This document shows, piece by piece, positions 1 through 64,000 of a DNA stretch of 64,000 nucleotides. The DNA lies in contig JANQKC010000018.1 of assembly GCA_028281325.1 (NCBI GenBank), forward strand, positions 62,001 through 126,000, given 5' to 3'. Below the pieces are notes generated by a model, which ran no database searches, had not been told where the DNA came from, and saw only the letters and a list, made by a program, of their open reading frames with translations. Numbering within the stretch: position 1 is the stretch's first letter; each line of letters starts with the position of its first letter. This DNA is from Alphaproteobacteria bacterium. GTDB taxonomy: Bacteria > Pseudomonadota > Alphaproteobacteria > UBA8366. The position numbers and the translations under genes are program-made.

Positions 1-1
1 C

Positions 2-898
2 GCGTTGGAACTGGATGCGGTCGAAACGTTGACGCCGGCATTGGCGCGGGCGGCGGCTGCTTTTCAATCCGGTCTCGGCGCGCCGTGCAGCGTCATGGTC
101 AACGCCGCGCCGACAACACAGCAACCGGTGACGGCGCGGTTTAAGACCGGCGATTGCGTCGTCTTGAATCTCGATGGCGTGCGGACATGGCGTGTGTTCG
201 GCGGCAGCTTCGAGAATCCGTTGGATATGCCGGGCTACGCCTTCGACAGCCTGCCGATCGATTTCCATGAGGCGACCTGCGGCGGCGTCGAGCAGGAGGT
301 TACGCTCCGCCCCGGCGCGGGCCTCTATGTTCCCGCCGGCCGCTACCACGACGCGCCGGCGGGGTCCGGTAGCGGGCTGCATCTCGAATTCCATGTCGTC
401 CGGCCGACCGGGATCGACCTGGCGGCATTGCTCGAAACCATGGTGTCCGAAGACGCCGTGTACCGAACCGCGATGCCCCGGCCCGAAGATGCGGCGGTGC
501 ATGACGCGCATTTCGCGGCCTTGTCGGCGCGCCTGCCCGAGTTGGCGGCGGAGTTGGGCTTGGCGGCGCGGATGCGGGACGAACAGCGGCGAACGGCCTT
601 CCGGGATTGCGTCGGCGGTTTCACCTTGCCGTCGCAGGCGGACGCCGTGGTCTATCGCGTGCGGGCGGGCGGGGCGAAACTCGTCCGGCGTGGTCCGGAC
701 TGGCTGCTGCGCACGCCGCACGGCAAGGCGACGATGCCGTCGGAAGCGGCCCGCACCGTTGCCGAATGGGCCATGGGCCGGGATTTCGTCACCGACGCGG
801 ATGCCGCGCGCGCCGTGCCCGACATGGCGGCGGCGGATCGCGAAACGGCGTTCGCGGCGCTGTGCGACGCGGGCTTGCTGGAAACGGTCGGAGGGTGA
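2..898 (+). CDS. JmjC-type cupin protein, 5'-truncated, iron site degenerate
   Basis: The frame is open to the left edge, so this is the 3' part of a longer gene. It aligns by eye with the next protein from about residue 115 of that protein onward, so roughly 110 residues probably lie outside the window. The cupin/JmjC fold is suggested by the glycine-rich barrel strands and the distal histidine in YVPAGRYHDAP. Where the neighbour has the iron-binding HxD (AHFDHTD), this protein reads ARFKTGD (bases 131-151), so both metal ligands are replaced by Arg and Lys. It is therefore likely inactive as an Fe(II)/2-oxoglutarate oxygenase and may be a partner subunit or a substrate-binding protein. The stop codon ends one base before the GTG of the next gene, which indicates one operon. 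Substrate unknown. Confidence 0.75.
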   Translation, partial: ALELDAVETLTPALARAAAAFQSGLGAPCSVMVNAAPTTQQPVTARFKTGDCVVLNLDGVRTWRVFGGSFENPLDMPGYAFDSLPIDFHEATCGGVEQEVTLRPGAGLYVPAGRYHDAPAGSGSGLHLEFHVVRPTGIDLAALLETMVSEDAVYRTAMPRPEDAAVHDAHFAALSARLPELAAELGLAARMRDEQRRTAFRDCVGGFTLPSQADAVVYRVRAGGAKLVRRGPDWLLRTPHGKATMPSEAARTVAEWAMGRDFVTDADAARAVPDMAAADRETAFAALCDAGLLETVGG

Positions 899-899
899 C

Positions 900-2060
900 G
901 TGACGGCGCGCGATATGACCTTCCAACGGCTGCTCGACCCGGTATCGCGTCACGCCTTCGAGTCGGACTATCGCGACCGGCGTCACCTGCATGTGCCCGG
1001 GCCGGAGGATAAGTTCGCCGACATCTTCTCCTGGGATGCCTTCAACGCGCTGCTCGATATGTCCACGCTCTGGTCGAGCAAGACCATGCTGCTGGCGGTC
1101 AACGGACCATCCCTGCCGGCGAAGGATTATTGCGTCCCGGTCGACGCCCGCGACGGCCATCCGGCGATGCGGCCGGACCGTGCCAAGGTCATGCAGCAGA
1201 TCCGCGCCGGCGCGACGCTGGTGCTCAACCTCACCGAATCCCTCACGCCGGAACTGGCGCATGTCGCTGGCCTGCTGCAGGTGGTCTACGGCTGTCCGCT
1301 GAAGTGCAACATCTACTGTTCCTGGCAGGAACAGAAAGGCTTCCAGGCGCATTTCGATCACACCGACGTCTTCGTGCTGCATATCGCCGGGCGCAAGCAC
1401 TGGAACCTGTACGAAGGCCGATTCGAGCAGCCGGTCTCCAGCACCGAGTTCGCCTTCACCGCGCTGCCGAAGGAATTCCACGACGAGAAGAAGGGCGCCA
1501 TCGCCGAGGAACTCGAACTGACGCCGGGCGACCTGCTCTACATCCCGAAGGGCCAGTATCATGACGCCTTGGCGACGAGCGAGGCGACGCTGCACCTGAC
1601 CTTCGGTGTGATCCAGCCGAACGGCGTCGACCTGCTCGGCCTGATCGGCCGCAGTCTCGCCGAGGACCCGATGTTCCGCGCGCCCCTGCCGCATTTCGAC
1701 GATACGGCGGCGCATGACGCGCATGTCGCGAAACTGGTCGGACGTCTCGCCGAGATCGTCGGCATGCCGACGACCCGCGACTATATGCGGAATTATCAGC
1801 AAGGCACGGCGACGATGGAATGCCTGCCGGTGTTCGACCTGCCGTCGCCGCATGCGGTCGACCTGTACTGGGTGCGCGGCGCCGGCGTGGCGGAGACTCT
1901 GTCGGGCGAGGATCGCGAGGTCGCCGATTGGGTCGCCGGGCGCGAGTATTTCACCACCGCTGACCTGACCCGCGCCTTCAGTCTGTGGGACGGGGTGCGC
2001 CTGGCGCAGGTGGTCGACCGCCTCGTCGCCGCCGGCATGATCCAGCGCCGCGAGGGATAG
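900..2060 (+). CDS. JmjC-domain cupin (Fe(II)/2-oxoglutarate oxygenase-like) protein
   Basis: A 386-residue protein of the JmjC/cupin_8 family, related to ribosomal oxygenases and protein or peptide hydroxylases. The iron triad is visible: HFD at residues 151-153 and the distal His at about 221 in YIPKGQYHDAL. A basic residue before the Trp in IAGRKHW is typical of the family. The C-terminal third (about residues 285-386) looks like a winged-helix-type domain as in RoxA-like proteins; that part is inference. The GTG start at 900 has GGAGG five bases upstream; an ATG at 915 lacks a comparable ribosome binding site. It follows a paralog with a destroyed HxD motif, suggesting an active/inactive pair. 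The target that it hydroxylates cannot be told from this window. Confidence 0.85.
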   Translation: MTARDMTFQRLLDPVSRHAFESDYRDRRHLHVPGPEDKFADIFSWDAFNALLDMSTLWSSKTMLLAVNGPSLPAKDYCVPVDARDGHPAMRPDRAKVMQQIRAGATLVLNLTESLTPELAHVAGLLQVVYGCPLKCNIYCSWQEQKGFQAHFDHTDVFVLHIAGRKHWNLYEGRFEQPVSSTEFAFTALPKEFHDEKKGAIAEELELTPGDLLYIPKGQYHDALATSEATLHLTFGVIQPNGVDLLGLIGRSLAEDPMFRAPLPHFDDTAAHDAHVAKLVGRLAEIVGMPTTRDYMRNYQQGTATMECLPVFDLPSPHAVDLYWVRGAGVAETLSGEDREVADWVAGREYFTTADLTRAFSLWDGVRLAQVVDRLVAAGMIQRREG

Positions 2061-2075
2061 TCCGATTAACGACAC

Positions 2076-2104
2076 TTGATCTTGTGGTGCCGGCAGCGCT
2101 ATAC
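2076..2104 (+). promoter_or_regulatory. Sigma-70-type promoter for the small gene at 2113
   Basis: TTGATC (2076-2081) and CTATAC (2099-2104) are separated by 17 bases. A start site about seven bases downstream would fall at about 2111, almost on the ATG at 2113, so the mRNA would be nearly leaderless. Confidence 0.45.
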
Positions 2105-2112
2105 CTCCAAAT

Positions 2113-2370
2113 ATGGTAGCAGATGGTCCAGCCGGTCCCGCGGGACCGGGCCAAATCCCCGGCGTTGCCCCGACCCGCCAACAGCCGCAGCGGCAGGACA
2201 CGCCGCAACAGGCGCGGACGCCCAATCAGGTGCCCGCGCCGGCCGTGCAGAACCCCACGGATGTGGAGGCGGCGGCGAAACGGCTGGATGTCTTGTTGGA
2301 CAAGGATGCCGGAACCGGCCCGCGCCAGGACGTGCCGCGCCGAGGCTTCTACCTCAACCTGCTCGTCTAA
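2113..2370 (+). CDS. Small Pro/Gln-rich hypothetical protein
   Basis: An 85-residue product that I do not recognise. The first half is rich in Pro, Gln, Gly and Ala and looks disordered; the second half has a short predicted helix (PTDVEAAAKRLDVLLDK) and a hydrophobic tail ending RRGFYLNLLV. There is no signal peptide or clear membrane segment and no Shine-Dalgarno sequence. A good promoter places the start of transcription about two bases before the ATG, which would suit leaderless translation. The stop codon abuts the left end of a MITE-like repeat, so nothing can be inferred from the downstream side. The case for a real gene rests on the promoter and the composition of the tail. Confidence 0.5.
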   Translation: MVADGPAGPAGPGQIPGVAPTRQQPQRQDTPQQARTPNQVPAPAVQNPTDVEAAAKRLDVLLDKDAGTGPRQDVPRRGFYLNLLV

Positions 2371-2523
2371 CAGGCTACCGAAAAAGTCATTTGGATTCTT
2401 CGAGACGGGCCTATCGGCCCTCCTCAGGATGCGGAAAACAAACAAAAAGCCTCATGGTGAGGAGGCGCGATAGCGCCGTCTCGAACCATGGAGACCCAAG
2501 ATCATGTCTCTTTCAGCAGCCTG
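2371..2523. repeat. MITE-like element carrying an inverted pair of REP-like palindromes
   Basis: Imperfect terminal inverted repeats of 20 bases (2371-2390 and 2504-2523, 16 of 20 matching; core CAGGCT..CGAAAAAG) enclose two inverted copies of a REP-like unit, 2398-2431 and 2450-2490. Each unit reads CTTCGAGACG, a self-complementary core, then CCTCAGGATG or the complement. The first core is GGGCCTATCGGCCC, the second GGCGCGATAGCGCC. The element sits exactly between the stop codon of the small gene and the stop of ftsY. A related pair without these ends is found at 38918-39021. Units of this type are widespread between genes in alphaproteobacteria. Confidence 0.7.
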
Positions 2524-2534
2524 CTGAATCTCGG

Positions 2535-3461
2535 TCAGTCTTCCAGGCCCATCAGGCCGCGCGCGAAGCTGGTCGCGTCGAAGGGGCGCAGGTCGTCCGC
2601 GCCTTCGCCGACGCCGATCGCGCGCACCGGGATGCCGAACTTCTCCGCCAGCGCCACCAGCACGCCGCCCTTGGCGGACCCGTCGAGCTTGGTCACCACC
2701 AGCCCGGTGATCGGCAGCATCTCCTTGAAGGTCTCGATCTGGCTCAGCGCGTTCTGGCCGGTGGTGGCGTCGAGCACGAGCAGGCAGTCATGCGGCGCGT
2801 CGGGGTCGAGCTTGGCGATGACCCGCGCGATCTTCTCCAGTTCGGCCATCAAATTGGCTTTGTTGTGCAGCCGCCCGGCGGTGTCGATCAGCAGCACGTC
2901 GGCGGCGTCGGCCTGGGCGGTCTGCAATGCGTCGAAGGCGAGGCCGGCCGAATCCGCGTTGGGTTGGCCGGCGATCACCGGACAACCGGTGCGCTCGCCC
3001 CAGACCTTGAGCTGTTCGACCGCGGCGGCGCGGAAGGTGTCGCCCGCGGCCATGACCACGCGGTGACCGTCTTCGTTGAGCGCCTTGGCGAACTTGCCAA
3101 TGGTGGTCGTCTTGCCGGTGCCGTTGACCCCGATCACCAGCACCACATGCGGCTTGCGCGACCGGTCGATCTCGAGCGGCTGGGCGACGGGCTCCAGGAT
3201 TTTCGCGATTTCCTCGGCCAACGCGCCGCGCACCTCTTCCGGCGACACTTCCTTGTCGAACCGGGTGGCGGCAATGCTGCTCGCCAGCTTCGCGGCGGTG
3301 GCTGGGCCCACGTCGGCGGTGATCAGAACCTCTTCCAATCCTTCCAGCGCTTCGCCGTCGAGCTTGCGCCGGGTCAGTACCCCCGCGATGCCGTCGACGA
3401 TCCGGTTGGAGGATTTGCTGAGGCCGGCGCGAAGGCGCGACAGCCAACCTTGACCGCTCAT
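2535..3461 (-). CDS. ftsY: Signal recognition particle receptor FtsY
   Basis: SRP receptor GTPase that docks ribosome-SRP complexes on the inner membrane. The N domain (about residues 20-95) is followed by the G domain with the P-loop GVNGTGKTTTIGKFA, DTFRAAAVEQL, DTAGRLHNKANLM and TKLDGSAKGG. At 308 residues it lacks the long acidic N-terminal A domain of E. coli FtsY, as is usual in alphaproteobacteria; a short amphipathic start (about residues 5-20) probably serves for membrane binding. The frame stays open far upstream, but the ATG at 3461 overlaps the mtaB stop as ATGA, and homology starts there. It is the last gene of dapF-mtaB-ftsY and pairs functionally with Ffh encoded divergently at 5800. 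Confidence 0.95.
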   Translation of the reverse strand: MSGQGWLSRLRAGLSKSSNRIVDGIAGVLTRRKLDGEALEGLEEVLITADVGPATAAKLASSIAATRFDKEVSPEEVRGALAEEIAKILEPVAQPLEIDRSRKPHVVLVIGVNGTGKTTTIGKFAKALNEDGHRVVMAAGDTFRAAAVEQLKVWGERTGCPVIAGQPNADSAGLAFDALQTAQADAADVLLIDTAGRLHNKANLMAELEKIARVIAKLDPDAPHDCLLVLDATTGQNALSQIETFKEMLPITGLVVTKLDGSAKGGVLVALAEKFGIPVRAIGVGEGADDLRPFDATSFARGLMGLED

Positions 3462-4720
3462 GCCGCGACCTCGGCTAGAAGCGTGCCGGTCAGCGTGGTC
3501 TCGTCGGTTCCAGTGATTCGCATCCGCACGAGCGCGCCCGGTGCTAGGCCGTCTGGCAATTGGACTGGTGCATACTGCTCGGTGCGGCCGCGCTCTGCGG
3601 TCTCCACCAGCACGGTCGCGTCTTGGCCGACGCAACCCTTCAGGAAAGCGGCGACGCGGCGTTCGCCGGCCTGGCGCAGTTGCCGCGCCCGGTCGCGGCG
3701 GACCGCCTTCGGCAGTTGCGGCATGCGGGCGGCGGGGGTGCCGGGACGCGGCGAATAGGGGAAGACATGCAGCCAGGTCAGGCCGCAGTCGTCGATCAAG
3801 TCCAGGCTCCGACGGAACATGGCGTCGGTCTCCGTTGGGAAGCCGGCGATCAGGTCGGCCCCGAACACCGCGTCCGGGCGCAGCGCGCGAACCTGCTCGC
3901 AGAAGGCGACGGCGTCGGCGCGGCTGTGGCGGCGCTTCATCCGCTTGAGGATCATGTCGTCGCCGGCCTGCAGCGACAGGTGCAGATGCGGCATCAGCCG
4001 GGGTTCCCCGGCGATCAGGTCCAGCAGGTCGTCGTCGACCTCGACCGCGTCGATCGAGGAAATGCGCAGGCGCGGCAGGTCCGGCACCAGCGCCAGCAGG
4101 CGGCGGACCATCTGCCCCAGCGCCGGCCGGCCCGGCAGGTCCGCGCCGTAAGAGGTGATGTCCACGCCGGTCAGCACGACCTCGGCATAGCCGTTCGCGG
4201 CCAGCTGCTGAACCTGTTGCACGATTTGGCCGATCGGTACCGACCGGCTGTTGCCGCGGCCATACGGGATGACGCAGAAGGTGCAGCGGTGGTCGCAGCC
4301 GTTCTGCACCTGGACGAAGGCGCGGGCGCGGTCCTCGAAACCGGCGATCAGGTGCCCGGCGGTTTCCTGCACCGTCATGATGTCGCTGACCGCGAGGGGC
4401 GCGTCGGCGTCGGGCGCGAAACTCTCCGCCTGCATTTTCTCGGTGTTGCCGATCACGCGGTCCACTTCGGGCATGGCGGCGAAGGCGTCGGCGTCCCGTT
4501 GCGCCGCGCAGCCGGTGACGACGATCCGGGCTGTCGGATTGTCGCGGCGGGCCTTGCGGATCGCCTGGCGCGCTTGCCGCTCGGCTTCCGCGGTGACGGC
4601 GCAGGTATTGACGATCACCGCGTCCCGCAACCCGGCATTCTCGGCATGGCCGCGCATGACCTCGGATTCGAAGGCGTTCAGCCGGCAGCCGAAGGTGATG
4701 ATCTGCGGGCGGACGGTCAT
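3458..4720 (-). CDS. mtaB: tRNA (N6-threonylcarbamoyladenosine(37)) methylthiotransferase MtaB
   Basis: Radical-SAM methylthiotransferase that converts t6A37 to ms2t6A37 in tRNAs reading ANN codons. The N-terminal UPF0004 domain has the three cysteines of the auxiliary cluster (FGCRLN, VNTCAVT, VTGCAAQ). The radical-SAM motif CDHRCTFC lies near residue 150, in QNGCDHRCTFCVIPYGRG. A C-terminal TRAM-like domain covers about residues 360-420. The length of 420 residues is normal. Start and stop overlap the neighbours by four bases (ATGA) at both ends, so dapF, mtaB and ftsY are translationally coupled. MtaB is preferred over MiaB and RimO because of the short form, the FGCRLN start and the dapF/ftsY context. 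Confidence 0.92.
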   Translation of the reverse strand: MTVRPQIITFGCRLNAFESEVMRGHAENAGLRDAVIVNTCAVTAEAERQARQAIRKARRDNPTARIVVTGCAAQRDADAFAAMPEVDRVIGNTEKMQAESFAPDADAPLAVSDIMTVQETAGHLIAGFEDRARAFVQVQNGCDHRCTFCVIPYGRGNSRSVPIGQIVQQVQQLAANGYAEVVLTGVDITSYGADLPGRPALGQMVRRLLALVPDLPRLRISSIDAVEVDDDLLDLIAGEPRLMPHLHLSLQAGDDMILKRMKRRHSRADAVAFCEQVRALRPDAVFGADLIAGFPTETDAMFRRSLDLIDDCGLTWLHVFPYSPRPGTPAARMPQLPKAVRRDRARQLRQAGERRVAAFLKGCVGQDATVLVETAERGRTEQYAPVQLPDGLAPGALVRMRITGTDETTLTGTLLAEVAA

Positions 4721-5535
4721 GCGGCAAGCTCCCCGGTGAAGCTCAACGCGGTCGGCCCGGCGAGGATGACGTGGCCGTCTTCCTCGCGCCACTCGACCGA
4801 CAGCGTGCCGCCATCCAGATCGAGGTCGACCTTGCGTCCGGTCAGCCCGCGCCGGTGCGCGGCGACCGCGGTGGCGCAGGCCCCGCTGCCGCAGGCCTGG
4901 GTGATGCCGGCGCCGCGTTCCCATACCCGCAGCCGGATGCGGTCCGGCCCGGTCACCGTCGCGACCTCCACATTCGTGCGTTCCGGGAACATCGGATGAT
5001 GCTCGATCTCCGGCCCCAGTTCGGGCAGGTTGATTGCCTCGGCGTCGTCAACGAAGAAGACGCAGTGCGGGTTGCCCATGTTGACCGCCGCCGGATCGCT
5101 CAGCGGTCCCCGTTCGATCGGCAGCGATAGCGTGTCGGCCCGGTCGCGCAACGGGATGTCGGCCCACTCCAGCCGGGCGGGGCCCATATCGACGGCGACG
5201 ACGCCGTCCGCGCCGGTCTCGGCGGTCAGCAGCCCGGCCGCCGTTTGAACCGCCGCCGTCCGCCGGCCCGACTCCGCCATCAGCGCCGCGACGACGCAGC
5301 GGGTGCCGTTGCCGCAGGCGGCGGATTCGCTGCCGTCCGAGTTATAGAAACGCAGGCGCGCGTCCGCGCTGTCGTCATCCGATTGATCTATAAGGATAAG
5401 TTGATCGAACCCGACACCGCGTCGGCGGTCGGCGATGGCGCGAATCCGGTTCGGCGCGAGGTCGACGGGCGTGCTGCGCCGGTCGATCACGACGAAGTCG
5501 TTGCCGAGACCATGCATCTTGGTGAACGGGATCAT
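4717..5535 (-). CDS. dapF: Diaminopimelate epimerase
   Basis: Converts LL- to meso-diaminopimelate for lysine and peptidoglycan synthesis in the cytoplasm. The 272-residue protein has the two-lobed DapF fold, with one catalytic cysteine in each lobe: AACGNGTRC (about residue 73) and ACGSGACATAVAA (about residue 218). The N-terminus MIPFTKMHGLGNDFVVIDRR is the family signature. The ATG at 5535 is chosen because AAGGAT lies about seven bases upstream and homology begins there; a GTG at 5556 would add seven residues without support. It is the first gene of an operon with mtaB and ftsY, and a promoter is seen just upstream. Asd, encoded at 16.4 kb, serves the same pathway. Confidence 0.95.
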   Translation of the reverse strand: MIPFTKMHGLGNDFVVIDRRSTPVDLAPNRIRAIADRRRGVGFDQLILIDQSDDDSADARLRFYNSDGSESAACGNGTRCVVAALMAESGRRTAAVQTAAGLLTAETGADGVVAVDMGPARLEWADIPLRDRADTLSLPIERGPLSDPAAVNMGNPHCVFFVDDAEAINLPELGPEIEHHPMFPERTNVEVATVTGPDRIRLRVWERGAGITQACGSGACATAVAAHRRGLTGRKVDLDLDGGTLSVEWREEDGHVILAGPTALSFTGELAA

Positions 5536-5559
5536 TGCCGCTATCCTTGTGAACACAGC

Positions 5560-5589
5560 CTTATATGGCGGCGACGGCGCGCAAGTCTA
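5560..5589 (-). promoter_or_regulatory. Putative dapF promoter
   Basis: On the minus strand TAGACT (5589-5584) and TATAAG (5565-5560) are 18 bases apart. The predicted start near 5553 leaves a leader of about 18 bases that contains the ribosome binding site of dapF. The -35 match is weak. Confidence 0.4.
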
Positions 5590-5634
5590 GGAAATTAAGG
5601 CGTTTCGATGTGATCCGGACCGTGTCTCCGGCGC

Positions 5635-5663
5635 TTGACTTGCCTGCCCGGCAGGGGTACAAG
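5635..5663 (+). promoter_or_regulatory. Promoter of the ffh-rpsP operon with an inverted repeat in the spacer
   Basis: TTGACT (5635-5640) and TACAAG (5658-5663) are 17 bases apart. The spacer holds the perfect inverted repeat CCTGCC-C-GGCAGG, a possible operator. The leader to ATG 5800 is about 130 bases and contains two stem-loops: AGCCCC/GGGGCT around 5696-5709, and CCAGT..GCGA/TCGC..ACTGG at 5713-5738. Confidence 0.55.
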
Positions 5664-5799
5664 CCGCCTGCCTTTTGAGAAAAAAGCATGCGGCCAGCCC
5701 CGAGGGGCTCCGCCAGTCCGCGAGGGTTCGCGCACTGGCGCCATTTCCCTTTGTGCGGGCCGTTGAGCCAACGACCGGCAGGACAGCGCAGGACACCCT

Positions 5800-7170
<1,371 letters not shown>

Positions 7171-7233
7171 AACGCGGTCACACACCGGAAACCAAAACGA
7201 CGCGTATTTTATCGACGAGGGAAACTCAAAGAT

Positions 7234-7773
7234 ATGTCACTTAAAATTCGACTAGCCCGGGGCGGCGCCAAGAAGCGGCCCTTTTACCGGATCGTTGTCG
7301 CCGACTCGCGGATGCCGCGCGACGGCCGTTTCATCGAGAAGGTGGGCACCTACAATCCCATGCTCAACAAGGACGATCCGAACCGGGTGACCCTGGTGCA
7401 GGACCGCGTCGAGCATTGGCTGTCGGTTGGCGCGTTGCCATCCGACCGGGTCGCCCGTTTCCTTGGCAAGGCGGAAATCATTCCGATGCCGACCTATCGC
7501 GAGTCGCCCAAGAAGAGCGCGCCGCGTCCGAAGACGTTGGAGAAACAAGCCGCCCGCGAAGAGAAGAAGCAGGCCGCCGCCGAAGCGGCCAAGGAAGCGG
7601 CTGCGGCCGCTGCGGCCGCGCCGGTTGAGGAACCCGCCGAGGAAGCCCCGGCCGAGGCGCCGGCGGAGGAAGCCGCCGCCGAAGCTCCCGCTGAAGAGGC
7701 AAAGGCCGAGGAGAAAGCCGAAGAGGCGCCTGCCGAGGACGCGGCGAAGGAAGAGGAGAAGAAGGACGGCTAA
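7234..7773 (+). CDS. rpsP: 30S ribosomal protein S16 with long acidic Ala/Glu tail
   Basis: Residues 1-80 are a normal S16 domain ([45 protein letters not shown]), which binds 16S rRNA early in 30S assembly. The remaining 100 residues are low-complexity Lys/Glu/Ala/Pro, first basic and then strongly acidic ([19 protein letters not shown]). Such tails occur in S16 of many alphaproteobacteria but are absent from the 82-residue E. coli protein. SD-like GAGGGAAA precedes the ATG. Cotranscription with ffh upstream and rimM 21 bases downstream is likely. Confidence 0.96.
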
Positions 7774-7794
7774 CGCCGTTCCGACCGGATCTTC

Positions 7795-8394
7795 ATGGTG
7801 ATGGAGCAAGTGGATATGGCGGACCGCAAGGTCTGTATCGGGGTGATAGCCGGCGCGCACGGGGTCCGTGGCCAAGTGCGCGTCAAGAGCTTCACCGCCG
7901 AACCGCAGGACGTGACGGCCTATGGCCCGGTCACGGACGCCAGCGGCGCGCGCCAATTCGACTTGCGCATCACGGGGGCGGCGCGCGGCATGATGCTGGC
8001 GAAGATCGACGGTGTCGGCGACCGTAACGCGGCGGAATTGCTGCGTGGCACCGAGCTGTATGTCGACCGCGACCGTCTGCCGGAACCCGATGAAGACGAG
8101 TTTTACTATGCCGATCTGATCGGCCTGGACGCGGTATCCACCGGTGGCGAGACGTTGGGCACCGTGCGCGCCATGCATAATTTTGGCGCGGGCGACATGA
8201 TCGAATTGGAGAACGCGTCCGGCAAGACCGAGATACTGCCGTTTACGGCGGCGGTGGTGCCGGCGATCGATCTGGCGGCCGGTGTGGTGACGATCGATCT
8301 GCCGCATGAGATTTTCGTGCGCCCCGACGCCCATCTCGACGAAGACAATGGGACCGGCGACGGCGGGGACGAGAGCGGGGAGGCCAGCAGATGA
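7795..8394 (+). CDS. rimM: Ribosome maturation factor RimM
   Basis: Assembly factor for the 30S head that binds S19. It has an N-terminal RimM barrel ([20 protein letters not shown]) and a C-terminal PRC barrel ([16 protein letters not shown], with [20 protein letters not shown] near the end), followed by an acidic Asp/Glu/Gly tail. Three ATG codons lie close together (7795, 7801, 7816). The last gives MADRKVCIG and has GGAG nine bases upstream, so the true protein could be 192 rather than 199 residues. The stop overlaps the trmD start (ATGA). Confidence 0.93.
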
Positions 8395-9083
8395 GCTGGG
8401 ATGCGCGCGTGCTGACCCTGTTTCCGGAAATGTTCCCGGGGCCGCTCGGCGATTCGCTAGCCGGTAAGGCGATGGCGGGCGGCCTTTGGTCGTTGCGTAC
8501 CATCGACATCCGCGACTTCGCGACGGACCGCCACGCCACGGTGGACGACACGCCCTTCGGCGGCGGGCCGGGCATGGTGATGCGGGCGGACGTGGTCGAC
8601 GACGCGATCGCATCGGTCGCCGACGAGGAAGGGCCCTTGGTCTACCTCACGCCGCGCGGTCGGCGGCTCGATCAGTCGCTGGTCGGCGTCTTGGCGGCCG
8701 GTCCGGGCATGACGGTGTTGTGCGGGCGCTATGAGGGGATCGACGAACGGGTGATCGAATCCCGCGACGTCACGGAAATCAGTCTCGGCGATTTCGTGCT
8801 GTCCGGTGGCGAGCCGGCGGCGGTCGCGCTGATCGACGCCTGCGTGCGGCTGTTGCCCGGCGTGATGGGCGATGCCGCGTCGCTCGAAGAGGAAAGCTTT
8901 CAAAGCGGACTATTGGAATATCCGCAGTATACGCGGCCCGCGGAATGGCGCGGCCGGTCGGTGCCGGCGGTCCTGCTGTCCGGGCACCACGAAAAGATCC
9001 GCGCCTGGCGGCGCGAACAGGCAGAACGCATTACCCGCGAGCGGCGGCCCGATCTCTGGGACCGCTATGCCGCGCAGATTTAA
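8391..9083 (+). CDS. trmD: tRNA (guanine-N1)-methyltransferase TrmD
   Basis: SAM-dependent SPOUT-family enzyme that forms m1G37 next to anticodons and prevents +1 frameshifting. The trefoil-knot SAM site is visible in [14 protein letters not shown] and [14 protein letters not shown], and the start [13 protein letters not shown] is typical. The conserved TRPAEWRG, with the following [20 protein letters not shown], binds tRNA. Length 230 residues is normal. Its first codon overlaps the rimM stop by four bases, so translation is coupled; rplS follows 17 bases later. Confidence 0.96.
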
Positions 9084-9100
9084 GGAACGAGGACGGAAAC

Positions 9101-9559
9101 ATGAACATCATTCAACAGGTAGAGCAGGCCCAGCTGGACAAGCTCCTGGCCGAACGCGATATCCCGCCGTTTCGGCCGGGTGACACGATCCGTGTACAGG
9201 TGCGCGTCGTCGAAGGCACCCGCGAGCGGATCCAGGCCTTCGAAGGCGTGTGTATCGGCCGGAAGAACGCCGGCTTGAACAGCTCCTTCACGGTGCGCAA
9301 GATCAGCTACGGCGAAGGCGTCGAGCGGGTCTTTCCGCTGCACAGCCCGCGGATCGATGCGATCGAGGTGGTGCGCCGGGGCTCGGTCCGCCGCGCGAAA
9401 CTGTATTATCTTCGCGGCCGGCGCGGGAAGTCGGCCCGGATTACCGAGGATACGAGCCAGCGCCGTGCCCAGGAAGCCGCGGCGCATAGCGACGCGGCGG
9501 ACGCCAAGGCGAAGGCCGTCGAAGCGTCAGCCGCTGTCGAAGAGAAGTCGGAAGACTAG
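9101..9559 (+). CDS. rplS: 50S ribosomal protein L19 with C-terminal extension
   Basis: L19 sits at the 30S-50S interface. Residues 1-115 match the family ([68 protein letters not shown]). About 35 extra residues, rich in Ala, Glu and Lys, follow, again a common alphaproteobacterial trait. The ATG at 9101 is chosen over in-frame upstream codons because it gives the canonical start and is preceded by GGACGGAAAC. It is the last gene of the ffh operon; the next gene, leuC, starts 67 bases later. Confidence 0.96.
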
Positions 9560-9626
9560 ATAAAGTATAATAAGACCAATTGCGAGCCCAAGGGCAACGA
9601 CCCACCGGGCGCCGGGAGCGTAGGTG

Positions 9627-11030
9627 ATGAGCAAGCCTCGAACATTGTTCGAAAAGATTTGGGATAGCCACGTCGTCGATGTCGAACCGAACGGCACATG
9701 CCTGCTCTACATCGACCGGCATCTCACCCATGAGGTGACGACGCCGCAGCCCTACGAGGGCTTGCGCCAGGCGGGCCGTCCGGTGCGCCGGACCGATGCG
9801 ACCCTCGCGGTGATCGACCATAACATCGCGACCGACCGCAGCGAGGGCATCCCCGAGGATTCGCAGCTCCAAATCGACACGCTGATCAAGAACTGCGAAG
9901 ATTTCGGCGTCGAGTTGTTCCACTTCGACGACGTGCGGAACGGCATCGTGCATATCATCGGGCCGGAGCAGGGTTTCACCCTACCGGGCACGACGTTGGT
10001 CTGCGGCGACAGCCACACGGCGACCCATGGCGCGTTCGGCGCGCTGGCCTTCGGCATCGGCACCTCCGAGGTAGAGCATGTGTTGGCGACGCAGACGCTC
10101 ATTCAGGCGCCGGCCAAAAGCATGCGCGTTACCGTCGACGGCGCGCTGCCGTTCGGCTGCACCGCGAAGGACCTGGTCCTCGCCATTATCGGCAAGATCG
10201 GCACCGGCGGCGGCACTGGCCATGTCATCGAATACGCCGGGCAGGCGATCGAGGACCTGTCGATGGAAGGCCGCATGACAGTCAGCAACATGACCATCGA
10301 AGCCGGCGCGCGCGCGGGCCTGATCGCGCCGGATGAAAAGACGTTCGAATTTCTGAAAGGCCGGCCGATGTCGCCCAAGGGCGAACAGTGGGATCGGGCG
10401 GTGGCGTTTTGGAAGACGCTGCCGTCGGACCCGGGCGCGCAATACGATAAAGAGGTCACGCTCGACGTGTCGGAAATCGTGCCGCAGATCACCTGGGGCA
10501 CCAGCCCGGAAGACGTTATCCCGATCACCGGCACGGTGCCGGACCCGAAGTCCGCGGAAAGCAACGACAAGCGCGACAGCATGCAGCGCGCGCTGGACTA
10601 TATGGGGTTGACCGCCGGAACCAAGATGACCGACGTGACGATCGACCGCGTCTTCGTGGGGTCCTGCACCAACGGCCGGATCGAGGATATGCGCGCGGTC
10701 GCCGCGGTGGCGGAAGGCCGCAAGGTGGCCGACGGCGTGCGCGCGATGATCGTGCCGGGGTCGGGCCTGGTCAAGCAGCAGGCCGAGGAAGAAGGCATCG
10801 CCGATATCCTGAAGGAGGCCGGCTTCGAATGGCGCGAGCCGGGCTGCTCGATGTGCCTGGCGATGAATGTCGACCGGCTTGAGCCGGGCGAGCGTTGTGC
10901 GTCCACGACGAACCGGAACTTCGTCGGCCGGCAGGGTCGCGATGGACGCACGCATTTGGTGAGCCCGGCCATGGCCGCTGCGGCGGCGGTGACGGGCCGA
11001 TTTGCCGACGTACGGGAGCTGATGGAATAA
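9627..11030 (+). CDS. leuC: 3-isopropylmalate dehydratase large subunit, copy 1
   Basis: Aconitase-family subunit that with LeuD isomerises 2- and 3-isopropylmalate in leucine synthesis. The [4Fe-4S] ligands are present: [10 protein letters not shown] (about residue 348) and GCSMCLAMN (about residues 408-411). Active-site segments [14 protein letters not shown] and [14 protein letters not shown] are canonical. Of 467 residues, the usual length. The ATG at 9627 has GGGAG about ten bases upstream; a GTG at 9624 would add one residue. Directly following rplS, it holds the position where leuC sits in related genomes, so it is the best candidate for the ordinary enzyme. Two further leuC genes follow leuD. 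A TATAAT at 9567-9572 may be a weak promoter. Confidence 0.93.
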
Positions 11031-11032
11031 CA

Positions 11033-11257
11033 ATGTCGTCCGATGCAATGAAGAAACCGGCGGGTGCGCCGCCGGAAGCGGAAAAGAAACTCGAAGGGAT
11101 CGACCGGCTGTTCGGCCGGGACGTTCGCAGCGCGGGCTGGGTCGTGGATTCGGCGGCCGGCGGCGCGCAGGACAGGATAAACGAACGGCGCGCGGGCTTC
11201 GGCGATGACGCGCCGGACCCGGCGGTGATCTGGGCGCTTCGCGGCCGGCGCCGGTAA
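11033..11257 (+). CDS. Small hypothetical protein between leuC and leuD
   Basis: A 74-residue hydrophilic product ([20 protein letters not shown], then [14 protein letters not shown] and a basic end WALRGRRR). No domain recognised. It starts two bases after the leuC stop and ends 20 bases before leuD, so it is carried within the leucine operon and likely cotranslated. There is no signal peptide or membrane segment. It does not contain the conserved C-terminal YGDWE motif of the SDH assembly factor family (DUF1674), which small proteins in similar settings sometimes have. Tight spacing in the operon is the main support for coding. Confidence 0.6.
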
Positions 11258-11277
11258 AGCGGATAGGAGAGGCGAGC

Positions 11278-11889
11278 ATGGAAAAATTCACGAAACTGTC
11301 GGGCGTCGCGGCGCCGATGGACATGATCAATATCGATACCGATCAGATCATTCCGAAACTGCATCTCCGCACGATCAAGCGCACCGGGCTCGGCAAGGTC
11401 CTGTTCGATGAGTTACGGTTCACGCCCGACGGTACCGAGATTCCGGAGTTCATCCTGAACCAGGAGCCGTACCGCAACTCGAAGATCATCGTCGCCGGCG
11501 ATAACTTCGGCTGCGGCTCGTCGCGCGAGCATGCGCCCTGGGCCTTGCTGGATTTTGGCATCCGCTGCGTCATCTCGACCAGCTTCGCCGACATCTTCTA
11601 CAACAACTGTTTCAAGAACGGCATCCTGCCGGTCACCGTGACCAAGGACCAATTGGACGCGTTGATGGCGGACGCGGCGGACCGCGAGAATCCGGAACTG
11701 ACCGTCGATCTGGAAACCCAGACGATCACGCGGCCGAATGGCGCCACGGTATCGTTCGAGATTGACGAATTCCGCCGCGAGTGTCTGTTGAACGGACTCG
11801 ACGATATCGGCCTCACGCTGCAGAAGGTGGAGAAGATCGACAGCTTCGAGGCGCAGCAGCGCGAGAGCCAGCCCTGGCTGTACCGCTAG
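11278..11889 (+). CDS. leuD: 3-isopropylmalate dehydratase small subunit
   Basis: Swivelling domain partner of LeuC, 203 residues, the normal length for the bacterial LeuD. Key segments are [20 protein letters not shown] near the start (substrate-recognition loop), then [20 protein letters not shown] and [19 protein letters not shown] lies six bases before the ATG. It is the only small-subunit gene in the window, so if all three LeuC proteins are made they must share it, use a partner encoded elsewhere, or work alone. Followed 22 bases later by the second leuC. Confidence 0.95.
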
Positions 11890-11911
11890 AGCGCGCGGCA
11901 GAACAGACGCG

Positions 11912-13321
11912 ATGACCACGCCCCGCACCCTGTTCGATAAGATTTGGGACAGCCATCTTGTCGATACCCTCGATGATGGGCTGAACATTCTCTATATCGA
12001 CCGGCACCTCCTGCATGAGGTGCTGTCGCCGCAGGCCTTCGAAGGGCTGCGGATGGAAGGCCGCACCGTCCGCCGCACGGAAGCGACGCTCGCGGTCGCC
12101 GATCACAACGTGCCGACCACGGACCGCGGCAAGGGGATCGAAGACCCGGAATCGCGCCTGCAGGTCGAAACGCTCAGCATCAACTGCAAGGAATTCGGCG
12201 TGCCGGTGTTCGACATGCTGGACCCTCGGCAGGGTATCGTCCATGTGATCGGCCCGGAACAGGGCTTTACGCTGCCCGGCGCGACGGTGGTGTGCTGCGA
12301 CAGCCACACCGCGACGCATGGCGCGTTCGGCGCGTTGGCCTTCGGCATCGGCACGTCCGAGGGCGAGCATGTGCTGGCGACGCAGACGCTGCGCACCTCC
12401 AAGCCCAAGAACATGCGGGTCTTGATCGACGGCTCGCTGCCGGTCGGCTGCACGGGCAAGGATTTGATCCTCGCCATCATCGGCGAAATCGGCACCGCCG
12501 GCGGCACCGGTCACGTCATCGAGTTTTGCGGCCAGGCGATCCGCGACCTGTCCATGGAAGGGCGGATGACGGTCAGCAACATGACCATCGAGGGCGGGGC
12601 GCGCGCCGGCCTGATCGCGCCGGATGAAAAGACCTTCGAATATCTCAAGGGCCGGCCGATGGCGCCGAAGGGCGCGCAATGGGAAGCGGCGGTCGCCTAT
12701 TGGAAGACGCTGCCGTCGGATGAGGGCGCGGCCTACGATCGCGAAATCAAGATCGACGTTTCCAATATCGCGCCGCAGGTGACCTGGGGCACCAGCCCCG
12801 AGGATGTCGTGCCGATCACCGGCCGCGTGCCTGACCCCAAGGATGCGGGAAGCGACGCCAAGCGCAGCGCGATGAAGCGCTCGCTCGACTACATGGGCCT
12901 GACCCCGGGCACACCGATGACCGAGATCGAGATCGACAATGTCTTCATCGGGTCCTGCACGAACAGCCGGATCGAGGACCTTCGGGCGGCGGCGGATATC
13001 GTCAAGGGCCGCAAGGTCGCCGACCGGGTCACCGCAATGGTCTCGCCGGGCTCGACGATCATCAAGGAACAGGCGGAAGACGAAGGCCTCGACCGCGTCT
13101 TTATCGAGGCCGGGTTCGAATGGCGCGAGGCCGGCTGCTCCATGTGTCTCGGGATGAACCCGGACCGGGTGCCCGCGGGCAAGCGCTGCGCCTCCACGTC
13201 GAACCGCAACTTCGAGGGACGGCAGGGCCGGGACGCCCGCACCCATCTGGTCAGTCCGGCGATGGCCGCGGCGGCGGCGGTCCATGGCCGTCTCGTCGAC
13301 GTGCGCGACGCCGACGCGTAA
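11912..13321 (+). CDS. LeuC-family large subunit, copy 2 (substitutions near the active site)
   Basis: A 469-residue homologue of 3-isopropylmalate dehydratase large subunit. All cluster ligands remain ([19 protein letters not shown]), so it should bind a [4Fe-4S] cluster. It differs from copies 1 and 3 and from the E. coli protein at two otherwise fixed places: [12 protein letters not shown] has Cys129 instead of Gly directly before the Asp-Ser-His, and GTSEGEHVL has Gly151 instead of Val. Both lie in segments that line the active site of aconitase-fold enzymes. It may be a second isopropylmalate isomerase or may act on another 2-alkylmalate; function not assignable. It starts 22 bases after leuD and ends five bases before copy 3. 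Confidence 0.88.
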
Positions 13322-13325
13322 TCCT

Positions 13326-14741
13326 ATGGCTGACGCACCCCGCACGTTGTTCGACAAGATCTGGCAGGCGCATGTGGTAACGCCGCCGGAATCCGACGGC
13401 ACGGCGTTGATCTATATTGATCGGCACCTCATCCACGAAGGAACCACGCCGCAGGCGTTCGAAGGCTTGCGCATGGCCGGACTGCCGGTGCGCCGTCTCG
13501 ACGCAACGATGGCCGTGGTCGATCACGTGGTGCCGACGGTCAACCGCGCCGCCGGCATTTCCGAGGAAACCTCGCGCATGATGGTCGAGGCGATGGTGCG
13601 CAACTGCGCCGACTTCGGCGTCGAACTCTTCGACATGTTCGACGCGCGCCAGGGCATCGTGCATGTGGTCGGACCGGAGCAAGGCTTCACCCTGCCGGGG
13701 ACGACGCTGGTCTGCGGCGACAGCCACACGGCCACGCATGGCGCGTTCGGCGTCCTCGCCTTCGGCATCGGCACGTCCGAGGTCGAGCATGTGCTCGCGA
13801 CGCAGACGCTGCTGCAGCAGCCGATGAAGACCATGCGCATTTCGGTCGAGGATGAGCTGCCGGCGGGCTGTACCGCGAAAGACCTCGTGCTGGCGATCGT
13901 CGGCAAGATCGGCGCGGCCGGCGGCACCGGTTACGCCATCGAATATGCCGGACCGGGCATCCGCACCCTGTCGATGGAAGGGCGCATGACCGTCTGCAAC
14001 ATGACGATCGAAGCGGGTGCGCGCGCCGGCATGATCGCGCCGGACGACACGACCTTCGACTACCTGAAAGGCCGCCCTTTCGCGCCGCAGGGAGACGATT
14101 GGGCGCGCGCCGTTGCTGCTTGGCGGCAACTGCCGAGCGATGATGGCGCCCGCTTCGATCGGGAGGTCCGGTTGCGCGGCGCCGACATCGTACCGCAGGT
14201 GACCTGGGGCACGAGCCCCGAAGATGTCGTGCCGGTGACCGGCGTGGTGCCCGACCCGGCCGATGCGCCAAACGAGGGAAAACGCCAATCCATGCGCCGG
14301 GCGTTGGACTATATGGGCCTGACGGCGGGGATGCCGATCACCGATATCGCGGTCGACCGCGTGTTCATCGGGTCCTGTACCAACAGCCGGATCGAGGATC
14401 TGCGGAGCGCCGCGGGGGTGGTTGCGGGGGGGCGTGTCGCGGATACGGTGAAAGCGATGGTCGTACCGGGGTCCGGTCAGGTCAAGGCGGCCGCCGAGGC
14501 CGAAGGCCTGCACCGGGTCTTCGAAGAGGCGGGTTTCGAATGGCGCGAGCCCGGCTGCTCCATGTGCGTCGGGATGAACAACGATTTGATCGGGCCGCAG
14601 GAACGCTGCGCTTCCACATCGAACCGCAACTTCGAAGGACGCCAAGGGCGCGGCGGGCGGACCCATCTGGTCAGCCCGGCCATGGCGGCCGCGGCGGCGC
14701 TGGCCGGCCGGTTCACCGACGTGCGCGGGTCCGCGCGATAG
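13326..14741 (+). CDS. LeuC-family large subunit, copy 3
   Basis: A third complete LeuC-family protein of 471 residues. Cluster cysteines are in [10 protein letters not shown] and [23 protein letters not shown] and [12 protein letters not shown] are canonical. It diverges from copies 1 and 2 mainly in residues 55-95 and 255-300 (for example [13 protein letters not shown] and [18 protein letters not shown]). The ATG at 13326 starts five bases after the stop of copy 2 with no clear Shine-Dalgarno sequence, so translation may depend on copy 2. A gap of 91 bases separates it from leuB. Whether it serves leucine synthesis or a related hydratase reaction cannot be decided from sequence alone. Confidence 0.88.
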
Positions 14742-14832
14742 ATTGACATCGTCGCGCGATCGCCGCGGCGAATTCCAACCGAGGGGAACGAGAAGTCGAA
14801 TGCAAGCCCAAATGCAGGCAAGGAGCAACTAG

Positions 14833-15951
14833 ATGGCTGCGAGTGCGAATAAGAAACTGGTGGTGCTTCCCGGCGACTACGCCGGCCCCGAGGTTATGGA
14901 CCAGGTGCTGCGTGTGGTGCGCTGGATGGAAGGACGTCGTGCCGTGGCCTTCGACCTGGATGAACGGTCGATCGGCGGGGCGTCCTACGACGAGTTCGGC
15001 ACCCCGCTGACGGACGAGACGTTGGCCGCCGCGAAAGCGTCGGACGCGGTCTTGTTGGGCGCGATCGGCGGCCCGAAATATGACGGCCTGTCGCGGGAAA
15101 ACCGGCCGGAAGCCGGTTTGCTGAAGCTGCGCAAGGAGATGGACCTGTTCGCCAACCTGCGGCCCGTCGTGACCTTCGACGCCTTGCTCGACGCGTCGTC
15201 GTTCAAACCCGAGATCGTCCAAGGGCTGGACATTATGTTCGTCCGCGAATTGACCTCCGGCATTTATTTCGGCGAGCCGCGCGGCATCGAAACCCAGCCC
15301 GACGGCACACGCCGCGCCGTCGATACGCAGGTCTATACCGAGGGGGAAATCCGCCGCGTGGCGGAGGTCGCCTTCGATCTCGCCCGCAAGCGCCGCAACA
15401 AGGTCCATTCGGTCGAGAAGGAAAACGTCATGGCGACCGGCGTCCTGTGGCGCGAAATCGTGACAGATCTGCACAAGGAGAAATACCAGGACGTCGAGTT
15501 GGAGCACATGTATGCGGACAACTGCGGCATGCAACTGGTGCGAAACCCGAAGCAGTTCGACGTCATCGTTACGGACAATCTGTTCGGCGACCTGTTGTCC
15601 GACTGCGCGTCGATGTTGCCGGGCTCGCTCGGCATGTTGCCGTCGGCGTCGCTGGGCGCGCCGGACGAGACCGGCCGGCGGCTCGCCATGTACGAGCCGA
15701 TCCATGGCAGCGCGCCCGATATCGCGGGGAAGGGAATCGTCAACCCGCTGGCCGCGATCCTCAGTTTTTCGATGCTGCTGCGCTATTCCTTCGAGATGGA
15801 GGAAGAGTCGGCGTTGATCGAACAGGCGGTGAAAGACGTCTTGGGCGGTGGCATCCGGACCGCGGATATCATGACGAAAGGTATGGCCAAGGTCTCGACC
15901 GGCGTCATGGGCGACGCGTTGTTGAAGCAGCTCGACAAGCTCTCCGGTTAG
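14833..15951 (+). CDS. leuB: 3-isopropylmalate dehydrogenase
   Basis: NAD-dependent oxidative decarboxylation of 3-isopropylmalate to 2-oxoisocaproate, third step of the leucine branch. The 372 residues carry the family signatures: [11 protein letters not shown] at the start, [10 protein letters not shown], the substrate Arg segments [17 protein letters not shown] and [12 protein letters not shown], the metal Asp residues in [12 protein letters not shown], and the NAD site [23 protein letters not shown] precedes the ATG. It closes the leuC-leuD-leuC-leuC-leuB cluster. Confidence 0.96.
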
Positions 15952-16044
15952 GGCCGGATTTGCGATCTAGCGGAGATTCGGGGTTTTCTTCTGCCGAAGT
16001 TGGGCGTAGGATTAGGTCATTCGCGCTATATGAGGAGTGTCACA

Positions 16045-16206
16045 ATGCGCATTATGGTCGCTTCGATTTTGACGTCGATCTTTTTTGCCGCGTCGGCGGT
16101 CACGGCGGTTGCCTGCCCGATGGCGGGTCATGCGGAACAGAAGACCGTGATGACCGAAACGACGACGCAGACTCCGATGCCGGATAAATCCAAATCCGGC
16201 GGGTAA
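16045..16206 (+). CDS. Small secreted or lipoprotein-like peptide
   Basis: A 53-residue product with an N-terminal signal sequence (MRIMVASILTSIFFAASAVT) ending near AVAC, a possible lipobox cysteine, followed by a short Thr/Gln/Pro/Lys-rich tail. GAGGAG lies seven bases before the ATG. The mature peptide of about 30 residues has no recognised domain. It lies between leuB and asd and is followed by a hairpin (GGGCCGGCATATGCCGTCGGCCC, not 21 bases paired perfectly) and then a clear Rho-independent terminator, so it may be the last gene transcribed from upstream or have its own promoter. Related short signal-peptide proteins are common hypotheticals in alphaproteobacteria. Confidence 0.6.
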   Translation: MRIMVASILTSIFFAASAVTAVACPMAGHAEQKTVMTETTTQTPMPDKSKSGG

Positions 16207-16266
16207 CAGGGCCGGCATATGCCGTCGGCCCCTCCTGGCGCCGGCGGTTATTCTTAAGGAAGTCGT

Positions 16267-16303
16267 AACCGCGGGGCGTTCAGGTTTCTCCGCGGTTTTT
16301 CAT
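16267..16303 (+). terminator. Rho-independent terminator
   Basis: AACCGCGG (16267-16274) pairs with CCGCGGTT (16290-16297) across a 15-base loop and the descending arm runs into TTTTT. It separates leuB and the small peptide gene from asd. Confidence 0.7.
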
Positions 16304-16418
16304 GCGTGGAACATCGCGTTGCAATCGATGTTTCGAGCGCATAGATAAGGCCGCATGGTTGAACGAGCCGCCCGGCCGCGGGCTGGCGGCGGTATGGTGA
16401 AGTGATGGAGCCTTGACG

Positions 16419-17447
16419 ATGGGATATCGTGTGGCGGTTATGGGCGCGACCGGGAATGTCGGTCGCGAAATCCTGGAAATTCTGGCGGAACGCGCCTTTC
16501 CGGCGGACGAAGTGGTGGCGCTGGCGTCCGAGCGGTCGGTCGGTAAAGAAGTATCGTATGGCGATTCGAAGACGTTGAAAGTCGTCAATCTGGCGGATTT
16601 CGATTTCACGGGGATCGACCTCGTCTTGTCGTCGGCCGGCGCTTCCGTGTCGAAGGTGCACGCGCCCCGCGCGGCCGAGGCGGGCGCCGTGGTGATCGAC
16701 AACACGTCTTTCTTCCGCATGGATCCGGACGTGCCCCTGGTCGTGCCCGAGGTGAACGAAGAGGCGCTCGCCGATTACGGCAAGAAGAACATCGTCGCCA
16801 ACCCCAACTGTTCGACCATGCAGATGGTCGTCGCCTTGAAGCCGTTGCATGACTTGGCCGGCATCCGCCGGGTCGTGGTCTCGACCTATCAGTCGGTATC
16901 GGGCGCGGGCAAGTCCGGAATGGACGAGTTGTTCAATCAGACGCGCGATATCTACATGAACGAGCTGGCGAAGCCAGACGCCTTTACCAAGCAGATCGCC
17001 TTCAACGTCATCCCCCATATCGATGTCTTCATGGACGACGGCTCGACCAAGGAAGAATGGAAGATGGTGGTCGAAACCAAAAAGATTCTCGACCCGAAGA
17101 TCAAGGTGAGCGCGACCTGCGTTCGGGTGCCGGTCTTCGTCGGTCACGCCGAGGCGGTCAATCTTGAGTTCGAAAAGCCGATCACCGTCGAAGAGGCGCG
17201 CGAGGCATTGCGGGATTCGCTGGGCGTCGTGGTGGTGGATGAACGCGAGGACGGCGGCTATGTCACGCCGAAGGAATCGACCGGCGAGGACGCCGTCTTC
17301 GTCAGCCGCTTACGCGAGGACCCGACGGTCGAGAACGGCCTGGTCATGTGGGTCGTGTCGGACAATCTGCGGAAAGGCGCCGCGCTGAACACCGTGCAGA
17401 TCGCCGAAGCGCTGATCGGCGGGTATCTGCAGCGCAAAGCGGCGTAA
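16419..17447 (+). CDS. asd: Aspartate-semialdehyde dehydrogenase
   Basis: NADPH-dependent reduction of aspartyl phosphate to aspartate semialdehyde, the branch point to lysine/DAP, threonine and methionine. The 342 residues have the Rossmann motif VMGATGNVGREIL, the phosphate-binding SSAGASVSK, the catalytic cysteine in NPNCSTMQMV (about residue 130), and YQSVSGAGKSGMDEL. The ATG at 16419 with GGAG upstream is preferred to the in-frame TTG at 16413. Followed by a perfect 11-bp terminator hairpin. Confidence 0.96.
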   Translation: MGYRVAVMGATGNVGREILEILAERAFPADEVVALASERSVGKEVSYGDSKTLKVVNLADFDFTGIDLVLSSAGASVSKVHAPRAAEAGAVVIDNTSFFRMDPDVPLVVPEVNEEALADYGKKNIVANPNCSTMQMVVALKPLHDLAGIRRVVVSTYQSVSGAGKSGMDELFNQTRDIYMNELAKPDAFTKQIAFNVIPHIDVFMDDGSTKEEWKMVVETKKILDPKIKVSATCVRVPVFVGHAEAVNLEFEKPITVEEAREALRDSLGVVVVDEREDGGYVTPKESTGEDAVFVSRLREDPTVENGLVMWVVSDNLRKGAALNTVQIAEALIGGYLQRKAA

Positions 17448-17454
17448 TCGGATA

Positions 17455-17480
17455 GGGCAGGGCGGATCGCCGCCCTGCCC
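17455..17480. terminator. Hairpin terminator after asd
   Basis: GGGCAGGGCGG and CCGCCCTGCCC form a perfect 11-bp stem with an ATCG loop just after the asd stop. No long T run follows. The next 130 bases (17481-17609) include an AT-rich stretch at 17520-17605, with imperfect inverted arms CACTTAATAT and AATAAGTG, between the convergent asd and pdxY genes; no gene is seen there. Confidence 0.6.
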
Positions 17481-17609
17481 GCCATTTCCAAGTCCGGATG
17501 ATAAGACAATGGGCCTGCCAACCCCGTTAATCTTGTCAATATATTATGCGCACTTAATATTTTTAATGAGATATAGTCTGAGACGAATTTTAATAAGTGT
17601 ACATAATAG

Positions 17610-18446
17610 TTATCGGAGCTGGTTTGCCGGTCGGATCGTTTTCGGATCCAGGATTGCGTCCTGTTCCTCGATCAACGGCAGATCCGCCGACCCGGTTGCC
17701 GCGGCGAGCTCGACCGCCGTGTGCGTCGCGGCGGCGGCGTATTCCAGCGCGGCTTTCGGGTCGGCCCGCCGCAGCAAGCGGCCCAGCAGGAGCCCCGCGA
17801 ACAGATCGCCGGCGCCGTAGCCCGGCGCGTCGAGCGCCGGATAGGTAACCCGCCAGGCCGCGCCGTCGGCGGCGCAAATCGATGCAATACCGTCGTCGGT
17901 TTCGATGCCCGTTATCACCACAATGCGGGGCCCTCTGGCGTGCAAATGGTCCGCCGCGGTCAAGGCGTCCGCCGCCGTTCGAACGGCCATCCCCGTGAGG
18001 GTTTCCGCTTCGAAGGCGTTGGGGGTGATGATGTCGGCGGCCGCGATGCCGGTCGTTGAGAAAAAGTCCGCGATGCCGTCCGCGACGTAAGCTTGCCCTT
18101 TGTCGCCGATAACTGGGTCGCACAGGTAAACGGCGTCGGGGTTCCGCGCCGTCACGCGGCGCACCGCGTCCAACACCACCGGTCCGGTTTCCGGGTCGCC
18201 CAGATAGCCCGAGATCACCGCCGTGCAGCGCGCCAACAGTCCGCGCTCATCCAGGCCGTCGATCAATGTCCGTATCTCGCCGGCGGGCGTCACCCGCCCC
18301 GTATGACTCCCATGGGCCGGGTGGTTGGAAAACATCACCGTGTTCACCGGCCAAACCGGAAAGCCTAACCGCTGCAGGAAGAGAGCGCTGGCGCTGTTGC
18401 CGACATGCCCCGCGACCACGGCGGACTGGATGCTCAGGATGCTCAT
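17610..18446 (-). CDS. pdxY: Pyridoxal kinase
   Basis: Ribokinase-fold kinase that phosphorylates pyridoxal in the vitamin B6 salvage pathway. Signatures are the start SILSIQSAVVAGHVGNSAS, the substrate segment NTVMFSNHPAHGSHTG, CDPVIGDKGQ, the ITPNAFEAETLTG segment, and the anion-hole/catalytic Asp motif DAPGYGAGDLFAGLLLG. Length 278 residues is typical. It is transcribed away from the CitE-family gene at 18571 and converges with asd. PdxY is preferred to PdxK because of the overall motif set, though the two are hard to separate. Confidence 0.9.
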   Translation of the reverse strand: MSILSIQSAVVAGHVGNSASALFLQRLGFPVWPVNTVMFSNHPAHGSHTGRVTPAGEIRTLIDGLDERGLLARCTAVISGYLGDPETGPVVLDAVRRVTARNPDAVYLCDPVIGDKGQAYVADGIADFFSTTGIAAADIITPNAFEAETLTGMAVRTAADALTAADHLHARGPRIVVITGIETDDGIASICAADGAAWRVTYPALDAPGYGAGDLFAGLLLGRLLRRADPKAALEYAAAATHTAVELAAATGSADLPLIEEQDAILDPKTIRPANQLR

Positions 18447-18489
18447 GATCGGTCATGCTAGGCGGTCTTCCCTCGGAAACCAATCGCCA

Positions 18490-18539
18490 TTGCGACGCGG
18501 CCGCGCGCCGGTATAGTCCCGCCAGCCCCGTCGGGGACT
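18490..18539 (+). promoter_or_regulatory. Promoter and inverted repeat before the CitE-family gene
   Basis: TTGCGA (18490-18495) and TATAGT (18512-18517) are 16 bases apart. The -10 box overlaps the inverted repeat AGTCCC (18515-18520)/GGGACT (18534-18539), which encloses CCCCGTCGGGG, so a repressor could bind over the start site. Confidence 0.45.
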
Positions 18540-18570
18540 ATGTTGGATGTGACACGTTGGGAGAAACGCC

Positions 18571-19440
18571 ATGACCGCCGTCGACCGCCCCCGCCGCAGC
18601 ATGCTCTATATGCCCGGCTCGAACGCCCGCGCTTTGGAGAAGGGCCGCAGCCTGTCCTGCGACGGCATCATTTTCGATCTGGAAGATGCGGTCGCGGTCG
18701 ATGCCAAGGAGACCGCGCGAACGCAAATCGCCGCGGCTCTGGCCGCCGGCGGATATGGCGACCGCGAATTGCTGGTCCGCGCGAACGGGCTCGACTCCGA
18801 CTGGGGGGCCGCGGACCTCGCCGCCATCGCATCGATGCCGGCGCACGGGGTCCTGATGCCAAAGGTGGAGACCCCGGAGACGGTGCAGGCGGTCGACCGG
18901 CATCTGTCCGATGCCGGCGCGCCGGACGGGCAGACGATCTGGTGCATGATGGAAACGCCGCGCGGCATTCTGCGGGCTGCCGAAATCGCTGCCGCGAGCC
19001 GCCGCGTCGCCGGCTTCATCCTCGGCACCAACGACCTCGCGTTGGACTTGCGCTGCCGGCAAACGCCGGACCGGCTCCCTTTCATGACGAGTTTCGGGCT
19101 CTGCATCCTAGCGGCGCGCGCGCATGGGATCGCGGTCATCGATGCGGTGTACACGGACCTGGACGACATGGACGGGTTCGCCGAGTCCTGCCGCCAGGGG
19201 CGCGATCTCGGCTTCGACGGTAAGTCGTTGATCCACCCCAAGACCATCGACATAGCCAATGCCCTGTACGGTCCCAGCCCAGACGAGGTCGCGTGGGCCC
19301 GGAAACTCGTTGCCGCGTACCGCGCCGGTCAAGCGGAAGGGAAGGCGGTGATCGTGGTCGACGGCCAAATGATCGAAGACCTGCATGTCCGAGAAGCGGA
19401 GCGATTGCTCGCGATGGCGGATAGCGTTTCGGCATCGTAG
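18571..19440 (+). CDS. HpcH/HpaI aldolase / citrate lyase beta (CitE)-family protein
   Basis: A 289-residue TIM-barrel protein of the CitE/malyl-CoA lyase group, enzymes that cleave or hydrolyse malyl-CoA-like CoA esters with Mg2+. Visible family segments are RSMLYMPGSNARALEKG, DGIIFDLEDAVAVDAKETAR, the Mg2+-binding Glu in WCMMETPRGIL, GTNDLALDL and FDGKSLIHPKTIDIAN. The group contains L-malyl-CoA/beta-methylmalyl-CoA lyase, (3S)-malyl-CoA thioesterase and citramalyl-CoA lyase; the sequence alone does not separate these. It stands alone with its own promoter. A second, distant CitE-like protein is encoded at 40298-41173. Confidence 0.85.
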   Translation: MTAVDRPRRSMLYMPGSNARALEKGRSLSCDGIIFDLEDAVAVDAKETARTQIAAALAAGGYGDRELLVRANGLDSDWGAADLAAIASMPAHGVLMPKVETPETVQAVDRHLSDAGAPDGQTIWCMMETPRGILRAAEIAAASRRVAGFILGTNDLALDLRCRQTPDRLPFMTSFGLCILAARAHGIAVIDAVYTDLDDMDGFAESCRQGRDLGFDGKSLIHPKTIDIANALYGPSPDEVAWARKLVAAYRAGQAEGKAVIVVDGQMIEDLHVREAERLLAMADSVSAS

Positions 19441-19597
19441 GGCCGGCGGTGGCGCATGGTATCGGCCGGCCGCTGGGCGCTCAATCGAATCGAAACATTG
19501 GCAAGGTTTCGCAAGGGAAAGCGGACTGCGTCAAAATCAAACCCCTTATTGATGAAATAGAGTGCATAAAAATGACAAAAGAAAAGATCATTTTTAG

Positions 19598-19626
19598 TTG
19601 AGAAACGAAAAACAGGTTGATATAAG
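19598..19626 (+). promoter_or_regulatory. Strong promoter for the structured RNA candidate
   Basis: TTGAGA (19598-19603) and TATAAG (19621-19626) have an ideal 17-base spacer, preceded by an AT-rich stretch (19540-19600) that resembles an UP element. The expected start is about 19631-19634, at the beginning of the folded segment. Confidence 0.6.
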
Positions 19627-19630
19627 AAGG

Positions 19631-19722
19631 GCGTCGAGTATGTGTTCCGGAGTTGGTGGGACCACCAGATCACATCTGTACCGCGAACGGTACGCTCGAC
19701 GCCCTTCCGAGCCCTACGGCTC
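19631..19722 (+). ncRNA. Unrecognised structured RNA, three-way junction
   Basis: The segment folds into nested perfect helices. The closing helix pairs 19626-19638 (GAAGGGCGTCGAG) with 19695-19707. Inside it are ATGTG (19640-19644) with CACAT (19671-19675), enclosing TGGTG-GGAC-CACCA (19654-19667), and a second arm GTACCG-CGAA-CGGTAC (19678-19693). A separate hairpin GAGCC-CTAC-GGCTC follows (19709-19722). A very good promoter lies immediately upstream. No open reading frame with a ribosome binding site starts here. It does not match what I remember of tmRNA, RNase P, 4.5S or 6S RNA, nor a known riboswitch. The 3' end is uncertain because no T-rich terminator follows. Confidence 0.55.
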
Positions 19723-20380
19723 TGGATCGTGAAAGCAGACTTCCGCAACACCGACCCGACATCCGGCAGACACCCTGGCGACGACGCTGCCGGTGCGGGC
19801 TGGTCAATACGACCGCGGCGACCATCATGTCCCGCTCTGTCGCATTCCTTCCGGATACGCCCATAACACAGCGACGCCAAGAGACGATGCTGTCTGCGTT
19901 CCGCCGTTCTCAAGGACAGTCAATATCTCGCGACATCAACCCCCCGTTCGGAGCGCATCGCTGCGGCGCCGAACTTCTGTCCCCCGCCAGGCACAGGGAG
20001 GCAACCGACGGGAGCCGGCGGAACCCGCGATGAGGTCATCGGACCCTCGAAAGGAAATCCTGACGCGGTCGGCGCGTGTCGAATTGACGCATCGCTTCCC
20101 GATCCTCCGCCGCGGCGGTCCGCATCCCGGCGAAACCGGGACGGGCGCCGTCGCGTCGCCCGATGCCGTCGGCCGATTGGCCCGAAAGCCATGCACCGCC
20201 GGCATCGACATCGCGTAAGCGAACCGGAAATCCACCCGATGTCGCAGCGAAGTGCCCGCAAAAGCATCCCCACGCGCCATCGTTAGGACCCTTAGCCGGG
20301 CCGGGCTTGTCCGAAGACGCCGCCGCGACCCCAGAAATCTCAACCAGCACTGTCGCTCAATTCAGCCTGCCCGAAGGCGG
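19723..20380. other. Non-coding stretch, no gene recognised
   Basis: About 660 bases of GC-rich sequence. Open frames occur on both strands but have no ribosome binding sites, overlap one another and give Arg/Pro-rich translations without recognisable domains. A short hairpin CCCGG-CGAAA-CCGGG lies near 20131. No tRNA, known RNA or repeat family was seen. Confidence 0.5.
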
Positions 20381-20650
20381 GTTTGATATCAAACGGCCAT
20401 GCTTCAACGCTGAGATTTCAGCGCTTCCACGTACCAGGGTAATAGTGGAATGAGGTTGAAAAGATGTCCATAATAAAAAGCCGGCATCTAAGAAAAAATT
20501 GTGAATAAAACAAAGAGAAAATCACAAGATATCCACACTTTATCCACAATCTTTTCCACAGAACATGAATATTTTTTATCTGTCCCTAGTATTCGCAAGT
20601 ATATAGCATCATGATCTTATCTATGCCATAGGGTTTTAAGGAAATTTCCA
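20381..20650. other. AT-rich DnaA-box cluster: candidate replication origin or DnaA-binding locus
   Basis: Four DnaA-type 9-mers occur within 61 bases: TTATTCACA on the minus strand (20500-20508), ATATCCACA (20529-20537, one mismatch), TTATCCACA (20540-20548, perfect) and TTTTCCACA (20552-20560, one mismatch). The last three share one orientation and are 11-12 bases apart, about one helical turn. An AT-rich segment (20561-20640) that could unwind follows. A perfect 14-base palindrome GTTTGATATCAAAC (20381-20394) and a hairpin CGCTGA-GATT-TCAGCG (about 20408-20424) flank it. No gene lies here. Against an origin, the ribosomal-protein operon to the left is read toward this site. dnaA itself is not in the window. 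Confidence 0.5.
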
Positions 20651-20901
20651 GTCTCAGTGAGAAAAGCACAGGCGAATTGGCCGAATGCGTGTGAATTACT
20701 AAGAGAAATTCGACCCTTGATTTGTCACCCGGCGTTCGGGTTTCACGAATCGGCACCGAAGCGACGCCTGTTAACGGTGGGGCAAGACCGTCGCGATACG
20801 CTTCGTTTTCGCCATGCCGCGGCTGGTTCCGAAACCCGCTGTAATCTTGGCTCTCCAGCGCTGGCCCTCGGGCTCGGCCGGGGCCGGTACGGCGGTAACC
20901 G

Positions 20902-20930
20902 TTGACTGCACAGGAGATTCACCCTATTCA
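20902..20930 (+). promoter_or_regulatory. Promoter of sdhCDAB
   Basis: TTGACT (20902-20907) and TATTCA (20925-20930) are separated by 17 bases. The start would be near 20937, giving a leader of about 80 bases before the sdhC ATG at 21017. The stretch 20651-20901 before it shows no convincing gene. Confidence 0.55.
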
Positions 20931-21016
20931 AAGTCACGAATTTTCCGGACGAGCCGCAATGCTTTGGCCACTCTCGGTGGTGTCGCATGCGGAAATTGCA
21001 ATCCGGAGAGCCTTTC

Positions 21017-21460
21017 ATGACGTATATTAATCAAGCCACGGCGCAGGTAGCGAGAGGACGTATGGATACGGGAAACAGGCCCCTTTCACCGCATTTGCAG
21101 GTGTATCGATGGCAATGGACGATGGCGCTTTCGATCATCCATCGCGCTACGGGAATTGCGCTGGCGGTCGGCGCCTTGCTGATGGTCTGTTGGCTGGTAT
21201 CGGTGGCGCAAGGCGCGGAAGCCTACGCGTCGCTCAATGCGTTTCTGTCGTCCTGGATTGGTCGGTTGATGCTGTTCGGCTGGACCTGGTCGCTGCTCTA
21301 TCACCTCGCGAACGGCATTCGCCATCTGGCGTGGGACGCCGGCAGCGGCCTAGAGTTGGACGCGGCGCGCACCACCGGCTACGCGGCCGCGGCGTTCTCG
21401 GTTGTCGCAACGATCGCCCTCTGGGCGGCCGTCTATACCATGACGGGGGCCTTCTCATGA
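21017..21460 (+). CDS. sdhC: Succinate dehydrogenase cytochrome b556 subunit
   Basis: Membrane anchor of complex II that binds haem b and quinone. The 147-residue protein has the family start NRPLSPHLQVYRWQWTMALSIIHRATG and three membrane helices at about residues 38-62, 75-97 and 118-145. The haem-ligand histidine is in LLYHLANGIRHLAWD. The ATG at 21017 has GGAGAG six bases upstream. An in-frame codon at 20987 would add ten residues without a ribosome site. Its stop overlaps sdhD (ATGA). Confidence 0.95.
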   Translation: MTYINQATAQVARGRMDTGNRPLSPHLQVYRWQWTMALSIIHRATGIALAVGALLMVCWLVSVAQGAEAYASLNAFLSSWIGRLMLFGWTWSLLYHLANGIRHLAWDAGSGLELDAARTTGYAAAAFSVVATIALWAAVYTMTGAFS

Positions 21461-21831
21461 CCATGCAGACGCCGCTTGGCCGGGTGCGCGGGCTCGGCTC
21501 CGCAAAGAACGGGACGCATCATTGGTGGATGCAACGGGTGACGGCGGTGGCGCTGGTGCCGCTGACGCTGTGGTTCATCTATTCGATCGTCAGCCTGCTC
21601 GGCGCGGGGCATGCCGCGGCCGAGGCGTGGATGGCGTCGCCGGTTAACGCCGTTTTGATGGTGCTGTTGGTGATTGCGACATTTCATCACCTCCAGTTGG
21701 GTCTCCAAGTGGTGATCGAAGACTATATTCATGGCGAGGGCGTTAAGATCGCGGCCATCCTCATCGTGAAGCTGGCAAGTTTCGCGCTCGCGGTGTTGGG
21801 CGCATTTGCCGTCCTGAAGGTCGCGTTCTAA
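21457..21831 (+). CDS. sdhD: Succinate dehydrogenase membrane anchor subunit
   Basis: Second anchor of complex II, 124 residues with three hydrophobic helices (about residues 28-50, 60-83 and 97-121). The typical motif TPLGRVRGLGSAKNGTHHWW precedes the first helix and HHLQLGLQVVIEDYIHGEG carries the conserved His and the Asp-Tyr pair near haem and quinone. The longer open frame from 21109 is a shadow of sdhC; the true start is ATG 21457, overlapping the sdhC stop by four bases. Confidence 0.95.
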   Translation: MTMQTPLGRVRGLGSAKNGTHHWWMQRVTAVALVPLTLWFIYSIVSLLGAGHAAAEAWMASPVNAVLMVLLVIATFHHLQLGLQVVIEDYIHGEGVKIAAILIVKLASFALAVLGAFAVLKVAF

Positions 21832-21873
21832 ATGAGTACGCAGAACATGCAGCATATAGGGTGGCAGTAGAAC

Positions 21874-23664
21874 ATGGGTCAGGCATATCCAATCACCGAC
21901 CACGAGTATGACGTGGTCGTCGTCGGCGCCGGCGGCGCCGGATTGCGCGCAACGGTCGGTTTGGCGGAAGCCGGGCTGAAGACCGCCTGCGTCACAAAGG
22001 TTTTTCCGACCCGCAGTCACACCGTCGCGGCGCAAGGCGGTATCTCCGCCGCGCTCGGCAATATGGGTGACGACGACTGGCGCTGGCATATGTACGACAC
22101 GGTGAAGGGCGCCGATTGGCTGGGCGACCAGGACGCCATCGAATACATGTGCCGCGAGGCGATCCCCGCGATCATCGAGTTGGAGCATTACGGCGTGCCG
22201 TTCAGCCGCACCGAAGAAGGCCGGATCTACCAGCGGCCGTTCGGCGGCATGACCACGAATTACGGGGAAGGCACGGCACAGCGCACCTGCGCCGCCGCCG
22301 ACCGGACCGGCCACGCGATGCTGCACACGCTGTACCAGCAGTCGGTCAAGCATCAGGTGGAGTTCTTCATCGAATACTTCGCGCTCGATCTCATCACCGA
22401 CAGCGAGGGCGACGTTTGCGGCTTGATGGCTTGGAATCTCGACGACGGCACAATCCATCGCTTCCGCGCCAAGATGGTGATCCTGGCGACCGGAGGGTAC
22501 GGCCGGGCCTACTTCTCCTGCACCTCGGCGCATACCTGCACGGGCGACGGCGGCGGCATGGTGTTGCGCGCCGGCCTGCCGATGCAGGACATGGAATTCG
22601 TGCAGTTCCACCCGACCGGCATCTACGGCGCCGGCTGCCTGATCACCGAAGGCGTGCGCGGCGAGGGCGGCTACGTCACCAACTCCGAAGGCGAGCGTTT
22701 CATGGAACGCTATGCGCCGTCGGCCAAGGATCTGGCGAGCCGCGACGTGGTGAGCCGGTCGATGACTATCGAGATTCGCGAGGGCCGCGGCGTCGGCGCG
22801 AATTCGGACCATATCCACCTGCATCTCGAACATCTCGACCCCGACGTGATCGAGGAACGCCTGCCGGGAATCTCCGAAACGGCGCGCATCTTCGCCGGCG
22901 TCGACGTGACGAAGGAAGCGATCCCCGTTATCCCGACCTGCCACTACAACATGGGCGGCGTGCCGGCGAACTATCACGGCGAAGCGGTCACGTTGAAGAA
23001 CGGCGGCGACGCGTCGGTCGTGCCGGGCCTGATGGCGATCGGCGAAGCGGCCTGTGTGTCCGTGCATGGCGCGAACCGGCTCGGGTCGAACTCGTTGCTC
23101 GACCTGGTAGTGTTCGGTCGCGCGTCGGCGCAACGCTGCGCCGAAGTGGTCGATCCGAATTCCAGCCACAAACCCTTCCCGTCGGACGCCGGCGAAGCGG
23201 CGCTCGACCGGCTCGACCGGATCCGCCATTCCAAGGGCAGCACGTCGACCGCCTCGCTGCGGTTGGAGATGCAGCGCGTGATGCAGAGCAACTGCGCCGT
23301 GTTCCGCACCGGTGAAGTGTTGGACGAAGGCGTCGGCCTGCTGGAAGAGACCTGGAAGAAGCGTGAGGACCTGAGCGTCACCGACCGGTCGATGGTCTGG
23401 AACTCCGATCTCGTCGAATCGCTCGAGCTCGACAACCTGCTATCGCAGGCGATGGTGACCATGTCCTCGGCGGCGAACCGGCAAGAGTCGCGCGGCGCGC
23501 ATGCCCGCGAGGACTTCCCGGACCGCGATGACGAGAAATGGATGCATCACACCCTCGCCTGGTGCGACGAACAGGGCAAGGTGAAGATCGACTACCGCCC
23601 GGTGGTGATGCAGACGCTGACCAACGAGGTGCAGGTCTTCCCGCCCAAGGCGCGCGTGTATTGA
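21874..23664 (+). CDS. sdhA: Succinate dehydrogenase flavoprotein subunit
   Basis: Oxidises succinate to fumarate and passes electrons to SdhB. The 596 residues include the dinucleotide fold [20 protein letters not shown], the covalent-FAD histidine in [18 protein letters not shown], and the active-site His/Arg region [20 protein letters not shown] and [33 protein letters not shown] and the C-terminal domain to residue 596 complete the subunit. Full length and intact. It starts 42 bases after sdhD and ends 80 bases before sdhB. Confidence 0.97.
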
Positions 23665-23698
23665 TCCGCTGAGCCGCGCGACAAACCAAAATCCGAAT

Positions 23699-23720
23699 GC
23701 CGGCGCAGGGCTGCGCCGGC
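23699..23720. other. Perfect hairpin between sdhA and sdhB
   Basis: GCCGGCGCAG and CTGCGCCGGC pair perfectly around a GG loop, 24 bases before the sdhB ATG and in a transcribed gap. It may stabilise one side of the processed mRNA or attenuate between subunits; there is no T run, so it is not a standard terminator. Confidence 0.5.
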
Positions 23721-23744
23721 CAGGACCAGAAGAAAGACGATTAC

Positions 23745-24524
23745 ATGGCTGAATTCTCGCTACCCGCCAATTCCAAGGTCAAGGACGGCAAGCGCTGGGA
23801 TGCGCCGGCCGGGGCGGCGAACACGAAGACCTTCAAGGTCTACCGATGGAATGCGGACGACGGGGAAAACCCCGCGGTCGATACCTATACGGTCGACCTC
23901 GACGATTGCGGCCCGATGGTCCTCGACGCGCTGATCAAGATCAAGAACGAGATCGATCCGACGCTGACCTTCCGGCGGTCCTGCCGCGAGGGCGTCTGCG
24001 GGTCTTGCGCGATGAATATCGACGGCACCAACACGTTGGCCTGCACCAAATACATCGATGACGTGGATGGCGAGGTAAAGGTCTACCCGTTGCCGCACAT
24101 GCCGGTGGTGAAGGATTTGGTGCCCGACCTGAGCCTGCCCTATGCACAGCTCTCGTCGATCGAGCCGTGGATGAAGACGCAATCGCCGGCGCCCGCGCGC
24201 GAGCGGCTGCAGACCCCCGAGGAGCGGCGCAAGCTGGACGGGCTGTACGAATGCATCCTGTGCTTCTGCTGCTCGACAAGTTGTCCCAGCTACTGGTGGA
24301 ACGGCGACCGGTATCTCGGTCCGGCCATCCTGCTGCAGGCGTACCGGTGGATCGCCGACAGCCGCGACGAGGACACCGGCGAGCGGCTCGACCAGTTGGA
24401 GGATCCGTTTCGGCTCTACCGCTGCCACACCATCATGAACTGCACCAAGACCTGCCCGAAAGGCCTGAACCCGGCGAAGGCGATCGCCGAGATCAAGAAA
24501 CTCATGGTGGCGCGGCAAGGCTGA
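23745..24524 (+). CDS. sdhB: Succinate dehydrogenase iron-sulfur subunit
   Basis: Carries electrons from FAD to quinone through three clusters. The [2Fe-2S] ligands are in [16 protein letters not shown] and NTLACTKYI, the [4Fe-4S] ligands in [16 protein letters not shown], and the [3Fe-4S] ligands in [17 protein letters not shown]. The 259-residue length is normal. ATG 23745 is the start that matches the family; an upstream in-frame ATG at 23697 lies within the intercistronic hairpin. Confidence 0.97.
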
Positions 24525-24642
24525 CACCCCCGCGTTGGGTTGCGGCGGTGGTTCCGCCCGTCCCGGCGCAATTGGTCCTTTTTCCGGCGGCGCGGTCCCT
24601 TTAGACCGCGCCGTTGTCCGTTTTGAAGACAGGAGACGCCCG

Positions 24643-25263
24643 ATGTACCTGCCGCCCTATTTCGCCGAAGACGACCGCGAGATCCTCTACTCGGTCATCC
24701 GGGAGAACAATTTCGGCCTTCTGGTCACCGCGGGGGCCGGCGCGCCGTCGGCGACGCATCTGCCTTTCCTGCTCGAAGGCGACACGCTGGTGGCGCATAT
24801 GGCCCGGGCCAACCCGCAGTGGGAGGCCTTCGAGAGCGGGGCAGAGGTGCTGTGCGTCTTCCACGGCCCGCACGGCTACATCTCGCCGAACTGGTATGCG
24901 AACAAGAAGGCGGTGCCGACCTGGAACTACGTGGCGGTGCATGTCTACGGCGCGCCGCGCGTCATCGACGATCCGGCGGTTACGCTGGCGATGCAGGAAC
25001 GCCTGGTCGCCGCCCATGAGGCGGGATCGCCGACGCCCTGGACGATGGACGGTTTGCCGGACGGCTATGTCGAGGGCCAAATGCGGGCGATCGTCAATTT
25101 CGAGATTCCGATCGCGCGGATCGAGGGCAAGTTCAAGCTGAACCAGAACCGCAAGCCCGAGGACCGCGCCGGCGTGATCGCGGCGCTGCGGGCGAGCCCG
25201 CGCGCCGGTGACCGGGATCTCGCCGACCTGATGGCCGCGCGCGAGCCCGCGGACACGGCCTAG
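24643..25263 (+). CDS. PaiB-like FMN-binding protein
   Basis: A 206-residue protein of the PaiB family (flavin-reductase-like split barrel), annotated as a negative transcriptional regulator from the Bacillus subtilis pai locus; many members probably bind FMN and act as oxidoreductases. Signatures are MYLPPYFAEDDREILYSVIR, ATHLPFLLE, YISPNWYANKKAVPTWNYVA and KFKLNQNRKPEDRAGVIAAL. AGGAGA lies six bases before the ATG at 24643; the frame is open further upstream without support. It sits between sdhB and a three-gene oxidoreductase cassette, with a gap of 80 bases to the next gene, so it may belong to either group. Confidence 0.85.
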   Translation: MYLPPYFAEDDREILYSVIRENNFGLLVTAGAGAPSATHLPFLLEGDTLVAHMARANPQWEAFESGAEVLCVFHGPHGYISPNWYANKKAVPTWNYVAVHVYGAPRVIDDPAVTLAMQERLVAAHEAGSPTPWTMDGLPDGYVEGQMRAIVNFEIPIARIEGKFKLNQNRKPEDRAGVIAALRASPRAGDRDLADLMAAREPADTA

Positions 25264-25343
25264 TCCCGATCCCGATCCGGTCTTGCGCCGGCTTCAGGAC
25301 AGCGTAGAGTCCTCGGAACGCGCATAATCGGCGGGAGGACGCC

Positions 25344-26144
25344 ATGCGGCTGACCGATGAACAGCTCGAAACCTTCGACCGGGAGGGCTACGTCTTCCTG
25401 CCCGAGGTGTTTTCGCCAGCGGAAGTCGACGTGCTGATGGGGGAGGTGCCGGGCATTTTCGCGCTCGACCGGGTCGAGAATGTCCGCGAGAAATCCGGCA
25501 AGTCGGTGCGCACGACCTTCGCCGCGCACACCTTCAACGAGGCCTTCCGCCGCCTGGGCCGTCATCCGCGGATGATCGAGCCGGTGCGGCAGATTCTCGG
25601 TGGCGACGTCTACATGCATCAGTACAAGATCAACGCGAAGGCCGCCTTCGACGGTGACGTCTGGCAGTGGCATCAGGACTACGGCACCTGGGCGCGCGAC
25701 GACAAGATGCCGGAGGCGCGGGCGATGAACATCGCGCTGTTCCTCGAAGACGTGACGGAGTTCAACGGCGCGCTGATGTTCATCCCGCGCAGCCACAAGA
25801 AGGGCGTGATCGAGGCGGGGCACGACCTGGAGACGACGAGCTACCCGCTCTGGACGATCGACGAGGACACGATCTCCCGGCTGGTCGCGGAGGGCGGCAT
25901 CGTCTCGCCCAAGGGGCCGGCGGGATCGGTCATCATGTTCCATTCGACCTTGGTGCACGGCAGTCCGTCCAACATGTCGCCCTTCGACCGGACGATCGTC
26001 TATCTCAGCCTCTGTCACGTGGACAACCACATACGGCAGTTCAAACGGCCCGAATGGATCGCGCATCGGGATTTCGACCCGATCGTCCCGCTGGCGGACG
26101 ATTGTCTGATGGAACTCGCCGGGGAAACCGCTGCGGCGGACTAA
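25344..26144 (+). CDS. Phytanoyl-CoA dioxygenase (EctD-like) family protein
   Basis: A 266-residue Fe(II)/2-oxoglutarate oxygenase. The iron site is HxD in WQWHQDYGTW (about residues 111-113) with the distal His in STLVHGSPSNMSPF; the Arg for 2-oxoglutarate is in DRTIVYLS. The region resembles ectoine hydroxylase (HQYKINAKAAFDGDVWQWHQ, and EFNGALMFIPRSHKKG), but the EctD-specific FETWH sequence is altered to YGTWA, so another small substrate is likely. GGGAGG precedes the ATG. It heads a tight cassette with a COG4091 oxidoreductase and an SDR, 30 bases and -4 bases apart, suggesting a short catabolic or modification pathway. Confidence 0.87.
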   Translation: MRLTDEQLETFDREGYVFLPEVFSPAEVDVLMGEVPGIFALDRVENVREKSGKSVRTTFAAHTFNEAFRRLGRHPRMIEPVRQILGGDVYMHQYKINAKAAFDGDVWQWHQDYGTWARDDKMPEARAMNIALFLEDVTEFNGALMFIPRSHKKGVIEAGHDLETTSYPLWTIDEDTISRLVAEGGIVSPKGPAGSVIMFHSTLVHGSPSNMSPFDRTIVYLSLCHVDNHIRQFKRPEWIAHRDFDPIVPLADDCLMELAGETAAAD

Positions 26145-26174
26145 GCGCGCCGCGCTGCGGAAAGGACGGGAAGT

Positions 26175-27539
26175 ATGAATCTTCACAGAATGTTGCAGGC
26201 ACGCGCCGCCGAGGGGCGGCCGGTCCGCGTTGGGCTGATCGGCGCGGGGAAGTTCGGCGCCATGTTCCTGGCCCAGGCGGTCCGCACGCCCGGCATGCAT
26301 GTCATGGGCATCGCGGACCTGTCGCCGGACCGGGCGCGCGAGTCCTTGCGCCGGGTCGGCTGGCCGGAAGAACAATTCGCGGCGGGCGGTTTCGCCGACG
26401 CCATGCGCACGGGGGCGACGGCGGTCACCGATGACGCGGCGGGACTGATCGCCGCCGACGGCCTGGATGTGGTGATCGACGCGACCGGCAGTCCCGCCGC
26501 GGGTGTCCGTCATGCCTTGCTCGCCTGCGAGCACGGGCGGCATGTCGTCATGGTCAATGTCGAGGCCGACGTGCTGGCCGGGCCTTTGCTGGCCGAGCGG
26601 GCGCGCGCCGCCGGCGTCGTCTATTCGCTGGCTTACGGCGATCAACCGGCGCTGATCTGCGAGATGGTCGACTGGGCGCGCGCCGCCGGGTTCGACGTGG
26701 TGGCGGCCGGGAAGGGGACAAAGTATCTCCCCGCCTTTCATGCCTCGACCCCGGACACGGTCTGGGGATATTACGGCCTGACGCCGGCAGCGGCCGAACG
26801 CGGCGGGATGAACCCGCAGATGTTCAATTCCTTCCTCGACGGCACGAAGTCCGGGATCGAGATGGCCGCGGTCGCCAACGCGACGGGCCTGACGCCGCCG
26901 AAAGATGGGCTGGCCTTTCCGCCCTGCGGAGTCGACGACTTGCCCACGGTGTTGCGGCCGCGCGGCGACGGCGGCGTGCTCGACGGCAAGGGCATGGTCG
27001 AGGTGGTGTCCAGCGTCGACCGGAGCGACGGGCCGATCGACCGTGATCTCCGCTGGGGCGTTTATACGGTGTTCGACGCGCCCAGCGATTACGCCATGCG
27101 GTGCTTTTCCGAATATGGGTTGCGCACCGACGACAGCGGGCGCTATGCGGCGATGTACAAACCCTATCACCTGATCGGACTGGAACTTGGCATCTCGGTC
27201 GCCTGCGCGGCGTTGCGGGGCGAGCCGACCGGCATGCCCGACGCCTGGCGCGGCGATGTGGTCGCGACGGCGAAACGCGATCTGGCGGAGGGCGAGATGC
27301 TGGACGGCGAGGGCGGCTACACGGTCTGGGGCAAGCTGATGCCCGCTTCGGACTCGCTGGCGCTCGGCGGGTTGCCGATCGGGCTGGCGCATGGCTGCCG
27401 CTTGAAACGGCCGGTTGCCGAGGGTGTCTCGGTGCGCTGGGCCGACGTGGACATGGACGAGACGCAGGAGATCGTAAAGGTGCGCCGCGCGATGGAAACA
27501 CGATTCGGGACGGCACGGCCGGCGGCGGTGGCGGAATGA
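26175..27539 (+). CDS. NAD(P)-dependent oxidoreductase with C-terminal SAF domain (COG4091-like)
   Basis: A 454-residue protein of the group called predicted homoserine dehydrogenase with SAF domain. Rossmann fold: RVGLIGAGKFGAMFLAQAVR, then VVIDATGSPAAGVRHALLAC and VNVEADVLAGPLLAERA. The mid region (AYGDQPALICEMVDWARAAG, AGKGTKYLPAFHASTPDTVW) is shared with these proteins. The last 90 residues (AKRDLAEGEMLDGEGGYTVW, then LPIGLAHGCRLKRPV) form the SAF-like domain, found also in sialic-acid synthase and FlgA. The substrate of this family is not settled to my knowledge; it is not an ordinary homoserine dehydrogenase. The stop overlaps the SDR start (ATGA), so the two act together. Confidence 0.82.
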   Translation: MNLHRMLQARAAEGRPVRVGLIGAGKFGAMFLAQAVRTPGMHVMGIADLSPDRARESLRRVGWPEEQFAAGGFADAMRTGATAVTDDAAGLIAADGLDVVIDATGSPAAGVRHALLACEHGRHVVMVNVEADVLAGPLLAERARAAGVVYSLAYGDQPALICEMVDWARAAGFDVVAAGKGTKYLPAFHASTPDTVWGYYGLTPAAAERGGMNPQMFNSFLDGTKSGIEMAAVANATGLTPPKDGLAFPPCGVDDLPTVLRPRGDGGVLDGKGMVEVVSSVDRSDGPIDRDLRWGVYTVFDAPSDYAMRCFSEYGLRTDDSGRYAAMYKPYHLIGLELGISVACAALRGEPTGMPDAWRGDVVATAKRDLAEGEMLDGEGGYTVWGKLMPASDSLALGGLPIGLAHGCRLKRPVAEGVSVRWADVDMDETQEIVKVRRAMETRFGTARPAAVAE

Positions 27540-28282
27540 GCAAGATCGCCATCATCACCGGCGGCAGCCGGGGCATCGGCGCGACCTGCGCGCGGCTGCT
27601 CGCCACGCAAGGGTACGACATCGCGCTGACCTATCTGAGCAACGCGGACAAGGCGGATGCCGTCGCCGCCGACGTGCGCGCGGCCGGGCGGCGGGCGGTC
27701 ACGCTGCAGGCGGACATGGCGGTGGAAGCGGATATCCGACGCATGTTCGAGACGGTGGACCGGGAGCTGGGACCGGTCGCCGCGATGATCAACAATGCCG
27801 GCATCACCGGCGGCTTCGCTCGTATCGAGGATGTGGACGGCGACGTGGTGCGGCGCGTGATGGACGCCAACGTGACCGGCTCGATCCTGTGCTGCCGCGA
27901 AGCCGTCAAGCGTATGTCGACCAAACACGGCGGCGCGGGCGGCGTGATCGTCAACCTGTCGTCGCTCGCGGCGTTTACCGGCAGCCCGAACGACTATGTC
28001 TATTACGCGGCCAGCAAGGCGGCGGTGAACGCGCTGACGGTGGGATTGGCCAAGGAAGTGGCGGGCGACGGTATCCGCGTCAACGCGGTGGCGCCCGGGG
28101 CCGCGGACACGGATATCCATGCCGATGGCGGGCAACCGGATCGCCCGGCCCGGCTCGCCAAGGTCCTGCCGATGAAACGGATCGCCACGCCGGAGGAAGT
28201 CGCCGCGACGGTGGCCTTTCTGTTGTCCGACGGCGCGTCCTATATCAGCGGCGCGGTCGTCCCGGTCACCGGGGCCGCCTGA
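27536..28282 (+). CDS. Short-chain dehydrogenase/reductase
   Basis: A classical SDR of 248 residues: cofactor motif TGGSRGIGATCARLL, NNAGITGG, catalytic Ser in VNLSSLAAFTG, YYAASKAAV with the YxxxK pair, and the tail ISGAVVPVTGAA. An Arg-free TYLSNADKAD after beta-2 leaves NADPH versus NADH preference open. The start ATG overlaps the previous stop, so it is translationally coupled. In the cassette it probably oxidises or reduces a hydroxyl/keto group on the substrate made by the dioxygenase; this is inference from gene order. Confidence 0.88.
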   Translation: MSKIAIITGGSRGIGATCARLLATQGYDIALTYLSNADKADAVAADVRAAGRRAVTLQADMAVEADIRRMFETVDRELGPVAAMINNAGITGGFARIEDVDGDVVRRVMDANVTGSILCCREAVKRMSTKHGGAGGVIVNLSSLAAFTGSPNDYVYYAASKAAVNALTVGLAKEVAGDGIRVNAVAPGAADTDIHADGGQPDRPARLAKVLPMKRIATPEEVAATVAFLLSDGASYISGAVVPVTGAA

Positions 28283-28400
28283 ATTCAGCCGACCGCTATC
28301 GTTTCGGTTGCGAATACTTGCAAATCGCGCCGACATCGTCGCAGAATGCGGCGGCTGGACAGGACATTAAGATCCGCTAGATCGGCAGAGGGGGCATTGG

Positions 28401-29072
28401 ATGACACGTGTGGGGCGCTTGGCCTTGGTGGGCTTGGTGGTGTTGCTGGCGTTTCCGGCTTGGGCGAAGGACCGCGCCGGGTTCTACACCGGCCTGCGTT
28501 TGGTAGGATCGGTCGCCGACCTGAACGACGAACAGACGACGGGCTTCAACGGTCCGTTGATCACCAACAACGGATCGGACCTTGTCGGCGGCGGCGGCGG
28601 CGTGTTCGGCTATCGTTGGGGCCGTTTTCCGTTCCGGACGGAAATTGAAGTCGCGCACCGGGTGCGGTTCGACTGGGACGCGCGCGATGGCGGGCCGCCG
28701 CAGATCGGTTACGAGAACAACCTCGACAGCACCAATGTGCTGTTCAACATGCTGTTGGAATATCGCAATCTCAGCGATTTCACGCCGTTCCTCGGCGGCA
28801 CGGTCGGCTGGTCGCGCAACAATTCGGAAATGCGGCGGACCGTCATCGCGACCAACACCACGATCTCCCAAAGCACGGTGGTCAATAACGTCGCCTGGGG
28901 CGTCATGATGGGGGTCGACTGGGGATTCGGCGAAAAATGGTCCGCCGAATTCGCCTACCGCTACATCAATCTCGGCGAGGTGGATAGCGGCGTCTTTCCC
29001 GCCGGCGACCGGTTGAAGGCCGACGAATACGTGTCGCACGATATTTTGATTTCCGTCCTGTACAAATGGTGA
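28401..29072 (+). CDS. Outer-membrane beta-barrel protein
   Basis: A 223-residue protein with a Sec signal peptide (hydrophobic LALVGLVVLLAFPAWA, cleavage after AWA) followed by alternating amphipathic strands typical of a small eight-stranded barrel: FYTGLRLVGSVADLND, GGGGGVFGYRWGRF, FTPFLGGTVGWSRNN, WGVMMGVDWGF, SAEFAYRYINLGEV. The last residues HDILISVLYKW end in an aromatic, the usual outer-membrane insertion signal. Resembles the porin-family/OmpA-like barrels of alphaproteobacteria (P44/Msp2 type); cargo or role unknown. It is followed by a terminator hairpin. Confidence 0.8.
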   Translation: MTRVGRLALVGLVVLLAFPAWAKDRAGFYTGLRLVGSVADLNDEQTTGFNGPLITNNGSDLVGGGGGVFGYRWGRFPFRTEIEVAHRVRFDWDARDGGPPQIGYENNLDSTNVLFNMLLEYRNLSDFTPFLGGTVGWSRNNSEMRRTVIATNTTISQSTVVNNVAWGVMMGVDWGFGEKWSAEFAYRYINLGEVDSGVFPAGDRLKADEYVSHDILISVLYKW

Positions 29073-29075
29073 TAT

Positions 29076-29104
29076 CCGACAGCGCGCCCGCTGCCGGTTT
29101 TCTT
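29076..29104 (+). terminator. Rho-independent terminator after the barrel protein
   Basis: CCGACAGCG and CGCTGCCGG pair with one A.C mismatch around GCCC, and TTTTCTT follows, four bases after the stop codon at 29072. Confidence 0.65.
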
Positions 29105-29160
29105 GATAGGCGTTCGGCCAGGTTGCGGGCAGACTACGAAAGCAGCTGACCCCGGGAATC

Positions 29161-30291
29161 ATGGTCGACGGCCCCCTTTTTGCGTATCGCGCACTTCGGC
29201 GCGCGGGTGATCTTCAGCCCGATCCGATGCAGGAGCTTGCGGCGGAAAAGCTGCAAAGCCTGTTCAAGGCGCTGTCCGGCTACGAACCGGCAAGCGGCAC
29301 GCGGGGCTGGGCGGCGCGCCTCGGGTTGGGGCGTCGTCCCGAGGAACCGCCTCAAGGGCTCTACATCTACGGGCCGGTGGGACGCGGCAAATCCATGCTC
29401 ATGGATTTGTTCTTCGATCACGCGCCGGTCGAGAAAAGGCGGCGCGTGCATTTCCACGAATTCATGATCGAGGTGCATGATTCGGTTCATGTCTGGCGTC
29501 AGGATTCCAAGAAGAAGAACGATCGCGACCCGTTGCCGCAGATCGCCGCCGATATCGCGTCGGAGACGTGGCTGCTCTGTTTCGATGAATTCCACGTGAC
29601 GAATATTGCCGATGCGATGATCCTAGGCCGGTTGTTCACCTCGCTGTTCGAGCAAGGCGTCGTCGTGGTGACGACATCCAACTTCGCGCCGGACGATCTG
29701 TACAAGGATGGGTTGCAGCGCGCGCGATTCCTGCCGTTCATCGATCTGTTGAAGGACAAGCTCGATTGCCTGGAACTGGCGTCGCCGACCGATTACCGGC
29801 TGGCGCGGCTCAAGGCGATGCGCGTCTTCCATTCCCCATTGGGCGCCGCCTCCAAGCGCAGCCTTGAGCAGGTCTTCGCCGATTTGACCGAAGGCGCGGA
29901 CAGCGGCGCGGAAGGGATTACGGTCAAAGGGCGGACCGTCCCGGTGCCGCGCGCGGCCCGGGGCGTCGCCTGTTTCACCTTCGACGCCTTGTGCGGACAG
30001 CCGCTGGGCGCCGAGGATTACATTACGATCGCGCGGCGTTATCATACGATCATTCTGGACGGGGTGCCGCGCCTGTCCGAGGATCGGCGCAACGAAGCGA
30101 AGCGGTTCATGATCCTGATCGATGCGTTATACGAGCATAAGGTGAATCTGGTCATGGCGTCCGACGCGCCGCCGAACGATCTGTACCGAGGGGAGACGCA
30201 TGCCTTCGAATTCGAGCGGACGATCAGCCGGCTGATGGAAATGCAGTCGACCGACTATCTCGAATCGGATCATCGCGAAACCGCCGAATGA
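29161..30291 (+). CDS. zapE: Cell division protein ZapE (AFG1-family ATPase)
   Basis: AAA-type ATPase of the AFG1/LACE1 family; in E. coli ZapE associates with FtsZ rings. The P-loop is YGPVGRGKSMLMDLFF (about residues 62-77), Walker B is LLCFDEFHVTNIADAMI, and VVVTTSNFAPDDLYKDGLQR and FDALCGQPLGAEDY are family signatures. Length 376 residues. Its position between the sdh and mdh-suc genes is common in alphaproteobacteria. The stop overlaps the next gene (ATGA). Confidence 0.92.
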   Translation: MVDGPLFAYRALRRAGDLQPDPMQELAAEKLQSLFKALSGYEPASGTRGWAARLGLGRRPEEPPQGLYIYGPVGRGKSMLMDLFFDHAPVEKRRRVHFHEFMIEVHDSVHVWRQDSKKKNDRDPLPQIAADIASETWLLCFDEFHVTNIADAMILGRLFTSLFEQGVVVVTTSNFAPDDLYKDGLQRARFLPFIDLLKDKLDCLELASPTDYRLARLKAMRVFHSPLGAASKRSLEQVFADLTEGADSGAEGITVKGRTVPVPRAARGVACFTFDALCGQPLGAEDYITIARRYHTIILDGVPRLSEDRRNEAKRFMILIDALYEHKVNLVMASDAPPNDLYRGETHAFEFERTISRLMEMQSTDYLESDHRETAE

Positions 30292-30749
30292 GTGAGTTCC
30301 AACCGCCCGAGGGCGAAACCGAAGTCATCCTTCCGTCCGTTCTTCAAAACGGATTCCTGGCGCTTGGGTGTCTGCTGGCGGCCGGCATCATGTTCAGGGT
30401 CGATCCGGCGCAGGTCGAGGCCGCTGTCTACATGGGCGGCTTTTTCGTCTTCGGCGCGTTTGTCATCATGGCGGTGCATCTGCCGGGGTCGACCGGCATT
30501 TGGATCGACCGGGACGGATTCCTGATACGTGACATGTACAAGGCGGAGCGCTACGACTGGGACAAGGTCGGCCCTTTCATCATCAGCCGGAAACTGTTCG
30601 GCAGAGGAATCGAGTTCGCCTACCGCCCGGCGGAAGGCGAGCCGCTTCAGGTGCGGTCGCTGCCGCGCGGTCTCGGCGGCAAGCCGCGGCATCTCGCGAA
30701 ACGCATGAATGATTGGCTTGCGTGGGCCGGCGGTGGAATCCAGGAATAG
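30288..30749 (+). CDS. Two-helix membrane protein with PH-like tail, unknown function
   Basis: A 153-residue protein with two membrane segments at about residues 22-39 and 48-66 (FLALGCLLAAGIMF and GGFFVFGAFVIMAVHL) and a cytoplasmic part with GIWIDRDGFLIRDMYKAERY and DWDKVGPFIISRKLFG, resembling the beta-rich pattern of bacterial PH-like domains. No enzyme motif seen. Translationally coupled to zapE by a four-base overlap, so a role at the membrane related to ZapE is possible but unproven. Confidence 0.75.
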   Translation: MSEFQPPEGETEVILPSVLQNGFLALGCLLAAGIMFRVDPAQVEAAVYMGGFFVFGAFVIMAVHLPGSTGIWIDRDGFLIRDMYKAERYDWDKVGPFIISRKLFGRGIEFAYRPAEGEPLQVRSLPRGLGGKPRHLAKRMNDWLAWAGGGIQE

Positions 30750-30794
30750 GTCTTCGGCTTGACGGCCCTTGCCCTGCGTGGCGTTACGCTGTAG

Positions 30795-31868
<1,074 letters not shown>

Positions 31869-32073
31869 CTGTACGCGATGGTTGTAGAGGTAATAATTGG
31901 ATAACGGTTTTCTGCTACCTCTTTACCCGCGTCGGCGGTTGCGCCCACTTGGCACGGTGATAAAGTGACACCAAGTCGCAGGTGGCGGTTTGGCGCCCTT
32001 TGAGTGTGTTCGGTCGTAAGAGGAACCTGTCGAGAAGCAATGCTTCACGATCTTTTGTCGAAAGCAGCTCTTT
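31869..32073. other. Intergenic region upstream of sucC
   Basis: 205 bases between mdh and sucC. AGAGGTA (31886-31892) and TACCTCT (31916-31922) form an inverted repeat with a 23-base spacer. No standard promoter or clear ribosome binding site for sucC stands out, so sucC is possibly read from mdh or initiated weakly. Confidence 0.35.
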
Positions 32074-33270
32074 ATGAACATTCATGAGTATCAGGCCAAG
32101 GGCCTGTTGGAACGCTTCGGGGTCTCCGTGCCGCGAGGCCATGTCGCATTTACCATCGAAGAAGCGGCCAATGCGGCGCGCGAGCTCGGTGGGCCTGTTT
32201 GGGTCGTAAAATCGCAGATCCACGCGGGCGGCCGTGGCGCGGGCAAGTTCAAGGAAGACCCGAACGGCGGCGGCGGTGTTCGCGTGGTCAAATCCATGGA
32301 AGAGGTTAGGGCCAACGCGGATGCGATGCTCGGCGCGACCCTGGTCACGAAGCAGACCGGGCCGGCGGGGAAGGAAGTCCGGCGCATCTACATCGAGGAA
32401 GGCTGCGATATCGCGCGCGAACTGTATCTCGCGATGCTGCTCGATCGGAACACCAGCCGGGTCACCATCGTCGCCTCGACCGAGGGCGGCATGGAGATCG
32501 AAGAGGTTGCGGCCAACACGCCGGAGAAGATCGTGCGCGTGTCCATCGATCCGGCGACCGGGATTTCCGGGTTCCACGCCCGCAAGGTCGCCTTCGCCCT
32601 TGGGCTGGAAGGCCGGCAGGTCTCGGCGGCGGTGCGGCTGCTGATGGGCATGTACCAGGCTTTTGTCGAACTGGACGCCAGCCTCGTCGAGGTCAACCCG
32701 ATGGTCGTCACCGGGGGCGGCGACGTCCTCGCGCTCGACGCGAAGATGAATTTCGACGACAGCGCCCTGTTCCGGCATCCCGATATCGAAGAGTTGCGCG
32801 ATGAAACCGAAGAGGATCCGGCCGAACTCGAAGCCGCCGCGCATGAGCTGAACTACATCAAGCTCGACGGCAGCATCGGCTGTATGGTCAATGGCGCCGG
32901 GCTCGCCATGGCGACGATGGATATCATCAAGCTCTATGGGTCGGAGCCGGCGAACTTCCTGGATGTCGGCGGCAGCGCCACGACGGAACGGGTGACCACC
33001 GCGTTCAAGATCATCCTGTCCGACGACAACGTCGAAGGCATCCTGGTCAACATCTTCGGCGGAATCATGCGCTGCGACATTATCGCCGAGGGCGTGGTCG
33101 CTGCGGCCAAGGAGGTCAGCCTGGCGGTGCCGCTGGTGGTGCGGCTCGAAGGGACGAATGTGGATTTGGGCAAGAAGATCATGGCCGAGTCCGGCCTGCC
33201 GATCATCTCCGCCGACAATCTTGCAGATGCGGCGGAAAAGATCGTCGCCGCGGTGAAGGAGGCGGGCTGA
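32074..33270 (+). CDS. sucC: Succinyl-CoA synthetase beta subunit (ADP-forming type)
   Basis: Makes ATP or GTP from succinyl-CoA in the TCA cycle together with SucD. The 398-residue ATP-grasp protein begins [33 protein letters not shown] is the nucleotide-binding stretch; EVNPMVVTG and [17 protein letters not shown] carry Mg2+ and the CoA/phosphate contacts; [11 protein letters not shown] follows. Its stop codon overlaps the sucD start by one base (TGATG). Confidence 0.97.
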
Positions 33271-34145
33271 TGGCGGTTCTGGTCAACAAAGATACGAAGG
33301 TTATCTGTCAGGGCTTTACCGGGGCGCAAGGCAGTTTCCACTCGGAACAGGCGATCGCCTACGGTACGAACATGGTCGGCGGCGTGACCCCCGGTAAGGG
33401 CGGCACGACGCATCTCGACCTGCCGGTGTTCGACACGGTCGCCGACGCGGTCGAGAAGGTCGGCGCGGACGCGACGTCGATCTATGTGCCGCCGCCTTTC
33501 GCGGCCGACGCGATTCTGGAGGCGATCGACGCGGAAATTCCCCTGATCGTGTGCATCACCGAAGGCATTCCCGTCCTCGACATGATCAAGGTGAAACGGG
33601 CGCTGGAAACATCGCCGTGCCGCCTGATCGGTCCGAACTGTCCGGGCGTGATCACGCCGGACGAATGCAAGATCGGCATCATGCCGGGCCATATCCACAA
33701 GCGCGGGATCATCGGCGTGGTGTCGCGCTCGGGCACGCTGACCTATGAAGCCGTGGCGCAGACCACGGTGACCGGTCTCGGTCAGACGAGTTGCATCGGC
33801 ATCGGCGGCGATCCCGTGAACGGCACGAATTTCGTCGAGAGTCTGGAAATGTTCGTCGCCGACGACGAAACCCAAGGCATCATCATGATCGGCGAGATCG
33901 GCGGCGACGCCGAGGTGCAGGGCGCCGAATTCATCAAGTCTTCCGGCACCAAGAAACCGGTCGTCGGCTTCATCGCGGGCAAGACCGCCCCGCCGGGCCG
34001 CCGCATGGGCCATGCGGGCGCGGTGATTTCCGGCGGCAAGGATACGGCCGACCACAAGATCGAAGCGCTGCGCAGCGCAGGCATCCATGTCGCGGACAGC
34101 CCGGCCGAGCTGGGTACGACGATGTTGACGGCAATGAAGGGATAA
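33270..34145 (+). CDS. sucD: Succinyl-CoA synthetase alpha subunit
   Basis: CoA-binding and phospho-histidine subunit, 291 residues. [16 protein letters not shown] is the CoA-binding Rossmann part, [20 protein letters not shown] is conserved, and the phosphorylated His is in [14 protein letters not shown] (about residue 249). Coupled to sucC by a one-base overlap and followed by sucA 91 bases later. Confidence 0.97.
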
Positions 34146-34236
34146 CGGCGCGACGATCATCGTTACGACTGTGACGCGCGCCATACACTAGCTGCCGCTC
34201 GTCTCGAATGCCGGGCGGACACCCAAGGGGGGTGAC

Positions 34237-37182
34237 ATGGCATCTTATCAAGGCGAAAGCTCCTTTCTGTTCGGCGCTAACGAGACCTATATCGCGGAAC
34301 TCTACGCCCGGTTCCTGAGCGATCCGGGGTCGGTCGACGAGAGCTGGAGCGACGTCTTCAACAACCTCAACGACGACGGCAAGGCGATGCTCGAAGAGCT
34401 GCGCGGGGCGAGCTGGGCGCCGCGTCAGACCACGGTCATCGGCACCAACGGCGCCGCGCCGACGATGTCCGACGCCAGTGTCGGCGTTGCGACCCCGCCG
34501 CCGGCACAAGCGGGCGCGGCGGTGCCCGGCGTCAGCGCCGAGCAGGTCCGCCAGGCGACGATGGATTCGATCCGGGCGTTGATGCTGATCCGCGCTTATC
34601 GCGTGCGCGGCCATATCGAAGCCGATCTCGATCCGCTGCATCTTCAAAAGCCGGAACCGCATCCCGAACTCGACCCCAAGACCTATGGTTTCACCGATGC
34701 CGATTGGGACCGCCCGATCTTCATCAACTACGTGCTCGGCCTCGAATCCGCGACGCTGCGCGAAATCGTGTCGATCTTGCGCGCGACCTATTGCGGGTCG
34801 ATCGGCGTCGAGTTCATGCACAAGCAGGAGCCGGACGAGAAGTCCTGGATCCAGGAACGCATCGAGAGCATCCGCAATCAAACCGACTTCACCGATCTCG
34901 GCAAGAAGACCATCCTGGAGCGCCTGACGCAGGCCGAAGTCTTCGAACAGTATCTCGACCGTAAATACACCGGCACGAAACGCTTCGGGCTCGATGGCGG
35001 CGAATCGGCGGTTCCGGTGATCGAACAGATTCTCAAGCGCGGCAGCCAATTGGGGCTGCAGGAAATGGTCATCGGCATGCCGCATCGCGGCCGGCTGAAC
35101 ATCCTGGCCAGCATCATGCACAAGCCCTACCGGGCGATTTTTTCGGAATTCCAGGGCAACCCGGCGAACCCCGAAGACATCCAGGGTTCCGGTGACGTGA
35201 AATACCATCTCGGCACCTCGGCCGACCGCGAGTTCGATGGTAAGATGGTGCATCTGTCGCTCAGCCCGAATCCCAGTCATCTGGAAGCGGTGAACACGGT
35301 CGTGCTCGGCCGCGTGCGCGCCAAGCAGCAGCAGATGGGCGATGCCGACCGCGAGAAGGTGATGGGCTTGTTGATGCATGGCGATGCGGCCTTCGCCGGC
35401 CAGGGCATCGTCGCCGAGACGCTCGACCTGTCGCAGCTCCGCGGGTACCGCACCGGCGGGACGATCCATCTGATCGTCAACAATCAGATCGGGTTCACCA
35501 CGATGCCGTCCTACTCGCGGTCGTCGCCCTATTGTTCGGATGTGGCGAAGACCATCGGCGCGCCGATCCTGCATGTGAACGGCGACGATCCGGAAGCCTG
35601 CGTGCATGCGGCGCGGATCGCGATTGAGTATCGCCAGAAGTTTAAGAAGGATGTGGTCGTCGATCTCATCTGCTATCGGCGGCATGGCCACAACGAAGGC
35701 GACGAGCCCGCGTTCACGCAGCCGCTGATGTATCAGAAGATTCAGGATCATGAGACGACCCTGGCGATCTACGCCAAACGCTTGGAAGACCAGAAACTCA
35801 TCGAGCCCGGTGAAGTCGACAAGATGTCCGAGGAATTCCGCGCCTTTCTCGATCAGGAATTCGAGGCGGGGTCGTCCTACAAGCCGAACAAGGCCGACTG
35901 GCTCGAAGGGAAGTGGTCGGGGTTGGGCGTTGCCTCAGGAGACGACCGGCGCGGCAATACGGCGGCGCCGTTCGATTTGCTGAGAGAGGTCGGTTCCGCG
36001 ATTTCCGAGGTGCCGCTGAATATTGACGTTCATTCCCGGCTGGTGCGGCAGCTCAAGGCGAAACGCAAGGCGATCGACAGCGGCGAGGGCATCGATTGGG
36101 CGACCGCCGAGGCGCTGGCTCTCGGTACGCTCCTCTGTGAATCGACGCCGGTGCGGTTTTCCGGCGAGGACTCGATCCGCGGCACCTTCAGCCAACGTCA
36201 CGCCGCCTTGATCGACCAGACCACGGAAGAACGTTATATGCCGTTGCGGAATATTCGCTTCGGCCAGGCGCCTTTCGAAATCATCGACAGCCCGCTGTCC
36301 GAATTCGGCGTGCTCGGCTTCGAGTACGGCTACAGTCTGGCGGAACCGCATGCGCTCGTGCTGTGGGAGGCGCAGTTCGGCGATTTCGCCAACGGCGCGC
36401 AGGTCATCATCGATCAGTTCATCTCGTCGGGCGAATCGAAATGGTTGCGCATGAGCGGCCTGGTGATGCTTTTGCCGCACGGCTACGAAGGGCAGGGGCC
36501 GGAGCATAGTTCGGCGCGGCTCGAACGATATCTTCAACTCTGCGCCGAGGACAACATGCAGGTCGCCAACTGCACCAGCCCGGCAAACTATTTCCATATC
36601 CTGCGCCGGCAGATTCGCCGCAACTTCCGCAAGCCGTTGATCATGATGACGCCGAAGTCGCTGCTGCGGCACAAACGCTGCGTGTCGACGCTGGCGGAGA
36701 TGGGCCCGAACACCAGCTTCCATCGCGTGCTGGGCGATCATGCCGACGGTACCGGCGCCTTGGCGGAGGACGACGCCATCAAGCGTGTCGTGCTGTGCTC
36801 GGGCAAGGTCTATTACGACCTGCTGGAGGCGCGCGACGCGGCGGAGATCAAGGATGTCTACCTGATGCGTCTCGAACAGCTCTATCCGTATCCGGAAAAG
36901 GCTTTGGTCCCGGAATTGAAACGGTTCAAGAATGCCGAGCTGGTCTGGTGCCAGGAAGAGCCGAAGAACATGGGCGGCTGGACATTCGTCGATCCGTATC
37001 TGGAAGAAACCTTGAGCAAGGTCGAAATGAAGAACGGCCGGGCGATCTATGTCGGGCGCGAGGCCGCGGCGTCGCCGGCGACCGGCCTTGCCCGCCGTCA
37101 TGCGCAACAGCAGGAAGCGCTGGTCACCGAAGCGATTACCGTGGCGTCCGGGTCCGGCGCCCCAGCGAACAAGAGCAAGTGA
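34237..37182 (+). CDS. sucA: 2-oxoglutarate dehydrogenase E1 component
   Basis: Thiamine-diphosphate decarboxylase of the 2-oxoglutarate dehydrogenase complex, 981 residues. The N-terminal segment ([20 protein letters not shown]) is the part that contacts E2. ThDP and Mg2+ binding is in [20 protein letters not shown], followed by VNNQIGFTT; the pyrimidine part lies around [40 protein letters not shown] is a family signature. AAGGGGGG lies before the ATG. Upstream gene sucD and downstream sucB complete the pathway step. Confidence 0.97.
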
Positions 37183-37228
37183 GTTCAGCCGGCCCCATGG
37201 GCGTTCCGGCAAACGGAGGCAGTACAGA

Positions 37229-38878
37229 ATGACGGTTCAAATTACGGTTCCCGTGCTTGGCGAGTCGGTTACCGAGGCCACCGTCGCCAAATGGCTCAAG
37301 CAGGTCGGCGATACGGTCGAAGCGGACGAACCCATCGTCGAATTGGAAACCGACAAGGTGTCGCTCGAAGTGCCCGCGCCGTCGGCCGGCGTGATCACCG
37401 AAATCCTGGTGGAAGACGGCACCGATGTGGCCGTCGGCGCTGTCCTCGGCAGCGTGGACGAGAATGGCGCGGGTGCCGCGCCGAAACCGGCCGCGGCGCC
37501 CGAACCCGCACCTGAGCCCGCCGCGCCGCAACCGGCTGCCGCCCCTGCCGAACCGGCGCCTGAACCGGCCGCCGCGCCTGCCGCGACCGTCGGCGGAACA
37601 TCGGTCGAGGTGGTGGTTCCCGCGGTCGGCGAATCCGTCACCGAAGGCACGATCGCGAAATGGCTCAAGCAGGTCGGCGAGGCCGTCGCCGTGGATGACC
37701 CGCTGGTCGAGTTGGAAACCGATAAGGCGTCGGTTGAAATCCCGTCGACCGTCGCCGGGACGCTGACGGAAATCCGCGTCGAGGAAGGCGCGGATGTGGA
37801 GGTCGGCACCGTTATCGCCGTGATCGGCGAAGGGGCCGCCGCGGCGTCGCAACCGGCCGCGGCGCCTGCGGCGCAGGAAGCCGCCCCCGCCGCCGCGTCT
37901 GCGCCCGCAGGGGGCAATTCCGCGTTGTCGCCGGCGGTGCGCAAGCTGATCGAGGACAATAAACTCGACCCGGCCGCGATCACGCCGACCGGTCCGAAAG
38001 GACAACTGACCAAGGGCGACGTGCTGGCCTTCATCGAAGGCGGCGGCAAGCCGGCCGCCGCGCCCGCCCCCGCCCCCGCCGCGCAACCCGCAAAGCCGGC
38101 CGCGGCTCCCGCCGCCGCGCCGGCGCCGGCGCCGACCATCGTGCCGGCGAGCGAGCTGCCGCCTCGGCCGGAAGATGCGCGCGGCGAGGAACGCGTCCGC
38201 ATGACGCGTCTGCGCCAACGCATCGCGCAGCGCCTGAAGGAGGCGCAGAACACCGCCGCCATGCTGACCACCTATAACGAGGTGCAGATGGATTCGCTGA
38301 TGGCGCTGCGGTCGGAATACCGCGACGCCTTCGAGAAGAAGCACGGCGTGCGGCTCGGCTTCCTGTCCTTCTTCGTGAAGGCGGCGATCATCGCGCTCAA
38401 GGAAATCCCGGCGGTCAACGCCGAGATCCACGGCGACGAGATCATCTACAAGAATTACTATGACATCGGCGTCGCCGTCGGCACGCCGCAGGGTCTCGTC
38501 GTGCCGGTGGTGCGCGATGCCGACCAGATGAGCTTCGCCGAGATCGAAGGCACGATCGCCGAATACGGCCGCCGCGCCCGCGACGGCAAGCTGACGGTGG
38601 CCGAGATGACCGGCGGCACCTTCACCATCTCGAACGGCGGCGTCTACGGATCGCTGATGTCGATGCCGATCCTCAACCCGCCGCAGTCGGGTATCCTCGG
38701 TATGCACAAGATACAGAAACGGCCGATGGTGATCGGCGACGAGATCAAGGTCGCCAACATGATGTATCTCGCCATGAGCTACGACCACCGGATCGTCGAC
38801 GGCCGCGAGGCGGTGACCTTCCTGGTGCGCATGAAGGAAGTCCTGGAGGATCCGCAGCGCCTGCTGATCGACGTCTAG
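37229..38878 (+). CDS. sucB: 2-oxoglutarate dehydrogenase E2 (dihydrolipoyl succinyltransferase) with two lipoyl domains
   Basis: Succinyl transfer subunit of the complex, 549 residues, longer than the usual 400-420 because it has two lipoyl domains: residues 1-78 with the lipoyl lysine at 43 and about 125-200 with the lysine at 166, both in ELETDK. Ala/Pro/Glu linkers join them to a peripheral-subunit-binding domain ([20 protein letters not shown], about 232-270) and the catalytic domain (about 320-549) with the HxxxD motif in [12 protein letters not shown]. The GXXXXS-type E2 sequence and position after sucA support SucB rather than AceF. ATG 37229 has GGAGG eight bases upstream; the frame upstream overlaps sucA and is a shadow. 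It is intact. Confidence 0.95.
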
Positions 38879-38917
38879 CACCGATCGGCATCATCGGCGA
38901 CGGGACGGATCGTTATC

Positions 38918-39021
38918 CTTCGAGCCGCCGCCGGCGGCGGCTCCTTCAGGATAAGGCGACCGCTTGATATCGGAAATCCACCTCATGCTGAGGAGGGCCG
39001 ATAGGCCCGTCTCGAAGCATG
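38918..39021. repeat. Inverted pair of REP-like palindromes
   Basis: Two head-to-head units related to those in 2371-2523. Unit one (38918-38952) has CTTCGAG, the core CCGCCGCCGGCGGCGG and CTCCTTCAGGAT; unit two (38981-39021) has CCTCATGCTGAGGA, core GGGCCGATAGGCCC and GTCTCGAAGCATG. Flanks are conserved while the cores differ but remain self-complementary. It lies between the convergent stops of sucB and the CoA-transferase, where it may end transcription from both sides. Confidence 0.65.
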
Positions 39022-39051
39022 CGATATCAGCCTCCGCTGTCGTGGCGGAGC

Positions 39052-40275
39052 CTATATCACGCCCGAGTCCGAAAGCGCCGTAAGCCGCTCGTCGTCGATC
39101 CCCAATAACCTGCCGTAGACGTCCGCGTTATGCGCGCCGACCGCCGGGCCGAGCCAATCGATGCCGCCGGGGGTCGCGCTCATGCGCGGCACCACATTCT
39201 GCACCGCCACTTCGCCGGCGCGTTCGTCCTGGACCATCACGATGTTGTCGCGTGCGGCGTATTGCGGGTCCTCGAAGATTTCGTCGATCGCCGCGACCAT
39301 GCCGCACGGCACCTGCGCCGCCTCGCATTCGCCCAGGACCTCGTCGCGGGTGCGGCCGCTGGTCCAGTGGGTGACCATCGCGTCGACCTCGTCGCGCCGT
39401 TCGTCGCGTTGCGGGAAGGTGCCGAACTCGCCGTCGCCGGCTACCTCCGGGCGGCCGATCAGACCGGCGAGGCGTTCGAAGATCTTGTCGCTGGTGCACG
39501 CGATGGCGACCCAGCGGCCGTCCTTTGTCGGGTAGTGGCTGTGCGGCACCGCGTTCTTCATCGCCGGGCCCATGCGTTGGCGGATGAAGCCGTTGGCGTG
39601 GAAGGCGCAGGGCAACTCGTCGAGGAAACGGAAGATCGGCTCGTACAGGCCGATGTCGATCATCTGGCCTTCGCCGGTAATCTCGCGCGCGCGCAGCGCC
39701 ATCATCGCGCCGTATGCCCCGTAGAGCCCGGCGAGATAGTCGGGGATCGTGGGGGAGCCCGGCGTCGCGGGCGGCCGGTCCGGGTCGCCCGCCAGGAAGG
39801 ACAGCCCGCCGAAGGCGTTGGCGATCCGCCCGAAGCCGGGCCGACCCTTGTAGGGACCGGTCTGGCCGTAGCCGGTGATGCGCACCATCACGAGTTTCGG
39901 GTTGTGCTTCTGCAGCGCTTCCCAGCCCAGGCCCCAGCCTTCCAGCGTGCCGGGCTGGAAATTCTCGATCAGCACGTCGGACTTGGCGACCAACTGGCGC
40001 AGGATGTCTGCGCCCTCCGGGGTGCGTAGGTCGAGGGTGACCGACTTCTTGTTGCGCGCCTCGCTGAGCCAGACCAGCGTGTCGCCGCAGTCGGTCGGCG
40101 TGCCGAACCGGCGCAGGGCGTCGCCGACGCGCGGCATCTCCACCTTGATGACCTCCGCGCCGAACTCGGCCAACTGCGTCGCGGCGAACGGCCCGGCGAG
40201 GAAGGCGGCGACGTCGAGCACGCGCAGCCCTTCCAGCGGTTTCGAGAGGGACGGTGTATCGGTCGGGGGTGTCAT
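39052..40275 (-). CDS. CaiB/BaiF (family III) CoA-transferase
   Basis: A 407-residue class III CoA-transferase that moves CoA between carboxylic acids through an aspartyl-CoA intermediate. Family segments: PLEGLRVLDVAAFLAGPFAA, AEVIKVEMPRVGDALR, RNKKSVTLDLRTPEG, and the catalytic Asp in PTIPDYLAGLYGAYG. EFGAEVIKVE and SDVLIENFQPGTLE are typical. Substrates in this family (formate, carnitine, succinate, citramalate, itaconate and others) cannot be told apart by eye. It forms a two-gene unit with the CitE-like gene upstream (22-base gap), which suggests CoA activation followed by C-C cleavage or hydrolysis of a malyl-CoA-type acid. The unit is inserted, on the opposite strand, between sucB and lpdA. 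Confidence 0.9.
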   Translation of the reverse strand: MTPPTDTPSLSKPLEGLRVLDVAAFLAGPFAATQLAEFGAEVIKVEMPRVGDALRRFGTPTDCGDTLVWLSEARNKKSVTLDLRTPEGADILRQLVAKSDVLIENFQPGTLEGWGLGWEALQKHNPKLVMVRITGYGQTGPYKGRPGFGRIANAFGGLSFLAGDPDRPPATPGSPTIPDYLAGLYGAYGAMMALRAREITGEGQMIDIGLYEPIFRFLDELPCAFHANGFIRQRMGPAMKNAVPHSHYPTKDGRWVAIACTSDKIFERLAGLIGRPEVAGDGEFGTFPQRDERRDEVDAMVTHWTSGRTRDEVLGECEAAQVPCGMVAAIDEIFEDPQYAARDNIVMVQDERAGEVAVQNVVPRMSATPGGIDWLGPAVGAHNADVYGRLLGIDDERLTALSDSGVI

Positions 40276-40297
40276 CTTGCCTGATCCTTCTTGTCGT

Positions 40298-41173
40298 CTA
40301 TGGGGCCCCGTCGGCGGTCACGCCCGCATGGCGCGCCACGGCCAGCACGCGCCGCGCCGGGGGCAGCATGTCGACGGCGATGAATTCCCCGTCGACCACC
40401 GTCGTGCCTTCGCCGCGCGCGACCGCGGCTTCGTAGGCGCCGATGACCTTTTCGGCCCGCGCCACCTCTGCGGGCGTCGGCGTGAAGACCGCGTTGCTCA
40501 CCGCGATCTGGTTGGGATGGAAGATCAGTTTACCGCAAAACCCGAAATCGCGCGCAACCTCGGCGTCGCGGCGGGTCGCCTCCGCGTCTTTCACGTCGAG
40601 GAAATAGGCCGCGTCGATCGCCTGTAAGCCCGCCATGCCCGCCGCCGCGGCGATCAGCGCGCGCGGCGTCTGAAGCGTTTCCGGGGTGATCCGGCAGCCG
40701 GTCTCGGCGGCGTAGTCGCCCGAGCCGAAAAACAGCGCGACCGCGCGGCTGCTGGCGGACGCGATGTCCTTCACGTTGAACAGCCCTTCGGCGGTTTCGA
40801 TCGTCAGGATGGTCGGCAGGTCCGGTTGTCCGGCGTCCCGCAGCATGGCGTCGAGCGTGTGGACGTCTTCGGCGCGCGCCACCTTCGGCACGAACAGCGT
40901 GTCGATCCGGTCGAGCGGCAGGCCGGCGATATCCGGCGCCAATTGGTCGGTATCGACCGCGTTGACCCGCACGATCCGCTCCCGGCCGCCGAAATCGAGC
41001 GTTTGCAGGGCATCGGCGATGGTTTTCCGGGCCGCCGCTTTCTCGCCGGGCGGCACGCCGTCCTCAATGTCGAAGGCGACGGCGTCCACGTCGAGCGTCA
41101 CCGCCTTGGCGAGCCGGGACGCCAGATGGCCGGGCGTAATCATGATGGTCCGGCGGACCCTAGTGTCGGTCAT
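40298..41173 (-). CDS. CitE-like HpcH/HpaI aldolase-family CoA-ester lyase
   Basis: A 291-residue member of the citrate lyase beta family. RRTIMITPGHLASRLAKAVT, VDAVAFDIEDGVPPGEKAAA, the metal-binding Glu in TILTIETAEGLFNV and FFGSGDYAAETG, then CGKLIFHPNQIAVSN place it there. It differs clearly from the family member at 18571 and resembles the lyases that split malyl-CoA, methylmalyl-CoA or citramalyl-CoA. Transcribed with the CoA-transferase downstream. A perfect hairpin sequence lies 47-64 bases upstream of its ATG, in the region shared with divergent lpdA. Exact substrate unknown. Confidence 0.85.
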   Translation of the reverse strand: MTDTRVRRTIMITPGHLASRLAKAVTLDVDAVAFDIEDGVPPGEKAAARKTIADALQTLDFGGRERIVRVNAVDTDQLAPDIAGLPLDRIDTLFVPKVARAEDVHTLDAMLRDAGQPDLPTILTIETAEGLFNVKDIASASSRAVALFFGSGDYAAETGCRITPETLQTPRALIAAAAGMAGLQAIDAAYFLDVKDAEATRRDAEVARDFGFCGKLIFHPNQIAVSNAVFTPTPAEVARAEKVIGAYEAAVARGEGTTVVDGEFIAVDMLPPARRVLAVARHAGVTADGAP

Positions 41174-41219
41174 GGCCTGTATCCGTATTCTTTTGGGTTC
41201 GTGAACGCCGGGGGTTGGC

Positions 41220-41237
41220 GTTTAGCGAAAGCTAAAC
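41220..41237. promoter_or_regulatory. Perfect hairpin/operator in the CitE-lpdA divergent region
   Basis: GTTTAGC-GAAA-GCTAAAC is a perfect seven-base inverted repeat. It lies just upstream of a putative lpdA promoter (weak -35 TTCGCC at 41243-41248 and -10 TATAGT at 41265-41270) and 47 bases upstream of the CitE-like start on the other strand, so one protein bound here could control both. Confidence 0.45.
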
Positions 41238-41319
41238 CATATTCGCCTAAGATGCGGTCCGGGGTATAGTCCCCGCGCGACGCCGCATTGTTGGCGGCAA
41301 ACGAACCGGGGACAAATTC

Positions 41320-42729
41320 ATGAGCGACCCTTACGATCTGGTAGTCATCGGCGGTGGGCCGGGCGGCTATGTTGCCGCCATCCGCGCGGCGCAGCTTGGC
41401 TTGAAAACGGCCTGCGTGGAAAAGCGCGGCGCGCTGGGCGGCACCTGCCTGAACGTCGGCTGCATTCCGTCGAAGGCGTTGCTGCAGAGTTCCGAGAAGT
41501 ACGAGGAAGCGGCGCACGAGTTCGAGGCCCACGGCATCGACGTCGGTTCGGTGAAGCTCAACCTCAAGACCATGATGGGCCGCAAGGAAAAGGTCGTCGA
41601 AGACCTGACCAAGGGGATCGAGTTCCTGTTCAAGAAGAACAAGGTCGACTACCACAAGGGCATGGGCCGGATCGATAAGCCCGGCTCGGTCGTCGTGACG
41701 GCGGAGAACGGCGGCGGCGAGCAGACGCTCGAAACCAAGAGCATCCTGATCGCCACCGGCTCGGAAAGCATGCCGATCCCCGGCGTCGAGGTGGACGAGA
41801 AACAGGTGGTGACCTCGACCGGCGCGTTGGCGCTGTCGAAGGTGCCGAAACATTTCGTGGTGATCGGCGGCGGCTATATCGGCCTGGAGATGGGCTCGGT
41901 CTGGCGGCGGCTCGGATCGAAGGTGACGGTCGTCGAATTCCTCGACCGGATCACCCCGGGCATGGACGGCGAGGTCTCCAAACAATTCCAGCGCGTCCTG
42001 AAGAAACAGGGCATGGATTTCCGTCTCAAGACCAAGGTGACGGGCGCTAAGACGTCGAAGGACGGCGTGACCCTGACCGTCGAGCCGTCGGACGGCGGCG
42101 ATGCGGAGGAGATCGCCTGCGACGTGGTGCTCGTCTCGGTCGGCCGGCGGCCGTATACCGAAGGGCTCGGCCTCGACGCGGTCGGGGTGAAGACCGACAA
42201 CCGCGGCTTCATCGAGATCGACGATCATTTCCAGACCTCGACGCCCGGTATCTACGCCATCGGCGACTGCGTGCGCGGTCCGATGCTGGCGCATAAGGCG
42301 GAGGACGAAGGCGTCGTCTGCGCCGAGATCATGGCGGGCCAATCCGGGCATATCGACTACGACGCGATCCCCGGCATCGTCTACACCTGGCCCGAGGTTG
42401 CGTCGGTCGGCAAGACCGAGGAACAGCTCAAGGAGGCGGGCGTCGAGTACCGCGTCGGCAAGTTCCCCTTCATGGCGAACAGCCGGGCGCGCTGCAACGA
42501 CACCACCGAGGGCTTCGTGAAGATCTTGGCCGACGCCAAGACGGACAAGGTGCTGGGCGCGCATATCATCGGCGCGGACGCGGGCACCCTGATCCACGAG
42601 ATCGTGGCAGTGATCGAATTCGGCGGCTCGGCGGAAGACGTCGCCCGGACGTGTCACGGCCACCCGACGCTCAACGAGGCGGTGAAGGAAGCCGCCCTCG
42701 CGGTGGACGGTCGGCCGATCCACATCTGA
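41320..42729 (+). CDS. lpdA: Dihydrolipoyl dehydrogenase (E3)
   Basis: Flavoprotein that reoxidises dihydrolipoamide of the 2-oxoglutarate (and possibly pyruvate) dehydrogenase complex with NAD. The 469 residues contain the FAD motif YDLVVIGGGPGGYVAA, the redox-active pair in GGTCLNVGCIPSKALL, the NAD fold FVVIGGGYIGLEMGSV, IYAIGDCVRGPMLAHKAEDE, and the C-terminal His-Glu in CHGHPTLNEAVKE. It belongs to the sucAB group but is separated from sucB by the minus-strand CoA-transferase/CitE unit and appears to have its own promoter. Confidence 0.96.
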   Translation: MSDPYDLVVIGGGPGGYVAAIRAAQLGLKTACVEKRGALGGTCLNVGCIPSKALLQSSEKYEEAAHEFEAHGIDVGSVKLNLKTMMGRKEKVVEDLTKGIEFLFKKNKVDYHKGMGRIDKPGSVVVTAENGGGEQTLETKSILIATGSESMPIPGVEVDEKQVVTSTGALALSKVPKHFVVIGGGYIGLEMGSVWRRLGSKVTVVEFLDRITPGMDGEVSKQFQRVLKKQGMDFRLKTKVTGAKTSKDGVTLTVEPSDGGDAEEIACDVVLVSVGRRPYTEGLGLDAVGVKTDNRGFIEIDDHFQTSTPGIYAIGDCVRGPMLAHKAEDEGVVCAEIMAGQSGHIDYDAIPGIVYTWPEVASVGKTEEQLKEAGVEYRVGKFPFMANSRARCNDTTEGFVKILADAKTDKVLGAHIIGADAGTLIHEIVAVIEFGGSAEDVARTCHGHPTLNEAVKEAALAVDGRPIHI

Positions 42730-42741
42730 CCCGTCGTCCCG

Positions 42742-43062
42742 GTGCAAAACCTGCCCACGAACGCGCCGAAGGCCTCGCCGCCCAAAAGGATTCGGGCGCG
42801 CTGGAAGCGGCTGCTGATCCTGATTTCAGGCTGGGGATTCATCTTCCTCGGCGTGCTCGGCATCTTCCTGCCGATCCTGCAGGGTATCCTGTTCCTCGCC
42901 ATCGGCTTCTATCTGCTGTCGCTCGAATTGCCTTGGGCGCACCGCAAGATGGAGCAGATGCGGGAACGCTATCCGAAACTGAGCGCGACCTTCGACGAGG
43001 CGCGGCTGCGGGCGGCCCGCCACGCGCGGAAAATCCGACGGCGAAAACTGTGGTGGAAGTAG
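42742..43062 (+). CDS. PGPGW/YbaN-like small membrane protein
   Basis: A 106-residue protein with a hydrophobic hairpin (about residues 22-62; LLILISGWGFIFLGVLGIFL and PILQGILFLAIGFYLLSLEL) followed by a basic tail (ARHARKIRRRKLWWK). The pattern of a Gly-rich helix, a short turn with PxLP and a second helix fits the putative transmembrane PGPGW/DUF454-like family; the function is unknown. It starts with GTG at 42742, the only early start codon, 12 bases after lpdA, so it is probably read with lpdA. Confidence 0.75.
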   Translation: MQNLPTNAPKASPPKRIRARWKRLLILISGWGFIFLGVLGIFLPILQGILFLAIGFYLLSLELPWAHRKMEQMRERYPKLSATFDEARLRAARHARKIRRRKLWWK

Positions 43063-43081
43063 CGCCGAATCGGCGCTGGGC

Positions 43082-44056
43082 CTAGCGGCGGGCTTGGCGC
43101 GCCCGTGGATGCGTCGCGCGGTATTCTTCCAGCAGCCGTGCCGAATCGACTTCGGTGTAACGTTGCGTCGTCGACAGCGAGGCATGGCCCAGAAGTTCCT
43201 GGATCGCCCGCAGGTCGCCCCCCATCGCCAGCAGATGCGTCGCGAAGCTGTGGCGCAGCGCGTGCGGGGTCGCGGTTTCGGGCAGGCCGAGGCTGGCCCG
43301 CAGTTTCTGCATCTGCCGTTGCACGACGCGGGCGCGCAGCGGGCCGCCGCGCCGTCCCACGAAGAGCGGGTCCTCGGGCTCCATCGGCCACGGGCAGGCT
43401 TTGAGATAGGCATCGATCGCCTCGCGCACGACCGGCAGGATCGGCACCATGCGCTGCTTGTTGCCCTTGCCGGTGACCGTGATCTGGTCGCCGCGCGGCG
43501 CGTCCCGCCGCTGCAGCGATAGGGCCTCAGCGATGCGCAAGCCGCAGCCGTACAGCAACGTGAGCACCGCGATGTCGCGCAGCCCGACCCATTCCTCGGC
43601 GCTGAATGCGGCGACGGTATCCACCGCGTCCGCCGCTTCGCGGATGCTGAGTGCTTTCGGCACCGCGTGCGGCAGTTTCGGCGTGCGGACGGCGCGGATC
43701 GCGTGATTGGTCGCAAGACCGTTGCGTTCGAGCCAGGCGAAGAAGCCGCGCACGACCGACAGGGCGCGGGCGACCGAACTGCGTTTGCGTCCGCATGTGT
43801 TCTGCCGGGCGAGCCAGGCGCGGAAATCGGACGTGCGCAGCCCTTCCAGGTCGCGCAGCCGCAAGGCCGCACCCAGGTGTTCGGCGGTGAACTTCAGGAA
43901 GGACAGCAAATCCCGGATATAGGCGTCGCGGGTGTGCGGCGAGCACCGCCGCTCGTCGATCAGCCAACGCTGCCAGTCGCGGAAGGCTTTCTCCAGCGCG
44001 GGATCGTCCCCGTCCGTGACGGCGAGAAGCGGGTCTATTCCGACAGGTGAAGCCAT
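43082..44056 (-). CDS. xerC: Tyrosine recombinase XerC
   Basis: Site-specific recombinase that with XerD resolves chromosome dimers at dif. The N-terminal SAM-like core-binding domain (about residues 20-105) is followed by the catalytic domain with Arg in YGCGLRIAEALSL, Lys in TGKGNKQRMVPI, HxxR in TPHALRHSFATHLL, His in LLGHASLSTTQ and the nucleophile Tyr in RYTEVD. The length of 324 residues is usual. XerC is favoured over XerD by its neighbourhood of DUF484 and priA, a common arrangement. It overlaps the DUF484 gene by 22 bases. Confidence 0.93.
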   Translation of the reverse strand: MASPVGIDPLLAVTDGDDPALEKAFRDWQRWLIDERRCSPHTRDAYIRDLLSFLKFTAEHLGAALRLRDLEGLRTSDFRAWLARQNTCGRKRSSVARALSVVRGFFAWLERNGLATNHAIRAVRTPKLPHAVPKALSIREAADAVDTVAAFSAEEWVGLRDIAVLTLLYGCGLRIAEALSLQRRDAPRGDQITVTGKGNKQRMVPILPVVREAIDAYLKACPWPMEPEDPLFVGRRGGPLRARVVQRQMQKLRASLGLPETATPHALRHSFATHLLAMGGDLRAIQELLGHASLSTTQRYTEVDSARLLEEYRATHPRARQARR

Positions 44057-44745
44057 ATCCGCACCACATGCTCAAGCACGCTGGCGAGGAAGTCGAGCAG
44101 TTCGGTGGCCTGCCCGGTCTCGAACCGGTCCGGCTCGCGCGACCCGAAGGCCAGCAATGCCGGCGGCGTCGATTCGGATATGTCGAGACGTACGACCGCA
44201 TCCGACCGTACCAGCGTCGCCCCCTGTGCGAACAGTTCCGGATCGCCCGTCACGTCGTTCCGCAACAGGAGCCGACGGTCGCCGAGGATGTTTTCCACCG
44301 TGCCGGGCGGCACCACCACGAGGCCGCGTGTCTTGATCGATTGCGAGTCGGAGTCGGTCGATTCGATGCAGAGCGTGACGATATCCAAATCCAGGATCAT
44401 CGCGAAATCGTTCGTGACGGTTTGGATCAGGTGCTCGAAGGATTTCGCGCCGAGGATCGCCAGGACGCAGCCGTGGATACGCGACTGCGTCTGCATGTTG
44501 GCGCGCGACGTGCCGACGAGGCTGTCGCGTTCGGCGCTGAGCATGGCGATCTCGTCGCGCAGCCGGTCGATCATCGCTTGTTGCAGGTCGGCTACGCCGC
44601 CGCCGAGTTCCCGCGTCGGCGGACTGACCGTGTTCAGCACTTCCGGATGCTTGATGAAGAAATCCGGGTTGTCCTGCAGGAATTCCGTGACCCGCGCCGC
44701 ACTGAGGCCGGTCTCGGGTTTCGCGCCTTTGAGCTTTTGTGCCAT
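44035..44745 (-). CDS. DUF484 family protein
   Basis: A 236-residue cytoplasmic protein with the DUF484 signature: AARVTEFLQDNPDFFIKHPE at the start, a coiled-coil (about residues 50-85, LQQAMIDRLRDEIAMLSAER) and a GAF-like C-terminal domain. Usually found next to xerC; its role is not known. The start ATG at 44745 fits the family; the longer open frame upstream is a shadow of the transaldolase gene. It overlaps the xerC start and lies 11 bases after the transaldolase gene. Confidence 0.9.
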   Translation of the reverse strand: MAQKLKGAKPETGLSAARVTEFLQDNPDFFIKHPEVLNTVSPPTRELGGGVADLQQAMIDRLRDEIAMLSAERDSLVGTSRANMQTQSRIHGCVLAILGAKSFEHLIQTVTNDFAMILDLDIVTLCIESTDSDSQSIKTRGLVVVPPGTVENILGDRRLLLRNDVTGDPELFAQGATLVRSDAVVRLDISESTPPALLAFGSREPDRFETGQATELLDFLASVLEHVVRIWLHLSE

Positions 44746-44756
44746 CGAAACAGCCG

Positions 44757-45413
44757 TTACAGGATCGACTGGCCGGTTTTTTGCCAATCGGCGACGAAGG
44801 CCGCGAGGCCCTTCTCGGTCAGCGGATGATTGAACATCTGCCAGATCACGCCGGGAGGCACCGTCGCCACGTCCGCGCCGAGTTTCGCGGCTTGCAGGAC
44901 ATGCATCGGATGCCGCACGGATGCGACCAGCACCTCGGTCGGGAATTCCGGATAGTTCGCATAGACGTCGCAGATGTCGGCTATCAAATCCATGCCGTCC
45001 GTCGCGATATCGTCGAGCCGGCCGATGAAGGGGGAGATGAAGGTGGCCCCCGCCTTTGCCGCCAGGATCGCCTGGTTCGCGGAGAAGCAGAGCGTCACGT
45101 TGACCTGCGTGCCGGCCTGGCTGAGCGCGCGGCAGGTCTTGAGCCCGTCCGGCGTCAGCGGCACCTTCACGGCCACATTGCTGGCGATCTTGGCGAGTTT
45201 GCGGCCTTCCTCCAGCATCGTCGGGTAGTCCGTCGCCGCGACTTCGGCGCTGACGGGGCCGTCGACCAGATCGCAAATCTCCGCGATGACTTCCAGGAAG
45301 TCGCGACCCGACTTGTGAATCAAGGATGGGTTCGTTGTGACGCCATCCACCAGTCCGGTTTCCGCGAGGGTCCTGATGTCGTCGATCTCGGCGGTGTCCA
45401 CGAAGAACTTCAT
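44757..45413 (-). CDS. Transaldolase / fructose-6-phosphate aldolase-like
   Basis: A 218-residue short transaldolase (subfamily 3A, TalC/FSA type). [20 protein letters not shown] at the start, [11 protein letters not shown], the Schiff-base Lys in [12 protein letters not shown] (about residue 84), [11 protein letters not shown] and SPFIGRLDD are the standard motifs. Whether it works as transaldolase in the pentose-phosphate pathway or as fructose-6-phosphate aldolase cannot be settled by eye. It is the first gene of a minus-strand group with DUF484 and xerC, and transcription diverges from priA. Confidence 0.92.
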
Positions 45414-45489
45414 GCCGCAATGAAACTCCTATTTTGCGCCCGCGCTTCGGGATAGCCGGCACGGGCCCGATTTGGCTACACTCTACCCG

Positions 45490-47697
45490 ATGCCGCCTCC
45501 CCATACCACATCAACTACCGCGATCAATGGACACGCTCGGCGGGTGCAGGTTTTGCTGCCCTTGCCGCTCGCCGGCGCCTATGACTACCGGGTTCCGCAG
45601 GATATCGACGTGGCGCTGGGCGCCTTTGTTTCCGTGCCTTTCGGCCGCCGCGACGCGGTCGGCGTGGTGTGGTCGTTGGAAGGATCCGGCGATGTGGCGG
45701 ACGATCGGCTGAAGGATATCCAGGGATGCCTCGATGCCGCCCCGCTGCCCGACTCGAGCCGCCGATTCGTCGATTGGGTCGCGGCCTATACGCTGGCCCC
45801 GCCGGGATCGGTTCTGCGCATGGCGATGAGCGTTCCGGCCGCCTTGGAGCCGCCGAAACCGCGCATGGGGTATCGCGTGACGGAATCCGCGCCGGAGGTT
45901 AAGCCGACCGCCGGCCGGATGCGCGTGATGGCCGTCGCCGGCGACGGCATGCCGCGCGGGGCGAGCGAATTGGCGCGCGAGGCCGGCGTCGGCACCGGTG
46001 TCGTGACGGGGCTAGCGAAACTGGGTGTGCTGCAGAAAGTCCCGCTGCCCGATGCGCCGCCGGCACGGCCCGACCCGTGCATGCCCGCGCCCGATCTGAC
46101 GGCGGAGCAAAAGCCCGCGGCCGACGATCTGGTTCGCCGGGTCCGCTCCGAATCGTTCAGCGTCAGCGTCCTCGACGGCGTCACCGGGGCCGGCAAGACC
46201 GAGGTGTATTTCGAGGCGATCGCCGAAACCTTACGGCGCGGGGAGCAGGTTCTGGTGCTGTTGCCGGAAATTGCGCTGACCGCGCAATGGCTGCAGCGGT
46301 TCTCCGAACGGTTCGGTGCGTCGCCGGTGCAATGGCATTCCGACCTGACCCAGGTTCAGCGGCGGCGCGGTTGGCGCGCTGTTGCCGACGGGACCGGATC
46401 CGTGGTGGTCGGCGCGCGGTCGGCGTTGTTTCTGCCGTATGCGAAACTCGGCCTTGTCGTGGTCGACGAGGAGCATGACGGGTCGTTCAAGCAGGAAGAC
46501 GGGATCGCCTACAACGCGCGCGACATGGCTGTCGTGCGCGGCCGGATCGCGGAGCGGCCGGTGGTGCTCGTGTCTGCGACGCCGTCCTTGGAAACCATTG
46601 TCAACGTCCGGAACGGACGCTACGACCTGCTGCATCTGCCGTCCCGCTTCGGCGCGTCGGGCTTGCCGGCGATTTCGGTCGTCGATATGCGAAAGGACGG
46701 CCCGCCACGGCAGAATTGGCTGTCGCCGCCGCTGCGCGACGCGCTGGCCGCGACGCTGGGCGCGGGCGAACAGAGCCTGCTGTTCCTGAATCGTCGGGGA
46801 TACGCGCCGTTGACGCTGTGCCGGTCCTGCGGACATCGGCTGGAGTGCCCCAACTGCACTGCTTGGCTTGTCGAACACCGGTTGGCGCGGCGGCTCGAAT
46901 GTCATCACTGCGGGTATCACGCCCGCTATCCGGACGTCTGCCCGTCCTGCGGGGCGGAGGATAGCCTGGTTGCCTGCGGCCCGGGGGTGGAGCGGGTGGC
47001 CGAGGAAGTCGTCTCGCTGTTTCCCGAGGCGCGCGTGGCGTGCATGACCAGCGATTCGGTGCATGGACCTGCCGCGCTCCAGCAAGTGCTGCAACAAATG
47101 CGTGATCATGAGATCGATATCCTGATCGGGACCCAGTTGGTGGCGAAGGGGCATCATTTCCCGATGCTGACGCTGGTCGGCGTGATCGACGCGGACCTTG
47201 GCCTGACCGGTGGAGATCTGCGGGCCGGAGAGCGCACCTACCAACTATTGCATCAGGTCGCGGGGCGTGCGGGGCGGGCCGACCATCCCGGACAGGTCCT
47301 GCTGCAGACCTATAATCCGGACCATCCGGTCATCACGGCGTTGACCGACGGCGACCGCGACCGGTTCCTGGCCGAGGAGGCGGCGCAGCGCGAAGCTGGC
47401 GGCTGGCCGCCGTTCGGCCGGCTTGCGGCGGTGATCGTGAGCGGGCCGAAAGAGGAACAGGTGGATGCTGTTTGCCGCGCGCTGGCGCGCCGGGCGCCGC
47501 GGGAGGCCGGCGTTCGCGTGTTGGGGCCGGCCCCGGCGCCGTTGGCGCGGTTGCGCGGTCGGCATCGCCGTCGGTTTCTGATGAAGACCGGCCGAACGGT
47601 CGCGGTCCAGCGGCTCCTGCGGGCATGGCTCGGCGCGTTCAAATTGCCCGGTTCGGTGCGTGTGCAAATCGACGTCGATCCCTATAGCTTTTTATAA
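45490..47697 (+). CDS. priA: Primosomal protein N' (replication-restart helicase PriA)
   Basis: 3'-to-5' DNA helicase that reloads the replisome at stalled forks. The N-terminal 3'-DNA-binding domain (AGAYDYRVPQDIDVALGAFV) is followed by Walker A DGVTGAGKTEVYF, DEEH in VVVDEEHDGSFKQEDG, and the zinc-binding module with CRSCGHRLECPNC and CHHCGYHARYPDVCPSCG. Then the helicase C-terminal half with GTQLVAKGHHFP and QVAGRAGRADHPGQV. The ATG at 45490 is taken as start; the TTG at 45472 would add six residues. Length about 735 residues is normal. Confidence 0.94.
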   Translation: MPPPHTTSTTAINGHARRVQVLLPLPLAGAYDYRVPQDIDVALGAFVSVPFGRRDAVGVVWSLEGSGDVADDRLKDIQGCLDAAPLPDSSRRFVDWVAAYTLAPPGSVLRMAMSVPAALEPPKPRMGYRVTESAPEVKPTAGRMRVMAVAGDGMPRGASELAREAGVGTGVVTGLAKLGVLQKVPLPDAPPARPDPCMPAPDLTAEQKPAADDLVRRVRSESFSVSVLDGVTGAGKTEVYFEAIAETLRRGEQVLVLLPEIALTAQWLQRFSERFGASPVQWHSDLTQVQRRRGWRAVADGTGSVVVGARSALFLPYAKLGLVVVDEEHDGSFKQEDGIAYNARDMAVVRGRIAERPVVLVSATPSLETIVNVRNGRYDLLHLPSRFGASGLPAISVVDMRKDGPPRQNWLSPPLRDALAATLGAGEQSLLFLNRRGYAPLTLCRSCGHRLECPNCTAWLVEHRLARRLECHHCGYHARYPDVCPSCGAEDSLVACGPGVERVAEEVVSLFPEARVACMTSDSVHGPAALQQVLQQMRDHEIDILIGTQLVAKGHHFPMLTLVGVIDADLGLTGGDLRAGERTYQLLHQVAGRAGRADHPGQVLLQTYNPDHPVITALTDGDRDRFLAEEAAQREAGGWPPFGRLAAVIVSGPKEEQVDAVCRALARRAPREAGVRVLGPAPAPLARLRGRHRRRFLMKTGRTVAVQRLLRAWLGAFKLPGSVRVQIDVDPYSFL

Positions 47698-47732
47698 CGA
47701 ATTCTGCGACTTTCTGGGATGGCCAAGTCGGC

Positions 47733-47761
47733 TTGCGCCCCTTTAGTGCATGTGCTACACA
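47733..47761 (+). promoter_or_regulatory. Putative promoter of atpHAGDC
   Basis: TTGCGC (47733-47738) and TACACA (47756-47761) are 17 bases apart, with a leader of about 97 bases before atpH. The matches are moderate. Confidence 0.4.
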
Positions 47762-47864
47762 CCGCTCGCCTTCGGGGCCAGGCAACAAGTCTCAGGGCAT
47801 CGGGGAGTATTGAGGAGCTGCGTTTCGGCAGCGGTTTCCGGAGTAAATCGGGAGTTATCCCAGG

Positions 47865-48422
47865 TTGGCATCGACAGCAGGCGATACGGGCGTTGCCGCC
47901 CGCTACGCGTTGGCCTTGTTCGAATTGGCTGACGAGCAGCGGAAGTTGGATCAGGTCGCAGGGGATTTGCGGAACCTGGAGTCCATGATTGCGGGCAACG
48001 ACGACCTTCAGCGGCTGATCCGTAATCCGGTGGTGAGTCGGGCCGAGTCGGGCCGGGCCATGGCGGCGCTTTTGGAAATCGCCGGCGCGGATCAACTGAC
48101 ACGTAATTTCATAGGGTTGGTAGCGGCGAATCGGCGATTGTTCGCGTTGCAGGCGATGATCCGGGGATATCTCGCGGAGCTTGCGGAACGCCGTGGCGAA
48201 ATCACGGCCGAGGTTACCTCGGCGCAGCAACTGTCGCCGGCCCAGACCGAATCGTTGGAGGCGGCGCTGCGGACTGCCGTTGGCGGCAAGGTCGCGTTGT
48301 CGGTCGACGTGGATCCGGCGCTGATCGGCGGACTTGTCGTTAAGGTCGGCAGCCGCATGGTCGACTCCTCCCTCAAGACACAACTTCAGAAGATGAAACT
48401 CGCGATGAAAGGGGCCGCCTGA
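47865..48422 (+). CDS. atpH: ATP synthase F1 delta subunit
   Basis: Connects the F1 head to the F0 b stalk. The 185-residue protein has the OSCP/delta pattern: [36 protein letters not shown] and the C-terminal [20 protein letters not shown], then LQKMK. The start is a TTG at 47865, the only plausible codon before the conserved part, with GGGAG 11 bases upstream. Its stop and the atpA start overlap (TGATG). First gene of the F1 operon; the F0 genes are not in the window, as usual for alphaproteobacteria. Confidence 0.94.
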
Positions 48423-49951
48423 TGGAAATCAAGGCTGCAGAAATTTCGGCCATTCTCAAGGAGCAGATCGCGAATTTCGGCGCGGAAACGGATGTCGCCG
48501 AAGTTGGGCAAGTGATCTCGGTCGGTGACGGTGTTGCGCGCGTCTACGGGCTCGATAATGTTCAGGCCGGTGAAATGGTCGAATTTCCCGGTGGCATCAA
48601 GGGAATGGCGCTGAATCTCGAAGCCGATAACGTCGGCGTCGTGATTTTCGGCGACGACCGCGATATCGGCGAAGGTGATATCGTCAAACGGACCGGTACA
48701 ATCGTGGACGTGCCGGTCGGGAAGGGATTGCTGGGCCGCGTCGTGGACGCCTTGGGCAACCCGATCGACGGCAAGGGACCTGTCGACGCCACCGAGCGCC
48801 GCCTCGTCGAAGTCAAGGCGCCGGGCATCATCCCGCGGAAATCGGTGCACGAGCCGGTGCAGACCGGCCTCAAGGCGCTCGATGCGCTGGTGCCGGTGGG
48901 CCGCGGCCAGCGCGAACTGATCATCGGCGACCGCCAGACCGGCAAGACCGCCGTTGCGATCGACGCGATTCTTAACCAGAAATCGATTAACGATACCGGC
49001 GACGAAGCGAAGAAGCTGTACTGCATCTATGTGGTGGTCGGGCAGAAGCGCTCGACGGTGGCGCAGGTCGTGAAGACGCTGGAAGACTACGGCGCGATGG
49101 ATTATTCGATCGTCGTGTCCGCCACGGCGTCCGAACCGGCGCCGATGCAGTTCCTGGCGCCTTATGCCGGTTGCGCGATGGGTGAGTATTTCCGCGACAA
49201 CGGCATGCATTCGCTGATCATTTATGACGATCTGTCGAAGCAGGCGACGGCGTATCGCCAGATGTCGCTGCTGCTGCGCCGCCCGCCGGGACGCGAAGCG
49301 TATCCCGGTGACGTGTTCTATCTGCATTCGCGCCTGTTGGAGCGCGCGGCGAAGATGAACGACAGCGAAGGCGCCGGATCGATGACCGCGTTGCCGGTCA
49401 TCGAAACCCAGGCGAACGACGTGTCGGCCTATATTCCGACCAATGTCATTTCGATTACGGACGGCCAGATTTTCCTGGAAACGGACCTGTTCTATAAAGG
49501 CGTCCGCCCGGCGATTAACGTTGGCTTGTCGGTCTCTCGCGTCGGGTCTGCGGCGCAGGTGAAGGCGATGAAGCAGGTTGCCGGTTCGATCAAGCTCGAA
49601 TTGGCGCAGTATCGCGAAATGGAAGCCTTCTCGCAGTTTGCCTCCGATCTGGATGCGTCGACGCAGCGCCTTCTGGCGCGCGGATCGCGGCTGACCGAAC
49701 TCCTGAAGCAGGCGCAGTATTCGCCCCTGCCGGTGGAAGAGCAGGTCGTCTCGATTTTCGCGGGTGTCAACGGCTACCTGGACACTATCGAGATCAGTGA
49801 CATCGGGCGCTTCGAGCAATCGTTGCTCGAGGGATTCCGCTCCAAGCATAGCGATGTGCTGGCGGCGATCCGCGACGAAGGCGAAATCTCCGACGAGACG
49901 GAGAAGAAGCTGAATGAGATTATCGGCAACGCTTCCAAGACCTTTGCCTGA
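48422..49951 (+). CDS. atpA: ATP synthase F1 alpha subunit
   Basis: Non-catalytic nucleotide-binding subunit of F1, 509 residues. [20 protein letters not shown] at the start, the P-loop [13 protein letters not shown] (about residues 169-181), the DELSD-region equivalent [20 protein letters not shown], the arginine finger in [13 protein letters not shown], and [13 protein letters not shown] near the end. Coupled to atpH by a one-base overlap. Confidence 0.98.
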
Positions 49952-49979
49952 TCGAAACGGAAGATAGCGGTCAGCACCG

Positions 49980-52321
<2,342 letters not shown>

Positions 52322-52342
52322 GAGCGGGCGAAGGAGCGATCG

Positions 52343-52753
52343 GTGACCGATAAAGTCAATTTCGAACTGGTCTCGCCGGAAAGCCTCTTGGTGTCCGAAG
52401 AAGTCGACATGGTCATCGTGCCGGGCACCGAGGGCGATTTCGGCATCCTCGGCGGGCATGCGCCGGTCATCTCGACCGTGCGGGCCGGGACGATCACGGT
52501 TTATCAGGGAACAGCGATCAGCACGCGCATCTTCGTCGCCGGTGGGTTTGCGGAGGTGACGGCGGAGCGTTGTACCGTGTTGTCCGAAGAGGCGGTGCCG
52601 GTCGACGACATCGACCGTGCGGATGTCGAAGCGCAGATCTCCGGTCTGCGTCGCCAATTGTCTGCAGGTGACGAGGACGACGAGGCGGCGCTTACGGCGC
52701 AGATCGCAGTCGCCGAAGCCAAGCTCACGGCAATCGATTCGCCGGCCTATTAA
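52343..52753 (+). CDS. atpC: ATP synthase F1 epsilon subunit
   Basis: Rotor subunit that links gamma to the c ring and inhibits F1. 136 residues: N-terminal beta sandwich (VNFELVSPESLLVSEEVDMV, EGDFGILGGHAPVISTVRAG, FVAGGFAEVTAERCTVLSEE) and a C-terminal helical part (about residues 88-130). The start is GTG at 52343 with AAGGAG six bases upstream. Last gene of the F1 operon; no obvious terminator follows in the 71-base gap to the convergent gene. Confidence 0.96.
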   Translation: MTDKVNFELVSPESLLVSEEVDMVIVPGTEGDFGILGGHAPVISTVRAGTITVYQGTAISTRIFVAGGFAEVTAERCTVLSEEAVPVDDIDRADVEAQISGLRRQLSAGDEDDEAALTAQIAVAEAKLTAIDSPAY

Positions 52754-52824
52754 TCCGCCTTCCAGGGTTTTCGGAATGTCGCTGACGGCGTCCTATTGGG
52801 CGCCGCTCGTCTGTCCGGGCAGGG

Positions 52825-53673
52825 TCAGGCGACCAGGTTGAGCAGCGCGCCCGGGCTGATCGTGGCCGTATTGCCACCCGAACGATCGTCGCGGCCAGCG
52901 ATGGCCGACTCGCCGGCCTCCGCGATGGGCGATAACGGCGGGCGGGAGGCCTCACCAGAGGATGCGGCTTCATCGGATTCTTCGACCTTTTCGCGCTCCT
53001 CGGCGTCTTGCTCGCGCTTCTCCGCGCGGGCTTGTTGGATCTTGGCGGACGCGTCGGCGGCGACTTGCCGGTCCTTGGCCGAGGGTTCGGATGGCGCCAA
53101 GGCGGCCCGCCGAACGATTTCCATCTTACGGATGGTCGCTTCCGGATTGTTCGGCACCGTGCTCGTGTCGATTCTGACTTCGCCGGAGACCGCATAGGAC
53201 CGGCCATCGGGCCCGGTGACCGTCTCGAAGGACGGCGCGCTCGCAAGGCTGCCGCCGACGGCTTTATGGGCGGCCTCATGGGCGCGCACCTCGCGGTCTC
53301 GCTGCTGCAGTTTCTGGACTTGCTTACGCTCCGCTTCGGTCAGTCCGTCCGGCCCTTCGCCATCCTTCCTGCCGGTGAGCGGGGATGCCTGTCCGGCGGC
53401 TTGTTGCGGGGCCTGTTCCGGATTCTGGTCGGGCGTCGGTTGCTGGCCTTCATCCGGTTCTTGTTCCTGGGCGGTCGTCTGGCTGCTGATATCCAGCGGC
53501 GGTACCGGGGCGGCGGTCAGGTTGGGTCCGTTCGAATTGGCGGAACCGGCCGGCGTCGCGTTGCCGTTCGGCCGTTCGGCTAGGGTGACGCCGGGCTGAC
53601 GCGCGGACCGGTCCGTCGCGTCGGGGCGACCGGTGCCGAGAAACAGTCCGGAAGTCGTCAAAGCGTCGATCAT
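52825..53673 (-). CDS. SprA-related putative metalloprotease
   Basis: A 282-residue protein. The first 110 residues are a disordered Pro/Gln/Asn/Ala-rich region. The middle is the SprA-related domain (RKQVQKLQQRDREVRAHEAA, TGPDGRSYAVSGEVRID, NNPEATIRKMEIVRRAALAP, then PSAKDRQVAADASAKI) and includes HEAAH, an HExxH zinc-protease motif, at about residues 137-141. A charged helical tail follows. There is no signal peptide, so secretion, if any, is non-Sec. ATG 53673 is chosen; an in-frame TTG at 53691 is possible. The function is not established in bacteria to my knowledge. Confidence 0.82.
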   Translation of the reverse strand: MIDALTTSGLFLGTGRPDATDRSARQPGVTLAERPNGNATPAGSANSNGPNLTAAPVPPLDISSQTTAQEQEPDEGQQPTPDQNPEQAPQQAAGQASPLTGRKDGEGPDGLTEAERKQVQKLQQRDREVRAHEAAHKAVGGSLASAPSFETVTGPDGRSYAVSGEVRIDTSTVPNNPEATIRKMEIVRRAALAPSEPSAKDRQVAADASAKIQQARAEKREQDAEEREKVEESDEAASSGEASRPPLSPIAEAGESAIAGRDDRSGGNTATISPGALLNLVA

Positions 53674-53772
53674 GCGCCGTTCGCTCGCCAAGTAATCTGG
53701 TCACCGCAAACGCGGTTCCCCAAGCGTCTTATACGGCATCATGGTTAACAAACCGTAAACGCGCGCGTGTCC

Positions 53773-54270
53773 TTAACCGGATTTCCTGTCGGAAACGGCA
53801 GCGAACCGGGCGAACTCCGCGACCAGATCGCGGTAAACGTCGCGTTTGAAGGGAATGATCAGGTCGCTCAAACGGTCGACCGGCACCCATTGCCAGGCGG
53901 AAAATTCGGTGACATGCGCATCGAGGTCGATATCCGAATCCCGACCGGTGAACCGCATCGCAAACCAGCGTTGTTCCTGGCCCCGGAACCGTCCTTTCCA
54001 GGCTTTGCGGGACAGGTCCGGCGGCAGGTCGTAGCGATGCCACGCCGCGCTTTCCGCCAGGATTTCCGCCTTGTCCGTGCCGGTTTCTTCCTCCAGTTCC
54101 CGAAGCGCCGCCTGTCGCGGGGTCTCGCCAGGGTCGATCCCTCCTTGCGGCATCTGCCAGTGATCGCCGTCCACATCGACGCGCTTGCCGACGAAAACAT
54201 GGCCGGCGGCATTGAAGAGCATGATCCCGACGCAGGGGCGATAGGGCCGGGGGTCTTCGCCGTCCGTCAT
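53773..54270 (-). CDS. rppH: RNA pyrophosphohydrolase (Nudix) RppH
   Basis: Removes pyrophosphate from mRNA 5' ends and starts RNase E-dependent decay. The Nudix box is GGIDPGETPRQAALRELEEE followed by TG (about residues 45-67). The start YRPCVGIMLFNAAGHVFVGK and DHWQMPQGGID are typical, as is WKGRFRGQEQRWFAMRFTG. Length 165 residues is normal. ATG 54270 is chosen because homology begins there; it starts five bases after the DUF610 gene stop, in the same operon. Confidence 0.94.
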   Translation of the reverse strand: MTDGEDPRPYRPCVGIMLFNAAGHVFVGKRVDVDGDHWQMPQGGIDPGETPRQAALRELEEETGTDKAEILAESAAWHRYDLPPDLSRKAWKGRFRGQEQRWFAMRFTGRDSDIDLDAHVTEFSAWQWVPVDRLSDLIIPFKRDVYRDLVAEFARFAAVSDRKSG

Positions 54271-54275
54271 GTCGG

Positions 54276-55301
54276 CTAATTTGATTTGCTGGTGGCGAGC
54301 GCGGAGACCGGTGCCAGTGCAAGTCCTTTGCCGTCGAGGCTGGCGATCCAAGGCTTCAATTGCCGAAGCGTCACGGGCAGCGGGCGGGCGACGGCGACGA
54401 TGCCGCCATAATTCGTTGCCCGTTCCTCCAACTCCGCCAGTCGCTTGGAAATCACCTTGCCGGCGGGCTGTCGGTCGATGAACGACTCGTTCGAGGCGAC
54501 GGTCATGCCCATTTCGCGCGCCAGTTTACCGGTCAGGCTGACCGGCGTTTCCCGTGTATCGACCAACAGCAGGCCACGGCCTTTCAGTTCCATCAGGATG
54601 GGATTGAGCGCCCGCGGTTTCGTGCCGAGGCCGGATCCCATGAATGTCGCGACGCCGACGTAGCCGGTGGCCCGGCTTAGAATCCATTCGAGCTGCCGGA
54701 GGTTCTGATCGGCCGGAACGCTGGCCAGCAGCGTATGCGGCCCCGGGTCGCTGGCCGGGTAGTCGACCGGCTCCATCGGCAGATCGATCAACACCTCGTG
54801 GCCATCGGCGCGGCTCTTGTCGATCCATGTCTTGAGATTCTTGCTGAAGGCCGCAAAGGATAGCGTTACGGGCCCCGGCATTGCCTCGATGACCTGCTGC
54901 GTCAGCGTTTCCGACACGCCGAGCCCGGTGATGATGATGGCGATGCGGGGTCGTTCATCCAACAGGCTGTAGGGTCTCGCGTAGACGCGCCATGGCACCC
55001 GGCCGTCCTTGCCGATCACGGGCAAGGGGCCAAGGTCGCTTTGTTCCAGCAACAGGGGATCGGGATGCGGATGCATCCCGGCGGCGGCGATCTGTTCGCG
55101 CTTGGCCATTTTCCGCCCATGCGCCGTCGCCGTATCGCCGCCCCCCGGCGTATCGACCGGCGATTGTCCGTCGATGCCCGCGGCGTTTCGCTCCACCGGT
55201 TCGGCGTCGCGGAAACTGTTCAGGGACATCGTGACACGGGGCTGCTGAACGCCGTCCTCCGACGACCCGCTCAGCAACAGCCAAACGCCGCCGCCGGCCA
55301 T
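54276..55301 (-). CDS. Divergent polysaccharide deacetylase (DUF610) family protein
   Basis: A protein of the divergent polysaccharide deacetylase family. PRIAIIITGLGVSETLTQQV, PGPVTLSFAAFSKNLKTWID, EVLIDLPMEPVDYPASDPGP and LLVDTRETPVSLTGKLAREM match the family. The ATG at 55301 is the first standard start codon, but it falls inside a hydrophobic segment; the same frame is open back to the ctpA stop and reads ALPSVLLIVAWGITLTT before the ATG, completing a transmembrane anchor. The only plausible earlier start is a CTG at 55448 (MKIPFLKRR), which would give 390 residues. The true start is probably there. Found between ctpA and rppH as in related genomes. Confidence 0.88.
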   Translation of the reverse strand: MAGGGVWLLLSGSSEDGVQQPRVTMSLNSFRDAEPVERNAAGIDGQSPVDTPGGGDTATAHGRKMAKREQIAAAGMHPHPDPLLLEQSDLGPLPVIGKDGRVPWRVYARPYSLLDERPRIAIIITGLGVSETLTQQVIEAMPGPVTLSFAAFSKNLKTWIDKSRADGHEVLIDLPMEPVDYPASDPGPHTLLASVPADQNLRQLEWILSRATGYVGVATFMGSGLGTKPRALNPILMELKGRGLLLVDTRETPVSLTGKLAREMGMTVASNESFIDRQPAGKVISKRLAELEERATNYGGIVAVARPLPVTLRQLKPWIASLDGKGLALAPVSALATSKSN

Positions 55302-55460
55302 AGTCGTCAGGGTGATGCCCCAGGCGACGATCAGCAGTACCGACGGAAGCGCGACTCGCCCGCCGCGATCCGGCGCATCGTCCGCATCCGAGGAAGTCTC
55401 GTCAGAGACTTCCGGATCGATGCGGCGTTTGAGGAACGGTATCTTCAGCGTGTTAGGACC

Positions 55461-56828
55461 CTAGTTGACCATCTTCTTGCTATGGAACATGGCGATGCCC
55501 CGCAACAGGTCCAATGCCCGATCGAGCTGGTAGTCCTGCGGTTTGGCATCGGACGTTTCGGGTTCGTCCGCCGGCTTCTTGTCGCTTTTCTGCGGATCTT
55601 GGTTATCGTTCGCGCTCGTTTCCGGATCGGCCTTCTCGTCCTTGGCGCCGGGTTCGTCTTCGCTGTCGAGCGCCCCTCTGAGGTCGCGTTCGGACCGACG
55701 CGGCCGGTTGTTCTCGAGCGTTTCGATGCGGGCCGGCCGGACTTCGATGTCCGGCTCGATGCCTTTCGCCTGGATCGAGCGGCCGCTTGGCGTGTAGTAG
55801 CGTTGCGTCGTCAGTTTGATTGCGCCGCTGCGGCCGAGCGGAATGATCGTCTGCACCGATCCTTTGCCGAAGGTCTTGGTGCCGAGCAGCACCGCCCGGC
55901 GGTGATCCTGCAAGGCGCCCGCGACAATTTCCGACGCCGACGCGGAACCGCCGTTGATCAGCACGACGATCGGCTTGCCGTCGACAAGATCGCCCGACGT
56001 GGCGTTGAACCGTTGGCCGCCTTCTTCCTCGCGACCGCGCGTCGAGACGATTTCGCCTTGTTCGAGGAAACTGTCGGATACCGTCACCGCCTGGTCGAGC
56101 AGGCCGCCCGGATTGTTGCGCAGGTCGAGCACGTATCCGAGAACATCGTCGCCGACTTCCTTCTTGATCTTGTCCACCGCCTTTTTGAGCCCTTTGTCGG
56201 TTTGCTCGCTGAAGCTGGTGATTCGGATATAGCCGACCTTGCCCTCGGCGCGCGACCGCACCGACTGGATTCGGATCTTGTCGCGGGTGATCGAGACGTC
56301 GAAGGTATTCGTCGGGGATCGCCGGATCGTCAAATTGATGTCGGTCTTGATCGGGCCGCGCATTTTCTCGACGGCTTCGCTCAGCGTCAGGCCCTGTACC
56401 GGATCGCCATCGAGATGCGTGATCAGGTCGCCCGCCTTGAGCCCGGCGCGTGACGCCGGCGTTTCGTCGATCGGCGATACGACTTTGACATAGCCCTTTT
56501 CCATCGTGACTTCGATGCCGAGCCCGCCGAACTCGCCGCGCGTCTGCACCTGCATGTCGCGGAACTTGCGCTTGTTCAGGAAGGACGAATGCGGGTCCAA
56601 ATGGACCAACATGCCATCAATGGCCGCTTCGATAAGCTCTTCGTCCGAGACTTGCTCGACGTAATCGTTGCGGACGCGTTCGAAGACATCGCCGAACAAC
56701 TCCAACATCCGATAGGTGTCGGATTTGTCTTCTGCGGCGTGCCCGACTGGCACAAATTTACCCGCCATCAGGCCGAGCATGGCGCCGGCGGCGACAGCAA
56801 TAACGACAATCGGCATTTTGCGCTTCAT
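55461..56828 (-). CDS. ctpA: C-terminal processing protease CtpA (S41)
   Basis: Periplasmic serine protease with a signal/anchor sequence (KMPIVVIAVAAGAMLGLMAG), a PDZ domain (about residues 92-180; GEFGGLGIEVTMEKGYVKVV and SRAGLKAGDLITHLDG) and the catalytic domain. The Ser is in NGGSASASEIVAGALQDHRR and the general-base Lys in LGTKTFGKGSVQ. The C-terminal 90 residues include a disordered acidic stretch. 455 residues. It lies between envC and the DUF610 gene; CtpA and EnvC-type activators both act on cell-wall hydrolase systems. Confidence 0.95.
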   Translation of the reverse strand: MKRKMPIVVIAVAAGAMLGLMAGKFVPVGHAAEDKSDTYRMLELFGDVFERVRNDYVEQVSDEELIEAAIDGMLVHLDPHSSFLNKRKFRDMQVQTRGEFGGLGIEVTMEKGYVKVVSPIDETPASRAGLKAGDLITHLDGDPVQGLTLSEAVEKMRGPIKTDINLTIRRSPTNTFDVSITRDKIRIQSVRSRAEGKVGYIRITSFSEQTDKGLKKAVDKIKKEVGDDVLGYVLDLRNNPGGLLDQAVTVSDSFLEQGEIVSTRGREEEGGQRFNATSGDLVDGKPIVVLINGGSASASEIVAGALQDHRRAVLLGTKTFGKGSVQTIIPLGRSGAIKLTTQRYYTPSGRSIQAKGIEPDIEVRPARIETLENNRPRRSERDLRGALDSEDEPGAKDEKADPETSANDNQDPQKSDKKPADEPETSDAKPQDYQLDRALDLLRGIAMFHSKKMVN

Positions 56829-56913
56829 GCCTTCATCATCCTCTCTGTTCGATCGACAATGTCCGCAGCCTTATGGCATTCAAACGATTGCAATTTCAGG
56901 GCCACGGTCGTTC

Positions 56914-58206
56914 CTATCCTCTCGCCCTTTTGCGGTACTCAACAAACCAGGGCAAAGGATTCACGGGTTGTCCTCGGCGACGCAGTTCGAAATAAAGCCG
57001 AGGACCGTCCTTGTCTGATTCGGCCATGGCCCCAACGGGTTCCCCCGCAAGCAACCATTGCCCGACGCTCGTGTCAACATTCGCCATACCGGCGAGTAAG
57101 GTATGATATCCACCGCTGTGCTCGATAATCAATATCTGCCCATATCCTTTGAACGGTCCGGCAAAAACCACCTTTCCGTCATAGGGGGCGACGATGCTGG
57201 CGGCGGCGCGGGTATTGATCGTGATGCCCTTGGCGGTGTTCCCGAACGCATTCGTCTCGCCGTAGTGGCGCGTGACCTTCCCGCGGGCCGGACTGGTAAT
57301 GGACCCTTGGTCCGGGAACGGCCGCAGCGCATCGGGCCGCGGCAGGTTGAGCAAGGCCGTCTGCTGTTGTCCGGCCGGCGGCGCGGCCAATGGAGGCGGC
57401 GCGGGGATGACGGTGGACCGCGGCGACGGGGCCGCCATGGGCGGCGCAGGACGTTCGGCTTCGAGGCGCGCGAATAGGTCCTTCAGATTTTTGGCTTCGC
57501 GGCCCAGTTTCTGAATTCGTTTGTTGATGCGCCGTTGCTCGGATTCCGTCGCTTTGAGCAAATCCGCCTTGCGCTTGATCAGCGTGTTCAGTTCGATGCG
57601 CTGGCCGGTGTAATCATCGGTGGCGTTTTTGAGGACGTCGAGCTGGCGGGCGACATCTTCCCGGGTCTCGGCGAGCGCGGAAATCTTCGCCCGCAGGTCA
57701 TCGGCGCGATCCTGAATCACCGGCAGCGCGGCGCGCAGCAACATGGCGCGCCGGACGATTTCGATCGGCTTGCCCTGCGACATCAGGAGGGCCTGCGGCG
57801 GGTTTCTGGACAATCGCTCCAACGCGTTGATCGTCCCGCCGAATTGCTGTGTTTGCCGCTGCAGCGCCGTTTCGCGCTCCGCGAGTTCGTTCTGCGTCTC
57901 GGCCAATTGCGCCTCGAGGCGGGTCAGCAGCGTCTCGCTGTCCTGTGTCGCGCGCGCCTTATCGATCGACTGCCGGCGCAACACCTTGAGTTCGGTCGCG
58001 AGCTTGTTCGATTTCTCGCGGAGGGTCGCGGCGCGGTTCTGCTGCGCCTCGATCTCGCGTTCCAGCTTGTTGAGCGTGCGCTTGTCCTGCGCCCCCGCTC
58101 CGGTCGGCACGTTCAGCAACAGCGCGGCGGCGACCGCGAGAAGAGGCGCGGTCCGCGACCGATACCGTGCTGTCAGGTCAGCCGGCTTCACGCTGCTCCT
58201 CGGCAT
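56914..58206 (-). CDS. envC: EnvC-family murein hydrolase activator
   Basis: A 430-residue secreted protein: signal sequence (APLLAVAAALLLNVPTGAGA), long coiled coil (about residues 40-260) and a C-terminal LytM (M23) domain (about 300-425). The metalloprotease ligands are degenerate as in EnvC: the expected HxGxD is AKGITIN, and the HxH end is LYFELRRRG. It therefore activates amidases rather than cutting peptidoglycan. Its gene overlaps gpmI by 29 bases; order gpmI-envC-ctpA is common in alphaproteobacteria. Confidence 0.92.
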   Translation of the reverse strand: MPRSSVKPADLTARYRSRTAPLLAVAAALLLNVPTGAGAQDKRTLNKLEREIEAQQNRAATLREKSNKLATELKVLRRQSIDKARATQDSETLLTRLEAQLAETQNELAERETALQRQTQQFGGTINALERLSRNPPQALLMSQGKPIEIVRRAMLLRAALPVIQDRADDLRAKISALAETREDVARQLDVLKNATDDYTGQRIELNTLIKRKADLLKATESEQRRINKRIQKLGREAKNLKDLFARLEAERPAPPMAAPSPRSTVIPAPPPLAAPPAGQQQTALLNLPRPDALRPFPDQGSITSPARGKVTRHYGETNAFGNTAKGITINTRAAASIVAPYDGKVVFAGPFKGYGQILIIEHSGGYHTLLAGMANVDTSVGQWLLAGEPVGAMAESDKDGPRLYFELRRRGQPVNPLPWFVEYRKRARG

Positions 58207-59731
58207 GAATGATCAATGATTTTCCCGTCATTTCAGTCGGTTGCTGAAGGCCCAGAAGGTCGAGCACCGTGGGCGCGATATCCGCCAGCTTGCCGTTCTC
58301 CAGCGCCGCAACGTCATGTTTCTCCCCGGTCAGGACCAAGGGGACCAAATTGCAGGTATGCGCCGTGTGCGGCTGGCCAGTCGCCGGATCGATCATCAAT
58401 TCTGCGTTACCATGATCCGCCGTGATCAGCATGACGCCACCGGCGGCGCGGACCGCGCGATCCAGACGGCCGAGGCAGGCGTCCACGGTTTCGACAGCTT
58501 TAACCGCCGCGGCGAGATTGCCGGTGTGGCCGACCATATCGGTGTTGGCGAAATTCACCAGGATGAAGTCGAAGGCGTCGCTTTCGATGGCTTCGATTAG
58601 ATGGTCGGTCACCTCGACCGCCGACATCTCCGGTTGCAGGTCGTAGGTCGCAACCTTGGGGGACGGCACGAGAATCCGCTCCTCCCCCTCGAACGAGGTC
58701 TCTTCTCCGCCGTTGAAGAAGAACGTCACATGCGCGTATTTCTCGGTCTCGGCGATCCGCAATTGTTTCTTGCCTGCGTCCGCGAGCACCTGCCCTAACA
58801 CGTTGGCGAGTTCTACAGAGGGGAAGAGCGCGGGCAGGAAAGCGTTCAATGCCGTGGAATACTCGACCATGCCGAGGCGGGCGGCGAGATCGACTGTCTC
58901 GCCGCGGTCGAAGCCGTCGAAATTCGGATCGACCAGGGTGTGCAGGATTTCGCGCGCCCGGTCGGCCCGGAAATTGGCCATCAGCAGCCCGTCACCGTCG
59001 GCCATGCCCTGATATCCGCCGACAACGGCCGGTAACATGAATTCGTCGGTCACGTCGTTTGCGTAGGACGCTTCGATCGCCGCGAGCGGATCATGCGCGG
59101 GCTCGCCGATCCCTTCGGCGACGGCGCGATAGGCTTTTTCGACGCGGTCCCACCGGTTGTCCCGGTCCATCGCGTAATAGCGGCCGGTCACCGTGGCGAC
59201 CGTCGTGCCGGGACAGTCTTCCAGAAAAGACGCCATGCAGTCCTTGGCGCTCGACGGGGGCGTATCCCGGCCGTCCAGTATCGCATGGACGACGCAGGGT
59301 ATGCCGGCGCCGGTGAGCAGGCGCACCATCCCTGCCACGTGATCCTGGTGGGAGTGTACGCCGCCGGGCGACAGCAGGCCCAGAATATGCGCGGTGCCGC
59401 CGCTGTTCTTCAACGCGGCGGTAAAGGCCTGGAAGGCCGGGATCGCGCCGACGGCGTCATCGGCAAAGGCCCGGTCGATCCGCGGCAGATCCTGCAGCAC
59501 GACCCGGCCCGCGCCGAGATTCATATGGCCGACCTCGGAATTTCCCATCTGACCCGCCGGCAGGCCGACATGGTCTTCGGATGCGTCAAGCTGGCCACGG
59601 GGGCAGGTCGCGGTCAGGCGGTCCCAAACCCCGGTCTTCGCTTGCGCAATCGCGTTGTTTTCGGTCGCTTCCCGGTCGCCCCATCCATCCAAAATGCAGA
59701 GCAAAACGGGTCTTTGTGCTGTCGCTGTCAT
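58178..59731 (-). CDS. gpmI: 2,3-bisphosphoglycerate-independent phosphoglycerate mutase
   Basis: Interconverts 3- and 2-phosphoglycerate with two Mn2+ ions. The 517-residue protein has VLLCILDGWGDREATENNAI (metal Asp), the phosphorylated Ser in AGQMGNSEVGHMNLGAGR, ILDGRDTPPSSAK, GRYYAMDRDNRWDRVEKAYR and NFANTDMVGHTGN with the metal His/Asp residues, and TADHGNAE near the C-terminus. ATG 59731 is chosen; a TTG at 59740 would add three residues. Overlaps envC. Confidence 0.96.
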   Translation of the reverse strand: MTATAQRPVLLCILDGWGDREATENNAIAQAKTGVWDRLTATCPRGQLDASEDHVGLPAGQMGNSEVGHMNLGAGRVVLQDLPRIDRAFADDAVGAIPAFQAFTAALKNSGGTAHILGLLSPGGVHSHQDHVAGMVRLLTGAGIPCVVHAILDGRDTPPSSAKDCMASFLEDCPGTTVATVTGRYYAMDRDNRWDRVEKAYRAVAEGIGEPAHDPLAAIEASYANDVTDEFMLPAVVGGYQGMADGDGLLMANFRADRAREILHTLVDPNFDGFDRGETVDLAARLGMVEYSTALNAFLPALFPSVELANVLGQVLADAGKKQLRIAETEKYAHVTFFFNGGEETSFEGEERILVPSPKVATYDLQPEMSAVEVTDHLIEAIESDAFDFILVNFANTDMVGHTGNLAAAVKAVETVDACLGRLDRAVRAAGGVMLITADHGNAELMIDPATGQPHTAHTCNLVPLVLTGEKHDVAALENGKLADIAPTVLDLLGLQQPTEMTGKSLIIHAEEQREAG

Positions 59732-59808
59732 AATCGCCAAATCGGGTCAATTATCAGTAATGTGGGCGGAGAATACCCGGTTTCCAGGGCCAAGAAAACG
59801 GTTCCGGA

Positions 59809-60288
59809 CTACCCCTTGTGGTAGGGATGCCCCGCCTGGATTTGTTGGGCCCGATACAGCTGTTCGACAAGCATGCATCGGGCCATCATATGTGGCCATG
59901 TCATGCGCCCCAGCGCCAGTAACATTGTTGCGCGGTCGGTAACGGCCCGGTCCAGCCCGTCGGCGCCGCCGATGGCGAAGGCAAGCTCCCGACGCCCTGA
60001 TTCCCGCCAATTTCCGAGTTGATCGGCGAATTCCTCGCTGCTGAATTGTCGGCCCTTTTCGTCCAGGGCGACCAAGAGGGCGCCGTCCGGCACCGCGGCC
60101 AGCAGGCGTTCGCCTTCGCGCGCCCGACGTTCCGCCATTGGCAGGGGACGCTTTTCCTCCACTTCACGGATCGTGACGGCCCAGGAAAGTCGTTTCCGAT
60201 AGTTTTCGATGAGGTCTCGTTCGGGACCGCGCCGCACGCGGCCGATGGCGGCAACCGTAATGTCCAGGGCGGCTTGCCGCGGCGCCAC
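59809..60288 (-). CDS. rlmH: 23S rRNA (pseudouridine1915-N3)-methyltransferase RlmH
   Basis: SPOUT-fold methyltransferase acting on helix 69 of the 50S subunit. The 159 residues include GALLVALDEKGRQFSSEEFA, FAIGGADGLDRAV (SAM-binding knot) and LALGRMTWPHMMARCMLVEQ with LYRAQQIQAGHPYHK, the family signature. The start is GTG at 60288, seven bases after rsfS. The pair rsfS-rlmH is conserved. Confidence 0.95.
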   Translation of the reverse strand: MAPRQAALDITVAAIGRVRRGPERDLIENYRKRLSWAVTIREVEEKRPLPMAERRAREGERLLAAVPDGALLVALDEKGRQFSSEEFADQLGNWRESGRRELAFAIGGADGLDRAVTDRATMLLALGRMTWPHMMARCMLVEQLYRAQQIQAGHPYHKG

Positions 60289-60294
60289 GGGCGG

Positions 60295-60666
60295 CTACCC
60301 GGCGGCGGTGTTGAGCCGCGTGTCGTCCTGCAGCGGAAAGTCGCCCCAAAGCTTCTCCAGCTTATAGAACTCGCGGACTTCCGGACGAAACAGGTGGACC
60401 AGCACGTCGCCGGCGTCGATCAGCACCCAGTCGGCCTGGGATGCGCCTTCGACCGACGTCCCTTTGATTCCGCTGCTTTTAATGCGGCGGAGCAGGTGGT
60501 CGGTCATGGCGCTGACATGGCGCGTGGACGTGCCAGACGCGATCACCATATAGTCGGCGATGCTGGTCTTGCCCTTGAGGTCCAATTTGGTGATGTCGAT
60601 GGCCTGATCGTCATCCAGGGACTGCACGATGAGAGCCAGAAGCGAGTCCGTCGTCGGCGGAGTCAA
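60295..60666 (-). CDS. rsfS: Ribosomal silencing factor RsfS
   Basis: Binds L14 and blocks subunit joining when nutrients are scarce. The 123 residues contain the DUF143 signature: DDQAIDITKLDLKGKTSIAD, YMVIASGTSTRHVSAMTDHL, VEGASQADWVLIDAGDVLVH and FRPEVREFYKLEKLWGD. The length is normal. It lies between nadD (27-base gap) and rlmH. Confidence 0.95.
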   Translation of the reverse strand: MTPPTTDSLLALIVQSLDDDQAIDITKLDLKGKTSIADYMVIASGTSTRHVSAMTDHLLRRIKSSGIKGTSVEGASQADWVLIDAGDVLVHLFRPEVREFYKLEKLWGDFPLQDDTRLNTAAG

Positions 60667-60693
60667 AGTCTCGGTTGATATGGTCTTTCCCCG

Positions 60694-61332
60694 TTAATCA
60701 ACTGGTTGCGTTGTCTTCCCTCGCTCGGCTCGGATCGATGTCGAAGACGCCGGGTGGAGCCGGTTGCGGATAAACACCCACGCGGGCGGTTTTCGCCATG
60801 CCAGGCTCGGAGCTTGCTCCTCCGGTACCCTTGAGGCGGCAAATCGTGTCGCCGCACGGCCCGCCAATGCCGGTAGAGAATAGGACGGGCGGGCGAAAAC
60901 CGCAACGCCGACAGTATGAAAGATTTCTTGCCATGCCTTCCAGAACGGTATCTGGATAAGGTTGTCGGCTCCGATGAGCCATACAAAGCGATGGTTGCAA
61001 TAACGGCGGCGAAGCTGGCGCAAGGTATCGACCGTATAGCGCGTGCCGAGACGATCCTCGATGTCGGTGACGCGAATGCGCGGATGCCGGGCCATGGCCT
61101 GCGCCCCCGTCATCCGGTCTGCCAGGGGCGCCATATCCGCCGCCGGTTTCAAGGGATTTTGCGGCGATACCAGCCACCAGACCTCGTCGAGATCGAGGCG
61201 TTTTAGGGCTTCGAGGCTGATGTGGCGGTGTCCGTCATGCGCCGGGTTGAAAGACCCGCCCAACAAACCGATGCGCCGCGCCGGATGGCGCGTTCTGCAC
61301 TGCTGCCGCGTCTGTCCCGATAGGGTGGTCAA
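60694..61332 (-). CDS. nadD: Nicotinate-nucleotide adenylyltransferase NadD
   Basis: Forms deamido-NAD from nicotinate mononucleotide and ATP. The nucleotidyltransferase fold is seen in RRIGLLGGSFNPAHDGHRHI (HxGH motif), VWWLVSPQNPLKP, and FVWLIGADNLIQIPFWKAWQ, and the ISSTxIR motif appears as SSTSIRAERG near the end. 212 residues. The start is TTG at 61332; no ATG or GTG occurs earlier in the conserved part. Confidence 0.93.
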   Translation of the reverse strand: MTTLSGQTRQQCRTRHPARRIGLLGGSFNPAHDGHRHISLEALKRLDLDEVWWLVSPQNPLKPAADMAPLADRMTGAQAMARHPRIRVTDIEDRLGTRYTVDTLRQLRRRYCNHRFVWLIGADNLIQIPFWKAWQEIFHTVGVAVFARPSYSLPALAGRAATRFAASRVPEEQAPSLAWRKPPAWVFIRNRLHPASSTSIRAERGKTTQPVD

Positions 61333-61398
61333 GACGGGGATGTCGAATCAAGGGGTCGGAGCATGACGGCGGCATCATCCCGCGCGCCCGAATGGCCG

Positions 61399-63024
61399 TC
61401 AACCGGGCGTGGCCGATTGCAGGCGCTCAACGATGCCATCGCCGTTACCGCCCGGCGCCATGATCTGCGAGATCGTAAAAAATCCAACGACACCGCCGGT
61501 CTCGTCTTTGTGCGGCACGAAATTGACCAGCACCCGGCGGTCACCGATTTCCGGATATCGGGTTTCGATTTCATACTGCACCCCCTCGCCGGCCAGGACG
61601 CGGTCGAGATACGGCTTGACCCTCGCGAAGGTCGAAACGCTGAGGATATCGGTCATCCGTTGGCCGATAACCTGGTCCGGCGGCAGGCCGTACCATTCTT
61701 CGAATGTCTTGTTGACGTAGCGATAACACAGGTTCCGGTCGCGATAGGTGATCAACGCGGGGACCGAATCGATAATAAGGTTGAGTTGCGATTCGCGCTG
61801 CGCCAACGCTTTCTCAATGTCCTTCAGCTCGGTCACGTCATTGACCAGCGTGAAATAGCCCTCGACGGTACCGGTCTGGTTGCGGTGCGGGACCAGCAGT
61901 ACCGCCAGGTTGCGAAGGCCCAGACCCGGTACGTCGCGGGTCGTATCGTAGCGCAGCGTCTTGCCGGCAAAGACATCGGCCCGCCGCGGCTTCATCATTT
62001 GATAGTGACTCTCGTTGCGGATTTCCGATACGTGACGCCCGATGATGGATTCGCGGGGCAAGCCAACCCAATCGGAGAAGAGCTGATTGGCATATTGGTA
62101 AACGAGGTTCCGGTCCTTGTAGGCCACCATCATCGGGACGGAGTCGACGAGCCGCTCGATCAGCGACCCGTCCAAGACAGGCGCTTGGTTCGCCGCAGCG
62201 GGTGCGGCGCGTTCGGCCGGTTGACGTGCGATCGTTTTGATCCGCCGTGTTTGCGGTTGTCGCTCCGGCGTGATCGACATCAACGTCGCCGGCCCGCCGG
62301 GCCAATCGACACGATGGCATCGAGCGAACAAGCGCACCGTCCGGCCGTCGGTTCGGACTGCTTGATATCTAAAGGTGTTGCGCCGCCGCATCAGGGATGT
62401 GGCGTTCGCCCGCGCGTTCCGCAGGCGCAAGCGGGTTTCGGCCGTCAGGTTGAACAATGGTCCCTTTTCCTGCAGCGCCTCCGACAGGCTTTCATATCCC
62501 AGTAGGTCGAGATAGGCGGCATTGGCGAAGAGCGGTTCCATGTCACGATGGATGAGGATCGCCTCGCCGAGGCTATCCGCCATATTCCCGAATTCGCCGG
62601 GCATCGTTCTTGCCGGGTCGGCGGCCGGCCGCACCGGCGCGTCTGCGCGTTGGACGGCCACGGCATGGTCGCAGCGACCATCGACGACCATGGGACTGAT
62701 GGTCAGTTCGGCCTGAAACGCCGATCCGTCCTTGCGGTGCGAGAGAAGGTCGATCTGCGTGCGCTGGTGCCGGTCAAAGGCTTCGGCGAAGCGATCGAGC
62801 GCTGCGATGGCCGGGGCGGGGCCGAAAAGAAAGGTCGGCGGCCGCCCGATGGCCTCGGCGCTGCTGAAGCCGGTCTGTTCGGAAAAAGGCGTGTTGACGA
62901 AGAGTATCCGATGTCCCGCGTTTCCGATCCGACACTTCTCGGTTACGAACATCGCTTCGTGTGATGCGTCGATTACCGATTGCAGATAACAAACGCGGCC
63001 ATCGTCCCGCTGAATGTGCGACAT
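61399..63024 (-). CDS. Multi-PAS domain protein without an output domain
   Basis: A 541-residue cytoplasmic protein that appears to be four PAS domains in a row and little else. The first (about residues 15-130) resembles LOV-type PAS with GHRILFVNTPFSEQTGFSSA, but lacks the photoactive cysteine NCRFLQ sequence, so light sensing is unlikely. The others include MEPLFANAAYLDLLGYESL, MVAYKDRNLVYQYANQLFSD and YRDRNLCYRYVNKTFEEWYG, with DWVGLPRESIIGRHVSEI and PDQVIGQRMTDI. No kinase, GGDEF, EAL or DNA-binding part is seen. ATG 63024 is preferred to TTG 63036. It sits between proA and nadD, usually neighbours. Upstream (63099-63133) is an inverted repeat GTTGTGTA/TACACAAC. Confidence 0.82.
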   Translation of the reverse strand: MSHIQRDDGRVCYLQSVIDASHEAMFVTEKCRIGNAGHRILFVNTPFSEQTGFSSAEAIGRPPTFLFGPAPAIAALDRFAEAFDRHQRTQIDLLSHRKDGSAFQAELTISPMVVDGRCDHAVAVQRADAPVRPAADPARTMPGEFGNMADSLGEAILIHRDMEPLFANAAYLDLLGYESLSEALQEKGPLFNLTAETRLRLRNARANATSLMRRRNTFRYQAVRTDGRTVRLFARCHRVDWPGGPATLMSITPERQPQTRRIKTIARQPAERAAPAAANQAPVLDGSLIERLVDSVPMMVAYKDRNLVYQYANQLFSDWVGLPRESIIGRHVSEIRNESHYQMMKPRRADVFAGKTLRYDTTRDVPGLGLRNLAVLLVPHRNQTGTVEGYFTLVNDVTELKDIEKALAQRESQLNLIIDSVPALITYRDRNLCYRYVNKTFEEWYGLPPDQVIGQRMTDILSVSTFARVKPYLDRVLAGEGVQYEIETRYPEIGDRRVLVNFVPHKDETGGVVGFFTISQIMAPGGNGDGIVERLQSATPG

Positions 63025-63098
63025 GACCCAGTGCAATTATGTATTCACAACGCCCCAATATCATTATGCCGTCAAACAGAGACGACAATCAACACTGG

Positions 63099-63141
63099 GT
63101 TGTGTAGGCACGCTAAGACAGATCTTACACAACGGGTTGTG
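63099..63141. promoter_or_regulatory. Inverted and direct repeats between the PAS gene and proA
   Basis: GTTGTGTA (63099-63106) and TACACAAC (63126-63133) form a perfect inverted repeat with a 19-base spacer; GGGTTGTG occurs twice in direct order (63097-63104 and 63134-63141). They lie 75-115 bases upstream of the PAS gene and may bind a regulator. Confidence 0.35.
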
Positions 63142-63177
63142 AGCCGCCATTCAATCCGGATGGACGGTTTTGTTACC

Positions 63178-64000
63178 TTAGGGTCGGATTTGACCGGCGC
63201 CGCGGACGATGTATTTATAGCTCGTCAATTGTTCTGCGCCGACGGGGCCGCGCGCGTGAAGCTTGCCTGTCGAGATGCCGATCTCCGCGCCCATGCCGAA
63301 CTCGCCGCCGTCGGCGAATTGGGTGGACGCGTTGTGCAACACGATACTGCTGTCGATCCGGTTGGTGAAGGTTGCCGCCGCCGCATCGTCGTCGGTGACG
63401 ATGGCGTCGGTATGGTGGGACCCATGCGCGTTGATATGCTCGATCGCCTGCGGCAGACCGTCGACCACCTTCACGGATAGGATCGCGTCCAGATATTCCG
63501 TATCCCAATCCGCATCGGTCGCGGGCAGGATGCGGTCGTCGGCCGCTTGGGCCGTCTCGTCGCCCCGGACCTCGCATCCGGCGGCGTGCAGCCGATCCAC
63601 GATCGCCGGCAGCTGTGCCGCGGCGGCGGTCCGATCGATCACCAGCGATTCGGCTGCGCCGCAGACACCCGTGCGCCGCATCTTCGCGTTCAACACCACA
63701 TCGCAGGCCATCTCCACGTTGGCCTTCTCATGGATGTAGACATGACAGTTGCCGTCGAGATGCGCGATGACCGGCACGCGGGATTCGGTCATCACTCGCT
63801 CGATCAGGGATTTGCCCCCGCGCGGCACGATGATGTCGATCAGTCCGGCCATCCGTAGCATCGCGCCGACCGCCTCGCGGTCCCGGGTCGGGATGGCCTG
63901 CACGGCGTTGCTGGGCAGGCCGGCGTGGCGCAGCCCGTCCTGCAGGCATTTGGCGATCAGGCCGGAGGAATGCAGGCTTTCCGACCCGCCCCGCAGGATC
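63178..64000 (-). CDS. proA: Glutamate-5-semialdehyde dehydrogenase (gamma-glutamyl phosphate reductase), 5' part outside window
   Basis: The coding frame enters from the right edge and ends at 63178, so this is the C-terminal about 274 residues of ProA, second enzyme of proline synthesis, which reduces gamma-glutamyl phosphate. [40 protein letters not shown], then [18 protein letters not shown] containing the catalytic cysteine, and [20 protein letters not shown] with [16 protein letters not shown] at the end are the ProA signatures. In related genomes proA precedes nadD; here the PAS gene lies between them. Confidence 0.95.

Follow-up and report, generated by a model that had tools for sequence, protein, structure and literature searches.

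A Cluster of DnaA Boxes Upstream of sdhC

Does the cluster of DnaA boxes that precedes sdhC in this alphaproteobacterial genome mark the chromosomal origin, as the first-pass annotation proposed, or does DnaA have some other use for it? The window analyzed here comprises 64,000 bases (62001-126000) of contig C6, which has 132,946 bases in a genome of 41 contigs. Within 61 bp it contains four boxes that match TTWTNCACA with at most one mismatch, at 20500 (-), 20529 (+), 20540 (+) and 20552 (+), with the starts of the three (+) boxes 11 and 12 bp apart. The cluster is real, and its positions, its span, the three boxes in the same orientation and their spacing are all as first claimed. Additional one-mismatch boxes lie near the array at 20465 (-) and 20690 (-). 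The 5.117-Mb genome contains 67 perfect boxes, and nowhere else do three of them fall within 100 bp; the chance expectation for box triples within 61 bp is ~1.6e-5. The stretch holding the array (20440-20640, unstranded) has an A+T content of 68%, against 36% for the window, which bears out the A+T-rich setting originally described.

The upstream boundary of this intergenic region is a citE-like gene (HpcH/HpaI aldolase by Pfam; 18571-19440, +). Downstream of the array, Pfam identified sdhC, sdhD, sdhA and sdhB in that order, with sdhC (21062-21460, +; Sdh_cyt, 5e-35) as the first gene of sdhCDAB. The array is located ~500 bp upstream of sdhC and on the same strand. Between the end of the citE-like gene at 19440 and the sdhC ATG at 21062, 1.6 kb are without a convincing gene, in agreement with the gene-free region noted originally, and Rfam gave no match to a known RNA in this gap, even at E up to 1. 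A candidate structured non-coding RNA was nevertheless noted in this gap, downstream of the citE-like gene and ahead of the array (19600-20040, +). Its closing stem has 13 bp (19626-19638 with 19695-19707) and its folding z-score is -4.2; the candidate is 90% identical in G003, a genome of the same genus, where the stem carries apparent paired changes (GAG/CTC to GGG/CCC), and outside the genus it has short weak matches only, in G001 and G055. Elsewhere in the window (9624-14741, +), three large leuC-like ORFs (isopropylmalate dehydratase large subunit) were recognized by eye from their translations, with one leuD-like ORF, also assigned by eye, between the first and second.

Conservation and Geometry of the Array

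Genomes of the order and class were searched with a three-box pattern, consisting of an inverted box, 31 bp, and two tandem boxes 3 bp apart, and the reversed pattern was used as a control. With up to 3 mismatches, the pattern matched 17 of the 43 genomes of the order, once each, and with up to 2 mismatches it matched 14 of 386 genomes of the class; the reversed control had zero matches in the genomes listed for the order and likewise in those listed for the class. When the matches were aligned, two CACA cores that had not been part of the search became apparent in an 11-bp register (positions 24-27 and 35-38), along with an A/T tract that precedes the inverted box. The final alignment was free of gaps and included 27 arrays over 72 columns. 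It revealed a layout of one inverted box followed by four head-to-tail boxes that are separated by 2, 2 and 3 bp.

In the genome studied here, Box 1 is the inverted box (TTATTCACA; 20500-20508, -; array positions 1-9), in which T, G, T and A of TGTGnATAA are invariant at positions 1, 2, 3 and 6 across the 27 aligned arrays. The adjoining A/T tract (20492-20497, unstranded; positions -7 to -2) has a conservation of ~0.8-1.1 bits per position. Box 2 (AAAATCACA; 20518-20526, +) is a weak box with conservation limited to its CACA core at positions 24-27; each base of this core is nonetheless conserved at 96-100% although it lies outside the search pattern, which identifies Box 2 as a member of the array. 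Box 3 (ATATCCACA; 20529-20537, +) also lies outside the search pattern and has kept its CACA core at positions 35-38. Box 4 (TTATCCACA; 20540-20548, +) and Box 5 (TTTTCCACA; 20552-20560, +) occupy positions 41-49 and 53-61.

In 24 of the 29 order genomes examined, a profile of the array, scored with each genus left out in turn, located it upstream of sdhC at a distance of 167-590 bp, and its strand was that of sdhC in every case. Scores ranged from 7 to 63 bits, compared with a null maximum of -9.9 (268 1.5-kb bins of contig C20), and downstream controls were all below -16. Among 143 genomes of the class, the profile recovered eight strong matches (>=41 bits), namely the genome studied here, G020 from its order and six genomes of six other families. 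With the exception of G043, these lie just upstream of sdhC, where weak matches in G148 and G149 and pattern matches in G049 and G329 were found as well. The array recurs in at least 8 further alphaproteobacterial families, mostly at sdhC, and a full copy is absent from most of the class genomes sampled; all of these genome counts refer to sequences related by descent and not to independent events. In part of the class, the array is thus an element of long standing that is present as a single copy. The window as a whole has about as many boxes as chance predicts (30 against 26.9 expected, 0-1 mismatch), as a chance cluster in an A+T-rich gap would have it, but many families conserve the array in the same register and the control had zero matches, which refutes that reading and leaves it a negligible probability.

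Position of the Array Relative to the Chromosomal Origin

In alphaproteobacteria, hemE is the usual marker of the origin. The first-pass annotation stated that dnaA and hemE are both missing from the window, and this was confirmed, with dnaA on contig C14 and hemE on C20 (384604-385617). It had also proposed to look for a GC-skew minimum at the site; the skew of C6 is positive on both sides (+0.030 to the left and +0.037 to the right). On C20, all 20-kb bins of the 385 kb that lead to hemE have negative skew (mean -0.028), whereas the 16 kb beyond hemE are slightly positive (+0.008). KOPS-like octamers, a second signal of polarity, were too sparse at the sampling used to add much.

Complete genomes of relatives point the same way. 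The skew of G012, from the same order, switches at 620-630 kb, which is the site of hemE (626 kb), and in this genome of 4.36 Mb sdhC lies at 3.99 Mb. In G021, also of the same order, the switch, at ~1.78 Mb, coincides with hemE (1.777 Mb), with skew that is noisy at the 10-kb scale, and sdhC is at 2.62 Mb. The two genes are thus 0.8-1.0 Mb apart in G012 and G021. The distance between hemE and sdhC in G023, taken from gene positions only, is 0.86 Mb. G069, a member of another family, has hemE at 31 kb and the full array at 704 kb in a mostly positive arm, where skew is weak and partly mixed. Across these four complete genomes, hemE is separated from the array or sdhC by 0.67-1.0 Mb.

Divergent boxes next to a stretch rich in A+T do have the usual look of an origin. 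However, C6 has no skew switch, and hemE is elsewhere, at the switch in relatives, so the origin reading fails; the array is almost certainly not the chromosomal origin, and we regard it as highly improbable that it belongs to that origin or to a second one. This exclusion draws on skew and hemE position as proxies in a genome that is not closed. The headline claim of the first-pass annotation is therefore not supported, while its fallback, a DnaA-titration or DnaA-regulated locus, is favored by the comparative evidence.

On the hemE side, the intergenic region in this order combines DnaA-type boxes with a separate conserved core. In the genome studied here (C20, ~385.6-386.0 kb) and most of the order, this core consists of GGGATnAAATTTAATCCCC followed by a stretch rich in CAAC and a run of A+T-rich DNA, and it could serve as an origin marker. 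Box density alone would misplace the origin of the genome studied here at sdhC, ~15-23% of the chromosome from hemE in complete relatives.

DnaA as the Predicted Binding Protein

The recognition helix of the DnaA DNA-binding domain, GRKFGGRDHTTVMHAV, is identical in ten cleanly read dnaA copies (this genome and nine relatives). Given the same helix, the boxes are predicted to be read by ordinary DnaA. In E. coli, gaps of 2-3 bp favor cooperative head-to-tail binding of DnaA (PMC8682772), and the array has several TTWTNCACA boxes at gaps that permit such binding. We consider it very probable that the array binds DnaA.

A variation in box sequence was observed in genera g11 and g12 (G017, G018, G020, G021, G023 and G024), where several boxes shift together from CCACA to CAACA, towards TTATCAACA. 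The DnaA recognition helix is unchanged in those genomes of the two genera where it was read (G017, G020, G023 and G024), and an altered DnaA specificity for the CAACA boxes was accordingly ruled out. A change in the boxes while the DnaA helix stays constant is what might be seen if a protein other than DnaA, such as a dedicated respiration regulator, bound the TTATCCACA-like word. Against this, DnaA arrays have the same consensus, the same 11-12-bp register and the same combination of strong with weak boxes, and the last box remains near TTATCCACA in both g11 and g12; binding by another protein is accordingly unlikely. Second, more distant proteins with a Bac_DnaA_C (domain-IV-like) match of 39-84 bits occur beside normal DnaA in G017, G018, G069 and G328.

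Comparison With Known DnaA-Binding Loci

In E. coli, the clusters of DnaA boxes at datA and DARS serve to inactivate or reactivate DnaA, and the minimal datA comprises several boxes that assemble ATP-DnaA (PMC5742627). The array shares with datA, the locus of DDAH, where hydrolysis of the ATP bound to DnaA is promoted, the character of an intergenic DnaA-box cluster outside oriC, present once per chromosome (PMC5742627). However, datA depends on an IHF site placed between its boxes, and, unlike in datA and DARS2, none is conserved at the array; the box geometry and neighboring genes also differ, with the array profile scoring at best -14.6 on the datA region. Among 23 array loci, the exact IHF consensus was found once (0.56 expected). 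Matches with one mismatch numbered 22 in the same 23 loci, compared with 9.4 expected, but these mostly overlap the boxes and have no single place. A datA-like identity was ruled out by the lack of a conserved IHF site in the box cluster.

The cores of DARS1 and DARS2 have one box opposite two tandem boxes 12 bp apart, a spacing common between the sites (PMC5742627). In DARS the boxes converge (DARS1 locus +608, -622 and -634), whereas those of the array diverge at a distance of 40 bp and enclose two additional weak boxes, and a DARS-like core was rejected on this difference in orientation. At E. coli oriC, the half-arrays (R1 leftwards; C3-C2-I3-R4 rightwards) resemble the array in their divergent orientation and strong end boxes, and in weak boxes whose short gaps accommodate head-to-tail DnaA (PMC5742627). 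The array is much shorter, however, is located neither at a skew switch nor at hemE, and any unwinding element in it would be putative. The alphaproteobacterial oriC in the hemE region likewise has DnaA-type boxes beside A+T-rich DNA, but it lies elsewhere in the same genome, at hemE on C20, and its core in most of the order, TTTAATCCCC plus CAAC repeats, is absent from the array. Across the E. coli oriC, datA, DARS and sdhC regions, the best score of the array profile was -0.1. We infer that the array resembles a DnaA-oligomerizing regulatory locus; it is a member of neither datA nor DARS.

Operator of sdhCDAB or Self-Acting Locus

The position of the array also suggests a local function, in which DnaA bound there would be a transcription factor for sdhCDAB and the array its upstream operator, tying the TCA cycle or respiration to the replication cycle. 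In line with this are the short distance and constant strand in 24 of the 29 order genomes, and the adjacency to sdhC in other families. The array has also kept its place near sdhC and its orientation in genomes with altered upstream genes (G006, G021, G162 and G138). Other observations are at odds with an operator. The distance between array and sdhC varies more than threefold, and other genes have come to lie between intact arrays and sdhC. The perfect array of G012 is 5.9 kb from sdhC with MBOAT-like and chemoreceptor-like genes (identified by eye) between them, and in G328 a perfect array lies 3.7 kb away with intervening genes on both strands. In G043, where the array is second-best by score, sdhC is not within ~9.7 kb. 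Furthermore, a scan of the array region with the sigma-70 consensus found no promoter, which is weak evidence, and short physical linkage would by itself keep array and sdhC together.

The integrity of the array where it is parted from sdhC (G012, G328 and G043) supports a locus that acts by itself, while the mostly short distance and fixed orientation fit a promoter element equally well. As linkage over a few hundred bases persists without function, we lean towards a self-acting locus, and hold with about even confidence that its role lies in the control of replication and not of sdh; an operator of sdhCDAB is a credible but distinctly less probable explanation.

Proposed Role and Implications

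The only clustered boxes in the genome, with a conserved rigid geometry and an origin that lies elsewhere, favor a DnaA array outside oriC. Both DnaA binding and a role in replication control are read here from sequence. The inverted anchor box and the four head-to-tail boxes may nucleate a short, ordered DnaA filament, most likely of the ATP form, on a single-copy locus whose outer boxes are near consensus and whose two inner boxes are often reduced to CACA. At roughly 0.7-1.0 Mb from the origin in complete relatives, the locus would be duplicated some time after initiation. It could then act as a sink or nucleotide-state switch for DnaA that damps re-initiation, a role likened to that of datA or of DnaA-box clusters elsewhere. 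With confidence a shade short of even, we propose that the array is a DnaA-oligomerization locus away from oriC, likely controlling free or active DnaA.

DnaA-binding loci that tune its activity from outside the origin, datA and DARS, are well described in E. coli. We know of no accepted counterpart of datA or DARS in alphaproteobacteria, not even in Caulobacter, a model for the cell cycle. The part of the open-access literature covered contained no report of alphaproteobacterial DnaA boxes at sdhC, and the array is probably a previously unrecognized control element. An array that occurs once per genome, with near-invariant spacing in many families, offers a concrete candidate counterpart that can be deleted. 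More tentatively, we suggest that in many alphaproteobacteria a single-copy DnaA-oligomerization locus outside oriC, with a geometry different from that of datA and DARS and no IHF site, may set the level of active DnaA, and that its ancestral place at sdhCDAB may also tie respiratory metabolism to the timing of replication.

Follow-up and report, generated by a model that had tools for sequence, protein, structure and literature searches.

The closest described systems

GriE is an L-leucine hydroxylase and H11 a trans-3/4-proline hydroxylase; neither is known to have a DRL partner. The ectoine-decorating enzyme EctD is recognised by a signature of 17 residues, FxWHSDFETWHxEDG(M/L)P (PMC5924519), and a second source lists Gln-127, Thr-149, Trp-150 and Arg-280 as the EctD residues that hold 5-hydroxyectoine (PMC6890836). 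On the side of the oxidoreductases, the COG4091 family has been split into DXR-II, DLO1 and DLO2, the last two being uncharacterised (Carretero-Paulet et al. 2013, PMC3847144). According to the available portion of that paper, DXR-II anchors its substrate through Lys191, Lys193 and Thr229 and has Arg320 at the interface, none of the four DLO members tested complemented a dxr mutant, and the DLO2 list includes Polynucleobacter, Bordetella petrii and Methylobacterium; the same portion gives neither a function nor an operon partner for DLO2.

Members of these families meet in the window (the whole 64,000-nucleotide stretch of DNA analysed here), where a hydroxylase gene (PhyH), an oxidoreductase gene (DRL) and a short-chain-type dehydrogenase gene (SDR) follow each other on the same strand. 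All three protein families are already known. No description of the PhyH-DRL pair was found in the open-licence papers searched, and both the obligatory-looking pairing and the hydroxylase group defined by its lid appear to be undescribed in them.

Organization of the locus

The three ORFs are separated by a gap of 30 bp and then by one of -4 bp, an ATGA overlap at the DRL/SDR junction. Upstream of them lie sdhB and a PaiB-like gene; downstream, an outer-membrane barrel gene and zapE.

24643..25263, + strand: PaiB-like FMN_bind_2 protein (P0004), between sdhB and the cassette; neighbourhood only, no pathway role claimed
25344..26144, + strand: PhyH-family Fe(II)/2-oxoglutarate hydroxylase (P0001), 266 aa; PF05721, 5.9e-33
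26175..27539, + strand: COG4091/DRL oxidoreductase (P0002), 454 aa, with a Rossmann NAD(P) domain, DRL_cat and a C-terminal SAF-like domain; PF21135, 3.3e-60
27536..28282, + strand: SDR-family dehydrogenase (P0003), 248 aa, starting inside the DRL stop (ATGA), optional third gene; PF13561, 1.4e-54
28401..29072, + strand: outer-membrane beta-barrel protein (P0005), between the SDR gene and zapE; neighbourhood only

The original prediction had announced three packed genes with an overlap, the third of them an SDR. Their coordinates and the SDR assignment hold, the overlap being restricted to one of the two junctions.

Co-occurrence and linkage of PhyH and DRL

The distribution of both genes was studied across the class of the window (385 genomes), with PhyH called at E<=1e-100. 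PhyH is present in 64 genomes from 33 families and 45 genera and DRL in 90; every PhyH genome also carries DRL and none has PhyH alone. This co-occurrence exceeds chance (Fisher 3e-52 across genomes, uncorrected for their relatedness; 5.7e-36 over 45 genera). With a looser PhyH cut-off (E<=1e-60), DRL accompanies PhyH in 68 of 69 class genomes, the exception being G049. The phylum sample (398 genomes, 36 with DRL) gives the same picture, as DRL is found in all 18 PhyH genomes, 5 of them shared with the class sample and 13 additional. Within the window's order, where a DRL threshold of E<=1e-30 was used, DRL is present in 21 of 23 PhyH genomes and the remaining two are drafts, one 64% complete (G022) and the other 96% complete in ~790 contigs (G030).

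The two genes are also frequently linked. They lie within 250 bp of each other in 35 of the 64 class genomes and within 3 kb in a further 6, while in 23 they are found elsewhere in the genome. When loci rather than genomes were surveyed, counting identical hydroxylases once and excluding matches below 57% identity or 85% coverage, 85 distinct loci were obtained; among the 76 with 3 kb or more of sequence downstream of PhyH, 58 have DRL there in the same orientation, and 35 of these 58 pairs are away from both sdhB and zapE. Seen from the oxidoreductase, the hydroxylase adjoins 25 of 80 named DRL loci, which belong to Alpha-, Beta- and Gammaproteobacteria and to one Acidimicrobiaceae MAG (for instance Stella, Dongia deserti, Bordetella petrii MY10, Bradyrhizobium sp. 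Leo170 and, divergent, a Polynucleobacter). In a tree of 200 DRLs, from which identical sequences and matches shorter than 400 residues had been excluded, linkage to PhyH changes at least 16 times; the tree carries SH-aLRT support only and its linkage labels refer to loci, not to genomes. Coupling and uncoupling of both genes have thus taken place many times.

The third gene behaves differently, since an SDR gene follows 16 of the 58 pairs and is thus not a constant companion. The tight unit is therefore made up of two genes, PhyH and DRL, and not of the three proposed at first. The expectation that the genes would not be found only apart is borne out for PhyH and DRL, which are adjacent in many unrelated genomes. 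Since the pair travels together through many unrelated bacteria, both enzymes probably catalyze two steps of one undescribed small-molecule route; of the undescribed short pathway originally proposed, the linked oxidation module is retained and the three-gene unit is not.

The pair is common in Alphaproteobacteria (64/385 sampled genomes), and its carriers include genera of fresh water and soil, among them Polynucleobacter and Bradyrhizobium; a widespread metabolic step may consequently be missing from current maps. DLO2, the most likely branch of P0002, received a name but no function in 2013, and its PhyH partner is almost never found without DRL. The enzymes might also serve as hydroxylation catalysts.

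The hydroxylase and its probable substrate class

P0001 matches PF05721 with 115.4 bits (gathering threshold 22) and belongs to the PhyH/Fe(II)-2OG superfamily. The iron ligands H110, D112 and H205 and the 2OG-binding R216, assigned by alignment, are each conserved in 86/86 orthologues. A lid motif, GHDxxTTSYPLW, occupies residues 159-170, and H160-D161-x-x-T-T-S-Y-P-L-W170 is almost fixed among orthologues. The predicted model of P0001 is only moderate (mean pLDDT 72). Its best structural match is GriE (Z 26.4, 242 aligned, 3.0 A), followed by H11 (Z ~24-25, 36-38% identity) and EctD (Z 23), so that in this model EctD is structurally more distant from P0001 than the leucine and proline hydroxylases are. 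P0001 shares its fold, its length and the segments HQxK(I/V)NxK and WHQD with GriE and H11 (34-38% identity), but the lid (158-170, AGHDxxTTSYPLW) is absent from both.

With EctD, P0001 has in common the fold, the T-W of FETWH and the Q and R contacts. By alignment, EctD Gln-127, Thr-149 and Trp-150 map to Q93, T115 and W116 of P0001, and Arg-280 probably corresponds to R235, through a KRPE(Y/W) alignment with a second EctD; Q93, W116 and R235 are present in 86/86 orthologues and T115 in 85/86. In contrast to the intact EctD signature, the equivalent position of P0001 reads W107-QWHQDYGTWARDDK-MP123, FETWH having become YGTWA with T and W kept, and residues 107-123 as a whole (WQWHQDYGTWARDDKMP) do not fit the 17-residue pattern. 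P0001 also scores 171.7 bits with the EctD model TIGR02408, under the cut-off of 336.5. The broken signature and this score rule out that P0001 is EctD. The EctD-like oxygenase of the original prediction keeps its changed FETWH motif, with the leucine and proline hydroxylases closer to it than EctD.

A sister group of hydroxylases (8 loci, 44-53% identity) keeps TTSYPLW and has H at position 116. In 3 of these 8 loci an SHMT gene lies within 100 bp of the hydroxylase gene; one of these three genomes retains another SHMT gene at a distance of 3 kb, adjoining a gene read as rpiB. SHMT acts on hydroxy amino acids, and the position of the sister hydroxylase beside it favors amino-acid substrates for the whole hydroxylase group. 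No SHMT gene adjoins the hydroxylase among the loci of the window's own group. Taken with the leucine and proline hydroxylases as nearest relatives and the retention of the ectoine-contacting residues, the sister group makes an amino-acid-like substrate the favored reading for P0001. The initial preference for osmolytes is accordingly not upheld: the enzyme falls below the EctD cut-off and nearer to the hydroxylases of leucine and proline. Hydroxylase relatives that act on known amino acids reduce the question of function to a small, testable screen.

A proposed route and the order of its steps

We give a probability of about 0.5 to PhyH and DRL acting one after the other in a single short oxidative route that begins with hydroxylation. 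In the first step, P0001 would use Fe(II), O2 and 2-oxoglutarate, as is known for its family, to place a hydroxyl group on a small carboxylate. This substrate would most likely be a neutral L-amino acid or a close analogue, held by Q93, T115, W116 and R235 beneath the lid motif GHDxxTTSYPLW. In the second, P0002 would oxidize the resulting alcohol, with NAD(P)+ as acceptor and perhaps a DXR-like shift of the carbon skeleton. Where it is present, the SDR may act on the product of P0002 in an optional third step. In genomes devoid of the hydroxylase, DRL alone would serve other entry routes. Of this scheme, linkage, co-occurrence, family membership and residue conservation are observed, and the class of substrate, the sequence of steps and their chemistry are inferred.

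Some counts run against this reading, namely the 2 of 23 genomes of the order without DRL, the 68 of 69 at the looser cut-off and the 23 of 64 genomes in which the genes are unlinked.

The asymmetry by which PhyH needs DRL and not vice versa would also fit a DRL acting before PhyH. In this reverse order, which is the main rival and which we consider unlikely, DRL and its partners would make or release a small molecule and the hydroxylase would decorate it last, yielding for instance a protective solute or an exported product. The asymmetry is what such an order predicts, and EctD, which decorates ectoine, is a structural relative of P0001. EamA-type transporters are often exporters. Of the 16 PhyH loci that have no DRL nearby, 5 carry such a gene at most 3.5 kb from PhyH, as do 3 of the 58 pairs; no conserved transporter for the pair was found in these neighbourhoods. 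The other neighbours argue against the reverse order. GntR/FCD regulators are common in catabolic operons. A gene of this type precedes 27 of the 77 PhyH loci with enough upstream sequence, and it is located just upstream of 22 of the 35 pairs that are away from sdhB and zapE. Moreover, a TRAP importer accompanies the pair in Polynucleobacter, and the neighbour survey yielded no recurrent biosynthetic genes near the pair. Most neighbour names in this survey come from the reading of N-terminal sequences, and a part of them was checked by family search.

DRL loci lacking the hydroxylase

Homologues of DRL without an adjoining hydroxylase are found in TRAP-importer operons together with a quinol-monooxygenase-like protein, a 3-hydroxyisobutyrate-dehydrogenase-type enzyme and gluconokinase; other neighbours of such loci are UxaA, PdxA, isocitrate-dehydrogenase-type and IlvD/EDD-type dehydratase genes. 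In other lineages, a 3-hydroxyisobutyrate-dehydrogenase-type or a 2-hydroxyacid dehydrogenase gene lies beside DRL, and 13 of the 14 loci of the 3-hydroxyisobutyrate-dehydrogenase-type cluster are near DRL (a raw count). These surroundings suggest that the DRL family as a whole acts on hydroxy or sugar acids. They therefore temper the amino-acid reading, and a hydroxy acid fits them better.

They could also be taken as the sign of a sugar-acid route, in which the hydroxylase would make a polyhydroxy acid from a hydroxy acid of the deoxy or methyl type, with DRL as an aldonate-type dehydrogenase or an oxidoisomerase. Yet, the DRLs of these operons are mostly 53-57% identical to P0002 and sit on separate branches of the tree (although that of Chelatococcus reaches 67%), and the hydroxylase, by its relatives and the contacts it keeps, rather suggests amino or imino acids as substrates. 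This route thus seems improbable for the pair. D-apionate oxidoisomerase (ApnO) is a mechanistic cousin; it was dropped as a relative of P0002, whose PDB sequence matches are limited to the Brucella DRL, the literature being unhelpful.

The oxidoreductase and its DXR-II relatives

The predicted fold of P0002 (pLDDT 93) superposes over its full length on the Brucella DRL 3upl (Z 48.2, 425 aligned, 1.7 A, 33% structural identity); the next matches are DXR-I and homoserine dehydrogenase (Z ~17-19). With a report limit of 1e-3, the SAF domain was missed in P0002 itself and recovered in an orthologue (L258, 33 bits). Of the Rossmann-SAF architecture previously proposed, the Rossmann domain is found in P0002 and the SAF part in the orthologue; the accompanying statement of an unsettled function holds only in part, as COG4091 includes verified DXR-II enzymes.

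The DRLs of Polynucleobacter, Bordetella petrii and Methylobacterium are 63-71% identical to P0002. P0002 most likely belongs to the DLO2 branch of the DXR-II relatives, a placement made by matching genera with the published list (Carretero-Paulet et al. 2013, PMC3847144). One may speculate, with low confidence, that DLO2 oxidizes and rearranges a freshly hydroxylated amino acid by a DXR-type reaction running in the oxidizing direction. With two genes, the pair would then open an amino acid that is branched or would otherwise be degraded slowly, much as the sister hydroxylase would do with SHMT.

Alternatively, DRL could be a true DXR-II that makes MEP for isoprenoids, with PhyH as an unrelated neighbour. 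The Brucella DRL as sole PDB sequence match, the similarity of folds and the conservation of K191 (K180 in P0002) would agree with that. DXR-II K193 aligns with T182 of P0002, next to K183 and at an alignment gap. But T229 and R320 are replaced by S226 and K329, the catalytic loop of P0002 is longer than that of the Brucella enzyme, the genome carries its own DXR-I (PF02670, 145 bits) and the link with PhyH exceeds chance. In addition, the genera with close DRLs are those of the DLO2 list, and the four DLO members tested failed to complement dxr (PMC3847144). A DXR-II function is thus highly unlikely.

The sdhB-zapE interval

The neighbourhoods of PhyH and DRL orthologues were read in 43 genomes of the window's order. 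The usual layout is sdhB-paiB-(PhyH or PEMT-like gene)-DRL-(SDR)-(OMP)-zapE-mdh, and the PaiB-like gene is a frequent neighbour between sdhB and the cassette. The window's family shows sdhB-paiB-PhyH-DRL-(SDR)-OMP-zapE-mdh. Two other families have DRL, mostly with SDR, directly 5' of zapE and lack PhyH, whose place is taken in one of them by a PEMT-like methyltransferase gene (identified by family search). In a fourth family, a GntR-PhyH-DRL-(SDR) group is either free-standing or adjoins zapE.

The cassette had been thought to interrupt a conserved sdh-zapE-mdh order; these genes turn out to be what normally occupies the space from sdhB to zapE in this order. Because these layouts recur across families, the cassette genes are an old component of the interval in this order. 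The comparison of GC and codon use with the flanks, suggested with the original prediction, agrees: the three genes have a GC3 of 0.857-0.883, and their codon weights fall inside the span seen in the flanking genes or near it. A recent transfer was therefore rejected. Long residence could also mean that the genes are merely old neighbours of the sdh-zapE region without any joint function, as their frequent position within the interval would allow, but with 35 of 58 pairs lying away from sdhB and zapE and both genes kept in the 23 of 64 genomes where they are unlinked, this is very improbable.

The DRL-SDR arrangement is likewise found beside zapE without PhyH in the window's order. In one genus, a gene named by eye as of the beta-keto-acid cleavage type lies near the SDR gene.

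Possible modules related to the PhyH-DRL(-SDR) cassette

A sister group of the window's PhyH protein (P0001, Fe(II)/2-oxoglutarate hydroxylase family) retains the TTSYPLW lid motif, with TH replacing TW (T115-W116 of P0001). In three of its eight loci an SHMT gene lies at most 100 bp from the PhyH gene, a pairing that looks like a second hydroxylase-plus-aldolase-type module:

L246 7929-10121, sister-group PhyH and SHMT
L250 6646-8813, sister-group PhyH and SHMT
L251 5301-7445, sister-group PhyH and SHMT

The gene hemB also adjoins this putative module in two loci, L246 and L249.

The position 5' of DRL, the COG4091 oxidoreductase, is occupied in one family by a PEMT-like membrane methyltransferase instead of the hydroxylase:

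L079 6343-6969, PEMT-like membrane methyltransferase
L080 6343-6966, PEMT-like membrane methyltransferase
L083 8421-9005, PEMT-like membrane methyltransferase

An operon made up of DRL, a putative quinol monooxygenase and an NAD(P)-dependent oxidoreductase recurs on rhizobial and rhodobacterial plasmids:

L097 8001-14088, DRL/putative quinol monooxygenase operon
L324 7001-12530, the same operon
L326 7001-12472, the same operon
L328 7001-13088, the same operon
L325 7001-9590, the same operon

When these five operons were compared, a TRAP transporter was found in four and a gluconokinase in two; the operon probably represents an undescribed acid-degradation pathway.

L286 comes from an AT-rich genome of small size, on a contig of 1.2 Mb, and its DRL shares only 44% identity with the window's P0002. 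At L286 6474-8653 this DRL and the gene directly upstream abut; the upstream gene was read by eye as an EamA-type transporter.

Genes flanking the cassette

The PaiB-like FMN_bind_2 gene (window 24643-25263) recurs persistently next to sdhB across the order. The interval between SDR and zapE encodes an outer-membrane beta-barrel protein (window 28401-29072), and relatives have a counterpart with 35-90% identity.
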